A stretch of DNA of 64,000 bases from Gammaproteobacteria bacterium (lineage in GTDB: Bacteria > Pseudomonadota > Gammaproteobacteria > Xanthomonadales > Wenzhouxiangellaceae), in contig PXBD01000050.1 of NCBI GenBank assembly GCA_003565625.1, positions 58,113 through 122,112 on the forward strand, given 5' to 3'. Below are positions 1 to 64,000 of this stretch, piece after piece. A program made the position numbers and the translations under genes. Under the pieces are notes generated by a model that was given only the letters and a program-made list of their open reading frames with translations, had not been told where the DNA came from and ran no database searches. Every line of letters begins with the position of its first letter. Position 1 is the first letter of the stretch.

Positions 1-823
1 TTACACACCAGCTTCGCAGTGCCTCGGAACGGCGGAATGGATCGAGCCGCCGCAATGCCTTGAGATCCAGCCGCGGTCCGGGTTTGCGGGCTTGAACAAC
101 GTCCTTGGCCGCCAGGTCTGACAACACACCGGCGGCCGACTGGTTGAGTGCGGCGCTGCGGGCAAAGCCGTTGATGCAGCCGGGAAAGCGTTCATGGAGC
201 AGGGGCATCACTTCATGGCGGAGAAAGTTTCGATCCATGCTGAGCAGGTCGTTGGCCGGGTCGTGGGTGGCGTCCAGTCCGTGCGCCCGCAGATAAGCCA
301 GAATCTGTTCGCGACGCCAGCGCAGCAGCGGCCGCAGCAGCCAGCCTCCGGCGAAATTGCGCCGGCCCGGAATCCCGCCCAGGCCGCCGGGCCCCGATCC
401 GCGCAGCAGGCGCAACAGCATGGTTTCGGCCACATCATCAGCATGGTGCGCGGTCAGCAGGATCTCTTGGGCTTCAACGTGTCCGGCAAGTGCCGCGTAG
501 CGCGCGCGTCGGGCATTGGCCTCGATCGAGCCTGAACGCCGCACCCTGACCCGTTCCACCCGGCATTCCACGCCCATGGTTTCGGCAATTTCGACGGCCT
601 GCAAGGCTCGGCGCGAACTGCCACGGTCGAGGCCGTGGTCGACGTGTACGGCCAGCAGCAAGCGGCCTTCCGGTCGGCATTCAACCAGCAGATGCAGCAA
701 GCAGACCGAGTCCGGGCCACCGCTGAAGGCCACCACAATCTTGCCGGCACCGGGCCAGCGCTCCGGATGCGGTTCGAGCCTCAGGCCCGGACCGGAATTC
801 GCCTCAGGGTTGTTCGAAGGCAC
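1..823 (-). CDS. tilS: tRNA(Ile)-lysidine synthase TilS, partial (C-terminus beyond window start); probable GTG start at 823
   Basis: Minus-strand frame reads ...[22 protein letters not shown]...; the SGGxDS PP-loop is diagnostic. Follows accA with a short overlap. Confidence 0.85.
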
Positions 824-1763
824 CGGCGGCCATCAATCGATCGTAGCGCTCGGCGAGCAGTTCTTCGGCCGGCTTGCGCGCAAGCACCTTGGTCTGCGCA
901 ATGATGGTTTCGCGCAGCAGGGTAGCCACACCCTCGGGGTTGCGGTGGGCGCCTCCGGCCGGTTCCTTGATCACCTTGTCGATCAGGCCCAGCGATTTGA
1001 GCCGTGGTGCGGTGAGCCCCAGGGCTTCGGCGGCAGTCGAGGCCCGCTCGGCGTCTTTCCACAGGATCGAGGCGCAGCCTTCCGGCGAGATCACGCTGTA
1101 GATCGCGTACTGCAGCATATTGGTTCGATCGCCGACGCCGATCGCCAGGGCACCGCCTGATCCGCCCTCACCGATGACGTTGCAGATGATCGGCACCGGC
1201 AGCCGGGCCATGACGGCCAGGTTGCGCGCAATGGCCTCGGACTGCCCGCGCTCCTCGGCACCTACGCCCGGATAAGCGCCCGGGGTGTCGATGAAGGTCA
1301 CCACCGGCAGGCGAAAACGACCGGCCATTTGCAGCAGTCGCAGCGCCTTGCGATAACCCTCGGGTCTTGGCATGCCGAAGTTGCGCCGGACTTTTTCGCG
1401 CGTATCGCGTCCCTTCTGATGGCCGATGACAACGAAACTGCGGCCATCCAGTTCACCCAAACCGGCCACGATGGCCGGGTCATCCTGGTAGGCGCGATCA
1501 CCGTGCAACTCCTCGAAGCGATCGAATACCAGGGCCAGGTAGTCCAGGGTGTGGGGCCGTTCGGGGTGCCGGGCCAGCTGCGAAATCTGCCAGTCGCTGA
1601 GTTCGGCGAAGATGGTTTCAGTGCGCTCCCGGCACTTTTCCTCCAGGCGCCGGATTTCTTCGTCAATGTTGAAGGCGTTATCGGTGTCGACGTTGCGCAG
1701 TTCCCGAATCTTGGCTTCCAGTTCGGCGATCGGTTGCTCGAAGTCGAGGTAGTTGGCGGGCAT
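804..1763 (-). CDS. accA: acetyl-CoA carboxylase carboxyltransferase subunit alpha
   Basis: 319 aa, [23 protein letters not shown]...RPHTLDYL...[15 protein letters not shown]...; full-length AccA. Confidence 0.97.
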
Positions 1764-1788
1764 GGAGGGGGTTACCGGCGGTCTGCAG

Positions 1789-2736
1789 TCATTTCGGAGT
1801 ATAGCGCTCGATCTGCCCCGAATGCACGGTCATCGGGCTGTTCGGAATGCGCGTCGGATTCCAGGCCGCCAGCGCCCATGACCAGATCGACTCGATGGTC
1901 GGCAAGTTGGCCGGGGGCGAATGACCCAGCACGGTCAGGGCGAGACGCAGCGCTTGCTGCGGCTGCTGTCGACAAATCGGGTCGTCGCCGCTCGACTTGC
2001 TCAGCTTGCGGCCATTTTCGTCGACTACCAACGGCAGATGCAGGTACGTCGGCAGCAAAAGCCCCAGCGCTCGATGCAGCAGGATCTGGCGTCCGGTGGA
2101 CTCGAGCAGATCGCGACCGCGCACGACTTCGGTGACGCCGTCGGCGGCGTCATCGACCACGACGGCCAGCTGGTAGGCGATCAGGTCGTCGGCCCGGCGG
2201 ATGACGAAATCCCCGGTCTGACGCGCTGGTTGCTGACTCTGTTCACCGCAGATGTGGTCGCGGAAGCAGACCCGCTGCTCGTCAACCCGTAGCCGCACTG
2301 AGCGGCCAGTCCGACCCGGCGGCAGACCGTTGCGACAGGTGCCGGGGTAGATGCCGCTGGCCGGCAGATCGCGCCGCGAGCAGGCGCATCGGAAGGCCTG
2401 ACCAGATTGCAGCAGCCGGTCGACGGCAGCTTCGTGCCGGGATTTGTTGGCGCTCTGATAGAGCACGGGCCGGTCCGGGTGCAGCCCGAATCGGGCCAGG
2501 GCCTGAACCTGGCGAGCAGCGGCACCGCGGACTGCGCGTGGCGGGTCGATATCCTCGATCCGGATCAGCCATTCCCCGCCCCCCGATCGGGCCTGCAGAA
2601 AGCTGCCGACCGCGGCCACGAGCGAGCCGAAATGCAGATCGCCGGTGGGCGAGGGCGCGAACCGCCCGACCGGCTTGCGGTCAGAGGGCTTGCTGCGCAG
2701 CTGGTCTGCCTTGGAAATTGATGTTTCCGAACACAT
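1789..2736 (-). CDS. gluQ: glutamyl-Q tRNA(Asp) synthetase
   Basis: [16 protein letters not shown], Cys cluster CACSRRDL...[13 protein letters not shown] (KMSKS-like). Confidence 0.93.
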
Positions 2737-2790
2737 ATCTGCTGCCAGACCGTCCTAATCACTTCAATCGAGACTCAAGGATAAACACAG

Positions 2791-3672
2791 ATGCAGCGAA
2801 TCCTGTTGTTCGTTGGAACCAACCTCGCGGTTCTGGTCGTGCTGGGTATCGTCATGACCCTGCTGGAGCCATGGCTGGTGGCCCAGGGGATCAACGTAAA
2901 CCATGCCGGCACCTTGCTGTTTGCGCTGATCTTCGGCATGGGCGGGGCAATGATCTCCCTGCTGATGTCCAAGCGGATTGCGCTGATGAGCACGCGCGCG
3001 CGCATCATCACCCAACCGTCGGGCCAGACCGAGCGCTGGCTGCTTGAAACCGTGCAGCGCCAGGCGCGGGAATCCGGCATTGCCACCCCGGATGTGGCCA
3101 TCTATGACGCTCCCGAGCCGAATGCTTTTGCCACCGGCGCGTCGCGCAACAACTCGCTGGTTGCGGTCAGCACCGGCCTGCTGCGCAACATGCGCCCGAA
3201 CGAGGTGGAAGCAGTACTCGGTCACGAGGTGGCGCACGTGGCCAACGGCGACATGATTACCTTGACCTTGCTGCAGGGCGTGCTCAACACTTTTGTCCTG
3301 CTGCTGTCGCGCATCCTCGGCCAGATTATCGACCGGGCCGTATTCCGATCCGACCGGATGTACGGTCCGGGATATTTCATCTCGGTCATCGTGCTGCAGA
3401 TCGTTCTGGGGATCCTGGCGAGCATGATCGTGATGGCTTTCTCGCGCTGGCGCGAATTTCGCGCCGATGCCGGCGGTGCGCGTCTGGCCGGCCGGGCCAA
3501 CATGATCGCCGCCCTTGAGCGGCTCAAGCGCAGCAGCCAGCCCTCTCAGCTGCCCGAGTCGGTCGAGGCGTTCGGGATTCGCGGGCGCGTGGGCGAGGGC
3601 TTTCGGCGCCTGATGATGAGCCATCCGCCGCTGGATGAGCGTATTCGAGCACTGGCCGAAGGCGCGCGCTGA
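2791..3672 (+). CDS. htpX: membrane zinc protease HtpX
   Basis: N-terminal TM segments, HEVAH zinc motif, FATGASRNNSLVAVSTGLL. Confidence 0.96.
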   Translation: MQRILLFVGTNLAVLVVLGIVMTLLEPWLVAQGINVNHAGTLLFALIFGMGGAMISLLMSKRIALMSTRARIITQPSGQTERWLLETVQRQARESGIATPDVAIYDAPEPNAFATGASRNNSLVAVSTGLLRNMRPNEVEAVLGHEVAHVANGDMITLTLLQGVLNTFVLLLSRILGQIIDRAVFRSDRMYGPGYFISVIVLQIVLGILASMIVMAFSRWREFRADAGGARLAGRANMIAALERLKRSSQPSQLPESVEAFGIRGRVGEGFRRLMMSHPPLDERIRALAEGAR

Positions 3673-3674
3673 GC

Positions 3675-5720
3675 TTACTCGCGAACGAATTCGCCCTGGA
3701 CCAGGGTGATACCGAGTTGCCACAAGGTGGCAAGGTCGGCGGTGTCGTCGACCTTCGGCGCGATGACCCGGACATGGTTCTTGCCGGCTTCGGCCACGAT
3801 GGTTGACAGCTGCTGGCGGGTCTCCTCGCTGTCGCCCAGGCTTTGAATCATTTCCGGCGCCAGGCTGACAAAATCCAGCTCCAGGAACTGCAGGGTTGGC
3901 CCGGCGGCGCTGTCGGGCGCCACCTCGCATACCGCGAAGCGGCAGCCCAGCGGTCCGAAACGGCGAATGAAATCCTGGGTCTGGCGAAGTTGATCTCGGA
4001 CCTCGAACTCGCGGAACGCCCAGATCATCTGGCGGGCGGGAAGTTGGTTTTGTTCCATCAGAGACTGGAGGTGATCGCAGAATTCTGCATCCGTTGCCGA
4101 CTGCATCGACAAGGTCACCATCCACAGGTCGTCGCGCGAAAACTCCATGTCCTGCAGGCGCTCGCCTAGCCGATGGAGCTGATCCTGATCCAGCCGGGCA
4201 GCCAGCCCCAGGCGCTGTGCGGCGGCCAGGAATACCGACGGCATGACCACTTCTTCGCTGTCTTGCGCGCGCAGCCGGGTTTCGATTTCGTGGATGATGA
4301 AATCATCTTCCTCCATGCTGCTGATTGCCGTCGACAGCAGCTGGATTTCATCATGGTCGATGGCGTGCACGAGACGCTCGCCCCAGACCAGGTCGTCGTC
4401 GCCGGCGGCTGGAGAGACTCTGGGTCTGTAGCGCACGTAGGCATTGCCGCCCGAGCGCAGCGCCTCGCTCAAGGCCATGTCGGCCTGGGCGATCAAGGAC
4501 TCGGCCGAGGTCTCGCCGCTACTGCCCTGGGTCACGCCCACGCTGACCGTGATCGGCAGACTCAAGTCATTCACCTCCAGCACCTGACCCTGGCAGCGTT
4601 CGACGATCCGGCGGGAAATCTGGTCGGCCTGTTGTTCGGTCCGGCTGTCGACAATGACGGCAAAAACATGGTCGCGCAGGCGCGCCATGGCGAGTTCCTC
4701 GCCGGCGGCGCGGGTGAACATTTCGGCCTGGCAACAAACCAGCTGGTCACTGGCGCCGATGCCGACCCGGGACTGAATCTTCTCGTGATCGTCGACCGAC
4801 ATCATCAGCAGGGCCACGCTGGTGTTGTCGCTCGTCTCGTCCAGCAGTCCGCCCAGGTGCTCCCGCAGCGCGGCGTGATTGAGCAGCCCGGTCAACTGGT
4901 CGGACTGTTTGATTCGGCGCAACTCTTCGGCCAGAGCCGGATCGGCGTCCGGCCGGTCTTCATGGACCAGCATCTGGACGCAGGCCTCACCGCCATACCG
5001 GGCCCTGGAAAAAGAGACCACGGCGCCGAACTCGCTGCCGTCTGCGCGCCAGGCCCGGGTCAGCAGCGGACTGCCAGGCAGCTGGTCGCGCGCCAGTCCC
5101 TTGAGAACCTCCCGGAGGTGCAGGCCATCGCCGGTGCTCTCGAGCAGGTCGAGCATGGAAAGACTTTCAATTTCCTCGAAGTCGGCGTAGCCAAACAATT
5201 CCAGATACGCCGGGTTGGCAAAGACGTGCAGGCCTTCGTGCAGGTAGGCGATGGCTTCGCTGGAGCTGTCCAGCAGCAAGGTGTAGCGATCCTCGATTTC
5301 GGCCAGCCGTTGCTCGGCTTTGCGGGCGCTGTCGGCGGCCCGCAACAGTTCGGCCTGGCGTAGAAGCAGCCCGCGCAGCCTGCGCTCGTTGCCGGCATCG
5401 ACGAGGCCGTCCACGCCGATTCGAGCCAGGCTGGCGCCGGCCACGGCATTCTCAGGGTCAATGACACCAATCAGTCCGGTGGGCGGTTCGGTCTTGCGCA
5501 CCTGTTCGGTGACCGCGTCGAGGACATCGGCCAGGTTGTCATCGGCGAACAGGACGACCAGGTCAATGGGATGCCCGGCGAAGGCGCGACTGATGGCGTT
5601 GGCGGTATCGGCAAACAGCCACTCGATCGCATGATCGGGGCCCAGCAGGCGTTCGAACTGACGCGGCAGGGCCGGATCGTCGGTTACCAACAGCATCCGG
5701 ATCGGTGACAGGCTGGACAT
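3675..5720 (-). CDS. receiver-like/PAS/degenerate GGDEF/degenerate EAL protein, FimX-like
   Basis: 681 aa. N-terminal receiver-like, PAS (DSSSEAIAYLHEGLHVFANPAYLELFGY), GGDEF-like region with LARLRDHVFAVIV in place of RxGGDEFxxxL, EAL-like region with HEIETRLR in place of EALLR. Confidence 0.8.
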   Translation of the reverse strand: MSSLSPIRMLLVTDDPALPRQFERLLGPDHAIEWLFADTANAISRAFAGHPIDLVVLFADDNLADVLDAVTEQVRKTEPPTGLIGVIDPENAVAGASLARIGVDGLVDAGNERRLRGLLLRQAELLRAADSARKAEQRLAEIEDRYTLLLDSSSEAIAYLHEGLHVFANPAYLELFGYADFEEIESLSMLDLLESTGDGLHLREVLKGLARDQLPGSPLLTRAWRADGSEFGAVVSFSRARYGGEACVQMLVHEDRPDADPALAEELRRIKQSDQLTGLLNHAALREHLGGLLDETSDNTSVALLMMSVDDHEKIQSRVGIGASDQLVCCQAEMFTRAAGEELAMARLRDHVFAVIVDSRTEQQADQISRRIVERCQGQVLEVNDLSLPITVSVGVTQGSSGETSAESLIAQADMALSEALRSGGNAYVRYRPRVSPAAGDDDLVWGERLVHAIDHDEIQLLSTAISSMEEDDFIIHEIETRLRAQDSEEVVMPSVFLAAAQRLGLAARLDQDQLHRLGERLQDMEFSRDDLWMVTLSMQSATDAEFCDHLQSLMEQNQLPARQMIWAFREFEVRDQLRQTQDFIRRFGPLGCRFAVCEVAPDSAAGPTLQFLELDFVSLAPEMIQSLGDSEETRQQLSTIVAEAGKNHVRVIAPKVDDTADLATLWQLGITLVQGEFVRE

Positions 5721-5744
5721 GCAACGATTCCGAGGAGGATGGAG

Positions 5745-6815
5745 TCATGGTAGCAGCATTTCCGCCTTAGCCGCATGGTCCACCAGCGGGGTCTTGGACG
5801 GCTGGCCGGCCTGCTCCACGACCAGGCGCGGCACGAGGTATCCGGGCAGGCTGGCGCGCAGATGTTCAATCAAGGTCCGGGCCTGTGCCTGGTCGACCTC
5901 AAAGCGGGCGCTGCCGGCTACCCGGTCGAGCTGATGCAGGTAATACGGGAGCACGCCGGCTGTAAATCCGCGCTCCATCAGCTGCTTCAGGGTTTCCGGG
6001 CGGTCATTGATCCCGCGCAGCAGCACCGCCTGATTGAGCAAGTGGACCCCCGCTGTCTTCAGGCGATCCAGGGCCGTGTCGACTTCCCGATCGAATTCTG
6101 CCGGGTGATTGGCATGAATGACCAGGATCACCGGCCAGGGAAGCTCGTCCAGCCAGCGCAGCAGCGATGGATTGACGCGGTCGGGCAGGATCACCGGCAT
6201 GCGGGTATGAATCCGCAGCCGACGAATGTGTCCAATGGCGCCCAGATCGGCGGTGATCGCGGCCAGGCGGTCGGTGCTCAGCATCAGCGGATCGCCGCCG
6301 GAGAAAATTACCTCGTCAATGCTCTCATCCTGCGCCAGGTAGCGGCAAGCGGCCGCCCAGCGCTCACCGGATGCGGTTTCGCCGGAGTAGGGGAAATGCT
6401 GGCGGAAGCAGTAGCGGCAATGGACTGCGCAGGCCCCGGTCAGCATCAGCAGGGCACGGCCCTGGTATTTGTGCAGGATGGCGGGCGCGGAAAGGCTGGC
6501 CAGGTCACCGACCGGGTCGCGATCAAAACCTGGCCGGGACACGATTTCATCGGGGTCCGGCAAGACCTGGCGCAGCAGCGGATCCTGCGGGTCGCCGGGG
6601 CGCATGCGGCGGGCAAATGTTTCCGGAACCAGCAGGCCGAACGAGCCGCGGGTCGGAGTTGTCAGGGCGCGGTTGTCCAGGCCGAGGAAATCAAGCAGGG
6701 CAGTCGGGCTGCGAAAGGCCGAGCGCACTTGCTCGCGCCAGCCTGGCTTGGGCGCACTGATGCTTCGCGCTACACTATCCGGTCTGCTGTTCAGCTTCGC
6801 TGCTCGCACATTCAC
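5745..6815 (-). CDS. epmB: EF-P (R)-beta-lysylation 2,3-aminomutase EpmB
   Basis: Radical [18 protein letters not shown]; divergent from efp. Confidence 0.93.
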
Positions 6816-6841
6816 CAGCGCCTATTGTAATGGGAGACTCC

Positions 6842-7411
6842 ATGGCCACCTACAGCACCAACGAGTTCAAATCCGGACTGAAGATCCTGCTCGACGGGGA
6901 TCCGTACACCATTGTGGAAAACGAGTTCGTCAAGCCTGGAAAAGGCCAGGCCTTCAGCCGCGTTCGCGTGCGCAACCTCAAGACCGGGCGCACCATCGAG
7001 AAGACCTTCAAATCCGGTGATTCGGTCGAGGCGGCCGATATTTTCGAAAAGGAAATCCAGTACCTGTACTCCGATGGTGAATTCTGGCATTTCATGGACA
7101 CCGAAACTTTTGAACAACTGGCTGCCGGCGAGGCGGCCGTAGGCGACGGCGCCCAGTGGATGAAAGAAGAAGACATGTGCCACGTCACGCTGTGGAACGG
7201 CGAGCCGCTCATCGTGCTGCCGCCGAACTTCGTCGAACTGGCCATCGTGGAAACAGACCCCGGTCTCAAGGGTGACACCTCGGGCAGCGGCGGCAAGCCG
7301 GCGCGACTGGAAACGGGGGCGACGGTTCGAGTGCCGCTGTTCGTGCAGGAGGGCGAGGTCATTCGAGTGGATACGCGCAAGGGCGAATACGTCTCCCGGG
7401 TGAAGGAGTAA
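6842..7411 (+). CDS. efp: elongation factor P
   Basis: [38 protein letters not shown]... typical EF-P with Lys in the KPGKGQA loop. Confidence 0.97.
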
Positions 7412-7414
7412 TCG

Positions 7415-8749
7415 GTGGTCGAGCACGTCACCGCGCTGTTGCCGGAGTGGATCGTACCGGTTCATCCTTCCGGTGAGGTGCATGAGCATCACGCCTTGGT
7501 GATGCACGAGGACACCATCAGCGCCATTGTTCCGCGCGATAAGCTCGACGATGCCTTTCCCCAGGCCGAGCGCATCGAGCTGCCCGGCAAGGTGCTGCTT
7601 CCGGGGCTGATCAACGCCCATGCTCACAGCGCCATGGCCTTGCTGCGGGGTCTGGCCGACGATTTGCCGCTGATGCGCTGGCTGGAAGAACACATCTGGC
7701 CGGCCGAACAGCAGTGCGTGGGCCCGGAGTACGTGCGCGTCGGCACGGAATTGGCCGTGGCCGAGATGCTGCTTGGCGGCACGACCTGCTTCAACGACAA
7801 CTATTTCTTCCCCGACGTGGCCGCGCAGACTTCCATTCGCGCCGGCATGCGGGCCGTGGTCGGTATTCCGATCATCAGCGTGCCGACGGCCTGGGCGACC
7901 AGCGAAGACGAATATTTTCGGCGCGGGCTGGCGGTCCACCAGGAGTTGCTGGATGAGCCCCTGGTGACCACTACTTTCGCCCCGCACGCTCCCTACACGG
8001 TCACCGATGCTGCCTTTGCCCGCATTCGCGAGCTGGCCGAAGAAATGGATATTCCGGTTCACCTGCACCTGCTCGAGGCCGCGCCCGAGATCGAGAGCAG
8101 CCACCAGCAGCATCGCTGTCATCCGATTGACCGGCTGGAGAAACTGGGTCTGTTCAACGACCGTCTGCTGGCTGTGCACATGACCCAGCTGACCGCGCGC
8201 GACATGGATCGGGTGGCCCGGGCCGGGGTCCACGTCCTGCACTGCCCGGCGTCCAACCTCAAGCTGGCCAGCGGCATGTGCCCGGTGGCCGAACTGGTGG
8301 CGCGGGGCGTCAACGTCTGCATCGGTACCGATGGTGCGGCCAGCAACAACACCCTGGACATGTTTGCCGAAACGCGCCTGGCCGCCCTGCTGGCCAAGGG
8401 CTACAGCGGTGACCCGGAAGCGGTTCCGGCCCACCTGGCGCTGGCAATGGCGACTTTGCACGGGGCCCGGGCGCTGGGCCTGGAAGAAGAGATCGGTTCG
8501 CTGGAGGCCGGCAAGCAAGGGGACGTGATCGCGGTCGAACTTGACAGGATCGAGACTCTGCCGGTGCATCATGTCGTGTCGCAGCTCGTGTATGCCACCG
8601 GGCGCCACCAGGTCAGCGATGTGTGGGTGGCCGGCAGGGCGCTGGTCCGCAACCGGCGGCTGCAAACCCTGGACGAGCAAAGAATCCGTCGCGAGACCGG
8701 GTTATGGCAGCAACGCCTGGCCCGGGTCGACCAGTCCAAACCCTCGTAA
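7415..8749 (+). CDS. mtaD: TRZ/ATZ amidohydrolase; 5-methylthioadenosine/S-adenosylhomocysteine deaminase
   Basis: LLPGLINAHAHSAMALLRGLADDLPLMRWLEEHIWP; HGARALGLEEEIGSLEAGKQGD. Confidence 0.88.
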   Translation: MVEHVTALLPEWIVPVHPSGEVHEHHALVMHEDTISAIVPRDKLDDAFPQAERIELPGKVLLPGLINAHAHSAMALLRGLADDLPLMRWLEEHIWPAEQQCVGPEYVRVGTELAVAEMLLGGTTCFNDNYFFPDVAAQTSIRAGMRAVVGIPIISVPTAWATSEDEYFRRGLAVHQELLDEPLVTTTFAPHAPYTVTDAAFARIRELAEEMDIPVHLHLLEAAPEIESSHQQHRCHPIDRLEKLGLFNDRLLAVHMTQLTARDMDRVARAGVHVLHCPASNLKLASGMCPVAELVARGVNVCIGTDGAASNNTLDMFAETRLAALLAKGYSGDPEAVPAHLALAMATLHGARALGLEEEIGSLEAGKQGDVIAVELDRIETLPVHHVVSQLVYATGRHQVSDVWVAGRALVRNRRLQTLDEQRIRRETGLWQQRLARVDQSKPS

Positions 8750-8767
8750 AGATGCGAAAAGGCTGAG

Positions 8768-9496
8768 ATGAATGCTGTCCCTGAAGTGAGCCCCGGCGGA
8801 CGCAACCTGGATCCGCGTGAAGCCGAGAAGTTCGATGCACAGGCCGCGCGCTGGTGGGATCCGGAGGGAGATTTTCGGCCGCTGCACGATCTCAACGGTC
8901 CGCGCGTGGAGTACATCGCCGGACGGGCGAGGCTCGAGGATGCCCGGCTGCTGGATGTGGGCTGCGGTGGTGGTTTGTTGAGCGAGGCCGCCGCCCGACT
9001 CGGCGCCCGGGTAACCGGGATCGACATGGCGGCCAAGCCGCTGGGGGTGGCCCGGCTGCACGCGGCCGGCAGTGATTTGAAAATCGACTATCGACAGATC
9101 ACCGCCGAGGAACTGGCCGCTGAGCAGCCGGGGGTCTTCGATGTGGTCTGCTGCCTGGAAATGCTCGAGCATGTGCCGGATCCGGCCAGTACGGTGGCGG
9201 CCTGTGCCGCCCTGTGCCGTCCGGGCGGGGCGTTGTTTTTCAGCACCATCAATCGCTCGGCGCTGGCCTGGAGCCTGGCCATCGTCGGCGCGGAATACAT
9301 GTTGCGCCTGCTGCCGCGCGGCACCCACCGGTATGACCGATTGATTCGTCCGGGCGAACTGACTCAGGCGATTCGGGCCTGCGGGCTGGAGGTGGCAGAT
9401 ATCAGCGGCATGGACTACAACCCGTTCTCGCGGACGGTGCGGATTGGTTCCCGCCCGCGGGTGAACTATCTGGTCCATGCCCGCAAGCCGGGCTGA
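8768..9496 (+). CDS. ubiG: ubiquinone biosynthesis O-methyltransferase UbiG
   Basis: FDAQAARWWDPEGDFRPLHDLNGPR, LDVGCGGGLLSE, FFSTINR. Confidence 0.95.
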   Translation: MNAVPEVSPGGRNLDPREAEKFDAQAARWWDPEGDFRPLHDLNGPRVEYIAGRARLEDARLLDVGCGGGLLSEAAARLGARVTGIDMAAKPLGVARLHAAGSDLKIDYRQITAEELAAEQPGVFDVVCCLEMLEHVPDPASTVAACAALCRPGGALFFSTINRSALAWSLAIVGAEYMLRLLPRGTHRYDRLIRPGELTQAIRACGLEVADISGMDYNPFSRTVRIGSRPRVNYLVHARKPG

Positions 9497-9501
9497 ACGC
9501 G

Positions 9502-10155
9502 ATGGCCGAGTCCCGAAGTATTCGCGCAGTCCTGTTCGATCTCGACGGAACGCTGGTCGACAGCGCCCCGGACCTGTTCGCGGCGCTGGCTTGGCTGCGC
9601 TCCGAGCGAGGCCTGCCCGCACTTCAATACGCGGCGCTGCGGTGCTACGCATCGCGTGGTGCCATGGGCATGATCGAGGCCGGATTTGCCGACCGGCCGG
9701 AGCTTGATCGCGCACCTCTGCACGAGCAGTTCTTGCGCTACTACAGTAAAAACCTGTGGGTGGCCTCGCGGCCGTTTGCGGGTATCGAGCGCCTGCTCGA
9801 CGATCTGGTCGAGCGTGGCCTGAGCGTGGCCGTGGTGACCAACAAGCCAGAGTGTCTGGCCAAGCCGTTGATCTCGGCCGCCGGCTGGGATGAACACTTT
9901 GGCTGGGTGATCGGCGGAGATTCGACTGCCTGCCCAAAGCCGCATCCGGCACCGGTGCTGGAAGCCTGTCGACGGCTGGGCGTGCATCCGGGGCAGGCCC
10001 TGATGGTTGGTGATGATGCGCGCGATATCGATGCCGGCCGCCGCGCCGGTTCGGCAACCGCTGCGGCCACCTGGGGCTACGTGGCTCCGGGCGAACAGCC
10101 GCACGAATGGGGCGCGGATCAGGTTGTCGACAACCCGACAGAAATTCAGTTCTAA
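9502..10155 (+). CDS. HAD phosphatase (MupP / phosphoglycolate phosphatase family)
   Basis: FDLDGTLVDSAPDL, VTNKPE, GDDARDIDAGRRAG; immediately downstream of ubiG as mupP is in pseudomonads. Confidence 0.88.
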   Translation: MAESRSIRAVLFDLDGTLVDSAPDLFAALAWLRSERGLPALQYAALRCYASRGAMGMIEAGFADRPELDRAPLHEQFLRYYSKNLWVASRPFAGIERLLDDLVERGLSVAVVTNKPECLAKPLISAAGWDEHFGWVIGGDSTACPKPHPAPVLEACRRLGVHPGQALMVGDDARDIDAGRRAGSATAAATWGYVAPGEQPHEWGADQVVDNPTEIQF

Positions 10156-10168
10156 GTTATTTTAATCA

Positions 10169-11053
10169 ATGATTTACAGAGATTATCTGCAGCGAATTCT
10201 GTTTGAGGATGTTGCCGCACGCTGTGTTTTTGTTCGGCTCGATCAAGTGCTTGAGGAAGTGCGCGCACGCGGCCAATACGAGCCCGACGAGGCCCGGCTG
10301 CTGAGCCAGGCGCTGCTGGTCGTGGCCCTGATGTCGAGTGGGCTGAAGTTTTCCGGCCGGATCAGCCTGCAGCTGCGTGGATCGGGTCCGCTGCAGCTGC
10401 TGCTGGCTGACTGCGCTGACGATGGCGGGCTGCGCGGCATGCTGTCGTGGCGCGAAGGCCTGGAAACCCGGCCGGATACCGCCCGTCTGAGCGCCTGCGC
10501 CGGATCCGATGCGGTGCTGACCCTGACCGTGGATCCGGCCGATGGCGGCCAGCGCTGGCAAGGTATCGTGCCGCTGGAGGCAGACACCCTGATCGATGCC
10601 GTGGCGGCGTATTTCGAGCGTTCCGAGCAGCTCGCCACCCGTTTTTGCGTGGCCGTGGATGAACACTGCGGCGGTGCCCTGATGCTGCAGCGCATGCCCG
10701 ATCAGGAGCCGGATGCCGAGGGCTGGAATCGGCTCGAGCATCTGTTGGCTAGTACTCGACCGGAGGAATTGCTGCGCCTGGACGGCGAGACCCTGATGCG
10801 GCGCCTGTTTCATGCCGAGGCGCGCCGGGTCTTCCCACCCCGTGAGTTGGCATTCCAGTGTCCGTGCAGCCGCGAGCGCGTCAGCGAGGTGCTCTACAGC
10901 CTGGGTGAGGAAGAGTTGCGCCAGATGGCGGCCGAACCGGACGATACGGAAGTTCGCTGCCAGTTCTGCAATCAGCGCTACCGCTATGACGCGCTGGATC
11001 TGGCTGCCTTGCTGAACCGGGACATTCGCGGTGACGAGCCGACCATCCATTGA
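10169..11053 (+). CDS. hslO: redox-regulated chaperone Hsp33
   Basis: Zn-binding CPCSRERV...CQFC; LSQALLVVALMSSGLKFSGRISLQLRGSGPL. Confidence 0.95.
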   Translation: MIYRDYLQRILFEDVAARCVFVRLDQVLEEVRARGQYEPDEARLLSQALLVVALMSSGLKFSGRISLQLRGSGPLQLLLADCADDGGLRGMLSWREGLETRPDTARLSACAGSDAVLTLTVDPADGGQRWQGIVPLEADTLIDAVAAYFERSEQLATRFCVAVDEHCGGALMLQRMPDQEPDAEGWNRLEHLLASTRPEELLRLDGETLMRRLFHAEARRVFPPRELAFQCPCSRERVSEVLYSLGEEELRQMAAEPDDTEVRCQFCNQRYRYDALDLAALLNRDIRGDEPTIH

Positions 11054-11880
11054 CCATGGACGGATTGCAATGGTGTCGTGACCGGTTGCTTGTTCCGGGA
11101 AATCCGCTGACCGCCAGCCTGCTGTTCGTTGATGACCGTGAGCATGATCGAATTCTGGCGCTCAGGACCCTTGTCAGCGAGCTGGCGGCCCTGGCGCAGG
11201 CCAACACCGACGAGTCGGTTAGTAGCGCAAAGCTGGGTTGGTGGCGCCAGGCTCTGGTCGAAGGCGCGGCCCACCCGGCCCTGCAGGCCATGGCGCAAAG
11301 CGGGGCCATCGAGCAGGTACCGGGGCGCGTGTTTGTGCCGCTGCTGGAGCATATCGCACGGGATCTCTCCCGGCCGCGCTTCGAGCGCTTCGAGCAGCTG
11401 CAGGCGCACTGCAGCGCCCTGGGAGGAGAAGCTGCCCGGCTGGAAGCGCTGCTGGCAGACAGCCAGTCGCGCAGCGGTGAGGCGGCTGTGCAGATGGGTT
11501 CGGCCGGCTACCTGCTGCGCATTGTGCGCGATCTGGGCGTGGATGCGCGCAGCAATCGCTGGCTGGTGCCGCTGGATGTGCAGGCCCAGTTTCAGGTCAG
11601 CCGCACGGACGTCATCGAAAAGCAGGGCGGGCCAGGCTGGGATGGCCTGGTCAGAACCCTGGTCGAACGCGCGCTGCGCGCCGGCGATCAGGCCGCAGCC
11701 GGCCTTTCTGCCCGGCAGGTGCATCTGCACATCTGCTGGGCCCTGGACCGACGCCTGGGCGCGCAGCTGGCGCGGCGGCCGCGCCACATTCTCACCCGCC
11801 GGGTGATGCCGGGACATGCCGGCAACGTGTGGCTTGCCTGGCGCGTGGCCAGACGAATGAAGCGAGCTGCTACAGGCTGA
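11050..11880 (+). CDS. squalene/phytoene synthase family protein, probably non-catalytic
   Basis: Fold signatures SAKLGWWRQAL and LLRIVRDLGVDARSNRWLVP; first Asp-rich motif not apparent. Confidence 0.7.
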   Translation: MTMDGLQWCRDRLLVPGNPLTASLLFVDDREHDRILALRTLVSELAALAQANTDESVSSAKLGWWRQALVEGAAHPALQAMAQSGAIEQVPGRVFVPLLEHIARDLSRPRFERFEQLQAHCSALGGEAARLEALLADSQSRSGEAAVQMGSAGYLLRIVRDLGVDARSNRWLVPLDVQAQFQVSRTDVIEKQGGPGWDGLVRTLVERALRAGDQAAAGLSARQVHLHICWALDRRLGAQLARRPRHILTRRVMPGHAGNVWLAWRVARRMKRAATG

Positions 11881-12370
11881 TTCCCACTCCGATGCTGAAG
11901 CGGGTTCGGGCTTGCCAACTGCGAATGTCGGCCGGCCACAGATGAATCCGCTCGGCAGCAATCACCGGCTGGTCGAGGAGGTGCTCATCTACGGCAACCG
12001 GCTCCAGGCCGGCCACCGTTCCCAGGACCGTGAGGTATCTCCCCGGCGCGTATTGCACCGGTTCCAGAAACCCCGACTGGCGCAGCACAAAGCGCACGCC
12101 GGGCTCGCGGTCCACCCGGGGACGGTCGCCGCGATCGAGCGGATAACTGACCAGGTGAATTTCGGTCTCATCCGGGAGGTTGCGCAGGCCGACAATGCGC
12201 CCGCCCCAGACGACCCGATCGCCAGGCCCGGACTGGCCGTCGAGCACGTGAGCCGGCCCGAAGCCCTCGATCTGCTCTCCCTCGAGCGCCACGGGGCTGC
12301 TGGCACAGCCGACCACAAGCAATAGCACGCAGGCGAGCAGAGCTGCTGGCGGCGTGAGGGAGTCAGTCAT
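11870..12370 (-). CDS. Slp family outer-membrane lipoprotein
   Basis: Lipobox LLLVVGCASS; GDRVVWGGRIVGLRNLPDETEIHLVSYPLDRGDRP typical of Slp. Confidence 0.82.
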   Translation of the reverse strand: MTDSLTPPAALLACVLLLVVGCASSPVALEGEQIEGFGPAHVLDGQSGPGDRVVWGGRIVGLRNLPDETEIHLVSYPLDRGDRPRVDREPGVRFVLRQSGFLEPVQYAPGRYLTVLGTVAGLEPVAVDEHLLDQPVIAAERIHLWPADIRSWQARTRFSIGVGISL

Positions 12371-12650
12371 CGGCACCGATGACCCCAGGGCCTTTGCCCG
12401 CGGTTTTTTCATAGACTCCTTTACCGATTTTGCGGTACTGGGTAAAACCCGCCTGTTCGATGCTGGAAGTCTTGAGCATATGGGCCTTGCCGCTGACCAC
12501 GTTGGGCGGCGAAATCTGGCGCCGCACCGGGCCGCCACACGACGGGCACGACCCGAGCACGGGATCGCGCAATTTTTGCAGCACGGTAAAGCCGTCGCGG
12601 CAATGCTCGCATCCGGGCTCAGCGACCGTAATGTACTCGTAGAAGGGCAT
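12363..12650 (-). CDS. FmdB-family zinc-ribbon protein
   Basis: MPFYEYITVAEPGCEHCRDGFTVLQKLRDPVLGSCPSCGGPVRRQIS: two CxxC pairs, FmdB layout. Confidence 0.82.
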   Translation of the reverse strand: MPFYEYITVAEPGCEHCRDGFTVLQKLRDPVLGSCPSCGGPVRRQISPPNVVSGKAHMLKTSSIEQAGFTQYRKIGKGVYEKTAGKGPGVIGADD

Positions 12651-12753
12651 GGCGTTGGCGCTGGGTACCTGACTGCATGGTAGCCCATCCTGGGTCATTG
12701 AATCTGCGACAATCCGGGGTTGATTCGCGACGGCACGGTACCGGTCGGCAAGC

Positions 12754-13440
12754 ATGGTGACTACACAACCCAGCCCGGTCTGGCTGATTACAGGTGCCGC
12801 GGGCACGCTTGGCAGCGAACTGGTCCGCCAGGCCTTGCTCGCGGGCAACGACTGCATCGCGCTGGACTGCAACGAACGCGGCCTGAACCGGCTGCACGAT
12901 GAACTCGCCGTTGAGGGCCGGCCTCCGGCGCTGTATCCACTGGACCTCGCCGGTGCCGGCCCGGATCACTACGAGCAGCTCGGCGCGGTGATTGCCGAGG
13001 AGTTCGGGCGCCTTGATGTGCTGGTTCACGCCGCCGCTCGTTTCAGCGCCCTGAAGCCACTCGAGCACCAGGCCGGCGACGACTGGTTCACGACCCTGCA
13101 GGTGGGCCTGACCGGTCCGCATTTCCTCACCGCCGCATTGCTGCCTCTGCTGCGCGCCGCGCCGCGCGGGGTGATTGTGCTGATCAACAACGGCCTTTGT
13201 CTGCAACAGCCGGCGCGCTGGGCTGCTTACGGTATCTGCCAGGCCGGTCGGCGGCAGATGGCGGCGACACTGGCGGCCGAGCTGGGCCCGCGCGGCCCGC
13301 GCGTGCTCGAGATTGATCCCGGTCCGTTCTTCAGCCCGCTGCGCAGCGCGGCCTGGCCGACCGAAACGGCCGACGAACTGCCGTCCGCGCAAAGCGCGGC
13401 GCAGGCCATTCATGCACGCATTGACTCAGGAGTGATGTGA
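12754..13440 (+). CDS. SDR family oxidoreductase
   Basis: WLITGAAGTLGSELVRQAL glycine motif, YGICQAGRRQM (YxxxK region). Confidence 0.82.
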   Translation: MVTTQPSPVWLITGAAGTLGSELVRQALLAGNDCIALDCNERGLNRLHDELAVEGRPPALYPLDLAGAGPDHYEQLGAVIAEEFGRLDVLVHAAARFSALKPLEHQAGDDWFTTLQVGLTGPHFLTAALLPLLRAAPRGVIVLINNGLCLQQPARWAAYGICQAGRRQMAATLAAELGPRGPRVLEIDPGPFFSPLRSAAWPTETADELPSAQSAAQAIHARIDSGVM

Positions 13441-13784
13441 TGAGCGACGACCTGTTTTTGAAAATCATCGATCGGGAGATTCCCGCAGACATCGTGTTTG
13501 AAAACGAGCGCGTGCTGGCGTTTCGGGATATCGACCCGCAGGCGCCGGTGCATATCCTGGTGATCCCCAAGCAGCGGATTCCCACCATAAATGATCTGGC
13601 CGATGACGATGCCGCTCTGGTCGGCGAGATGGTGCTGGCCGCCCGTGACATCGCGCGCGCCGAAGGCTTGAGCGAAAACGGGTACAGGCTGGTATTCAAC
13701 TGCAACCGCGATGGCTGCCAGTCGGTCTATCACATCCACCTGCATCTGCTCGGCGGCCGCCGCATGACCTGGCCGCCCGGCTGA
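13440..13784 (+). CDS. HIT family nucleotide-binding protein (HinT-like)
   Basis: VYHIHLHLLGGRRMTWPPG = HxHxHxx histidine triad; LFLKIIDREIPADIVFENERVLAFRDIDPQAPVHILVIPK. Confidence 0.93.
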   Translation: MSDDLFLKIIDREIPADIVFENERVLAFRDIDPQAPVHILVIPKQRIPTINDLADDDAALVGEMVLAARDIARAEGLSENGYRLVFNCNRDGCQSVYHIHLHLLGGRRMTWPPG

Positions 13785-13785
13785 C

Positions 13786-15114
13786 TCAGGTTGCCTCGGG
13801 CAGGCTTGCGCTCAACCAGGCGCCGGTCAGCCCCATGCCGGCCAGAATCAGGATCACCCCCGAAACCGGCATCACGGCGGTCAGCGCCCCTACGCTGCCG
13901 GCCAGCAGCAGCACTACGCCGATCACCGTATTACTGACCGAGACGTAGTCGGTTCGCTTGTTGCCGCCGGCCAGATCAACAATGTAGGTTTTGCGTCCCA
14001 GGCGCACGCCGGCATGGGCGATGGCAAGGAGAAAGAAAAACAGCGGATACAGCCACTGACTGCCGGCCAGGGCCGGCAGGGTGAGGACCAGCGTCACCAG
14101 GGCTACGCCGGTCAGGGCGGCCGCGCTGCCGGCGATGATCATCACCCGGCGGCTCGAATAGTCGGCGAAACGGCCCCAGAACGGCGCCGATACCAGACTG
14201 GCCAGCCCGTCGGCGATCACGAACAGCCCCAGCACCAGCCATGCTCCTTCGGTCTGCTCATGCGCCAGCAGGATGAAAAACGGCGCGCTCAGGGCAGAAC
14301 ACAGCAGCAGTGAGCGGGCAACGACAAAGCGACGGAACGGGGGGTCGGAGCGCAGCAGCTGCAGGCGCTGTATGGCTTCACCGAGGGCGTTGGCGCCGCC
14401 TTCGGTCGCTCCCGGCAGCTCGCGGATCAAGGCGTAGCTCGCCGCGGCAGTCAGCCACAGCCCGCCGGCGCAGGCCAGCAGAATCAGATAGGTGGCCATG
14501 TCGCCGGCTTCGCGCAGATCCAGCAGCAGCAGGATGCCGACGCCGATGGTGACCAGTCCGGCGAGAAACTCCGACCACCCACCGACCCGGCCACGGCGGG
14601 TTTTCGGAACCGTTTTGCCGAGCACGTCCTTGGAGGCAACCGAGCACAGCCCGCGCGCCAGACTGAACACCACCAGGGCGCCAAGAAGGGCGAAGCCGGC
14701 TGCTGTACCAGTCAGCGATACCGCGATCGCGGCCATGCCGAATACGGCCGCGGCCTGGAGTACACAGCCAAGCACGAAAGTCCATTTGCGCACCGGCTGA
14801 CGGCGGACAAAGCTGGCAATCACCAGTTGAGGAATCAGCGATCCGGACTCGCGCACAGGCACCAGGAAGGCGGTAAATACCCCCGGTGCGGCCAGCGCGC
14901 TGAGCATCCAGGCGAGCACGGTTTTGGGGTTGGCAATCGCATCGCCCAGCTTGGTCAGGAACTGGGTAATCACCTGCAGCAGAAAGTTGCCGGGTACGGA
15001 ACGGCAGGCGGCATCGTCGATGTCGGTACAGACCCGAGCATCTTCCTCGTTGACCAGGGCCTGGTAGGCACGTTCGATGCGCGGCCCGGCAAACCATTGA
15101 TCGATCCGGTTCAT
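13786..15114 (-). CDS. MFS transporter
   Basis: 442 aa with about 12 hydrophobic segments. Confidence 0.7.
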   Translation of the reverse strand: MNRIDQWFAGPRIERAYQALVNEEDARVCTDIDDAACRSVPGNFLLQVITQFLTKLGDAIANPKTVLAWMLSALAAPGVFTAFLVPVRESGSLIPQLVIASFVRRQPVRKWTFVLGCVLQAAAVFGMAAIAVSLTGTAAGFALLGALVVFSLARGLCSVASKDVLGKTVPKTRRGRVGGWSEFLAGLVTIGVGILLLLDLREAGDMATYLILLACAGGLWLTAAASYALIRELPGATEGGANALGEAIQRLQLLRSDPPFRRFVVARSLLLCSALSAPFFILLAHEQTEGAWLVLGLFVIADGLASLVSAPFWGRFADYSSRRVMIIAGSAAALTGVALVTLVLTLPALAGSQWLYPLFFFLLAIAHAGVRLGRKTYIVDLAGGNKRTDYVSVSNTVIGVVLLLAGSVGALTAVMPVSGVILILAGMGLTGAWLSASLPEAT

Positions 15115-15965
15115 GGCGATCGGGATTCGGGTTGGGTCGTGTCATCCGGAGTCGGCCGTTGCCACTCCTCAACCAGCACCAGCGCACCCAGCCAGGCCGA
15201 ATCGAAGTATTCCAGGCGGCCAAGGCGGATCGGGCGGCTCTGGCTCAGGCGATGCAGCGCCAGCGCCGGTTCGTCTTCCGAGGCCACCCGTTCGGTCCAG
15301 ACCAGTTCCAGGTCGACATGCCGAAACTGACGCTGGCGCAGTTGCAGGCTGCCGTCGAGCCGGTAGTCGACCAGCGCCAGGGCAGGCGGCGGGGCAATGG
15401 GACCCTCGATCTGCAGGCCGTGGCCCACCAGTTGAGTCCAGTGGATGTGCACGGCCTGGTGGCCACGTACCCGAACCGGCACCGCTGCCGTCTGTCGATC
15501 CAGCGGCTGCAGCCAGCCGGTCGCACTCAGGACAACGTAATCGCCGCTTCGATCCAGCCGCTCCAGAGCACGCTGCATGGTCGATGAAAGACTCGACGAT
15601 CCGACGTGGTGATCTGGCCAGATGGGGATCTGGCCATAGGGGCCGCTGACCCGGCTGGCGCTGGTGGCCAGTTGCTCGAGGTGAGCCATCGAATAGGGCC
15701 CAGGCAGGTTGCTGATCGCCGCCGGACTGCCGCCGGGAAATCGGTCGGGCGTGCGCCGGGCAGTCCACGCCGCCAAGCGCGCCCGTTCCAGAGGGTCGGT
15801 GAGCGCGCCAAAATCCCCGTTGTTGTCCGACGGCCAGCGATCCGACCGGCCCTCGGCATGGTGGAAGACGATGATCTCGACCCGAACTGGTTCGGCCGCC
15901 TGCACAAGTGGGCCAGGACCCGAAAGCAGCAGCACGAAAAGAATGGCGGATGCAAGCGATTTCAC
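15111..15965 (-). CDS. csiV: CsiV-like protein (GTG start)
   Basis: Signal peptide then RVEIIVFHHAEG; beside mfd, as csiV often is in gammaproteobacteria. Confidence 0.7.
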   Translation of the reverse strand: MKSLASAILFVLLLSGPGPLVQAAEPVRVEIIVFHHAEGRSDRWPSDNNGDFGALTDPLERARLAAWTARRTPDRFPGGSPAAISNLPGPYSMAHLEQLATSASRVSGPYGQIPIWPDHHVGSSSLSSTMQRALERLDRSGDYVVLSATGWLQPLDRQTAAVPVRVRGHQAVHIHWTQLVGHGLQIEGPIAPPPALALVDYRLDGSLQLRQRQFRHVDLELVWTERVASEDEPALALHRLSQSRPIRLGRLEYFDSAWLGALVLVEEWQRPTPDDTTQPESRSP

Positions 15966-15993
15966 CGCCGTGAGTGTACCCGATCGAGACCGT

Positions 15994-18900
15994 TCAGGCC
16001 GCCTTGCGGCCCGGGTCGAGACGCTCGAGCATTTCCAGGGCAATGGTCCGCCGCTGTTCAGGGGTTTCGAATTCACCCTTGATCCTGAGACGGTCGCTGG
16101 CCGGCAGTTCGAAGGTGTGCGACTCTTTTTGAATCATGCGCAGCAACTCGGCCATGTCGATCTCGGGTTGATGCATGAATTCAACGCGCCCACCTGCCGG
16201 GCCGACCTCCAGCCTGCGAATCCCCAGCCGGCGCGCTTCCAGACGCAGCTCGGCACTGCCAAACAGATGTTTGACTTCGTCGGGCAGCAGACCGAAACGA
16301 TCGATCATTTCAACCTGGAGGTCATAAAGGGTGCGCTCGTCGCGCGCTTGGGCAATGCGCTTGTACAGCACCAGTCGCTGATGAACGTCTGGCAGGTAGT
16401 CCGGCGGGATCATGGCGGTGACGTGCAGATCGACCTCGCCGGTAACTGCCATCGGCTCGTCCAGGTCGGGCTCGTTGCCCGAGCGCAGTGCTTCCACGGC
16501 GCGGTTGAGCAGATCGGAATACAGCGAAAATCCGATTGCCTCGATCTGGCCGGACTGACCTTCTCCGAGCAGTTCACCGGCCCCGCGGATTTCCAGGTCA
16601 TGGTTGGCCAGGGTGAATCCGGCGCCGAGCTCCTCCATGGACTGAATGGCTTCGAGCCGCTTGTGTGCATCGCGCGTCATCGCCTGGCGCGCCGGAGTGA
16701 TCAGGTAGGCATAGGCCAGGTGGTGCGAGCGGCCGACCCGGCCACGCAGCTGGTGGAGCTGGGCGAGGCCGAATTTGTCGGCCCGGTTGATGATGATGGT
16801 GTTGGCGGTCGGCACGTCGATGCCGTTTTCGACAATGGTGGAACACACCAGCAGATTGATGCGCCGGCCGTAGAAGTCGCGCATGGTTTTTTCCATTTCG
16901 CCCGGCGCCATCTGACCGTGAGCAATGCCAATGCGGGCCGAGGGAAACAGCTCGGCCAGTTCGGATGCCATGCGCGCCATCGACTTGACTTCATTGTGGA
17001 GAAAATAGACCTGCCCGCCGCGCTGGAATTCGCGCATGACCGCGTCCCGGATGGTGGGCGTATCCCACTCGCTGACAAAAGTCTTGACCGCGAGGCGGCG
17101 CGCCGGCGGTGTGGCGATGATCGACAGCTCGCGCAGCCCGGTCATCGCCATGTTGAGCGTGCGCGGGATGGGGGTAGCGGTAAGGGTCAGCAGGTCGACC
17201 TCTGCGCGCAGGGTCTTGAGACGTTCCTTCTGGCGCACGCCGAAACGCTGTTCCTCGTCGATGATGACCAGCCCCGGGTCCTTGATCTCGACATCTTTCT
17301 GGAGCAGGCGATGCGTGCCGATGACAATGTCGACCGTCCCGTCGGCCAGACCGGCGAGTATCTGGGAAGCCTGCTTGCCGCTGCGCGAAAGCAGTTCAAC
17401 GCGCACCGGCCAGTCGGCGAAGCGATCGGAGAAAGTGCGGTGATGCTGTTCGGCCAGCAGGGTAGTGGGTGCCAGCACGACCACCTGGCGACCGGAGTCA
17501 ACCACGGCGAAAGAGGCCCGTAGCGCGACCTCCGTCTTGCCGAAACCCACGTCACCACAAACCACCCGATCCATTGGCTGATCGGAGGCCAGGTCGGCAA
17601 GTACGGCTTCGATTGCGCGATGCTGGTCCTCGGTTTCTTCGTATTCGAAGCCGGCGGCGAAGCGCGCGTACAGCCCCCGGTCGAGGCCGTAGGAATGGCC
17701 GGCCCGGGCGGCGCGGCGTGCCTGCAGGTTGAGCAGTTCAGCGGCCACGTCACGGACGCGCTCGGCGGCCTTGCGTCGGGTTTTCTGCCACTGGTCGGAA
17801 CCCAGGCGATGCAGCGCGACAGCATCAGGATCGGCCCCGGTATAGCGGCTGACCAACTCCAGATCCGTCACCGGCACGTAGAGTTTGTCGCCGCCCTCGT
17901 ATTCCAGGTGCAGGTATTCGCCGCGGCCGTCACCGACTTCGAGTACTTCCAGGCCACGGTAGCGCCCGATACCGTGTTCCAGGTGGACGATCAGCGCGCC
18001 TGGCTGGAGGTCGGCCAGGCTCTTGATCATGCTTTCCGGATCCTGCCCGGTGCGCCGTTCCCGGCGCAGCGTGCGAGCGTGGCCCGGGAACAGCTCGGAT
18101 TCGCTCAAGACCGTGAGCCCGTCGTCGGGCAGGGCGATACCGCCGGACAGGGGCAGTACGGCAATGCAGAAGCGCTCGTCCTGGCTGGAAAAGGCGGCCC
18201 AGGACGCGACCGGGCGCGGGTTCAGGCCGGCCGCGCGCAGTGTTTCGATAATCAGTTCGCGCCGCCCGGCGGTATCTGCCGCCAGCAGGACGCGCCCGGA
18301 TTCCGCCTGCAGGCGGCTGGCGGCCTGTTCCGGATGCTGATCGAGATCGACCGGCTCGGGCCTATGGGCCACAGCGCGCGCCGCCGGCCGCCGGGTCAGG
18401 CGGATGGCGGCCTGGGCCAGCAGTTGTGCGATCAGCGCCGGCGGATCGAAAAACAGCTCGGCTGGATCCAGCGCCGGGCGTTCCAGATCGCCGCCGCGCT
18501 GTTCGTGCCGTGACTGAATCTGGTCGGCGTAGGAGCGGGCGGCCTCGTCGGCTCCGGCCAGCACGACCAGGCGATGGTTTTGCGGCAGAAAGTCGGTCAG
18601 TACGCTGGTGGAGTCGAAAAACAGCGGCAGGTACTGTTCCAGGCCTTGCCCGGCTACCCCGTCGCCGACCTCCTGGTAGGGCAGTGCGCGCCGCAGATCG
18701 ACATCAAATCGGGTTCGGAATCGGCGGCGGAATTCAGTTCGGCTGTGTTCGTCGAAGGGAAATTCGCGCCCGGGCAGCAGCTCGACCCGCTCGAGTTTTT
18801 CAACCGAGCGCTGAGTCTCCGGATCGAAGCTGCGAATCGACTCGATCTCGTCATCGAACAACTCCAGCCGAAACGGCGCCGGCTGGCCCATCGGCCACAA

Positions 18901-19416
18901 GTCGAGGACGCCGCCGCGGGTGGCAAACTGGCCCGGCTGCCAGACCTGCTCGGCCGGCAGGTAGCCGGCATCCTGCAGGGTGGGGCGGAAGGTGAGCGCG
19001 TCGATGCGGTCGCCGCAGACCAGCTTCAGGCTGTGGCCACGAATCCATTCGACCGGAGGCAGGCGCTGGACCAGGGCCGGGATCGGGGCGATGATGATGC
19101 CGCTGTCCATTGTCGGCATGCGGGCCAGCAACTCCAGCCGGCGTGAAATCAGATCCGGATGCGGCGAGTAGAGATCGTAGGGCAGGGTTTCCCAGTCCGG
19201 GAACAATTCCACCCTGGGCGCGTCGAGACGGATCAGGTCATCCCTGAGCTGGCGGGCGCTGTAGCCATCTGCCGCGGCGACCAGGAGCGGACCGCCCTGG
19301 CGCCGACCGACTGCGGCCAGCGCCAGCGCCAGCGCCAGCCCCTCCAGGTGTGGCCAGTCCTGGCGCTCGCCGGGCCGGGCAGGGGGAGGACGAAGAACGG
19401 AGAAACGCGGGCTCAT
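15994..19416 (-). CDS. mfd: transcription-repair coupling factor Mfd
   Basis: 1140 aa; GDVGFGKTEVALRASF, DEEQRFGVRQKERLK, TLTATPIPRTLNMA. Confidence 0.98.
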   Translation of the reverse strand: MSPRFSVLRPPPARPGERQDWPHLEGLALALALAAVGRRQGGPLLVAAADGYSARQLRDDLIRLDAPRVELFPDWETLPYDLYSPHPDLISRRLELLARMPTMDSGIIIAPIPALVQRLPPVEWIRGHSLKLVCGDRIDALTFRPTLQDAGYLPAEQVWQPGQFATRGGVLDLWPMGQPAPFRLELFDDEIESIRSFDPETQRSVEKLERVELLPGREFPFDEHSRTEFRRRFRTRFDVDLRRALPYQEVGDGVAGQGLEQYLPLFFDSTSVLTDFLPQNHRLVVLAGADEAARSYADQIQSRHEQRGGDLERPALDPAELFFDPPALIAQLLAQAAIRLTRRPAARAVAHRPEPVDLDQHPEQAASRLQAESGRVLLAADTAGRRELIIETLRAAGLNPRPVASWAAFSSQDERFCIAVLPLSGGIALPDDGLTVLSESELFPGHARTLRRERRTGQDPESMIKSLADLQPGALIVHLEHGIGRYRGLEVLEVGDGRGEYLHLEYEGGDKLYVPVTDLELVSRYTGADPDAVALHRLGSDQWQKTRRKAAERVRDVAAELLNLQARRAARAGHSYGLDRGLYARFAAGFEYEETEDQHRAIEAVLADLASDQPMDRVVCGDVGFGKTEVALRASFAVVDSGRQVVVLAPTTLLAEQHHRTFSDRFADWPVRVELLSRSGKQASQILAGLADGTVDIVIGTHRLLQKDVEIKDPGLVIIDEEQRFGVRQKERLKTLRAEVDLLTLTATPIPRTLNMAMTGLRELSIIATPPARRLAVKTFVSEWDTPTIRDAVMREFQRGGQVYFLHNEVKSMARMASELAELFPSARIGIAHGQMAPGEMEKTMRDFYGRRINLLVCSTIVENGIDVPTANTIIINRADKFGLAQLHQLRGRVGRSHHLAYAYLITPARQAMTRDAHKRLEAIQSMEELGAGFTLANHDLEIRGAGELLGEGQSGQIEAIGFSLYSDLLNRAVEALRSGNEPDLDEPMAVTGEVDLHVTAMIPPDYLPDVHQRLVLYKRIAQARDERTLYDLQVEMIDRFGLLPDEVKHLFGSAELRLEARRLGIRRLEVGPAGGRVEFMHQPEIDMAELLRMIQKESHTFELPASDRLRIKGEFETPEQRRTIALEMLERLDPGRKAA

Positions 19417-19565
19417 GGCGGTACGGGCAGGAAGTTTCAGCGGCCAATTGTAGCGCTTGACCGGTCGCTGAAAGGTTTGGGTGAATGGCGCGGAGGCTGA
19501 AAATGGCTGGGCAGAACAATTGCCGGGTGCTGGTTTTTGAATTACAATACCCGGCTTGTTCGGAT

Positions 19566-19642
19566 GGGCGATTAGCTCAGTTGGTTAGAGCGCTGTCTTG
19601 ACATGGCAGAGGTCACTAGTTCGAATCTAGTATCGCCCACCA
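19566..19642 (+). tRNA. tRNA-Val(GAC), CCA encoded
   Basis: GGGCGAT...ATCGCCC acceptor stem, anticodon arm CTGTC-TTGACAT-GGCAG, TTCGAAT T-loop, ACCA end. Confidence 0.96.
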
Positions 19643-19781
19643 CGATTTTATCTTGACTTCCGGCCTCGCCAGGCAACGATGGCAGGTACGTTCACCCGCT
19701 GTTAACGGCAGGTCGGGAGGATTCGACGACAGGGCGTCATACGCCCTGTTTTCATTTGTTTCTGGTGGCAACAAGTGCTGC

Positions 19782-21722
19782 ATGACCATGGTTCAGATCA
19801 CTCTTCCTGACGGATCCAGCAAAGCGTTCGCGCAACCGGTGTCGGTTGCCGAGGTCGCCGCCTCGATAGGCCCGGGCCTGGCGAAAGCGACCCTGGCCGG
19901 CGCCGTGGACGGTCGCCTTGTCGACGCTTCCCATCGGATCGAGCAAGATGCCAGCCTGCGCATCATCACCGCGCGCGATGAAGAAGGGCTTGACCTCATT
20001 CGCCACTCCACTGCCCACCTCATGGCCCAGGCGGTCAAGCGCCTGTTCCCCGAGACCCAGGTCACCATCGGCCCGGTGATCGAAAACGGCTTTTACTACG
20101 ACTTTGCCCGTAAAGAGCCGTTTCGCCCCGAAGACCTCGAGTCCATCGAGCGGGAAATGGCGCGCATCGTGGATGAGGACCTGCCGGTATCGCGGCAGGT
20201 GATGGATCGCGACGAGGCGGTCGCGTTTTTCCAGGGGCAGGGTGAGGAATACAAGGCCCGCATCATTGCCGATATTCCGGCGGAAGAAACCATTTCGCTG
20301 TACCGGCAGGGCGATTTCATCGACCTGTGCCGCGGTCCGCACATTCCCTCGACCGGCAAGCTGGGAGCATTCAAGCTGACCAAGCTGGCCGGAGCCTACT
20401 GGCGCGGCGATGCCCGCAACGAGATGCTGCAGCGGATCTACGGCACCGCCTGGCCGGATAAAAAACAACTCAAGGCGTTCCTGAAGCGACTGGAAGAGGC
20501 CGAAAAACGCGATCATCGCCGGCTCGGCAAGCAGCTGGATCTGTTCCGGTTCCAGGACGATGCTCCGGGTGCGGTGTTCTGGCTGCCGCGCGGCTGGACG
20601 CTGTTTCGCCAGTTGATCGAGTACATGCGCGAACGTCAGGACGAAGCCGGCTATGTCGAAGTCAACACGCCCGATGTCATGGACCGCTCGCTGTGGGAAA
20701 CCTCCGGCCACTGGCAGAATTACCACGAACACATGTTTACAACGCAGACCGAGGATGAGCGGGTTTTTGCGCTCAAGCCGATGAACTGCCCGGGTTCGGT
20801 CAGCGTCTACAAACATGGCCTGAAGAGCTACCGCGACCTGCCGATCCGGATGGCCGAATTCGGCAAGGTCCATCGTTACGAACCCTCCGGTGCCCTGCAC
20901 GGCCTGATGCGGGTGCGCCATTTCACCCAGGACGACGCCCACATCTACTGCACCGAAGAGCAGATGGAGGAAGAGTGCCGCAAGGTCATCGAGCTCAACC
21001 TGTCGGTATACCGGGATTTCGGCTTCGAGGATGTGCGGCTGAAGTTTGCCGACCGGCCGGACAATCGAATCGGCGATGATGCCACCTGGGACAAGCTCGA
21101 GGGCGCACTCAAGGGTGCTATCGACGCAATGGGTCTGGAATACACTCACAACCCGGGCGAAGGCGCGTTTTACGGCCCCAAGATCGAATTCGTTCTGCGC
21201 GATGCCATCGGCCGGGACTGGCAGTGTGGGACCCTGCAGGTGGATCTGAACCTGCCGGAGCGCTTCGATGCCACCTATCGCACGGCCGATGGCGGCGAGG
21301 CCCGTCCGGTCATGCTGCATCGTGCCCTGTTTGGTTCGCTCGAGCGCTTCGCCGGCATCCTGATCGAGCACTACTCGGGCAACCTGCCGCTGTGGCTGGC
21401 GCCGGTGCAGGTCGTGGTCATGAACATCACCGATGCCCAGGCCGACTGGGTTGGCGAGGTGGTCAGCGACCTGCGGCGGCGCGGCTTCCGGGTGGAGGCG
21501 GACTTGAGAAACGAGAAGATCGGCTATAAAATCCGCGGCCGTACGCTGGAGAAGATTCCCTACCTTCTGATTGTCGGAGATCGCGAGGTCGAACAGCGGC
21601 AAGTGGCCGTGCGGCTGCGCGATGGAACCGACATCGGAGCGATGGATCTGGACGCACTCGGTGAGCGCCTGTCCGGAGAAGTGGCGCGACGCGGGCCAAT
21701 CGGGGATAATGGTCAGCGCTAA
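19782..21722 (+). CDS. thrS: threonyl-tRNA synthetase
   Basis: TGS + editing domain ([16 protein letters not shown]) + class II core ([27 protein letters not shown]). Confidence 0.97.
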
Positions 21723-21772
21723 CGATCGGCATCCGGCCTGATCGCACATTCAATTTGCAAGGAGCAGCACAC

Positions 21773-22291
21773 ATCGCAAGCGAAAAACAGACCCGGCGCA
21801 ACGAAGACATTACGTCTCCGCAGGTGCGAGTAGTGGGTCCTGAGGGTGATCAGGTTGGCGTCATGACCAGTCGGGACGCGCTGGCCAAGGCTGAGGAATA
21901 CGGTCTGGATCTTGTGGAAATCGCGCCGCAGGCCGACCCGCCGGTATGCCGGATCATGGACTGGGGCAAGTTCCGCTTCGAGCAGTCCAAAAAGGCCCAG
22001 GCGTCGCGCAAGAAGCAAAAACAGATTCAGATCAAGGAAATCAAGTTCCGGCCCGGAACCGATGATCATGACTACGATGTCAAGATGCGCAATCTGCACA
22101 AGTTCATTGAAGAGGGCAACAAGGTCAAGGTCACGCTGCGGTTTCGCGGTCGTGAGATGGCCCACCAGGAACTGGGTCGCGATCTGCTCAAACGAGTGGA
22201 AGAGGCCATGTCGGAAGAGACCACGGTGGAACAGTTTCCACGCATGGAGGGCCGCCAGATGGTGATGATGCTGGCGCCCAAGAAGCACTGA
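21773..22291 (+). CDS. infC: translation initiation factor IF-3, probable AUC start
   Basis: ASEKQTRRNEDITSPQVRVVGPEGDQVGVM...; SD AAGGAG at about 21759-21764 precedes an in-frame ATC at 21773. Confidence 0.94.
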   Translation: MASEKQTRRNEDITSPQVRVVGPEGDQVGVMTSRDALAKAEEYGLDLVEIAPQADPPVCRIMDWGKFRFEQSKKAQASRKKQKQIQIKEIKFRPGTDDHDYDVKMRNLHKFIEEGNKVKVTLRFRGREMAHQELGRDLLKRVEEAMSEETTVEQFPRMEGRQMVMMLAPKKH

Positions 22292-22465
22292 TCGACAAGA
22301 AACACTGATCCACCAGAGCCCGGGTTACCCTCGAGCTCTTTCAACACGCTGGACTGCAGCTCCGCCAAGCGCTCTCGGGTCGGCATCCCGACAGCCGCTG
22401 CACGAAGGCATTACCAACGCCTCGCCTGGTGCGGGGTCAATAAGCGATCTGTAAGGAGTATGAAA

Positions 22466-22663
22466 ATGCCGAAAATGAAGAGCAACCGGGGCGCTGCCAA
22501 GCGTTTCCGGGCAACAGGCAGCGGGCGCATCAAGCGCAAGCGCGCCTTTCACAGCCATATCCTGACCAAGAAGGACACCAAGCGCAAGCGTCGGCTGCGC
22601 TCCACCACGCTGATTGCGAAGGCGGACGAAAAGTCCGTGCGTCGCATGTTGCCCAAACTGTAA
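22466..22663 (+). CDS. rpmI: 50S ribosomal protein L35
   Basis: [36 protein letters not shown]. Confidence 0.97.
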
Positions 22664-22685
22664 GTGTCCTTAAAGGAGAAAGAAC

Positions 22686-24051
<1,366 letters not shown>

Positions 24052-24063
24052 GGGAGGCTGCCA

Positions 24064-26439
24064 ATGAAGATCAATCATCAATGGCTGGCCCAGTGGGTCG
24101 ATACCGACCTCGATGCGGCCGCCGTTGGCGAGCGCTTTACCCTGGCCGGGCTGGAGGTCGACGAGTGCGTGCCGCTGGCCGCTGCCCTGGAGGGCGTGGT
24201 GGTGGCCGAAATCACCGACGTGCAGCCACATCCCGACGCCGACCGACTGCGCGTGTGCCGGGTGGCCGGCGACAGCGAGGAGCGCACCGTGGTCTGCGGG
24301 GCGCCGAACGCGAGGCTCGGACTCAAGGCCCCGCTGGCAACCGTCGGTTCGGTGCTGCCGGGCGGCATGAAGATCAAACCGGCACGGCTTCGAGGGGTGG
24401 CCTCGGAAGGCATGCTGTGCTCCGAGCCTGAACTGGGCCTGGGTGAAGATGCGTCCGGTCTGATGGAGCTGCCGGCCGATGCTCCGGCCGGTGTGGCCCT
24501 GGTCGACTACCTCGGGCTTGATGATCACATCCTCGATATCGATTTGACCCCCAACCGGGCCGACTGCCTGTCGGTACGCGGGCTGGCACGGGAACTGGCT
24601 GCACTGACCGGCGGCCAGCTGTCCGGCCCGAACCTTGAACCGGTGGCGGCCAGCACCGAAGACGCGGTCGCGATCACGTTGGAGGCGCCCGCGGATTGCC
24701 CGCGCTATCTGGGGAGGGTAATTCGCGGGGTCGATGTACACGCCCCGACACCGCTTTGGATGGTCGAACGCCTGCGCCGCTGTGGCGTGCGCAGCCTGGG
24801 GCCCATCGTGGATGTGACCAATTACGTGCTGCTCGAGTTGGGGCAGCCCATGCATGCGTTCGACCTGGCCCGGCTTTCCGGGGGCATCCACGTGCGCCGT
24901 GCCCGGCCGGGAGAGCAAATGGTGCTGCTCGATGAGCGCGAGGTCGAACTGGACCCGGACATGCTGCTGATCTGTGACCAGACCCGCCCGCTGGCCATCG
25001 GCGGCATCATCGGCGGACTCGATTCTGCCGTTGCCGAGTCAACCTGCGACATTCTGCTGGAATCAGCCTGGTTCAACCCGGCCAGCATCATCGGCCGCAG
25101 CCGGCGACTCGGTCTGGCCACTGAATCGGCCCATCGTTTCGAGCGCGGAGTGGATCCGGAGCTGCAGCGCCAGGCCATGGAACGAGCGAGCGCGCTGATT
25201 CTGGCGATCGCCGGGGGTCGAGCGGGCCCGGTGGTGGAGCAAGCGGACGAAGGCTTCCTGCCGACTGCGGTTGAGGTCAGCCTGCGGCCGGGGCGCGTCA
25301 ATCGCGTGCTGGGCACCGATTTACCTGATGACGAGATCCGTTCGGCACTGACCCGCCTCGGAATGGCTGTTGAGCGGGACAACGACCGTTTCCGGGTCAG
25401 GCCGCCCAGTGCCCGACGCGATATCGAGGCCGAGGTGGATCTGATCGAGGAGGTGGCCAGGATGCAGGGCTATGACCGGCTGCCCAGCCGGCCTCCGGGT
25501 GGCCACCTGCGCCTGTCCATGCAGGCCGAGACGCGAGTACCGGAATCCCGGCTGCGTCGCCAGCTTGCCGCGCGCGGGTTCCAGGAGATCATCAGCTGGA
25601 GCTTTGTGTCCGAGCAGGATCTGGCCTGGCTGGGTCTTGAAGCCGGCGCGCAAGCGCTGGCCAATCCGCTCAACCGGGATCTGGCGGTGTTGCGCACCAG
25701 CCTCCTGCCGGGCTTGCTCAAGACCGCCGCAGCCAACTTCCGGCGTCAGCACGATGATTTTCGCCTGTTCGAGCTGGGTGCCTGTTTTATCAACACCGCA
25801 GACGGGTTCATCGAGCCCTGTCGGCTGACCCTGTTCATGACCGGGCGTGCGCACGGCGAACACGCCATTGGTCAGGACCGAACGCTTGATTTTTTTGACC
25901 TCAAGGGTGAGGTCGAACAATTGCTGGCGCTGAACGGAGTCGCCGGCCGGCTGCAGTTCAAGCCTTCGAGCCTCGGCTGGCTTCACCCCGGACAGGCGGC
26001 TGACGTCTACCTGGGCGATGATCTGATCGGTTCCTGCGGGCAGCTCCATCCTACGCTGGCTGCCGAGCTCGATGGCTCCGGGCCGGCGTTCGTGGCCGAA
26101 CTGGACGCTGAGCGAATCCGCAGTTCTCGCCTGCCGGTCCATCAGCGTGGTTCGCGTTTTCCGGCCCTGCGCAGGGACATCGCCGTGGTGGTGCCGGAAG
26201 ATACGCGGGCGGGTGACGTGGTCGATGAACTGTCTCGAATCGGCGGGAAATTGCTGGAACAGTGCATTGTTTTTGATGAATATCGGGGTAAAGGGATCGA
26301 TTCTGGCAGCAAAAGCCTTGCCTTGGGGTTGATTCTTCGCGACGTTTCGCGCACTCTTGTCGAGGAAGAAGTCGATCGGCTGATTGGCCGGATGATCAAG
26401 GGGCTAATCCAGCGCTTCGACGCGCGACTGAGAGGATGA
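24064..26439 (+). CDS. pheT: phenylalanyl-tRNA synthetase beta subunit
   Basis: 791 aa; [12 protein letters not shown]..., [24 protein letters not shown]. Confidence 0.98.
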
Positions 26440-26443
26440 TCGT

Positions 26444-26743
26444 ATGGCGTTGACCAAGGCAGACCTCGCTGCGACCTTGTTTGACGAGGTCGGCCTGAAC
26501 AAACGGGAAGCCAAGGATTTTGTCGACGCCTGGTTCGAGGCGATTCGGCTGGCGCTGGAGACGGGCGAAAACGTCAAGCTGTCCGGATTCGGCAATTTTC
26601 AGCTGCGCGAGAAGGGCCAGCGGCCTGGCAGAAACCCCAAGACCGGGGAAGAAATCCCCATTTCTGCGCGCCGTGTCGTGACCTTCAGGCCGGGTCAGAA
26701 ACTGCGAGCCAGAGTTGAAGGATATGCTGGACCCGAGGAGTAA
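26444..26743 (+). CDS. ihfA: integration host factor alpha subunit
   Basis: [63 protein letters not shown]; follows pheT. Confidence 0.96.
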
Positions 26744-27080
26744 TCAGGAACTGCCGCCGATTCCGGCCAAGCGTTACTTCACCATTGGTGAAGTGAGCGA
26801 TCTGTGCCTTGTCAAACCCCATGTCCTGCGGTACTGGGAGCAGGAGTTCCCCCAGCTCAAACCGGTCAAGCGGCGCGGTAACCGACGCTATTATCAGCGC
26901 CATGACGTGCTCATGATTCGCCAGATTCGGAGCTTGTTGCACGAACAGGGCTTCACCATCCTGGGAGCCCGCCAGCAGTTGGAGGGCGACCACGCGCAGG
27001 ATGATGTTTCACGCAGCCAACAGTTGGTGCGACAGTTGCGCACGGAGTTGGAGGAGGTCCTGCAGGTCTTGCGACGCTAA
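26724..27080 (+). CDS. MerR family transcriptional regulator
   Basis: [45 protein letters not shown]; overlaps ihfA 3' end. Confidence 0.9.
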
Positions 27081-27124
27081 GGCGGGTCGCGACAATTGCG
27101 GGTACAATAGCGGAGCAATGAATT

Positions 27125-27201
27125 CGGAGCGTAGCGCAGCCTGGTAGCGCACCACAATGGGGTTGTGGGGGTCGGGAGTTCGAATCTCCCCGCTCCGACC
27201 A
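27125..27201 (+). tRNA. tRNA-Pro(GGG), CCA encoded
   Basis: CGGAGCG...CGCTCCG acceptor stem, anticodon arm CCACA-ATGGGGT-TGTGG, GTTCGAATC T-arm. Confidence 0.96.
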
Positions 27202-27315
27202 TTTCTCTTGCAACTTTAGCTTTTCCTCACACTTCGTTTATAGCCGGTGGCTTGTAATCCTCGTGGTCGAAATCACGTGCATGCAGCTTTAGCAAATTCG
27301 GAGTATTCAACCACC

Positions 27316-28293
27316 ATGAATGAAAAAACCAAGCTGGCCCAGATGCCGGATATCGCCAGCCACGCTGAAGTCCAGGTGGCCGGCAAGCTCGACTGGGTCG
27401 GGATGAACGAAATCGAATTGCCCATTCTGATCGATGGGCCGGATGGACGGCAGGTGCAGACCAACGCGCGCATCAGCGCGTTCGTGAACCTGGGCGAGCC
27501 GGACAAGCGCGGCATCCACATGTCGCGGCTGTATCTCCATCTGGATCGGGCTCTGGCCGAGCATTCCATCACTCCGGCCGCGTTGCGTCACCTGCTGCGC
27601 GATTTTCTGGAGTCTCACGCAGACCTGAGCACCCGCGCGATGGTGCGGATCGACTTCGAGTACCTGGTTCGCCGCAAGGCGCTGGTGAGCGACAACAGCG
27701 GCTGGAAACAGTATCCGTTCAGTCTGATCGCCAGCCTTGACGGGCGCAACTTTGCCATGGAAATGGCGTTTCAGGTGATTTACTCGAGCACCTGTCCCTG
27801 CTCTGCGGCCCTGGCGCGTCAGCTGATCCAGGACCAGTTCCGCAAGGATTTCGGTGTCGAAGGCGCGGTGGATGCCACGCAGGTGGTCGATTGGCTGGGA
27901 ACCGAGCAGGGGGTTCTTGCCACCCCGCATTCGCAGCGCTCGGCGGCGGATATCCGACTCCAGCTCGCGCCCAGCTTCGAGGCATTTCCGTTTGTGCAAA
28001 TGATCGATGTGATCGAAAACGCGCTGAAAACCCCGGTCCAGGCCGCGGTCAAACGCGAAGACGAACAGGCTTTCGCGTTGCTGAACGGCCAGAACCTGAT
28101 GTTTTGCGAGGACTCGGCGCGCCGCGTCGGCACTGCGCTACGCGAGCAGGATCGGGTTTCGGATTTCTGGGCCCGGATCAGCCACTTCGAGAGCCTGCAT
28201 CCGCATAACGCGGTGGCCATCGTTACCAAGGGCCTCGAAGACGGTTACCAGCCAATCGATGGCCATCCCAGCGGCTGGAAAGGCTGGCATTGA
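27316..28293 (+). CDS. folE2: GTP cyclohydrolase FolE2 (GCYH-IB)
   Basis: RGIHMSRLY, STCPCSAALARQLI, SFEAFPFVQMIDVIENAL. Confidence 0.94.
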   Translation: MNEKTKLAQMPDIASHAEVQVAGKLDWVGMNEIELPILIDGPDGRQVQTNARISAFVNLGEPDKRGIHMSRLYLHLDRALAEHSITPAALRHLLRDFLESHADLSTRAMVRIDFEYLVRRKALVSDNSGWKQYPFSLIASLDGRNFAMEMAFQVIYSSTCPCSAALARQLIQDQFRKDFGVEGAVDATQVVDWLGTEQGVLATPHSQRSAADIRLQLAPSFEAFPFVQMIDVIENALKTPVQAAVKREDEQAFALLNGQNLMFCEDSARRVGTALREQDRVSDFWARISHFESLHPHNAVAIVTKGLEDGYQPIDGHPSGWKGWH

Positions 28294-28301
28294 TCGAGCC
28301 C

Positions 28302-28327
28302 GCCGGGAAGCCCCTGGCTTCCCCGGC
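28302..28327. terminator. strong GC-rich hairpin between convergent folE2 and a lipoprotein gene; candidate bidirectional terminator without clear U-tract
   Basis: GCCGGGAAGCC-CCT-GGCTTCCCCGGC, about 11-bp stem with one bulge. Confidence 0.4.
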
Positions 28328-28333
28328 TTCCGG

Positions 28334-29209
28334 TTACTGATCAGGAGAACGAACCAGGTCGATCTGAGCGTCGTCCAGCAGCAGGCCGATGCGCTCGGCG
28401 CCCACATCGGCCAGGGCCTGTCCGATTACCCGCCTGTCGTGCAGCGTTATCACCCGCAGAGCAAGAATCGGCTGGTTCGGGTCGGTTCCTTCCACCAGGC
28501 TCAGGTCGATCTGGATTCCCAGGCTCATGCCGGCTGCATCCAGCGGTTCAACCAGGCTCCCGCCGGCGGTCACGCGCACCTGTGGCGCCAGGCGCCAGTC
28601 CTGGCCACCATCACGAACCCGCGCCCGGCCGGCAAAACTGCCGAGCCGGTGTAATTCGAGGATGTCGGGCTCTTGCAGCGGAGAGCCGTCCGCCGGGTCG
28701 ATCAGCTGGTCGGCTATCGTGAGTCGGTTTCCGTCAAAGGCGATTTCTTTCAGCAGACCGACGACGCTCTCATCCCCTCCGAAGCGACAAAGCGCTGGAT
28801 CGGTCTCGCCGACCAGCTGGTCTGACCGCAGCCGGAAGCGCATCGCGCAGGACCGTGCGCTGAGGGTGGCATCACCGGCCAGCGGTGTAAACCGTCCGGT
28901 CAGCCAGTCAGGCGACTGCGTTTCTGCCAGGCTCAGCAGAAAACCGCGCTCGCTGCCGCCTGCGGTTTGCTGCAGCAAAAGCAACTCCAGTTGATCGCTC
29001 GATCGGCCTTCGACCGTGACCTCCATCTGCAGCCATCGGCCTGCATCACCCGGACGCTCGGTCGGGCCATAGCGCCCGGGCAGGATTTGCGCCAGTTCAG
29101 GCAGGGCCGCAGAGGATGGGGCTGGCGCGGGTTCAGACCGTTGTTCAAGCCCGGCGCAGGCGCACAGCGTCAGGGTCAGCGCGGCCGCGACTGCCGCCTT
29201 GCCCGTCAC
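28334..29209 (-). CDS. lipoprotein with possible CpcT/CpeT-like domain
   Basis: Signal plus LTLCACAG lipobox; layout ILPGRY...SCAMRFRLRSDQLVGETDPALCRFG...IADQLIDPADG resembles CpcT-like proteins from memory. Confidence 0.5.
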   Translation of the reverse strand: MTGKAAVAAALTLTLCACAGLEQRSEPAPAPSSAALPELAQILPGRYGPTERPGDAGRWLQMEVTVEGRSSDQLELLLLQQTAGGSERGFLLSLAETQSPDWLTGRFTPLAGDATLSARSCAMRFRLRSDQLVGETDPALCRFGGDESVVGLLKEIAFDGNRLTIADQLIDPADGSPLQEPDILELHRLGSFAGRARVRDGGQDWRLAPQVRVTAGGSLVEPLDAAGMSLGIQIDLSLVEGTDPNQPILALRVITLHDRRVIGQALADVGAERIGLLLDDAQIDLVRSPDQ

Positions 29210-30009
29210 TGTGGCGCGTCCGGAAGCAGCAGAGCCGGATCAATGCGGATATCACCGAGGCTGATGCGCCAGTCCAGGTGCGGCCCGGTGGCCCGCCCGG
29301 TTGCACCGATCAGGCCGATCATCTCGCCCTGCGCGACGCGCTGGCCGGGCTCGACCAGGATCTCGCTCAAATGGAGAAAGGCCGAGATCAGCCCGTGGCC
29401 GTGGTCAAGAAAGATGGTGCCGCCGGAAAAGTACATGTCCGGATGGGTCAGGGTGATGATGCCGGCGGCCGGCGCCTGCACCGGGGTGCCGGTGGGCGCG
29501 GCAATATCCAGACCCCAGTGCGGTGCCCTGGGTTGCCCATTGAGAATGCGCTGCGAGCCGTATACCCCCGTAATCGGGCCGCTTGCCGGCCAGATGAACC
29601 CGTCTTTCCAGTCCGTCCGGTCAGCCCGATTCTGGCGCGCGCGTCGTGCCTGCGAGGCTTCATCCCGAATCCTCTTGAGCACCTCTGGACGCGGCGTGAC
29701 CTGCTCGCTTGGCAGCCCGTCAATGCGCTGGATGTCGAACTCACGGCTGGCCGGAACCAGCGTTTGCTGCCAGGTCCGGCCATCGGGCAGGGTGGCTTCC
29801 AGTTGCACTGGGCCTTCGGCATCGCGGCCAAACCCGACCAGGAACTGACCGTCGGCGCTGACCATCAGCTCATCACCGTCCGCCATGACGGTCGTGCCAG
29901 GCGGGGCGTGGCCGCGCACCAGACCGCCCTGCAGGGGCTCACCAATGAGATCGATTTCGGCTGCCGCGCCGGTGGCCAGAAAAAGCAGGAGAGTCACTAC
30001 TCGGGTCAT
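29206..30009 (-). CDS. M23 family metallopeptidase (HLD variant)
   Basis: HWGLDIAAPTGTPVQAPAAGIIT, LDHGHGLISAFLHLSE, GPHLDWRISLG. Confidence 0.9.
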   Translation of the reverse strand: MTRVVTLLLFLATGAAAEIDLIGEPLQGGLVRGHAPPGTTVMADGDELMVSADGQFLVGFGRDAEGPVQLEATLPDGRTWQQTLVPASREFDIQRIDGLPSEQVTPRPEVLKRIRDEASQARRARQNRADRTDWKDGFIWPASGPITGVYGSQRILNGQPRAPHWGLDIAAPTGTPVQAPAAGIITLTHPDMYFSGGTIFLDHGHGLISAFLHLSEILVEPGQRVAQGEMIGLIGATGRATGPHLDWRISLGDIRIDPALLLPDAPQ

Positions 30010-31586
30010 GAGGCCTGGTCTCCGCGGCGGATGACAAGCACCTGCCCGGGGCGCAGTATCGCGTTTTCATCCAGTCCGTTCCAGCGCATCAGGTCGGCCA
30101 GGCGAACGTTGAGTCGGCGCGAAATCAGCCACAGCGAATCGCCGTTGCGAACGGTGTAACTGGACGACTCGACCGGCGCCGGAGCCCCGGCCGGGCTGTC
30201 CATGAGAATGGTCAGGCGCTGTCCGGGGCGAATGAGATCGCGCTGACCCAGCTGATTCCATTGCTGGAGGTCGCGGACGCTGACCGAGTAGCGCCGCGCA
30301 ATCACCCACAGGCTTTCCCCGGGGCGCACCTGGTGCTGGAATCTGCGGGTGGGCAGTAGCCGTTCCTGCAGACGGGCGAAATCCTGGTAGCGGTCGGCCC
30401 ACGGGACATCATCGGGCACGGCGGCTGAGGCCCGCGGCAGCTGCAGACGCTGGCCGACGTTGAGATGGTCTCCATTGAGGTCGTTGGCCTCCCGCAGCGC
30501 GCTGATGCTGGTGTCGTGGCGCCGGGCCAGGCCCGACAGCGTGTCCCCGCGCCGGACCACGACCTCCTCATGGCGGATCACTTCACGTCCGTTGACCAGC
30601 GGCAGCACCGAACTGACGGCGTCGGCCTTGTCCAGCGGGACGAACAGATGATGCGGTCCGCCGGGCGGGGTCAAATGTCGATTCAGGCCGGGGTTGAGCG
30701 CGATCAACTCGGCAATGTCGAGTTCGGCCAGGGCGGACACGGCAACCACGTCGGTCGGGCCGGGCAATGTCAGGCGCTTGACCAGCGGTTCGTCGCGCCA
30801 GACCGGCAGGGTCCAGCCGAAGCGCTCGGGTTCCCTGAACAGGCAGCCCAGCCCATTCATTTTGGGTATGTAGGCCCGGGTTTCGCGCGGCAGTCGCAGA
30901 GCGTCCCATCCCGTTGCCCGATTGCGCGCCCGATTGAAGTTGATCGCTCGCTGAACCCGTCCCTGACCTGCGTTGTAGGCGGCCAGCGCCAGGTTCCAGT
31001 CGCCGTCGAAACGCTGGTTGAGGTAGCCCAGATAGTCGAGCGCGGCGCGCGTGGCCACGTAGACGTCCCGGCGACCGTCGTACCAGTCGTTGATCTCGAT
31101 GCCGAAATCCCGCGCCGTGGCACTGAGAAACTGCCACGTGCCCGAAGCCCTGCCATGGGAGTAGGCGAACGGGTCGTATGCGCTTTCCACGATCGGCAGG
31201 AGGGCCAGTTCACCCGGCATGTCGCGCGCCTCGAGTTCGTTGACGATGTCATGCAGCCACGGGTGTGCTCGGTCGAGCACGCGTTCCATGTAGTCGGGTC
31301 GGTCGCCGAACCATCGGGCCCACTGCAGGGCCTGGCTGCCTTCAGGACAGTAGGCGAACTCGATTCTGTCGACCACCCGGGCCAGCAGGTCCTGCTCGAC
31401 CGGATCGGGCAGGTCAAGGGGCCTGACGGCATGCAGATCCTGGCCGACCCGTCGCAGGGCCCGATCAACCGCATCGAAGGGGTCTTCGAGGCTGGCCCGA
31501 AGATAGAACGGAACCTCATCGGGGCGATGCGGTGCGGGTTCGGCCGCTGGCCGGGGTTCGATCGAGGCGCAAGCCGAAAGCAGCAC
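30006..31586 (-). CDS. mltD: membrane-bound lytic murein transglycosylase D with three LysM domains
   Basis: ALLPIVESAYDPFAYSHGRASGTWQF SLT motif; repeats VVRRGDTLSGLARR, VRPGESLWVIARR, VRNGDSLWLISRR. Confidence 0.93.
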   Translation of the reverse strand: MLLSACASIEPRPAAEPAPHRPDEVPFYLRASLEDPFDAVDRALRRVGQDLHAVRPLDLPDPVEQDLLARVVDRIEFAYCPEGSQALQWARWFGDRPDYMERVLDRAHPWLHDIVNELEARDMPGELALLPIVESAYDPFAYSHGRASGTWQFLSATARDFGIEINDWYDGRRDVYVATRAALDYLGYLNQRFDGDWNLALAAYNAGQGRVQRAINFNRARNRATGWDALRLPRETRAYIPKMNGLGCLFREPERFGWTLPVWRDEPLVKRLTLPGPTDVVAVSALAELDIAELIALNPGLNRHLTPPGGPHHLFVPLDKADAVSSVLPLVNGREVIRHEEVVVRRGDTLSGLARRHDTSISALREANDLNGDHLNVGQRLQLPRASAAVPDDVPWADRYQDFARLQERLLPTRRFQHQVRPGESLWVIARRYSVSVRDLQQWNQLGQRDLIRPGQRLTILMDSPAGAPAPVESSSYTVRNGDSLWLISRRLNVRLADLMRWNGLDENAILRPGQVLVIRRGDQAS

Positions 31587-31824
31587 GATCAGGGCCGGCG
31601 CCAGCAGGCGCGGGGTGAAAAGGTCGAGACGCAGAAGACACCTCCCAGAGACGGCAACAGGGCGCCATTATCCGTGATCGGGACGCTCGGTCAAGCACGC
31701 TCTGCCAATACGCTTGATTTCCCGACCCTCCTGCTGCAAGCTTGGGCCGGGTAGAGAGATTACAAATACAAAACCCGGGTCAGCGCCTGGCGCCGCCCAA
31801 CGGGTTCAAGGGAATGACAAGACG

Positions 31825-33171
31825 ATGATCCGCATCGACAGGGGACTGGACCTGCCGCTGGACGGCGGCCCCGTACGGCAGGTGGAACCGGCCCGACCGG
31901 TTCGCTCCGTGGCTGTGCTCGGCGGAGACTATCCCGGTATGCGACCGACCCTGCACGTGGCCGAGGGCGATCGCGTCCAGCGTGGCCAGTTATTGTTTGA
32001 AGACAAGAAAAACCCCGGGGTTCGATTCACCGCCCCGGCGGCGGGCAGGATTGGCGCCATCCACCGGGGCGAAAAGCGCTTCATGCAATCGCTGACCATC
32101 GAGCTGGGAGACGACGCCGGCGACGTGTCCTTTGATGCCTTCCAGTCCGGTTCAACGGGTCGCCTGAAGCCGACAGCGGTGCGTGAGCTGCTGCTCGAGT
32201 CGGGCGAGTGGACCGCGCTCAGGACGCGGCCCTACGGCCAGACGCCGGCGCCGGACTCGATACCTGCGGCGATTTTTGTCCGGGTCATGGACACGCAACC
32301 GCTGGCGCCCGACCCGGCCAGCATCATAGAACCTGAACTGGATGCCTTCAGTCGTGGCCTGCACGTGCTCAAGGCGCTGACCGCGGGCGTGGTCTGGGTC
32401 TGCCGCCCGCCCGCATCTTCCCTGCCTTCTTTCGCCGATGACCAGATCAGGGAGGAGGTCTTTGCCGGCCCGCATCCGGCCGGCAACCCCGGCACGCACA
32501 TCCATCATCTGCACCCGGTCGGACGCGGTCGGGTGGTCTGGACCATCGATTACCAGGACGTGATCGCCTATGGTCACCTCTTCGCCAGCGGCCGGCGCTA
32601 TACCAGGCGAACCGTGGCCCTGTGCGGCCCCCGGGTGCGGCGCCCGCGCTTGGTGCGCACTCGCCTGGGCGCCAACCTGGACGATTTGTGCCAGGATGAA
32701 ACCCTCGAGGGGAACAACCGGATGGTGTCAGGCTCGGTGTTCAGCGGCCACCACGCGCGCGGACCGCTGGCCTGGCTGAGCCGCTGGTCGAACCAGGTCA
32801 CGGTATTGCGCGAGGACCGCGACCGGCGCCTGCTCGGTTACCTGTCGCCCGGCCTGGAGCGCCACTCCAGCCGCAACATCTACCTGTCGAAGCTGTTTCC
32901 GAACAAGCGTCTGGCGCTGACGACCTCAACCAACGGCAGCGAGCGGGCAATGGTGCCGCTGGGTCAGTACGAAAGTGTCATGCCGCTGGATATCCTGCCG
33001 ACTCAGTTGCTGCGCTCCCTGATCGTTGGCGACCTGGAAATGGCCGAAGCGCTGGGCGCGCTGGAGCTGGTCGAGGAAGACCTGGCGCTGTGCACCTACG
33101 TGTGCGTGGGCAAGTACGAGTATGGCCCGATCTTGAGGGACGTGCTCGACCAGATCCAGAAGGAGGGCTGA
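31825..33171 (+). CDS. nqrA: Na+-translocating NADH:quinone reductase subunit A
   Basis: MIRIDRGLDLPLDGGP..., operon context with nqrB-F. Confidence 0.95.
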   Translation: MIRIDRGLDLPLDGGPVRQVEPARPVRSVAVLGGDYPGMRPTLHVAEGDRVQRGQLLFEDKKNPGVRFTAPAAGRIGAIHRGEKRFMQSLTIELGDDAGDVSFDAFQSGSTGRLKPTAVRELLLESGEWTALRTRPYGQTPAPDSIPAAIFVRVMDTQPLAPDPASIIEPELDAFSRGLHVLKALTAGVVWVCRPPASSLPSFADDQIREEVFAGPHPAGNPGTHIHHLHPVGRGRVVWTIDYQDVIAYGHLFASGRRYTRRTVALCGPRVRRPRLVRTRLGANLDDLCQDETLEGNNRMVSGSVFSGHHARGPLAWLSRWSNQVTVLREDRDRRLLGYLSPGLERHSSRNIYLSKLFPNKRLALTTSTNGSERAMVPLGQYESVMPLDILPTQLLRSLIVGDLEMAEALGALELVEEDLALCTYVCVGKYEYGPILRDVLDQIQKEG

Positions 33172-34428
33172 ATGGGATTGAGAGCTTTCGTCGACCGGCG
33201 CATTGCCCCGCACTTCGAGCGCGGCGGCAAGTATCACCGGTTCTACGTGTTTTACGAAATGTTCGACACCATGCTCTACAGTCCGCCGAGCACCACGCGC
33301 TCAACGGCACACGTGCGCGACGGGCTGGATCTGAAGCGGGTCATGATGACGGTCTGGTTTGCCGCTTTGCCGGCGCTGCTGTTCGGCATGATCAACGTCG
33401 GCTACCAGGCCAACCTGCAGATCAGCGAGTTCGGCTACAGTCCGATTCCGGGCTGGCGAACCGACCTGGTGGCACTGATGACCGGCTTCGATCCGGCCAG
33501 CTGGGTCGCCAACCTCTTGCACGGCGCGGTCTACTATGTTCCGATCTTTGTTGTGACCTACCTCGGCGGGTTCATCTGGGAGGGACTGTTCGCCTGGAAA
33601 AGAGGACATGAGGTCAATGAGGGTTTTTTCGTCACCGGCATCCTGTTCACCCTGATTCTGCCGCCGACGATTCCGCTCTGGATGGTGTTTCTGGGCATCA
33701 GCTTCGGGGTGGTGGTGGGCAAGGAAGTCTTTGGCGGAACCGGCAAGAACTTCCTCAATCCCGCCCTGACCGGGCGGGCGTTTTTGTTTTTTGCCTACCC
33801 CGCCTACCTGACTGGCGATTCGATCTGGACTGCGGTTGACGGCTTCTCCGGGGCCACCCCGCTGGCCATGGCGGCGCTGGGCGACCTGGACTACAGTGCC
33901 GGATTGAGCGCCAACGCCTCGCTGGCGCCCGAGGTCGATCTGAGCTGGATGCAGACCGCGCTCGGCGGTATCCAGGGATCGGGGGGCGAGACCTCGACCC
34001 TGGTTATTGCCTTTGGCGCCCTGGTGTTGCTGGTGACCAAGATTGCCTCGTGGCGCATCATGCTGAGCATGTTGCTGGGCATGATCGGCATGGCCTCGAT
34101 TCTCAACTGGGCCGGCAGCGACACCAACCCGATGTTTGCCATGCCCTGGTACTGGCATCTGACCCTGGGTGGATTCGCGTTCGGCCTGGTCTACATGGCC
34201 ACTGATCCGGTCTCGGCATCCATGACCGACGCCGGCAAATGGGTGTTCGGCATCCTGATCGGGGTCATGGTGATACTGATCCGCGTGATCAACCCGGCGT
34301 TCCCGGAGGGCGTGATGCTGGCCATTCTGTTCGGCAACCTGTGTGCACCACTGATCGACTACGTGGTCATCAAGGCCAACATCGCGCGTCGCAGACGGCG
34401 CTTGCAGGAGGTGCCCGGTGAGGGATAA
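33172..34428 (+). CDS. nqrB: Na+-NQR subunit B
   Basis: Multi-TM; VDGFSGATPLAMAALG FMN-attachment motif. Confidence 0.96.
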   Translation: MGLRAFVDRRIAPHFERGGKYHRFYVFYEMFDTMLYSPPSTTRSTAHVRDGLDLKRVMMTVWFAALPALLFGMINVGYQANLQISEFGYSPIPGWRTDLVALMTGFDPASWVANLLHGAVYYVPIFVVTYLGGFIWEGLFAWKRGHEVNEGFFVTGILFTLILPPTIPLWMVFLGISFGVVVGKEVFGGTGKNFLNPALTGRAFLFFAYPAYLTGDSIWTAVDGFSGATPLAMAALGDLDYSAGLSANASLAPEVDLSWMQTALGGIQGSGGETSTLVIAFGALVLLVTKIASWRIMLSMLLGMIGMASILNWAGSDTNPMFAMPWYWHLTLGGFAFGLVYMATDPVSASMTDAGKWVFGILIGVMVILIRVINPAFPEGVMLAILFGNLCAPLIDYVVIKANIARRRRRLQEVPGEG

Positions 34429-35197
34429 GAACAGCGTAGGCAATATTCTCAGAGTGGCGACCGGGGTGTGCCTGGTGTGCGCGGTGATCGTCTCGACCGC
34501 CGCGGTGACACTCAGACCGTTCCAGGAGGAGAACCGGGCGACATTTCGTCAACTCAACGTGCTTCAGGCCGCCGGACTGTATGAGCCCGGAATCGATATC
34601 GCGCGGGCATTCGAACGCATCGAGAGGCGCATCGTTGATTTCGAATCCGGGGGCTATGTCGATCCGCCGGGCGGTTTCGACCCGGTGCGGGCCGTGCGTG
34701 ACCCGGCCTGGTCGCAGGCCCTGACCGATGACCCGGCCGGCATCGGCCGACGTCCTCACTATGGCGAGGTGTTTCTGGCCCGCGATGACGATGGCGCGCT
34801 GGAGCGCGTGATCCTGCCGGTTCATGCCTACGGTCTTTGGTCCACCATGTACGCCTTCCTTGCCCTGGAGGCAGATCTGCGCACTGTTTCAGGGATCAGT
34901 TTTTTCGAGCACGCCGAAACGCCTGGTCTGGGCGGGGAAATCGAGAACCCGCGTTGGCAGGAACATTGGGTGGGTAAAAAAGTGCGCGACGAACGGGGCC
35001 AGGTCCGCTTCCGGGTCGATCGCGGGCCGACGCCGCCCGGAGCCAACGACGCCGACTACCGGGTGGATGGCCTGTCGGGCGCGACCATCACTTCACGCGG
35101 GGTGGAAAGCATGGTCCAGTTCTGGCTGGGCGAGCAAGGCTACGGCTCCTACCTGGTCCGCCTGGAAAATCGCCTGGCAAACACGGAGGGAATGTAG
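34418..35197 (+). CDS. nqrC: Na+-NQR subunit C
   Basis: [24 protein letters not shown]-attachment motif; overlaps nqrB. Confidence 0.95.
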
Positions 35198-35199
35198 TC

Positions 35200-35868
35200 A
35201 TGGCTAATCTCAAGGCACGCGAGGTGCTGTTTGCACCCATTTTTGCCAACAACCCGATTGCGCTGCAGATTCTGGGGATCTGTTCGGCGCTGGCCATCAC
35301 GACCAAGCTCAGCACCACGCTGACGATGTGTGCTGCGGTCCTGTTCGTGCTGACCTTCTCCAATTTCTTCGTTTCCCTGATCCGCAACATGATCCCCTCG
35401 AACATCCGGATCATTGTTCAGATGACGATTATTACCGCCCTGGTGATCGTGGTCGATCAGTTTCTGCAGGCCTTTGCCTTCCAGCTCAGCCGCGAACTGT
35501 CGGTGTTCGTCGGCCTGATCATCACCAACTGTATCGTGATGGGGCGGGCCGAGGCCTTCGCCATGCAGAACCCGCCGCTGATTTCAGCCGTCGACGGGTT
35601 CGGCAATGCCCTGGGTTATTCGGTGGTGCTGCTGGCGGTGGGCTTTTCGCGCGAGTTGTTCGGATCGGGCAGTGTACTGGGTGCACAGGTCTTGCCGCTT
35701 GCCGCCGATGGCGGCTGGTATCAGCCCAATGGCCTGATGCTGCTGCCGCCGAGCGCCTTTTTCCTCATCGGCGGTTTCATCTGGATTTTGCGCAGCTACC
35801 GGGTTGAACAGGTCGAAAAAGAGCCGTTTGTCATCGGCCCGAATACGCGCACGTCGCCGGCGTTCTGA
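35200..35868 (+). CDS. nqrD: Na+-NQR subunit D
   Basis: 222 aa, six-TM type; operon position. Confidence 0.95.
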
Positions 35869-35883
35869 TCGGGAGGGGAGGGG

Positions 35884-36504
35884 ATGCTTGAACATTATCT
35901 GAGTCTGTTTATTCGTGCCGTGTTCGTCGAGAACATGGCGCTGGCGTTTTTTCTTGGCATGTGCACGTTTCTGGCCATTTCCAAGAAAGTTGAAACTGCG
36001 CTCGGACTGGGCATTGCGGTGATCGTGGTGCTGACCCTGACGGTGCCGGTCAACAACCTCATCCTGCACAATTTCCTCGACGAGGGCTCGCTGTCCTGGA
36101 CCGGTATCGCCGCGCTCGAGCAGGTCGATCTGCGCTTTCTGGGCCTGATGTGTTACATCGGGCTGATTGCGGCCATTGTCCAGATCCTGGAGATGTTTCT
36201 CGACCGCTACGTGCCCGCCCTGTACAACGCTTTGGGCATCTTTCTGCCCCTGATCACGGTCAATTGCGCCATTCTCGGCGCCAGTTTGTTCATGGTCGAG
36301 CGCAATTACCGGTTCGGCGAGTCGGTCGTGTTCGGTTTCGGGGCCGGGTTCGGCTGGGCCCTGGCCATTGTGCTGCTGGCCGCGATACGCGAAAAGCTCA
36401 AGTACAGCGACGTGCCCGAAGGCCTGCGCGGCCTGGGGATCGTGTTCATCATCACCGGTCTGATGTCACTGGGTTTCATGTCTTTTGCCGGGGTGCAGCT
36501 GTGA
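35884..36504 (+). CDS. nqrE: Na+-NQR subunit E
   Basis: [39 protein letters not shown]. Confidence 0.96.
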
Positions 36505-37736
36505 TCTGGGTCGAAATCGTCGCCGGGGTAGCCATGTTCACCGGCAGCGTGCTGGTCATGGTGGGGTTGATTCTGGCGGCGCGCTCGAAGCTGGTGAGCA
36601 CCGGAGAAGTCAGTATCGAAATCAACGGGGATCCCGACAAAAGCGTAACGACCAGCGCCGGCGGCAAGCTGCTTGGCACGCTCGCCGAGCGCGGCATCTT
36701 CTTGTCGTCTGCCTGTGGTGGCGGTGGTACCTGCGGTCAGTGTGTCTGCCGGGTCATCGAGGGCGGCGGCGATGCCCTGGCGACCGAACGCGAAAAGCTC
36801 TCGCGCGGAGAGATCCGGGAAGGCAAGCGCCTGTCCTGCCAGGTGGCGGTCAAGCAGGACATGAAAATCGAGGTGCCCGAGGAATTCTTCGGCGTCAAGA
36901 AGATCGAATGCGAGGTGATTTCCAACGACAACGTCGCGACTTTCATCAAGGAGCTGGTGCTGCGCCTGCCCGAGGGTCTGGACGTCCAGTTCCGGGCCGG
37001 CGGGTTCATGCAGTTTGCCATTCCTCGTTTCGAGGCCCGGTTCAAGGACTTCGAAGTACTCGACGATTATCGTGAGGACTGGGACCGCTTCGACCTGTTC
37101 AAGCTGGCCCTGAACAATCGCGAAGAAGAGACGATTCGTGCCTATTCGATGGCCAACTATCCGGAAGAAAAAGGGGTGCTCAAATTCAATATCCGGATTG
37201 CCACACCGCCGCCCCGTCAGGCCGATGCGACGCCGGGCATTGCGTCCACCTATCTGTTCCATCTCAAGCCCGGCGACAAGGTCACCGTGTTCGGCCCGTT
37301 TGGGGAGTTCTTTGCCAAGGAAACCGATGCTGAAATGGTTTTCATCGGCGGCGGTGCCGGCATGGCGCCCTTGCGCGCGCACATCTTCGACCAGCTCAGC
37401 CGTCTCAAGACCGACCGCAAGATCACCTTCTGGTACGGCGCCCGGTCCCTGCGCGAGGCATTCTATGTCGAGGAATTCGATCAACTGGCCGCCGAACACG
37501 ACAACTTCACCTGGCACCTGGCGTTGTCCGATCCGCTGCCCGAAGACAACTGGTCCGGCTATGCCGGCTTCATCCACCAGGTGGCGATGGAGCATTACCT
37601 AAAAGATCACCCGGCCCCGGAAGACTGCGAATACTACCTGTGCGGCCCGCCAATGATGAACGCCGCGGTATTGGCAATGCTCGATGATCTGGGCGTGGAG
37701 CCGGAGAATATTCTGCTGGATGATTTCGGAGGCTGA
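36501..37736 (+). CDS. nqrF: Na+-NQR subunit F (GTG start)
   Basis: 2Fe-2[19 protein letters not shown](P) region [25 protein letters not shown]. Confidence 0.97.
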
Positions 37737-37743
37737 CGGACCG

Positions 37744-38769
37744 ATGCACGCGCTCAAAGCATGTTTTTGGCTGCTGTGCGCCATTCTGCTGCTGACTGCC
37801 TGCAGTCGCGGTCCGGCGCCGATCACCTTGAGCGGATCCACCATGGGCACCTACTGGACCGTCCGCCTGGCCAGCATGCCGGCCCGGGTCGACGCGCCCG
37901 GGTTGCGCCGCGAGATCGAAGCACTGCTCGATGAAGTCAACGCGGAAATGAGCACCTATCGGCCCGATTCGGTCATCACTGCCTTCAACAACGCACGCGC
38001 CGGAGACGTCATCGACTTGCCTCCGGGTTTTGCCGGCGTGTTGGGTGAAGCCCTGTACTGGGCCGAGGCGACCGGCGGGGCGTTTGACCCAACCATCGGT
38101 CCTGTGGTTGATTTATGGGGATTTGGTCCGGACGGGGCGATTGATGTCTACCCCGATCCTGACGAACTGATGCGTCGTCTGGCGCTGGTGGGCTGGGAGC
38201 GCCTGGAATTCGATCCGGAATCGGCCCGGGTCCAACAACCCGGTGGCCTGCGTCTGGACCTGTCGGGTATCGCCAAAGGCTGGGGGGTGGATGTGATTGC
38301 CGAGCACCTGCAGGCCCGTGGCATCGACGGCTTTCTGATCGATATCGGGGGGGATTTGCGGGTACAGGGGCAACGGCCGGATGGCCAGGATTGGCGAGTC
38401 GCCATCGAAAGACCGCAGCCCGGTCGGGGCGAGGCCCGTTCGCTGATCGAAAGTTCCAGGGCAGCCATTGCCACCAGTGGTGACTATCGAAACTTCGTCG
38501 AGTTCAACGGGCAGCGCTACTCCCACCTGATTGACCCGGCCAGCGGTCGTCCGATTGATCACGCTACCGTGTCGGTCACGGCGGTGGCCGAAACCTGCAC
38601 CACAGCCGATGCCCTGGCGACCGCGCTGCATGTCATGCCCCCGGACCGTGCCCTGGAGTTTGCCATCGAACGGGATCTGGCCGTACTCTGGCTGCTGGTC
38701 GAAGATGGCGAACTGGTCGAGCAGTCCACACCCCGCTTCGAGCGGCTGATTGAAACTGGAGAGTTGTAA
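37744..38769 (+). CDS. apbE: FAD:protein FMN transferase ApbE
   Basis: Lipobox LLTACSRG; GSTMGTYWTV; SGDYRNFVEFNGQRYSHLIDPASGRPI. Confidence 0.95.
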   Translation: MHALKACFWLLCAILLLTACSRGPAPITLSGSTMGTYWTVRLASMPARVDAPGLRREIEALLDEVNAEMSTYRPDSVITAFNNARAGDVIDLPPGFAGVLGEALYWAEATGGAFDPTIGPVVDLWGFGPDGAIDVYPDPDELMRRLALVGWERLEFDPESARVQQPGGLRLDLSGIAKGWGVDVIAEHLQARGIDGFLIDIGGDLRVQGQRPDGQDWRVAIERPQPGRGEARSLIESSRAAIATSGDYRNFVEFNGQRYSHLIDPASGRPIDHATVSVTAVAETCTTADALATALHVMPPDRALEFAIERDLAVLWLLVEDGELVEQSTPRFERLIETGEL

Positions 38770-38952
38770 ATGCTGGTTACCCTGCTTCTGAGTGTGGTCC
38801 TGATGCTCGTGTTGTTCGCTGCAATGATGGTGGGTGTGCTGATGGGGCGCCAGCCGATCAAGGGCTCGTGCGGTGGTATCGGCAACCAGGCCGATTGCCC
38901 TTGCGGCCGAACGCCGGCGACTTGTGCGGAGCGCAAACGGCCCGCAGACTGA
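38770..38952 (+). CDS. nqrM: Na+-NQR maturation protein NqrM
   Basis: 60 aa, N-terminal TM, KGSCGGIGNQADCPCG cysteine motif, directly after apbE. Confidence 0.9.
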   Translation: MLVTLLLSVVLMLVLFAAMMVGVLMGRQPIKGSCGGIGNQADCPCGRTPATCAERKRPAD

Positions 38953-38957
38953 GCAAG

Positions 38958-39461
38958 TCAGCGCTTCAGGATGAAGCGGTGATTGACCAGTTCCTTGAGG
39001 TTCGGCGGAAATCGTTTCGAAGCGCGATCCTTGAACGTATCCTGGTAAAAATCGTTCAGGGCGTGGAGGACATCGCGGCGACTGACAATGCCCAGTAGCC
39101 GCCCATCGCTGGCCACGGGCAGGTGGCGATAGCCATGGTTGACGAAAATCGAGGCCAGGGTGAATACATCCATTTCCGGTTCCACGCACACCGGGTGTCT
39201 TTTCATCATTGTGGTGACGGTCTGCTGCGGAGCGGGAGAGCCGAAAAACACCTCGTTGGACAAGTGTTCCAGGCAGTCGCCCTCGGACAGAAACCCGACC
39301 AGGATTCGATGCCCCTCGGCATCCTGCTCAACCACCGGTGCATTGGATACCTTGTAGCGCTTCAGGAAACGGGTGGCTTCGTCGAGAGACATCTCCGGGC
39401 TGACGGTGCGCACTTTGCGCGTCATGAAATCCTGAGCCTGCGGGGTGGTGGCTTTACTCAT
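38958..39461 (-). CDS. CBS domain-pair protein
   Basis: MTRKVRTVSPEMSLDEATRFLKRYKVSNAPVV...MMKRHPVCVEPEMDVFTLASIFVNHGYRHLPV. Confidence 0.85.
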   Translation of the reverse strand: MSKATTPQAQDFMTRKVRTVSPEMSLDEATRFLKRYKVSNAPVVEQDAEGHRILVGFLSEGDCLEHLSNEVFFGSPAPQQTVTTMMKRHPVCVEPEMDVFTLASIFVNHGYRHLPVASDGRLLGIVSRRDVLHALNDFYQDTFKDRASKRFPPNLKELVNHRFILKR

Positions 39462-39638
39462 CGGTCGGGCTCCCTGGACAGGCCCAAATGGCCTGGTTGC
39501 TCTCAAGTATAAACAGGGTGGTCAGCGCTTGCCACGGCGGGACAGCCACTTGCCCCCGCTGCGGACCCTTTCGTGCCGGGGAGAGCCAGCGCTATACTGC
39601 CGGTGCAACAATAAAACCTAGACCTTAAGGAGAAGAGG

Positions 39639-40067
39639 GTGCACAACATTCGGCAGATCCTGGAACAGAAAGGTGGCGAAATCTGGTCGGTTCGGCCAGA
39701 CGAGTTCGTGATCGAGGCGGTCCGCGAAATGGCCCGGCACGGAGTCGGCGCCATGCTGGTGATGACAGACGGCGAGATCAAGGGCATGTTCTCCGAACGT
39801 GACTATGCCCGCAAGGTCATCCTGGCCGACAAGTCATCGCGTGAAACCCGGGTAGAAGAGGTCATGAGCGCGCCGGTGTTGACCATAGACCCTCGCGCCA
39901 CGGCCGAGGAAGGCCTGGCATTGATGACGCGGAAACGAATCCGTCATCTGCCGGTCGTCGAAAACGGTGGATTGCTCGGCCTGGTGTCCATCGGTGACCT
40001 GGTCAACGCCGTTCTCGGCGACCAGAAGCTGCTGATCGAACAACTGGAAAGTTACGTCCGGGGCTGA
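39639..40067 (+). CDS. CBS domain-pair protein (GTG start)
   Basis: MLVMTDGEIKGMFSERDYARKV; MSAPVLTIDPRATAEEGLALMTRKRIRHLPVVE; SD AAGGAGAAGAGG. Confidence 0.88.
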   Translation: MHNIRQILEQKGGEIWSVRPDEFVIEAVREMARHGVGAMLVMTDGEIKGMFSERDYARKVILADKSSRETRVEEVMSAPVLTIDPRATAEEGLALMTRKRIRHLPVVENGGLLGLVSIGDLVNAVLGDQKLLIEQLESYVRG

Positions 40068-40115
40068 CCGCCGCAAACCCTGTCAAACAATGGACAGGGG
40101 AGTATCATTGCGCGC

Positions 40116-42248
40116 ATGAACAGTGACCGCAAGATTTCCACCGAAGACATCCGCCGCACCCTTGCCGAGGCCGACCGGCCGCTGACCCGGCGCCAGCTGT
40201 CGGGCATTTTTGGCCTAGACAAGCAGGGCTCGGATCGAATCATCAAGCCGATCCTGGTTGATCTTGTCCAGCGCGGCGAAGTCGTGCGCAACCGCCGGGC
40301 GGCCTACGGGCTGGCCGCGGACATGGACCTCGTGGCGGGCCGGATCAGCGCTCACGCCGACGGCTTCGGCTTTGTCATTCCCGATGCCGGCGGAGAGGAT
40401 CTGTATCTTTCTCCGCGCCAGATGCGCCAGGTCCTCCATGGGGATCGGGTGCTGGCTGCGGTAATCGGTGTCGACCGGCGCGGGCGCAAGGAGGGCGGAA
40501 TCGTTGAAGTCGTCGAGCGGGTTCACGCCCATGTCGTCGGCCGCTTGCTGATCGATAGCGGGGTGGCCGTTGTCGTGCCCGACGACCCGCGCCTGACCCA
40601 GGACGTGCTGATTCCGCTCGAAAAGGTCGGCCAGGCCAGTCCCGGCCAGATCGTCGTGGCCCGGATCGAGCATCCGCCGAGCTCCAGTCGAGGGCCGGTC
40701 GGTGACATCATTGCCGTGCTCGGTCAGGCCGATGAGCCTGGAATCGCAACCGATATCGCGGTCTATTCACATCAACTGCCGGCGGAGTTTCCCGCGCCGG
40801 TCCTCGCCGAGGCAGAAGCCTTTGGCGAGCAGATCGATGCAAACATCGCCAGTCAGCGCAAGGATTTGCGTTCGCTGCCGCTGCTGACCATCGACGGCGC
40901 CGACGCGCGTGATTTCGACGACGCCGTCTATGCTGAACCGCGTCCGGACGGCTATCGCCTGATCGTGGCGATCGCCGACGTGGCCGAGTACGTTCAGCCG
41001 GGCCGGCCGCTGGATGAAGAAGCGCGCACCCGCGGCACGTCGGTGTATTTCCCCGATCGCGTCATCCCCATGTTGCCCGAAGCGCTGTCCAACGGCCTGT
41101 GTTCGATCAACCCCGAGGTCGACCGCCTGTGCCTGGCCTGCGACATGACCGTCGATGACAACGGCAAGGTCAAAAGCGCCCGGTTCTACGAGGCGGTCAT
41201 GCGATCGCACGCGCGCATGACCTACGATCAGGTCGAGCGCATGATCTCCGGTGGCGATGAACCACTGCGTGAGCGCTTCGCTGATGTTCACCCGACCCTC
41301 GATCACCTGTATGCGGTCTATCGCCGCCTGGCGAAACATCGGCAGCGCCGGGGCGCGCTGGATTTCGACTCCCAGGCTGTCTTCTTCCAGTTCGATGCCG
41401 AAGGCCGGGTCGCCGACATTCGCCTGTACCAGCGCCACGATGCTCACCGGCTGATCGAGGAGTGCATGATCGCGGCCAACGTGGAAGCGGCTCGTTTTGT
41501 CGGCAAGCAGTTGCCGATGCTCTACCGTGTGCATGAGCCACCCCAGGCCGACAAGCTCGAGGCGCTGGAAGAGTTCCTGCGCGCGCAGGGTTTGAACGTG
41601 CGCTGGAAAGAACATCCCGAGCCGGCCCAGTTCGCCGCCATCCAGAACCAGGTCGCCGACAAGCCGGTGCGCCACCTGGTCAATGCCGTTCTGTTGCGGT
41701 CTTTGTCCCTGGCCGTGTATCAGCCGGAAAATCGCGGTCATTTTGGTCTGGCGCTGGCCAGCTATGCTCATTTCACCTCGCCCATCCGACGCTACCCCGA
41801 CCTGCTGCTGCATCGGGCCATCAAGCATCTGTGTCGCAAGGCCCGGCGAGGCGACTTTCCCTATGGAGCCCAGCAAATGGACGAGCTGGGTCGGCACTGT
41901 TCGTGGACGGAGCGGCGCGCCGAAGAGGCCGGTCGCGATGTCGATGAGCGCCTCAAGGCGCAGTTCATGCAGCGCCATCTCGGCGAGATCTTCGAGGGCA
42001 TCGTCACCGGCGTAACCAGCTTCGGGCTGTTCGTGGAATTACCGGACTACGGGGTCAGCGGCCTGGTCCACGTGACCGCCATGCCCAACGATTACTATCA
42101 TTTCGATCCGGTCAGCCACAGTTTGACCGGCAAACGGCGCGGCACTCGCCTGCGCCTGGCCGATCGGGTGCGAGTGGAACTGACCGCAGTCAGTCTCGAA
42201 GATCGCAAGATCGATCTGCGCCTGGTCGAGGGCGGGAGCCGTCCTTGA
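40116..42248 (+). CDS. rnr: ribonuclease R
   Basis: 710 aa; LTIDGADARDFDDAVYAE, YAHFTSPIRRYPDLLLHRAI, C-terminal S1 domain. Confidence 0.97.
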   Translation: MNSDRKISTEDIRRTLAEADRPLTRRQLSGIFGLDKQGSDRIIKPILVDLVQRGEVVRNRRAAYGLAADMDLVAGRISAHADGFGFVIPDAGGEDLYLSPRQMRQVLHGDRVLAAVIGVDRRGRKEGGIVEVVERVHAHVVGRLLIDSGVAVVVPDDPRLTQDVLIPLEKVGQASPGQIVVARIEHPPSSSRGPVGDIIAVLGQADEPGIATDIAVYSHQLPAEFPAPVLAEAEAFGEQIDANIASQRKDLRSLPLLTIDGADARDFDDAVYAEPRPDGYRLIVAIADVAEYVQPGRPLDEEARTRGTSVYFPDRVIPMLPEALSNGLCSINPEVDRLCLACDMTVDDNGKVKSARFYEAVMRSHARMTYDQVERMISGGDEPLRERFADVHPTLDHLYAVYRRLAKHRQRRGALDFDSQAVFFQFDAEGRVADIRLYQRHDAHRLIEECMIAANVEAARFVGKQLPMLYRVHEPPQADKLEALEEFLRAQGLNVRWKEHPEPAQFAAIQNQVADKPVRHLVNAVLLRSLSLAVYQPENRGHFGLALASYAHFTSPIRRYPDLLLHRAIKHLCRKARRGDFPYGAQQMDELGRHCSWTERRAEEAGRDVDERLKAQFMQRHLGEIFEGIVTGVTSFGLFVELPDYGVSGLVHVTAMPNDYYHFDPVSHSLTGKRRGTRLRLADRVRVELTAVSLEDRKIDLRLVEGGSRP

Positions 42249-42979
42249 AGCGCGACTGGGTGATGGGCGTGCACGCCGTGGAGGCACTGCTGGAGGCAGC
42301 CCCGGCGCGCGTGGTGCGGGTCTGGATTCAACCCGGCTCGGGCCGCCTCAAAAGCCTGCAAGAGCAAATCGACGAGGCCGGGATTGCGGTTGAGGAATGT
42401 GATGGGCGGGTGCTCGATCGCCTTGCCGAAGGGGTGCGACATCAGGGCGTGGTGGCCGAATTCCGGCCGCGCGAACCGCTGGATGATAGCGGGCTGGATG
42501 CCTGCCTCGACCAGGTTGAGGTTCCCCTGGTGCTGATGCTCGACGGCGTTACCGACCCGCACAACCTGGGTGCGTGCATGCGCTCGGCGGCCGCAGCCGG
42601 TGCCCATGCCCTGGTGGTTCCGAAAGACCGCGCCGCCGGTTTGACGCCGGTGACCCGGCGCGCTGCCGCCGGCGCGAGCGAACGCCTGCCGCTGGCGCGG
42701 GTGACCAACCTGGCGCGCTGTCTGCGCCGGCTGGCCGAGCGCGGGTTATGGCGGGTTGGCCTGGTCGGTCGCGCCGAAACCTCGATCTACCAGGCTCGGC
42801 TCGAAGGGCCGCTGGCCCTGGTGCTGGGCAGCGAGGACCGGGGGCTGCGTCGGCTCACGCGCGAGCACTGCGATGAGCTGGTCAGAATTCCCATGCCCGG
42901 CATGATGGAGAGCCTGAACGTTTCGGTGGCCGCCGGGGTTGCCCTGTTTGAGGCCGTGCGTTGCCGGGGGGCGGCATGA
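42245..42979 (+). CDS. rlmB: 23S rRNA (guanosine-2'-O-)-methyltransferase RlmB (TTG start)
   Basis: SpoU motifs LDGVTDPHNLGACMRSAAAAG, LVLGSEDRGLRRLTREHCDELVRIPM, ESLNVSVAAGV. Confidence 0.94.
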   Translation: MKRDWVMGVHAVEALLEAAPARVVRVWIQPGSGRLKSLQEQIDEAGIAVEECDGRVLDRLAEGVRHQGVVAEFRPREPLDDSGLDACLDQVEVPLVLMLDGVTDPHNLGACMRSAAAAGAHALVVPKDRAAGLTPVTRRAAAGASERLPLARVTNLARCLRRLAERGLWRVGLVGRAETSIYQARLEGPLALVLGSEDRGLRRLTREHCDELVRIPMPGMMESLNVSVAAGVALFEAVRCRGAA

Positions 42980-43545
42980 ACGGAGCCATGAGCATTCAGA
43001 TTCATCTGCCTGGCTGGGTCCGGGACTTCTGCGCTCGTCTTCCGGCTTCGCTGGACAGCCCCGAAGAGCGCATGCGGGTGGCGATCAGTCTGTCGGAACA
43101 GAATGTCGCTCACGAGACCGGCGGCCCGTTTGGGGCACTGGTTGTGGCGGCAGAGTCCGGCCGCATGCTGGCCGTGGGCGTCAACCGGGTCGAGCCGGGC
43201 AACTGTTCGGCCGCCCACGCGGAAATCGTGGCCTTGAGCCTTGCCCAGCAGCGCCTGGGCTATCCCAGCCTGGCCGATACCCCGCTGGCGCCGATCGAGC
43301 TGGTGTCCTCGTGCGAGCCCTGCACCATGTGTCTGGGTGCGGTGCCGTGGTCGGGCGTCGCCTCGCTGCTGTGTGGCGCCACCAAGGCCGATGCCGAGGC
43401 TGCGGGATTTGACGAAGGCGATCGTCCGAGCCGCTGGATCGAGCAGCTCGAGCGGCGCGGTATCACGGTCCAGACCGAAGTTCTGCGGCCTGCTGCGGCC
43501 GAGGTCATCTCACGCTATGCCCGCCTGGGGCGGAGCGTGTACTAA
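42976..43545 (+). CDS. CMP/guanine deaminase-like zinc nucleoside deaminase
   Basis: HAEIVALSLA...SCEPCTMCLGAVPWSGV (HAE...PCxxC). Confidence 0.85.
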   Translation: MNGAMSIQIHLPGWVRDFCARLPASLDSPEERMRVAISLSEQNVAHETGGPFGALVVAAESGRMLAVGVNRVEPGNCSAAHAEIVALSLAQQRLGYPSLADTPLAPIELVSSCEPCTMCLGAVPWSGVASLLCGATKADAEAAGFDEGDRPSRWIEQLERRGITVQTEVLRPAAAEVISRYARLGRSVY

Positions 43546-43556
43546 GCCAGTTGCCC

Positions 43557-43586
43557 AAAAAAAAGCCGGGCCCTGGCGGACCCGGC
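43557..43586 (-). terminator. Rho-independent terminator of the DUF4168 gene
   Basis: On minus: GCCGGGTCCGCCAGGGCCCGGC followed by eight T. Confidence 0.75.
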
Positions 43587-43625
43587 CGATGGCCGGAAAG
43601 ATTCCCGGCCGGCGCGAGAATGCGC

Positions 43626-43997
43626 TTAGTGCTGGTCCTGCAGCAGCTGGGTCAGACGCTGCTGAAGTTCCGGGCTGTTCTGGATCGCCATGGCGATGGC
43701 GTTGAAGGATTCTACGTCCAGGCCCGCTTCGGCGACCGCACCGGTCATTTCCTCGTTGGCCTGAACCTGCAGTTCATGGGCCCGGTCCGGGTCTTCCACT
43801 TCCTGCAGACGACCCGAGAAATCCTGCTGGATTTCAATGATGGAAACCTGCGCTTCGGCGAACTGCTCCAGCTGGGTATCCGAGACATCCATATCGGCCT
43901 GCGGCTCCTGCTGCATCTGGTAGTCCTGCGCGAAAACGCCGGCGGCACCAAAAGAAAACGCGACAATCAGGCTCATCAGGGTGTGGCGAAATGTCAT
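43626..43997 (-). CDS. DUF4168 domain-containing secreted protein
   Basis: Signal peptide MTFRHTLMSLIVAFSFGAAGVFAQ, then DTQLEQFAEAQVSIIEIQQDF...FNAIAMAIQNSPELQQRL. Confidence 0.8.
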   Translation of the reverse strand: MTFRHTLMSLIVAFSFGAAGVFAQDYQMQQEPQADMDVSDTQLEQFAEAQVSIIEIQQDFSGRLQEVEDPDRAHELQVQANEEMTGAVAEAGLDVESFNAIAMAIQNSPELQQRLTQLLQDQH

Positions 43998-44046
43998 GAA
44001 AAACTCCTGTTTATGAAAGTGGTTGCACTGTGTGCGGTTTATCTTC

Positions 44047-44062
44047 TGCACGTACCATGCCA
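44047..44062 (-). promoter_or_regulatory. candidate sigma-54 (-24/-12) promoter for the DUF4168 gene
   Basis: Minus strand TGGCATG-GTAC-GTGCA versus consensus TGGCACG-N4-TTGCA; GG-N10-GC spacing exact; about 39-nt predicted 5'UTR. Confidence 0.7.
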
Positions 44063-44164
44063 ACCACCGGAAGGTTGGTAAAACAAGGGGTTGCGATTGG
44101 CTTGTTCCAGCAGATTGCATAGGAATGTGTCAGAATGGCGCATGGTTCCAATTGACAGGTCAAA

Positions 44165-45607
44165 ATGAACAGTTTGCGAACCCGTCTGATGATCCAGATG
44201 GTGCTGCCGCTGACCCTGCTGGCTGCAGCCATCGTCTGGCTGACCTTCCATGCGGTCGAAGGACTCATCGAGCGGCGCCTGGAAAAGGAAATCGAACTGG
44301 TCGCCCGGGCGATCCGAATGCCGGTGCAGCAAGCCTATGCCGATGGCGACCTGGTGCGGGTAGCCCAGTCGCTGGATGCGGTGTTCGAAATTGGCCGTGT
44401 GTACGGGGCGAATGTCTACGACGCCGACGGTCGGCGCGTAGTCATTGCCGGCGATGCCCGGCCCGGCCCGCGCGAACAGGTCCAGGCGGCTGAATTGGTC
44501 GAACTGGGTATGGAGGTGGGTGAATACGCCCAGGTCGGCGGTGAGCCGGTGTATTCCTACTTCGTGCCGCTGACCGGCGCTACCGGTCGCATCATCGGTC
44601 TGCTCCAGGTGGTGCGTCAGGAAAGTGACATGGCCGAGCAACTGGCCGAGATTCGCCAGCGTGGCTGGTGGGTCTGGGGTATGGCCATCGTGCTCATGGT
44701 GCTGGTCGTGACCATCGGACATCGCCAGGCCGTCGCTCGCCACGTCGAATCCCTGCTGCAGAGCATGGCGCGGGTCGAGCGTGGCGAGCGTGATCATCGG
44801 GCGCCGGTTCACGGCCCGTCCGAACTCGCTGCGCTTGGCCGGGGCCTTAACCGCATGCTCGATGCCATCGAGGCCATGGAAGCCCGCCTGGAGCGGCAGC
44901 GCCAGGAGCATCTGCAAATGACCGAGCGGCTGCGCGAGCAGGAAAACCTGGCCGCACTGGGACGTTTTTCTTCCGGGGTGGCGCACGAGTTGGGCGCTCC
45001 GCTGACCGTGATCGACGGTGATGCACGCCGCTTGCAGCAGCAGGCTGACCTGGATGCCGATGGCCGGCGCCGCCTGGCGCGGATGCGGACCCAGACCCGC
45101 CGCACCCGCCAGTTGATCGCCCAACTCATGGAATTCGTGCGCAGTGATCGCCAGGAACCGAGCGCAGTTGCCGTGGAACGCTTGCTGCAGCGGATTTTGA
45201 GTGGAATTGGTCCCGAAGGCGAGGCGCGTTCAATTGCAGTGGAGCTGATTCCGCCGGCGCCGGAAATGCAGTTGCATGGGCACGAGGTGCGGATTGAACA
45301 CGCCGTGCTCAATCTCGTGCGCAACGCCATCCAGGCGGCGGCAGGGCAAGTCCGGATATCGGCCCAGACCGACGTTCGCGGCCGGGTAGATCTGATCGTG
45401 GAGGACGATGGCCCAGGCGTGGACGACGCGCTGAGCGATCTGATTTTCGAGCCGTTCCAGAGCCGGCGCGCTGACGGGCAGGGCACTGGACTGGGTCTGG
45501 CCATCGTCCAGGCCGTAGTCGAGGAGCACGCCGGGGAGATCGTGGTCGATCGGTCCCCGGCGCTCGGCGGCGCCCGCTTCACCATGACTTTTGCAACACC
45601 AGCATGA
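44165..45607 (+). CDS. two-component sensor histidine kinase
   Basis: Two TM segments, HELGAPLTVI H-box, NLVRNAIQAA, EDDGPGV, GTGLGLAIVQAV. Confidence 0.92.
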   Translation: MNSLRTRLMIQMVLPLTLLAAAIVWLTFHAVEGLIERRLEKEIELVARAIRMPVQQAYADGDLVRVAQSLDAVFEIGRVYGANVYDADGRRVVIAGDARPGPREQVQAAELVELGMEVGEYAQVGGEPVYSYFVPLTGATGRIIGLLQVVRQESDMAEQLAEIRQRGWWVWGMAIVLMVLVVTIGHRQAVARHVESLLQSMARVERGERDHRAPVHGPSELAALGRGLNRMLDAIEAMEARLERQRQEHLQMTERLREQENLAALGRFSSGVAHELGAPLTVIDGDARRLQQQADLDADGRRRLARMRTQTRRTRQLIAQLMEFVRSDRQEPSAVAVERLLQRILSGIGPEGEARSIAVELIPPAPEMQLHGHEVRIEHAVLNLVRNAIQAAAGQVRISAQTDVRGRVDLIVEDDGPGVDDALSDLIFEPFQSRRADGQGTGLGLAIVQAVVEEHAGEIVVDRSPALGGARFTMTFATPA

Positions 45608-47007
45608 GGACCGATCGAGACGCGATCCTGCTGGTCGAAGACGACCAGACCCTGGCCGAGCTGCTGGCCGAGGAACTGGAATCCGAAGGCTACCGGGTCA
45701 CCACCTGCAGCAGCGCGGAGCAGGCCCTGGCGGAGGTCGAAAGCGTGCGGCCGGTGCTGGTGATCAGTGACCTGCAGTTGCCCGGCAAGGACGGCCTGGC
45801 CCTGCTCGACGATATCCGCAGCCTCCAGCCCCCGCCGGCCGTGCTGATGATCAGCGCCTACGGCACGGTCGATCGAGCCGTGGCGGCACTCAAGGCCGGG
45901 GCCGACAATTTTCTCACCAAGCCGCTCGACATGGATCATTTCCTGCTCAGCGTAGAGCGGCTGCTGGCCAACCGCCGGCTGCTAGACGAGGTCAGTCGCT
46001 ACCGCGCAGCGCTGGAAGCGGACGATTTTCACGGCATGGAGGGCAGCAGTCCGCCCATGCGTTCGCTGTTTGACCGGATTTGCCGCATTGCCCAGGCCGA
46101 CGGGCCGGTGCTGATCAGCGGTGAATCGGGCACCGGCAAGGATCTGGTGGCGCGGGCCCTGCATGCCGAAAGCCCGCGGGCGGAAAAGGCTTTTCTGGCC
46201 GTCAACTGCGCCGGCGTTCCGGGCGAACTTCTGGAAAGCGAGTTTTTCGGCCATGCGGCCGGCGCGTTTTCGGGTGCCGACCAGGCCCGCCCGGGTCTGT
46301 TCCGGGAAGCGGATGGCGGCACCCTGTTTCTGGACGAAATTGCCGAAATGCCGGTTGCGCTGCAGGCCAAACTGCTGCGGGCATTGCAGGACGGCCGGAT
46401 TCGGCCGGTCGGTTCGGATCGCGAGGCTCGGGTCGACGTTCGGCTGGTGGCGGCAACCAACGTGGACCTGGCTCGAAAAGTCTCCGCAGGGGCCTTTCGC
46501 GAAGACCTGTACTACCGGCTTGAGGCCTTCCAGTTGGAGTTGCCGCCATTGCGGGACCGTGGCGACGACCTGGAACTGCTGGCGATGCGCTTTTTGACTC
46601 GCTTTGCGGCCGCGCGGGAACGTCCCGCCAGGCTGCTGTCGGAACGTGCGCTTGCGGCCATGAAGGCCTATTCCTGGCCGGGCAACGTGCGCGAGTTGCG
46701 GAATGCCATGGAGCGGGCGGTAACGTTCTGCGATGCCCAACAGGTGGGGCCGGAGCACTTGCCGGAGCGGGTGGGCAAGGCCCGCCCGTCACAACCCGGC
46801 GCAGTCGCGGCAGTGCCCGAGGTTCTGCTGGAAGGCGATTTCCTGCCTTCGCTCAACCAGCTTCGGCAACGCTACGTGCGCTACGTGCTGGAGCGCATGG
46901 GCGGCAACAAGCGCCGGGCGGCCGCGCTGCTGGGCGTGGGGCGGCGCACGCTCTACCGCTGGCTGGAAGAGCCCGAAAAACCCGGCGACGACTCCGGGTC
47001 GTCGTAG
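45604..47007 (+). CDS. sigma-54-dependent response regulator (NtrC family)
   Basis: REC domain ILLVEDDQTLAELLAEELE, Walker A GESGTGKD, GAFSGA loop, GGTLFLDEIAEMP, C-terminal Fis-like HTH. Confidence 0.95.
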   Translation: MRTDRDAILLVEDDQTLAELLAEELESEGYRVTTCSSAEQALAEVESVRPVLVISDLQLPGKDGLALLDDIRSLQPPPAVLMISAYGTVDRAVAALKAGADNFLTKPLDMDHFLLSVERLLANRRLLDEVSRYRAALEADDFHGMEGSSPPMRSLFDRICRIAQADGPVLISGESGTGKDLVARALHAESPRAEKAFLAVNCAGVPGELLESEFFGHAAGAFSGADQARPGLFREADGGTLFLDEIAEMPVALQAKLLRALQDGRIRPVGSDREARVDVRLVAATNVDLARKVSAGAFREDLYYRLEAFQLELPPLRDRGDDLELLAMRFLTRFAAARERPARLLSERALAAMKAYSWPGNVRELRNAMERAVTFCDAQQVGPEHLPERVGKARPSQPGAVAAVPEVLLEGDFLPSLNQLRQRYVRYVLERMGGNKRRAAALLGVGRRTLYRWLEEPEKPGDDSGSS

Positions 47008-47040
47008 AATGAAAACCCGCCTTGCCAGAGAGTACCCGCC

Positions 47041-47709
47041 ATGAAATCATCGAAACTCGTTCCCTCGCTGCTGCTGGTGCTGGCCGTGCTGCTCGTGGCG
47101 GGATGTGCGACCACAACGGACCCCTGGACCGGCGAGCCGCGCGCGACGCGCACCGGCCAGGGTGCCGCCATCGGCGCCGGGATCGGTGCGGTGATCGGCG
47201 CGGTCTCGGGTGGTGACCGGCTCAAACGGGCGGCTATTGGCGCCGGCGTCGGTGGGCTGACCGGGGCCGCAGTCGGTTCCTACATGGATCGCAACGAGGA
47301 GGCGCTGCGGCGCCAGCTGGCCGGTACCGGGGTCAGCGTGACCCGGCGCGGTGACGAGATCATTCTCAACATGCCCGGCCATGTGACCTTTGACTTCGAT
47401 TCCTATGCCCTGAAACCGGACTTTTTCGAGGTGCTCAATTCGGTCGCCCTGGTGGTGGAAGAATTCGACCAGACCGTGCTGGTCATCGACGGTCACACCG
47501 ACTCGATTGGCTCGCGCAGCTATAACCTGCGCCTGGCCACCCAGCGCGCCGACACGGTCGGCCGCTACCTGGTCTCGCGCGGTATTGCGCCGGTCCGCCT
47601 CGCAACTTACGGCTACGGGCCCGACTACCCGGTCGCGACCAACGAAACAGAGCAGGGTCGGGCGATGAATCGGCGGGTGGAGTTGACCCTCATGCCGGTA
47701 ACCGGGTAA
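47041..47709 (+). CDS. OmpA family lipoprotein with glycine-zipper region
   Basis: Lipobox LLVAGCATT; GAAIGAGIGAVIGAVSGG; VIDGHTDSIGSRSYNLRLATQRADTVGRYL. Confidence 0.93.
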   Translation: MKSSKLVPSLLLVLAVLLVAGCATTTDPWTGEPRATRTGQGAAIGAGIGAVIGAVSGGDRLKRAAIGAGVGGLTGAAVGSYMDRNEEALRRQLAGTGVSVTRRGDEIILNMPGHVTFDFDSYALKPDFFEVLNSVALVVEEFDQTVLVIDGHTDSIGSRSYNLRLATQRADTVGRYLVSRGIAPVRLATYGYGPDYPVATNETEQGRAMNRRVELTLMPVTG

Positions 47710-47717
47710 AAACTCGC

Positions 47718-48635
47718 CTAGCGTTTGCGCGGCAGGGCTCGCAGTACCAGTTCAATCGGCTGGGCCGGCAGCCCGCAATCCTCGCGCAGGATGCGGTGAT
47801 CCTGCGGGCCGATTTCCTCGTAGCGACCGGGCCGCACCGACGAGGGCAGAAAAACCGGACCGAAGCGCACTCGTTTGAGCCGCGCCACCTGGGCCCCGAC
47901 CGCTTCCCACAGCCGCCGAACCTCGCGGTTCCGCCCTTCCAGAATCACCACCGTGTACCAGGCATGGCCGCTGGTAACCTCACCGGCGACCACATCGGAA
48001 AACCGGGCCGGACCATCATCGAGTTCGACCCCGCTGACCAACTGCTGAATCTGTTCCTCGGAGACCGCGCCCCGAATCCGACACAGGTACTCCCGGTCGA
48101 CGCCGCCGGACGGGTGCATCATGCGGTGGGCCAGTTCACCGTCGGTGGTCAGCAAGAGCAGCCCGGCGGTGTTGAGATCGAGCCGGCCGATGGCAATCCA
48201 GCGACCTTCGCGCAGCTTCGGCAGACGGTCGAATACCGTGCGTCGACCTTCCGGATCACTGGCTGTTGTGACTTCCCCTTCGGGTTTGTGATAGATCAGC
48301 GTCCGATGGCCCGGCGAGGCCCCATCGATGCGGTATTCGCGTCCGTCGATCTCGACCAGGTCGCCAACGCCGACCGAACTGCCAAGACGGGCTGCGACCT
48401 TGTTGACCAGAACCTCGCCGCGTTTGATGCGGTCTTCCAGGGCCCGGCGCGAACCGAGGCCGGCCCGCGCCAGCACCTTGTGCAGGCGTTCGCTGCCTGC
48501 CTCCGGCACGTCAACCGGTGCGCTGGCCGTTCGCGCCCGACGATGCGGTTTCGTCTTCCTGCCCTTCTGACGAAGGGTTTGTGAAGGCCTGGCGGGGTTC
48601 GGGCCTGGTTTTTTCCGGGTCGGGGGAGGTGTCAT
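47718..48635 (-). CDS. rluB: 23S rRNA pseudouridine2605 synthase
   Basis: S4 domain LHKVLARAGLGSRRALEDRI; GRLDLNTAGLLLLTTDGELAHRMMHPSGGVDREYL. Confidence 0.93.
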   Translation of the reverse strand: MTPPPTRKKPGPNPARPSQTLRQKGRKTKPHRRARTASAPVDVPEAGSERLHKVLARAGLGSRRALEDRIKRGEVLVNKVAARLGSSVGVGDLVEIDGREYRIDGASPGHRTLIYHKPEGEVTTASDPEGRRTVFDRLPKLREGRWIAIGRLDLNTAGLLLLTTDGELAHRMMHPSGGVDREYLCRIRGAVSEEQIQQLVSGVELDDGPARFSDVVAGEVTSGHAWYTVVILEGRNREVRRLWEAVGAQVARLKRVRFGPVFLPSSVRPGRYEEIGPQDHRILREDCGLPAQPIELVLRALPRKR

Positions 48636-49198
48636 GACGGCGGGCCTAGTTCCAGTTCGGGTTCAAGGTTGTCGATATCCTTGATCTCGGCCAGGGTCGG
48701 TAACTGGTCCAGCGACTTGAGATTGAAATAGTCGAGAAAGGCGCGCGTGGTACCCAGCAACTCGGGGCGGCCGGGCACATCGCGATGGCCGACGACCTTG
48801 ATCCACTCGCGCTCCTGCAGGGTTCGGAGCATATTGGCGCTTAGTGAGACCCCGCGAATCTGTTCGATTTCGCCGCGTGTAATGGGCTGACGGTAGGCAA
48901 TGATGGCCAGGGTCTCGAGCAGGGCACGCGAATAGCGCGGTGGTTTCTCGCTCCACAACTGGGCGATGATCGGCATCAGTCGGGCGCGAACCTGGATGCG
49001 GTATCCGCTGCCTACCTCGGTCAACTCTACCGCGCGTCCTTCGAGGTCGGCATCAAGCGCGGCCAGGGCCTCCTTCAGCGGCCCGTGCCCCGGTTTTTCC
49101 TCGTCGGGAAACAGGGCGTTGAGCTGGTTGAGGTTCAGGGGTGCCCCGGCCGCGAGCAGTGCGCCCTCGACTATCATCTTCAGATAGGCAATGTCCAT
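48632..49198 (-). CDS. scpB: segregation and condensation protein B
   Basis: LETLAIIAYRQPITRGEIEQIRGVS; VVGHRDVPGRPELLGTTRAFLDYF. Confidence 0.95.
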   Translation of the reverse strand: MDIAYLKMIVEGALLAAGAPLNLNQLNALFPDEEKPGHGPLKEALAALDADLEGRAVELTEVGSGYRIQVRARLMPIIAQLWSEKPPRYSRALLETLAIIAYRQPITRGEIEQIRGVSLSANMLRTLQEREWIKVVGHRDVPGRPELLGTTRAFLDYFNLKSLDQLPTLAEIKDIDNLEPELELGPPS

Positions 49199-49226
49199 GC
49201 GAACTCCGTTGGTTCCATCGATCGAA

Positions 49227-50033
49227 TCAATCAGCCGGGCTGCGCACGTAGATGGTGCCGAACAGGTCTTGCTGAACCAGGTCGATCAGGTGCTCCCGGA
49301 GCAGTTCAAGCAGGGCCAGGAAGGTGACCACTGCACCCATGCGGCCCTCTTCCAGATCGAAGCACTGGCTGAATTCGATGAACTGGCCAGGCCCGACCAG
49401 GCTGATGATCCGGCTCATGCGCTCGCGCACGCTCAGGGCTTCGCTCTGCACCTGGTGATGCGCCAGCATGTCGGCACGCGCCATGACGTCGCGCAGCGCC
49501 AGCAGCAGTTCGCGCAGTTCCACCTCGGGCGGCACCCGAACCTGGCCTGGCGGCTCGGCGGCGGCGGTGGCCAGCGCCAGATCGCGCTCCAGACGCGGCA
49601 ACTCGTCCAGGTCCTCGGCCGCCTGCTTGAAACGTTCGTATTCCTGCAGGCGGCGAATCAGTTCGGCGCGCGGATCGCCTTCGTCGTCTTCTTCAGGCTG
49701 TGGTCGGGGCAGCAGCATGCGCGACTTGATTTCGGCCAGAATCGCGGCCATCACCAAGTATTCGGCGGCAAGCTCCAGGCGCAGCCCGGCCATCATCTCG
49801 ATGTAGCCGGTGTACTGGCGGGTGATCTCGGCGATAGGGATGTCGAGAATGTCCAGGTTCTGCCGCCGGATCAGGTACAGCAGGAGATCCAGTGGGCCTT
49901 CAAAAGCCTCAAGAAAGACCTCCAGCGCATCCGGCGGGATGTAGAGATCGTCGGGCAGCTTCAGCACAGGCTCGCCCTGCACGACGGCGAAGGGCATTTC
50001 CTGTTGGTTGGCGACGGGCGAGACCGGATCCAT
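49227..50033 (-). CDS. scpA: segregation and condensation protein A
   Basis: FEGPLDLLLYLIRRQNLDILDIPIAEITRQYTGYI; AAEYLVMAAILAEIKSRMLLP. Confidence 0.95.
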   Translation of the reverse strand: MDPVSPVANQQEMPFAVVQGEPVLKLPDDLYIPPDALEVFLEAFEGPLDLLLYLIRRQNLDILDIPIAEITRQYTGYIEMMAGLRLELAAEYLVMAAILAEIKSRMLLPRPQPEEDDEGDPRAELIRRLQEYERFKQAAEDLDELPRLERDLALATAAAEPPGQVRVPPEVELRELLLALRDVMARADMLAHHQVQSEALSVRERMSRIISLVGPGQFIEFSQCFDLEEGRMGAVVTFLALLELLREHLIDLVQQDLFGTIYVRSPAD

Positions 50034-50140
50034 CCGGCCAGTGTAGCCGGTAATGATGCGGATCGGGCCGCATCGCGGCCCGGGCCTGGTTGCCGGCGGT
50101 ACAATATCGCGCTGAATTTTGCCGATTGGATCGAACCATC

Positions 50141-50440
50141 GTGTTGTACATGATTATTGGACGCGACAGCAAGGACAGCCTGCCGCGGCGCGCCGAGGCC
50201 CGGGACCGCCACCTGGCGCGCCTGGAGCAACTCAGGGACGAGGGCCGGCTGCTGACCGCCGGTCCGTTACCGGCAATCGATGCAGCCGACCCCGGGCCGG
50301 CTGGGTTTGTTGGCTCGCTGGTGCTGGCCGAGTTTGCCGATCTGGATGCAGCAACCGCCTGGGCCAAGGCCGACCCCTACATCGAATCGGGAGCCTGGAG
50401 CGGCGCCGAGGTGCATCCCTACAAGGCGGTGTTGCCGTGA
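50141..50440 (+). CDS. YciI family protein
   Basis: RDSKDSLPRRAEARDRHLARLEQLRDEGRLLTAGPL...DPYIESGAW. Confidence 0.88.
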   Translation: MLYMIIGRDSKDSLPRRAEARDRHLARLEQLRDEGRLLTAGPLPAIDAADPGPAGFVGSLVLAEFADLDAATAWAKADPYIESGAWSGAEVHPYKAVLP

Positions 50441-50715
50441 CGGCCGAACGGGTTGGCATGATTCGCGAACGGCTCGAGGCCGACCTGGCGCCGAGCGAAC
50501 TGGAGGTGATCGACGAGTCCCACCTGCACATCGGCCATGCCGGGGCCCGCGACGGGCGCGGGCATTTTCGAGTCCGGGTGGTCAGCGAGGCTTTTGCCGG
50601 TCTGCCGCGGCTGGCTCGACACCGACGCGTCTACGCCGCGATGGGGGAATTGATGACCACCGACATCCACGCTCTCAACATCGAGGCCGTCACCGCCGAC
50701 GAGAGTTCATCATGA
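50437..50715 (+). CDS. BolA family protein
   Basis: LAPSELEVIDESHLHIGHAGARDGRGHFRVRVVSEAFAGLPRLARHRRVYAAMGELM...IHALNIEA. Confidence 0.93.
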   Translation: MTAERVGMIRERLEADLAPSELEVIDESHLHIGHAGARDGRGHFRVRVVSEAFAGLPRLARHRRVYAAMGELMTTDIHALNIEAVTADESSS

Positions 50716-51539
50716 CGATCAGGCTGGTTCTGATGCTGGCGCTTGGCCTGTTTTTGCTCAGCGGCTGTCAGTCCGAGCGCGATGGCCTTGTGCAGGACGA
50801 TGACATCATCCTGGTCGAGATCGACGGCCAGCCGGTGTCGCTGCCCATGCTGGAATTCATGATGGCCCAGCGCGGCATCGGTGAGGATGATCATGAAGCC
50901 ATGCGCGAGCTGCTCGATGAGTTGATCCGGCTGCGGGTTGTGGCCAATGCGGCCGAGCGCGAAGGCCTCGCCGCCGAGCCCAGGGTTCGGGCCCAGCGCA
51001 TGATTCGGGATCTGGAAACCCTGCAGTTGCACTATTTCACCCGAATTTACGAGCAGTATCCGGTCACCGATGAAGACATTCGGGCCACGTTCGAGAATCA
51101 GCTGCAACGCTCCGGCAGCCGCCAGTTCCGGCTCGAAACCATTGTCTACCCCTCGCAGGGCGAGGCCTTGCTGCAGCTGGCCGCGCTGGAGGACGGCGAG
51201 GCCGACTTCGACGACCTGATGGAGGCCGCGCGTTCGGCCAACCTGGCCGTTGAGCCTACCGGCTGGATCGACCGCAGCCAGCTGGGGGCGGAACTGGCCC
51301 CGCTGCTGGAATCGGCCGAGGCGGGCGAGGTGTTACCCGCCCCGCTGCAAACCCCTCAGGGTTGGCGCCTGCTGCGCGTGGGTGATACCCGACCCCTGCA
51401 GGCGCCAGCGCTGGACAGCGTGCGCGAAGGCATTGAACGACAGCTGGTGCGCCAGCGTCTCGAAGCCCTGGTCGAAGACCTCTACCAGGCTTCTGCGATT
51501 ACGCCCATGCTGCCGCTCGAAGAGGTCGCCGACCCATAA
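50712..51539 (+). CDS. SurA/PpiC-like peptidyl-prolyl isomerase family lipoprotein
   Basis: Lipobox FLLSGCQS; SurA-N-like helices; C-terminal parvulin-like region (GWIDRSQLGAELAPLLESAEAGEVLPAPLQTPQGWRLLRV). Confidence 0.75.
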   Translation: MTIRLVLMLALGLFLLSGCQSERDGLVQDDDIILVEIDGQPVSLPMLEFMMAQRGIGEDDHEAMRELLDELIRLRVVANAAEREGLAAEPRVRAQRMIRDLETLQLHYFTRIYEQYPVTDEDIRATFENQLQRSGSRQFRLETIVYPSQGEALLQLAALEDGEADFDDLMEAARSANLAVEPTGWIDRSQLGAELAPLLESAEAGEVLPAPLQTPQGWRLLRVGDTRPLQAPALDSVREGIERQLVRQRLEALVEDLYQASAITPMLPLEEVADP

Positions 51540-51552
51540 CCCCGGTGGCCAA

Positions 51553-51942
51553 CTACGGCAGCGCCACGGCGGCCGGCGCCTGCCATCCCTCGGCCCGGTG
51601 CTCGGCCACTACGGCGGTGTAAATACCGCCGCGTACGTTGAAATCGGCCGTCAGGCGCATGAAGCGCGGCGCAGCGGCAGCCACCAGGTCCTCGAGGATG
51701 CGATTGGTAACGGCTTCGTGGAACGCGCCCTCATTGCGAAAGCTCCAGACGTAGTTCTTCAGCGCCTTGAGCTCGACACAGAAGCGATCGGGCACGTACT
51801 CCAGCAGCAACTCGGCGAAGTCAGGCTGGCCTGTTTTGGGGCACAGACAGGTAAACTCGGGGATCCGGATGCGGATGGTATAATCCCGCGCCGTCTGCGG
51901 ATTGGGGAAAACTTCAAGTTCCTTGCTGGGCTGGCTGGGCAC
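51553..51942 (-). CDS. queF: NADPH-dependent preQ1 synthase (7-cyano-7-deazaguanine reductase), short type
   Basis: [48 protein letters not shown]. Confidence 0.95.
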
Positions 51943-52005
51943 GCTGCGGCCTCTCTCGTCGATAACAAGCGAGCATTAAAACAAAAAACTCTGGCTGATG
52001 CGTCA

Positions 52006-55000
52006 ATGCGACTGACCGCAATCAAACTGTCGGGCTTCAAGTCCTTCGTCGAACCGACCACGGTGCGCTTCCCGTCCAACCTGATGGGGATCGTCGGGCC
52101 GAACGGTTGCGGCAAGTCGAACATCATCGATGCGGTGCGCTGGGTGATGGGCGAAAGCTCGGCCCGCCAGCTGCGCGGGGAGTCGATGAGCGACGTGATC
52201 TTTTCCGGCTCCAGCGCGCGCAAGCCGGTGACCACTGCCACGGTAGAGCTGTTGTTCGACAACAGCGACGGCCGGGCCGGGGGCGAGTACGCCGCCTACA
52301 GTGAAATCTCGGTGCGGCGCCAGGTCAGCCGTGACGGTCAGTCGGCCTATTTCCTCAACGGCACGCGCTGCCGACGCAAGGATATTACCGATCTGTTTCT
52401 CGGCACCGGCCTGGGGCCGCGCAGCTACGCCATCATCGAGCAGGGCATGATCTCGCAGATTGTCGAGGCCCGACCCGAGGACCTACGCGCCTTTCTCGAA
52501 GAGGCCGCCGGCATTTCGCGCTACAAGGAGCGCCGGCGCGAAACCGAGAACCGCATTCGCCACACGCGCGAAAACCTCGAGCGTCTGGCGGACTTGCGCG
52601 AGGAGGTTGGCAAGCAGCTGGAGAAACTCAAACGCCAGGCGCGTGCTGCCGAACGCTACCGCAAGTTCAAGACCCGCTACCGCGAGGAGGAAGCACGTCT
52701 GACCGCGCTGCGCTGGCGCCAAACGACAACCCGGGCCGAAGAGCGGCAAAAAGAGTTGCAGCAGGTGGAAAACAGCCTGCAGGCGGCACTGGCCGACCAG
52801 CGCGAGGCTGAAAACAAGCTCGAATCGCTGCGCCAACAGCAGCACGAGGCCGGTGATGTCGCCGCCCGGATCCAGGCCGAACTCTACGAAGTCGCCGGAG
52901 AAATCGCGCGCCTGGAGCAGGCGATTGAACACCAGCGCGAAATTCGCCAGCGTCAGGAAGGCGAATATGCCGACACCGAACGCCAGCTCAACGAACTTCA
53001 GCAGCACCTGGTCCTGGATAAGGCTCAGGTCACCCAGACCACCGAGTTGATTGCACGGCTGACGCCGGAACTCGAGCAGGCGCGAGCCAGCGAAGAGCGC
53101 AAGGCCGGCGAACTCGAAAGCGCCGAGCAGGCCCTGATCGCCTGGCAGCAGCGCTGGCAGGAACACCAGCAGACCGCCAGCCAGGCCGCCAGCCAGGCCG
53201 AGCTGTTGCGCCAGCGCATCGAACATTTCGATGATCGCATGGGCCGCGCCGCCGAGCGCTTGAACAACCTCGGTGTGCAGGGCGAGAACAACCTCCTCGA
53301 CCAGACCCGCGAGGAACGCCGGATTGCGGTGCGCGAGGCCGAGGCTGCCGAAGGCAATCTGACCACCGCCCGGGCCGCGGTCGACCAGGGGCGCGCCGAG
53401 TTGAACACCCTGCGCAGCGAAATCGAAGGGCTGCGCAATCGGCTTGAGAAAGCCCGCGCCGAGCGCGATCAGCGCAATGCCAGGCTGGAGTCTCTGCGCC
53501 TGCTCAATCGTCAGACGGAAGAGTCCGCTGCGGCAGAGTGGCTGGAAAACAGCGGCCAGGATCCCCGTCGACAGTTGCTGGGCCAGGTGCGGGTGCTCGA
53601 TGCCCGCTGGACCGTCGCCGTCGAGCATGTACTGGCCGCCTGGCTGCGGGCTGTGGAGGTCGATGAGCTCGGGACGCTGCTGGCCCGCCGGCCGCCGGCG
53701 CTGGGGTTGACCCTGTTTACGGGCGAACGTTCCGGCACGACGCGCGGAGAGTGCCTGGCCGCCCATGTGGAGGGTGCCGGCGCCCTGGGCTCCCTGCTGG
53801 AGTCCGTGCGCTGCGTGGAAAGCCTGGACGAGGCGCTGGCCCAGCGCGCCGGGCTGGAAAACGGCGCTTCGCTGATCACCCCCGACGGTACCTGGATCGG
53901 CGCGGGATGGCTGAAACAACCGGCCGTGGAGGCCGATCAGAGTGGGCTCCTCCAGCGCGAGGAGGAAATCCGCACTCTGTCGGCAGCGCTGAGCGATGAT
54001 GCCGCCGGGATTGTCGCGCTGGAAGAGGCCCTGCACAGCGCCCGCGAACGTCTCGCCGAGACCGAACAAGCCCAGCAGCAGCGTGAACGCTCCGCCCACC
54101 AGGCCGAGCGGGAGTCGGCCCAGGCCCAAGCCAGGGTCAGTGCTCTTGACAGTCGGCTGGAGGCCATCGAGCGTCAGCGCCAGGAAGCGGCCGAGGAGGT
54201 TGCTGCCTTGCGCCTGCGTCAGGATGAGGATACCGAAGCCGTGGGCCAGGCCCGCGCCCAGCTGCAGCAGGCGCTGGAGCGCATGCAGGCGGCCGAACAG
54301 GGCAGGGAGCCGCTGCGCCGGGAAAAGGCCGATCTGGATCAGGCCCGCGACCGGGCCCGAAACGAGCATCGCCAGCTACGCGAGCAGCGCGAAGCGCTGT
54401 CTTTGAAGCTGGAGTCTTCGCGGGCCGGGCTGGACTCGCTGCGGCAGGCAATCGCCCGCATCGACAACCAGGTCGGCCAGCTACAGAGCCGCTTCATGGA
54501 GCTTAGCGAGGCCCTGGCGGCAGGCGATGAACCGGTTCAAACCCAGCAACGCCAGCGCGATCAGCTGCTGGAGAGCCGCCTGGCCATCGAGGCCCGTTTG
54601 CGCGATGCGCGGGCCCAGCTTGAAACACTCGAAGCCGCCTGGCGTGAGCATGATCAGAAGCGGCAAGCGGCGGCGGCGAGCGCGGAAGACATTCGGGCTC
54701 GACAGAGCCAGCTACAGCTTGGGCTGCACGAGCTGCGCCTGAAGGCCGACGGCCTGCTGGAGCGAATCGATCAGTTGGGTGCAGAGTTGGACAAGCTGCT
54801 CGAGGAGCTGCCCGATCAGGCCGATATCAGTGAGTATCAGCAGGAACTGGAGCGCCTGGAAGAGCGCATCCGCAAGCTCGAGCCGGTCAACCTGGCCGCC
54901 ATCGAAGAACACGAGGCCGAGTCGGAACGCAAGGCCTACCTCGACCGCCAGCATGCGGATCTGGAAGAGGCACTGGAAACGCTGGAAAAGGCGATCGGGC

Positions 55001-55491
55001 GCATCGACCGCGATTCGCGTACGCGCTTCCGCGAAACCTTCGAAGAGGTCAATCGCAACATGGGAGCCCTGTTCCCGCGCCTGTTCGGTGGCGGTCACGG
55101 TCACCTGGAAATGGTGGGCGAGGACTGGTTGACCGCCGGGGTGGCCATCATGGCGCGCCCGCCCGGCAAGCGCATCGCCAGGATCCATCTGATGTCCGGC
55201 GGCGAGAAGGCGCTGACTGCGGTTGCCTTCGTGTTTTCGATCTTCAACCTCAACCCGGCGCCGTTTTGCCTGCTCGACGAGGTCGATGCCCCGCTCGATG
55301 ATGCCAACGTCGGCCGCTTCTCCGACATGGTCCGGGAGATGTCCGAACAGGTGCAGTTCCTGCTGGTCACCCACAACAAGGTGACCATGGAGGTCAGCCA
55401 CCAGATGCTCGGGGTAACCATGCGTGAGCCCGGGGTGTCGCGGATCGTCAGCGTGGATCTCGAAAAGGCAGTGGCGCTGGCTGAAAGCTGA
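52006..55491 (+). CDS. smc: chromosome segregation protein SMC
   Basis: MRLTAIKLSGFKSFVEPTTVRFPSNLMGIVGPNGCGKSNIIDAVRWVMGE; long coiled coils, hinge, C-terminal LMSGGEKALTAVAFVFSIF. Confidence 0.97.
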   Translation: MRLTAIKLSGFKSFVEPTTVRFPSNLMGIVGPNGCGKSNIIDAVRWVMGESSARQLRGESMSDVIFSGSSARKPVTTATVELLFDNSDGRAGGEYAAYSEISVRRQVSRDGQSAYFLNGTRCRRKDITDLFLGTGLGPRSYAIIEQGMISQIVEARPEDLRAFLEEAAGISRYKERRRETENRIRHTRENLERLADLREEVGKQLEKLKRQARAAERYRKFKTRYREEEARLTALRWRQTTTRAEERQKELQQVENSLQAALADQREAENKLESLRQQQHEAGDVAARIQAELYEVAGEIARLEQAIEHQREIRQRQEGEYADTERQLNELQQHLVLDKAQVTQTTELIARLTPELEQARASEERKAGELESAEQALIAWQQRWQEHQQTASQAASQAELLRQRIEHFDDRMGRAAERLNNLGVQGENNLLDQTREERRIAVREAEAAEGNLTTARAAVDQGRAELNTLRSEIEGLRNRLEKARAERDQRNARLESLRLLNRQTEESAAAEWLENSGQDPRRQLLGQVRVLDARWTVAVEHVLAAWLRAVEVDELGTLLARRPPALGLTLFTGERSGTTRGECLAAHVEGAGALGSLLESVRCVESLDEALAQRAGLENGASLITPDGTWIGAGWLKQPAVEADQSGLLQREEEIRTLSAALSDDAAGIVALEEALHSARERLAETEQAQQQRERSAHQAERESAQAQARVSALDSRLEAIERQRQEAAEEVAALRLRQDEDTEAVGQARAQLQQALERMQAAEQGREPLRREKADLDQARDRARNEHRQLREQREALSLKLESSRAGLDSLRQAIARIDNQVGQLQSRFMELSEALAAGDEPVQTQQRQRDQLLESRLAIEARLRDARAQLETLEAAWREHDQKRQAAAASAEDIRARQSQLQLGLHELRLKADGLLERIDQLGAELDKLLEELPDQADISEYQQELERLEERIRKLEPVNLAAIEEHEAESERKAYLDRQHADLEEALETLEKAIGRIDRDSRTRFRETFEEVNRNMGALFPRLFGGGHGHLEMVGEDWLTAGVAIMARPPGKRIARIHLMSGGEKALTAVAFVFSIFNLNPAPFCLLDEVDAPLDDANVGRFSDMVREMSEQVQFLLVTHNKVTMEVSHQMLGVTMREPGVSRIVSVDLEKAVALAES

Positions 55492-55556
55492 GCGCATCCG
55501 GCCGCGACCGGCCAGCGATGCGGTACACTTCTGGCTGACTCTGGAACCGGGTATCC

Positions 55557-58335
<2,779 letters not shown>

Positions 58336-58424
58336 TGCCGGGGAAATGGTCAGAACATTCTGCGGGTTGACCAGCCAAAGGTGGTAGGATGGAGGTGCAA
58401 CACCGGGTTTACAGGAGGAGCGTC

Positions 58425-58865
58425 ATGAGCAAGCACATCAACGAAATTCTCGTCCCCGTCGACGGTTCGGAAAACTCGATTCGATCGGCAGTTTTTGCCA
58501 TGGAGATGGCCAATGCCATGGGCATCGGTGTGCGCCTGTTTTACGTATTCCCGGCCGCATCGGTAGAAGTGATTGGTATTGCCGGCATGTCGCGCGCGGA
58601 TATCGATCAGGCCGCTCAATCGGCCGCTCAGCGTGCGTTCGACAAAACCCGGGAGGGTGTCGGCGAGGCCATGATCGATAAGGTCGAGCAGGAAACCTCG
58701 GTTGGCGATCCGGCCGAAGAGATCATCCGGTTTACCGAAGATGACAACGCGGTAATGGTTGTGATCGGCCGACGTGGTCTGTCACGCATGCGCTCGCTGA
58801 TGCTCGGCAGCGTCAGCGACAAAGTGCTGCGTCATGCCAAAAGCCCTGTTACGGTAATCACCTGA
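58425..58865 (+). CDS. universal stress protein (UspA family)
   Basis: INEILVPVDGSENSIRSAVFA...VVIGRRGLSRMRSLMLGSVSDKVLRHAKSPVTVI. Confidence 0.92.
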   Translation: MSKHINEILVPVDGSENSIRSAVFAMEMANAMGIGVRLFYVFPAASVEVIGIAGMSRADIDQAAQSAAQRAFDKTREGVGEAMIDKVEQETSVGDPAEEIIRFTEDDNAVMVVIGRRGLSRMRSLMLGSVSDKVLRHAKSPVTVIT

Positions 58866-58928
58866 TTCCATAGGAAAACCATCCGCCGATGGAACCAGAC
58901 GCAATGGCGAATCCGCCGGGAGCGCGTC

Positions 58929-60617
58929 TTGGGAACCAAGCGTACTCTGGAGGCATCTGAACGCGGCAGGGATGATGCGCTCCAAGTCTCTCGCTTCAGC
59001 CTGACCACGAGGCTGACCGTGGCGCTTTTGCTTCTGGCCTGGGTTCCTCTGCTGATTGCGTTTTCTTTGCAGTACCGCCTGGTGGATCGCAACCTGGAGG
59101 AACAGGGAGAACTTCAGCTGGCGCAGCTGGCCGAGGTACAGCGAAGACGCGTGGACCGGGAACTGGAAGGCATGGTCAACGGCCTTGCCCTGGTGGCGAG
59201 TCGAACCCAGATGCGAATCAGCCTCGATGAGTTCGGCCGCAGCGCCGACGAAGCCGATAAGGCATTTGTCCAGCAGATTCTGACCGATGCAGCCGACTCG
59301 GCAGAGCATCTAGAGGGCGGCTGGGTTTACGATGTGTCCGATCAACCGGTGGCCAAAGTGGGTCGTGTTTTCCGCTTCCCGGCCCTCCAGGTGTTCGAGC
59401 AGTTGCCTGAGTTGGCGGCCAACAGGATGGGGCCGTACTGGGTCGATGATGAGTGTGAACGAGTCATCTGGACGGGTACCGACCTTGAACTGGACGGGCG
59501 GCTCATTGGGCGCCTGGTGCTCGCATTCGGCACTCAGCGGCTTCGATCTCTGCTGGACGACTTTCCCAATCCGGCAATCATTGGCCAAAGCCATATTATT
59601 CTGGAGCGACCCGACGGAGCTCGTTGCGTGTTGTCGAGTACCGTGGCCAATGAGGAGGAGGACGCGGCCGCAGCGTTGCTGTCAGAAGAGCAGATTTTGG
59701 AGATCAGCGCCAGAATGCAGCCCGGCGAGAAGCTTCTGTCCCCGTTTGATGACCAGCAATCCACCCTGATTGCGCTGACCCTAAGGTCTGCATCCGCCCG
59801 CCTGATGGTTCATTCGGCGCCACGTATGCAACAGCAGTTGCGGACCACCATGCTGGCTGGATATGGCGGTGTCCTGGCCGCCCTGCTGGCGCTGACGACC
59901 CTGTTTTCGTACTGGGTTTCAACCTGGATCAGCGCTCCGCTAAAACATCTGACCAAGGCCGTGAGCTCGGTGCGCGCGGGTCGTAATCTGCCGCCGATGG
60001 ACATCAAACGCTGGCCACACGAAGTCTTGATTCTGGCCCAGGCGCTGCGCGACCTGACCACGGCACAGCGCCAGTTTGTTACCGCCCTGCGCAAGGAAAA
60101 CCGGCAGCGACGCGCGGCCCAAAGCCAGCTGCTGGATCTGGCCAATACCGATGAACTGACTGCTCTGGCCAACCGGCGCCAGTTTATCCACTGCCTTGAA
60201 CAACAGGCTGCCAACCCCGCGGCTCACGCGGCCCTGTTGTACATGGATCTGGATCGGTTCAAACCGGTCAACGATGAGCATGGCCATCAGGTTGGCGATG
60301 AGGTTCTCAAGACCGTGGCCGAGCGCCTGATCAATGCGGTTCGGGAACAGGACGTGCCCGCGCGCATGGGAGGGGATGAGTTTGCTGTGCTGCTAGTGGA
60401 CGACGAGCACTGGCCCCAGGTCGAGCAAATCGCGGAGCGCATCGAGGGCTCCGTTGCCCAGTCCATCACGGTTGGCGATATCACGGTCCGGGTCGGATGC
60501 AGCATCGGCGCGGTCAAACTGACTCCCGGTCAGAGCATCCACGAGGCCATGAAGCAGGCTGACGAAGCAATGTACGCCGTCAAACAAGCGAGAAAACAAG
60601 GTCCGGGAGGCTCCTGA
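58929..60617 (+). CDS. membrane diguanylate cyclase with large periplasmic sensor region
   Basis: TM - about 270-aa extracytoplasmic region - TM - HAMP-like - GGDEF (ARMGGDEFAVLLVDD intact). Confidence 0.9.
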   Translation: MGTKRTLEASERGRDDALQVSRFSLTTRLTVALLLLAWVPLLIAFSLQYRLVDRNLEEQGELQLAQLAEVQRRRVDRELEGMVNGLALVASRTQMRISLDEFGRSADEADKAFVQQILTDAADSAEHLEGGWVYDVSDQPVAKVGRVFRFPALQVFEQLPELAANRMGPYWVDDECERVIWTGTDLELDGRLIGRLVLAFGTQRLRSLLDDFPNPAIIGQSHIILERPDGARCVLSSTVANEEEDAAAALLSEEQILEISARMQPGEKLLSPFDDQQSTLIALTLRSASARLMVHSAPRMQQQLRTTMLAGYGGVLAALLALTTLFSYWVSTWISAPLKHLTKAVSSVRAGRNLPPMDIKRWPHEVLILAQALRDLTTAQRQFVTALRKENRQRRAAQSQLLDLANTDELTALANRRQFIHCLEQQAANPAAHAALLYMDLDRFKPVNDEHGHQVGDEVLKTVAERLINAVREQDVPARMGGDEFAVLLVDDEHWPQVEQIAERIEGSVAQSITVGDITVRVGCSIGAVKLTPGQSIHEAMKQADEAMYAVKQARKQGPGGS

Positions 60618-60626
60618 ACAGGGCGC

Positions 60627-60983
60627 TCAATCCGGAACCGCTACATCCACATAGCCGCACTCGATGGCTCGCTCCATCGCAGCGAAAGCGTCGCGCAGTT
60701 CTTCAAAGCGTCGGCGGGCCTCACGCAGTTCCACAATGCGCGAGTCTTCAGGCAGACAATCCTGACTGGTGCGCCCAAGCTCCAGCGCCAGGTCGAGATA
60801 AGCAGCTCTTGAACGAGCCACGAGGGTTGCCAGCGTCAGGCAACGCTCCCGGTTCAGCTCGGGCATGCGCTCGTGGACGATGGTGCGATTGATCTGTCCA
60901 ATCTCGCGCTCGAGCTCCAGCACGAACTGGCGATGTCGGCGCAGGCGGTACTCGTCGTCGAACTCATGTTCGCTCATGGCCAC
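60627..60983 (-). CDS. hypothetical charged alpha-helical protein
   Basis: 118-aa ORF fills the interval between two genes; no family recognised. Confidence 0.55.
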   Translation of the reverse strand: MAMSEHEFDDEYRLRRHRQFVLELEREIGQINRTIVHERMPELNRERCLTLATLVARSRAAYLDLALELGRTSQDCLPEDSRIVELREARRRFEELRDAFAAMERAIECGYVDVAVPD

Positions 60984-61182
60984 ATCCCTCCCGGAAATTC
61001 AGTGTGTATGAGCAGGGATAATGCCTAATCTTGCCTTCCGAGTCCACCCGGGGAGGCGGTGTTCGCGAGGGCTTGCTCGTAATCGCGGGTCTTGCAGACT
61101 TCACAGCGCGGATCTATTTGCCGTTGATTCGGCGGCGAAGAATCCGAGGGCGTTACGATTTCGTCACAAGGCTCGGACGCCA

Positions 61183-61211
61183 GCCAAAACAAAGCCCGCA
61201 CGAGGCGGGCT
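61183..61211 (-). terminator. Rho-independent terminator downstream of tRNA-Asn
   Basis: Minus strand AGCCCGC-CTCGT-GCGGGCT followed by TTGTTTTGGC. Confidence 0.75.
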
Positions 61212-61227
61212 ACGTTCTTGAATAATT

Positions 61228-61304
61228 TGGCTCCCCGGGTCGGATTCGAACCAACGACCTAGTGATTAACAGTCACCCGCTCTAACCAGCTGAGCTACCG
61301 GGGA
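61228..61304 (-). tRNA. tRNA-Asn(GTT), CCA encoded
   Basis: Minus strand TCCCCGGTAGCTCAGCTGGTTAGAGCGGGTGACTGTTAATCACTAGGTCGTTGGTTCGAATCCGACCCGGGGAGCCA. Confidence 0.97.
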
Positions 61305-61354
61305 ATCGCAAGAGCGGAATTATCCATGAATTCCGGCAGACGGTCAACCGCTGC

Positions 61355-61969
61355 CTAGTCGCCGAACTCGTCGATGTAGTCCTCGATCGAGGCCTTGACG
61401 ACTTTGGCGGCGTGTTCATGGCCATAGATCTCGTCGATATGGGTAGTCACGGCTTCGCCCGGCAGCAGTTTGTAGGTCAGGAAGTAGTGGCGCAGGCGTT
61501 CGGCCAGGCTGTCGGGCAGTTCGCTGATATCGCGCGCATCACCCCACAAAGGGTCGTTTTCGAGTACGGCCACGATCTTGTCGTCCGCTTCCTCGTCGTC
61601 GATCATCTGCAGGCCGCCAATGACGCGCACGTTGAGCACGACTTCAGCGCGGGTGATCGGGCGCTCGGAGAATACGCAGATATCCAGCGGGTCACCGTCA
61701 CCGCGCTTGGCCTGGGGAATCAGGTCACCGACCCGCTGCCCGCAGAACGTGCGCGGAATGAACCCGTACAGGGTAGGGGGCTGCGATGACGTGCGCTGGG
61801 GGCGGTCTACGCGCAGATAGCCGGTTTTTTTGTCGATTTCGTACTTGACCGTATCGAACGGAGTGATTTCGATGTAAGCCTGGAGACGGTAGGGCGGTTC
61901 GCGGCCGACTTCCAGGCCGTGCCAGGGGTGCGGGCGCCAGCGATAGAACGGTTGCGGAAATGAGGGCAT
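61355..61969 (-). CDS. ppa: inorganic pyrophosphatase
   Basis: [27 protein letters not shown]...[10 protein letters not shown]...[16 protein letters not shown]. Confidence 0.94.
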
Positions 61970-62012
61970 GAAGATGTGTCCAGTGAGTGCCTACCGGTCA
62001 GTATAAACGGCC

Positions 62013-62666
62013 TCAGACCGCCTGTAGGCGGTAAACGGTTTCGTGCAGCGCCTGGATGCCGCGGTTCTGGAATTTCGGGCTTTCGGCTAGAACGTCGCGC
62101 CGCTCCAGGACCTCATGGTCGAAAGCCTCGAACCCCGATACTTCCTCAAGTGGAACCGAGAAAGGCGGTCCATCAAATTGATCTTGTTGATATTCCAGTG
62201 TAACAAGAAGCCCGCATGCCCGGTCTTCCAGGCAGTCGCGCAGATGGCTGATGTAGGCAGCGCGCATGGCCGGGGGCAAGGCAATCAGCGCGGCCCGGTC
62301 ATAGAAGGCGCGAAATCTCCGGGCCGGTCGATAGGCGAAAAAGTCGCCTTGCCACATCAGGATGTCGTCGGCCCGGTAGCCGGGCAAGCCGCCGGGCGCG
62401 CCGGGGTCGACGAGTTGCGGTTGGCGGTTCCACTCGGCGAAGAAGTCGCGAACGGCGATCGGGTCGAGTTCCACGCCATGCACCGGGTGGCCCAACTGGT
62501 GCAGCCAGTGCAGATCCAGTGATTTCCCGGCCAGCGGGACCAGGACCGGTTCGTTGTGGCCGACCTCAAGGTCGGGCCAGTGTCGCTCCAGGCTCCAGTG
62601 AACCTGATTGCCGTGGAAGCCGATTTGTCCGCTGCGCCAGCGCTGGTGCCAGAATTCTTTGTCCAT
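62013..62666 (-). CDS. tpm: thiopurine S-methyltransferase family protein
   Basis: MDKEFWHQRWRSGQIGFHGNQVHWSLERHWPDL...VLVPLAGKSLDLHWL...AFYDRAALIALPPAMR. Confidence 0.94.
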   Translation of the reverse strand: MDKEFWHQRWRSGQIGFHGNQVHWSLERHWPDLEVGHNEPVLVPLAGKSLDLHWLHQLGHPVHGVELDPIAVRDFFAEWNRQPQLVDPGAPGGLPGYRADDILMWQGDFFAYRPARRFRAFYDRAALIALPPAMRAAYISHLRDCLEDRACGLLVTLEYQQDQFDGPPFSVPLEEVSGFEAFDHEVLERRDVLAESPKFQNRGIQALHETVYRLQAV

Positions 62667-62719
62667 GACTGCATTCTAGCGTTTGCAACTGGGTTCGTCC
62701 TTCGCCACATCCATCCTAA

Positions 62720-62747
62720 ACTTTACATAATATACATTATGCGAACT
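62720..62747 (-). other. dif: XerCD recombination site dif (28 bp), probable chromosome dimer-resolution site/terminus
   Basis: Minus strand AGTTCGCATAA-TGTATA-TTATGTAAAGT; E. coli dif GGTGCGCATAA-TGTATA-TTATGTTAAAT (from memory), 24/28 identical, centre identical. Confidence 0.9.
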
Positions 62748-62908
62748 ATTGGATGAGCCGGATGCGGCAGCGACGCGAAGCCGAAACACAAACAAGTAAA
62801 TCTGGAAACTTTCCCCAAGCAACCCCGGATTACTAGATTGCTGGTTTCAGTTGTGAGGGCTCATTATTTGTTACTAGTCAGGACGGAGTCGAAGATCGGT
62901 GCTGTAAG

Positions 62909-63283
62909 TTATACGTAGCCAGCTGCTGCGCTTGATTTGTATAGTTGCCAAATATCTTCAGAAACAGCGATTTCCTGACGAATGTGAGGACTTTTAAGAT
63001 CAATTACTCTTAGTCCTCCCCCATCGTCCGCAGCAATTGCTTCGACCCGATGGAAAACGTCGCTGCACGCAGCTGCAAGCTCTGCAAGTGCGTTGATCTT
63101 CGGCAGAGCATCCGCCAAGTGATGCCCATGCGGATCGGCGATGGACACATGCACCTCTTCGGCATTCCCATGGAAAAAGATAAAATCTGGACACATCCGA
63201 CGCCAGTTGCCCTGCCCGTCTTGGTGGGCAATGGCCACTCCGGCTGCTGACATTGTAGTCGGCGACTGCATGTCAGCCTCCAT
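62909..63283 (-). pseudogene. C-terminal remnant of a type III restriction enzyme R subunit / DEAD-DEAH helicase
   Basis: GNWRRMCPDFIFFHG...VHVSIADPHGHHLADALPKINALAELAAACSDVFHRVEAIA...LRVIDLKSPHIRQEI; matches only the extreme C-terminus of that family; no helicase motifs upstream. Confidence 0.7.
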
Positions 63284-63507
63284 GAGCGCAAGCCGAGTGG
63301 CGTGCCTGAGCCGTTTCGGTCGTACTACGCACTCTGACAGCCCCGGCGAGGCTGGTGGCGCGAGCGGTTCTTGTTTACGCGTTTCTGGATGCAGTCCCGA
63401 GGGCAGTTTCCTGAGCCCGCCGGCCTGGGGCGCCTGCTGGTGACTTTGCGCTCAAGGAGAACGCCACGACGCGGGCAACAGAACTCTTCCCTTTTCCAAC
63501 CGACCAT

Positions 63508-63552
63508 TCCCGATTGCGGTGAGAGCCGTCCCAAATGCGGAACAGATTCCGC
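63508..63552 (+). promoter_or_regulatory. candidate tandem enhancer (UAS) sites for a bacterial enhancer-binding protein
   Basis: TCCCGATTGCGG (63508) and TCCCAAATGCGG (63529), 10/12 identical, 21 bp apart; second overlaps dyad GCGGAA-CAGA-TTCCGC. Confidence 0.5.
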
Positions 63553-63606
63553 CTTTAGCGTTCTGTTGTAAGTTTCAACTAACTGATTTTCAGACAAAAT
63601 TGATTT

Positions 63607-63621
63607 TGGCATGAATTATGC
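63607..63621 (+). promoter_or_regulatory. candidate sigma-54 promoter upstream of the efflux adaptor gene
   Basis: TGGCATG-AATT-ATGC versus TGGCACG-N4-TTGC; GG-N10-GC spacing exact. Confidence 0.5.
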
Positions 63622-63633
63622 CTAAAGGGGGGC

Positions 63634-64000
63634 ATGGACATACAACGCCCAGACCTCAAACGAAAGCGATTCATCCGCTACCTGCTCTACTCTGCGGCAG
63701 CGATTGGTACCTTGGCGATCGCTTTGATTAGCATCGCGAGCCTTGATACAGCAGCTCCGCGCATCGACCGTGCCTCGGTCTGGACCGGGACTGCCGAGCA
63801 GGGGGAATTCGTGCGCGATGTGCGCGGTCCGGGCAATCTGGTGCCGCGCGAAATTCGCTGGATTCCGACGGCCAGCCCCGGACGGGTCGAACGCATCCTG
63901 GTGCGACCCGGCGCACCGGTGGATGAGGAAACCGTCCTGGCCGTCCTGTCCAATCCCGTTCTGGAGGGTGAAGTCGAAGAAGCCGAATGGGCGATTGCCA
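63634..64000 (+). CDS. HlyD/RND-type efflux periplasmic adaptor subunit, partial (continues past window end)
   Basis: MDIQRPDLKRKRFIRYLLYSAAAIGTLAIAL...VRDVRGPGNLVPREIRWIPTASPGRVERILVRPGAPVDEETVLAVLSNPVLEGEVEEAEW; membrane anchor then lipoyl/barrel-sandwich half. Confidence 0.82.
   Translation, partial: MDIQRPDLKRKRFIRYLLYSAAAIGTLAIALISIASLDTAAPRIDRASVWTGTAEQGEFVRDVRGPGNLVPREIRWIPTASPGRVERILVRPGAPVDEETVLAVLSNPVLEGEVEEAEWAIA

Follow-up and report, generated by a model that had tools for sequence, protein, structure and literature searches.

The 28 bp at positions 62720-62747 of the window (the whole stretch of 64,000 nucleotides that was analyzed) are almost certainly the chromosomal dif, the chromosome-dimer-resolution site, of a Wenzhouxiangella species. 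This genus is the probable one for the source genome, because contigs of the relatives compared with it recur among named records as Wenzhouxiangella. The identification draws on the sequence of the site, its single occurrence and its conservation, on its position opposite dnaA and the convergence of FtsK-orienting sequences upon it in relatives, and on the presence of genes for XerC, XerD and an FtsK with a gamma domain. The dif is of a known, ordinary kind, and it lies in the right place for a chromosomal one.

On the minus strand the site reads AGTTCGCATAATGTATATTATGTAAAGT; its sequence, coordinates and strand had all been given exactly in the earlier note on this DNA. The 28 bp are palindromic, have the 11-6-11 layout and conform to the gammaproteobacterial consensus. 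Compared with the E. coli dif sequence, the site is identical at 24 of 28 positions (mismatches at positions 1, 4, 24 and 27), the same count as in the earlier note. The two arms and the centre (Table 1) were named through this alignment, following the established assignment of the XerC and XerD arms in E. coli dif. One hundred dinucleotide-shuffled versions of the window contained no dif match. The site falls in an intergenic region, preceding the tpm start codon by 53 bp and separated by 161 bp from a relic ORF, just as the earlier note had put it between tpm and a gene scar. Its description there as a canonical dif is borne out by the exact architecture and the lack of chance matches, together with the single copy and the conservation described below.

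Table 1. Coordinates of the dif site and of associated features (window positions unless a locus is named)
Feature	Position	Strand	Remark
dif	62720-62747	-	28 bp, 11-6-11 layout
XerC arm, AGTTCGCATAA	62737-62747	-	11 bp; named via alignment to E. coli dif
dif centre, TGTATA	62731-62736	-	6 bp; alignment to E. coli dif
XerD arm, TTATGTAAAGT	62720-62730	-	11 bp; named via alignment to E. coli dif
tpm, thiopurine S-methyltransferase	62013-62666	-	XerD-arm side of dif
Gene scar, 124-aa ORF	62909-63283	-	XerC-arm side of dif; tblastn matches to plasmids
HlyD/RND periplasmic-adaptor-like gene start	63634-64000	+	weak match; cut by contig end
KOPS-like GGGTAGGG	61771-61778	+	closest on tpm side, aimed at dif
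KOPS-like CCCTGCCC	63210-63217	-	GGGCAGGG read on the minus strand; beyond dif, aimed back at dif
xerD	L035 1459-2331	-	
Contig breaks on XerC side of dif	window 62748-64000; L043, L044, L045, L053, L054, L056, L057, L058, L059, L062		
Contig breaks on XerD side of dif	L060, L061, L063		

We identified only one dif in the draft genome (2,806,240 bases in 95 contigs, 89.5% complete) when the 19-bp core was allowed up to three mismatches. With the centre left free, the whole draft yielded, besides the same site in reverse, weak matches only, and these did not exceed the count for a control pattern. The genome-wide search for the 28-mer that had been proposed in the earlier note thus returned a single place, which supports a chromosomal dif; the many similar copies that would have spoken against it do not occur in the 95 contigs.

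The site is also conserved well beyond this genome. Of 30 Wenzhouxiangella genomes, 25 carry a dif whose XerC arm is identical, with one copy in each except G028. All five genomes that gave no match are drafts, including one that is 99% complete (G012), and their dif may lie in assembly gaps or at contig ends. Dif-like cores occur in most genera of the order, and the exact 23-mer is found in Pseudomonas, Halomonas, Xanthomonas and many other Gammaproteobacteria. Our literature search found no paper naming both Wenzhouxiangella and dif. Outside the 28 bp, the flanks are mildly conserved within the genus. As the two flanks do not pair clearly more often than column composition would predict, the outer inverted repeat CATCC...GGATG was rejected as a palindromic extension of dif.

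Since the source genome is a draft, the placement of dif opposite dnaA and the skew beyond it could be measured in relatives only. In three single-contig genomes of the genus, the distance from dnaA to dif amounts to 48.1% (G018), 48.7% (G027) and 53.0% (G026) of the chromosome, i.e. dif lies opposite the origin. Sampled GC skew in the closed relative G026 is mostly positive before dif and mostly negative after it, with the change near dif. For the draft itself the evidence for the terminus is indirect and comes from skew and KOPS up to the site: on its own contig, GC skew stays above zero (0.021 to 0.057) in all 10-kb steps of the 122 kb that precede dif. The earlier note had regarded the region as the probable chromosome terminus, and would have given weight against dif to a location far from the GC-skew switch with a better dif elsewhere. 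The antipodal position in three closed relatives, the sign change of the skew in G026 and the reversal of KOPS uphold the terminus, and skew, dnaA position and single copy all agree with dif. As a separate observation, the closed chromosome of G018 (C1) carries seven identical-scoring DnaA-like ATPase matches (E 8.1e-9) spread around it, which probably represent an IS21-type transposition helper gene.

KOPS are octamers that guide FtsK, and the E. coli FtsK-orienting motif is GGGNAGGG. Within 10 kb of the 34 dif loci this motif points toward dif 173 times and away from it 7 times. Its polarity was evaluated without presupposing the motif, both against 42 permutations of the same letters and among all 8-mers. 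It proved to be the strongest of the 42 permutations, while among all 8-mers over the same loci and distance the first rank for dif polarity went to GGGCAGGG (118 toward versus 5 away). The same pattern is seen at larger scale. On the contig of the window, KOPS counts in the two orientations are 20 versus 2 in the 121 kb left of dif and 0 versus 1 after it, and in the sampled DNA of G026 they are 50 versus 7 before dif and 3 versus 33 after it. FtsK-orienting sequences therefore converge on dif, and as far as sequence can speak to function, their reversal at the site is the strongest evidence obtainable.

The genome encodes all three components of the machinery. XerD (TIGR02225, 338.5 bits against a curated cut-off of 329.6) is encoded next to a DsbC-like gene and XerC (TIGR02224, 338.2 bits against a curated cut-off of 335.2) next to hslU, and FtsK with a gamma domain (102 bits) is encoded on the same contig as dif, 88 kb away. 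By analogy with the E. coli system, from which we infer binding and cleavage by XerCD and activation by FtsK at dif, an odd number of crossovers between sister chromosomes would produce a chromosome dimer. KOPS octamers would then load septal FtsK and aim its translocation toward the terminus. On arrival at dif, FtsK would activate XerD first and XerC second; together these recombinases would cut and swap strands at the two dif copies of the dimer to give two monomers.

The neighborhood of dif is asymmetric. On the XerD side, tpm adjoins dif also in four relatives (L039, L049, L050 and L058), and gene families common to several species are found almost only on this side. On the XerC side, the scar ORF had no match in Pfam, NCBIfam or PDB searches. 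It aligns solely with the last ~118 residues of a ~858-residue DEAD/DEAH helicase from a Dietzia plasmid, whose gene adjoins a DNA methyltransferase gene, and it also matches the C-terminus of proteins that bear the name type III restriction subunit R. Because only the C-terminal ~118 residues are matched, the ORF is considered a remnant of a truncated restriction-type gene. A stretch matching the scar occurs twice on one contig (C170) of G013 and once in G018, where it lies inside a longer open frame. The end of the window coincides with the end of contig C38, 1253 bp past dif.

This asymmetry bears on a different reading, namely that host XerCD integrated an element here (a CTX-type phage, an IMEX or a genomic island), with this site as its attL or attR and another dif beyond the contig end. 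Xer-exploiting elements at dif include the CTX phage, the phages Cf and phiLf of Xanthomonas, a member of the same order as the source genome, and IMEX, and all use the same kind of site. We consider this reading improbable. It draws on the XerC-side DNA, which differs among species and holds the degraded restriction-type gene with plasmid relatives, and on contig breaks close to dif in several relatives, the majority of them on the XerC side; in G028, moreover, two dif contigs have 62 bp of XerD-side sequence in common and differ in their XerC-side DNA. Unlike at such elements, no second dif and no phage gene was detected in the available stretch. No pair of flanking dif-like sites and no second att site was found in the 1253 bp beyond dif and the ~90% of the genome covered by the draft, in which just one dif-like site occurs at up to three mismatches, also with the centre free. 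In the 1253 bp we found no phage or mobile-element genes, only the helicase relic and the start of the adaptor gene, and this flank gave no phage match. Among 62 dif-side proteins of relatives, the 25 best-represented PHROG or Pfam families include no filamentous-phage family. The suggestion in the earlier note that the flank might host an Xer-exploiting phage or island thus finds no support within these 1253 bp. In any case, a fully functional terminus dif is expected under either reading.

Among draft genomes of the genus, and counting the window, 11 contigs end no more than 2.3 kb from dif on its XerC side, and three do so on its XerD side (Table 1). This bias, like the sharing of gene families almost only on the XerD side, may reflect strain variation beside dif or an assembly effect. 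The two G028 contigs (L059 on C194 and L060 on C307) agree fully over the 62 XerD-side bp and are ~94% identical over ~70 bp of the XerC side before they diverge; they may represent strain variants or an element at dif.

The remaining possibility, an AT-rich palindrome that arose by chance or a resolution site of the plasmid type (cer/pdif), shares with the data only the general resemblance among Xer sites and can practically be dismissed: zero matches are expected, the centre is 6 bp, there is no second pdif, chromosomal genes lie around the site, and KOPS convergence and genus-wide conservation refute it.

The chromosomal dif identified here resembles the dif/XerCD/FtsK systems of Proteobacteria (Carnoy and Roten 2009, PMC2731167; Kono 2011, PMC3025954) in being a 28-bp, intergenic, AT-rich and palindromic 11-6-11 site that occurs once per chromosome opposite the origin, with converging KOPS and with XerC, XerD and FtsK-gamma. 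The distribution of conservation along the site is a point of difference. Carnoy and Roten (2009) described the XerD arm as the more conserved of the two and noted high conservation of A25 (PMC2731167), whereas in Wenzhouxiangella the outer XerD arm varies and positions 1-23 are nearly invariant. Specifically, positions 1-23 are constant in the genus save for one base in one contig-edge copy, and all 25 Wenzhouxiangella species share the outer XerC bases AGTT. A T occupies position 25 in 12 of these species, compared with none of 37 elsewhere in the family and order.

The variation at position 25 appears to parallel that of XerD. The residues aligned to the E. coli MTRQ motif are 213-215 of the XerD of this genome. 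Q221 of XerD is reported to contact dif position 24 (PMC2731167), and judging from the alignment this residue is presumably the Q of MTRQ. With few independent events, the SRQ grouping picked post hoc and the T25 copy of one genome (G001) located at a contig edge, SRQ accompanies A25 in 10 of 11 species, and TRQ, TRA, TRE, TRV or SRV accompanies T25 in all 12. Column 213 ranks first by mutual information among 189 variable XerD columns. In a phylogenetic test, residue 213 or the motif reached likelihood ratios between 16 and 26, the value for the combined motif being unstable between two optimizer runs (19.4 versus 26.0); columns 21, 141 and 238 gave similar ratios of ~16. Since these columns score alike and the optimizer is unstable, the covariation is suggestive only. 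The data suggest that position 25 and the DNA-reading residues of XerD covary, and we put forward only tentatively, as a rather doubtful possibility, that dif conservation is inverted in this genus, with position 25 of the XerD arm co-evolving with XerD residues 213-215.

The dif described here fixes the terminus of the draft chromosome and can now be annotated there. In Wenzhouxiangella, the KOPS motif of E. coli serves as a polarity marker. If the co-evolution were true, the genus would be a natural series of matched recombinase-site pairs, and real covariation would supply naturally occurring pairs with which the reading of the outer arm by XerD could be tested.
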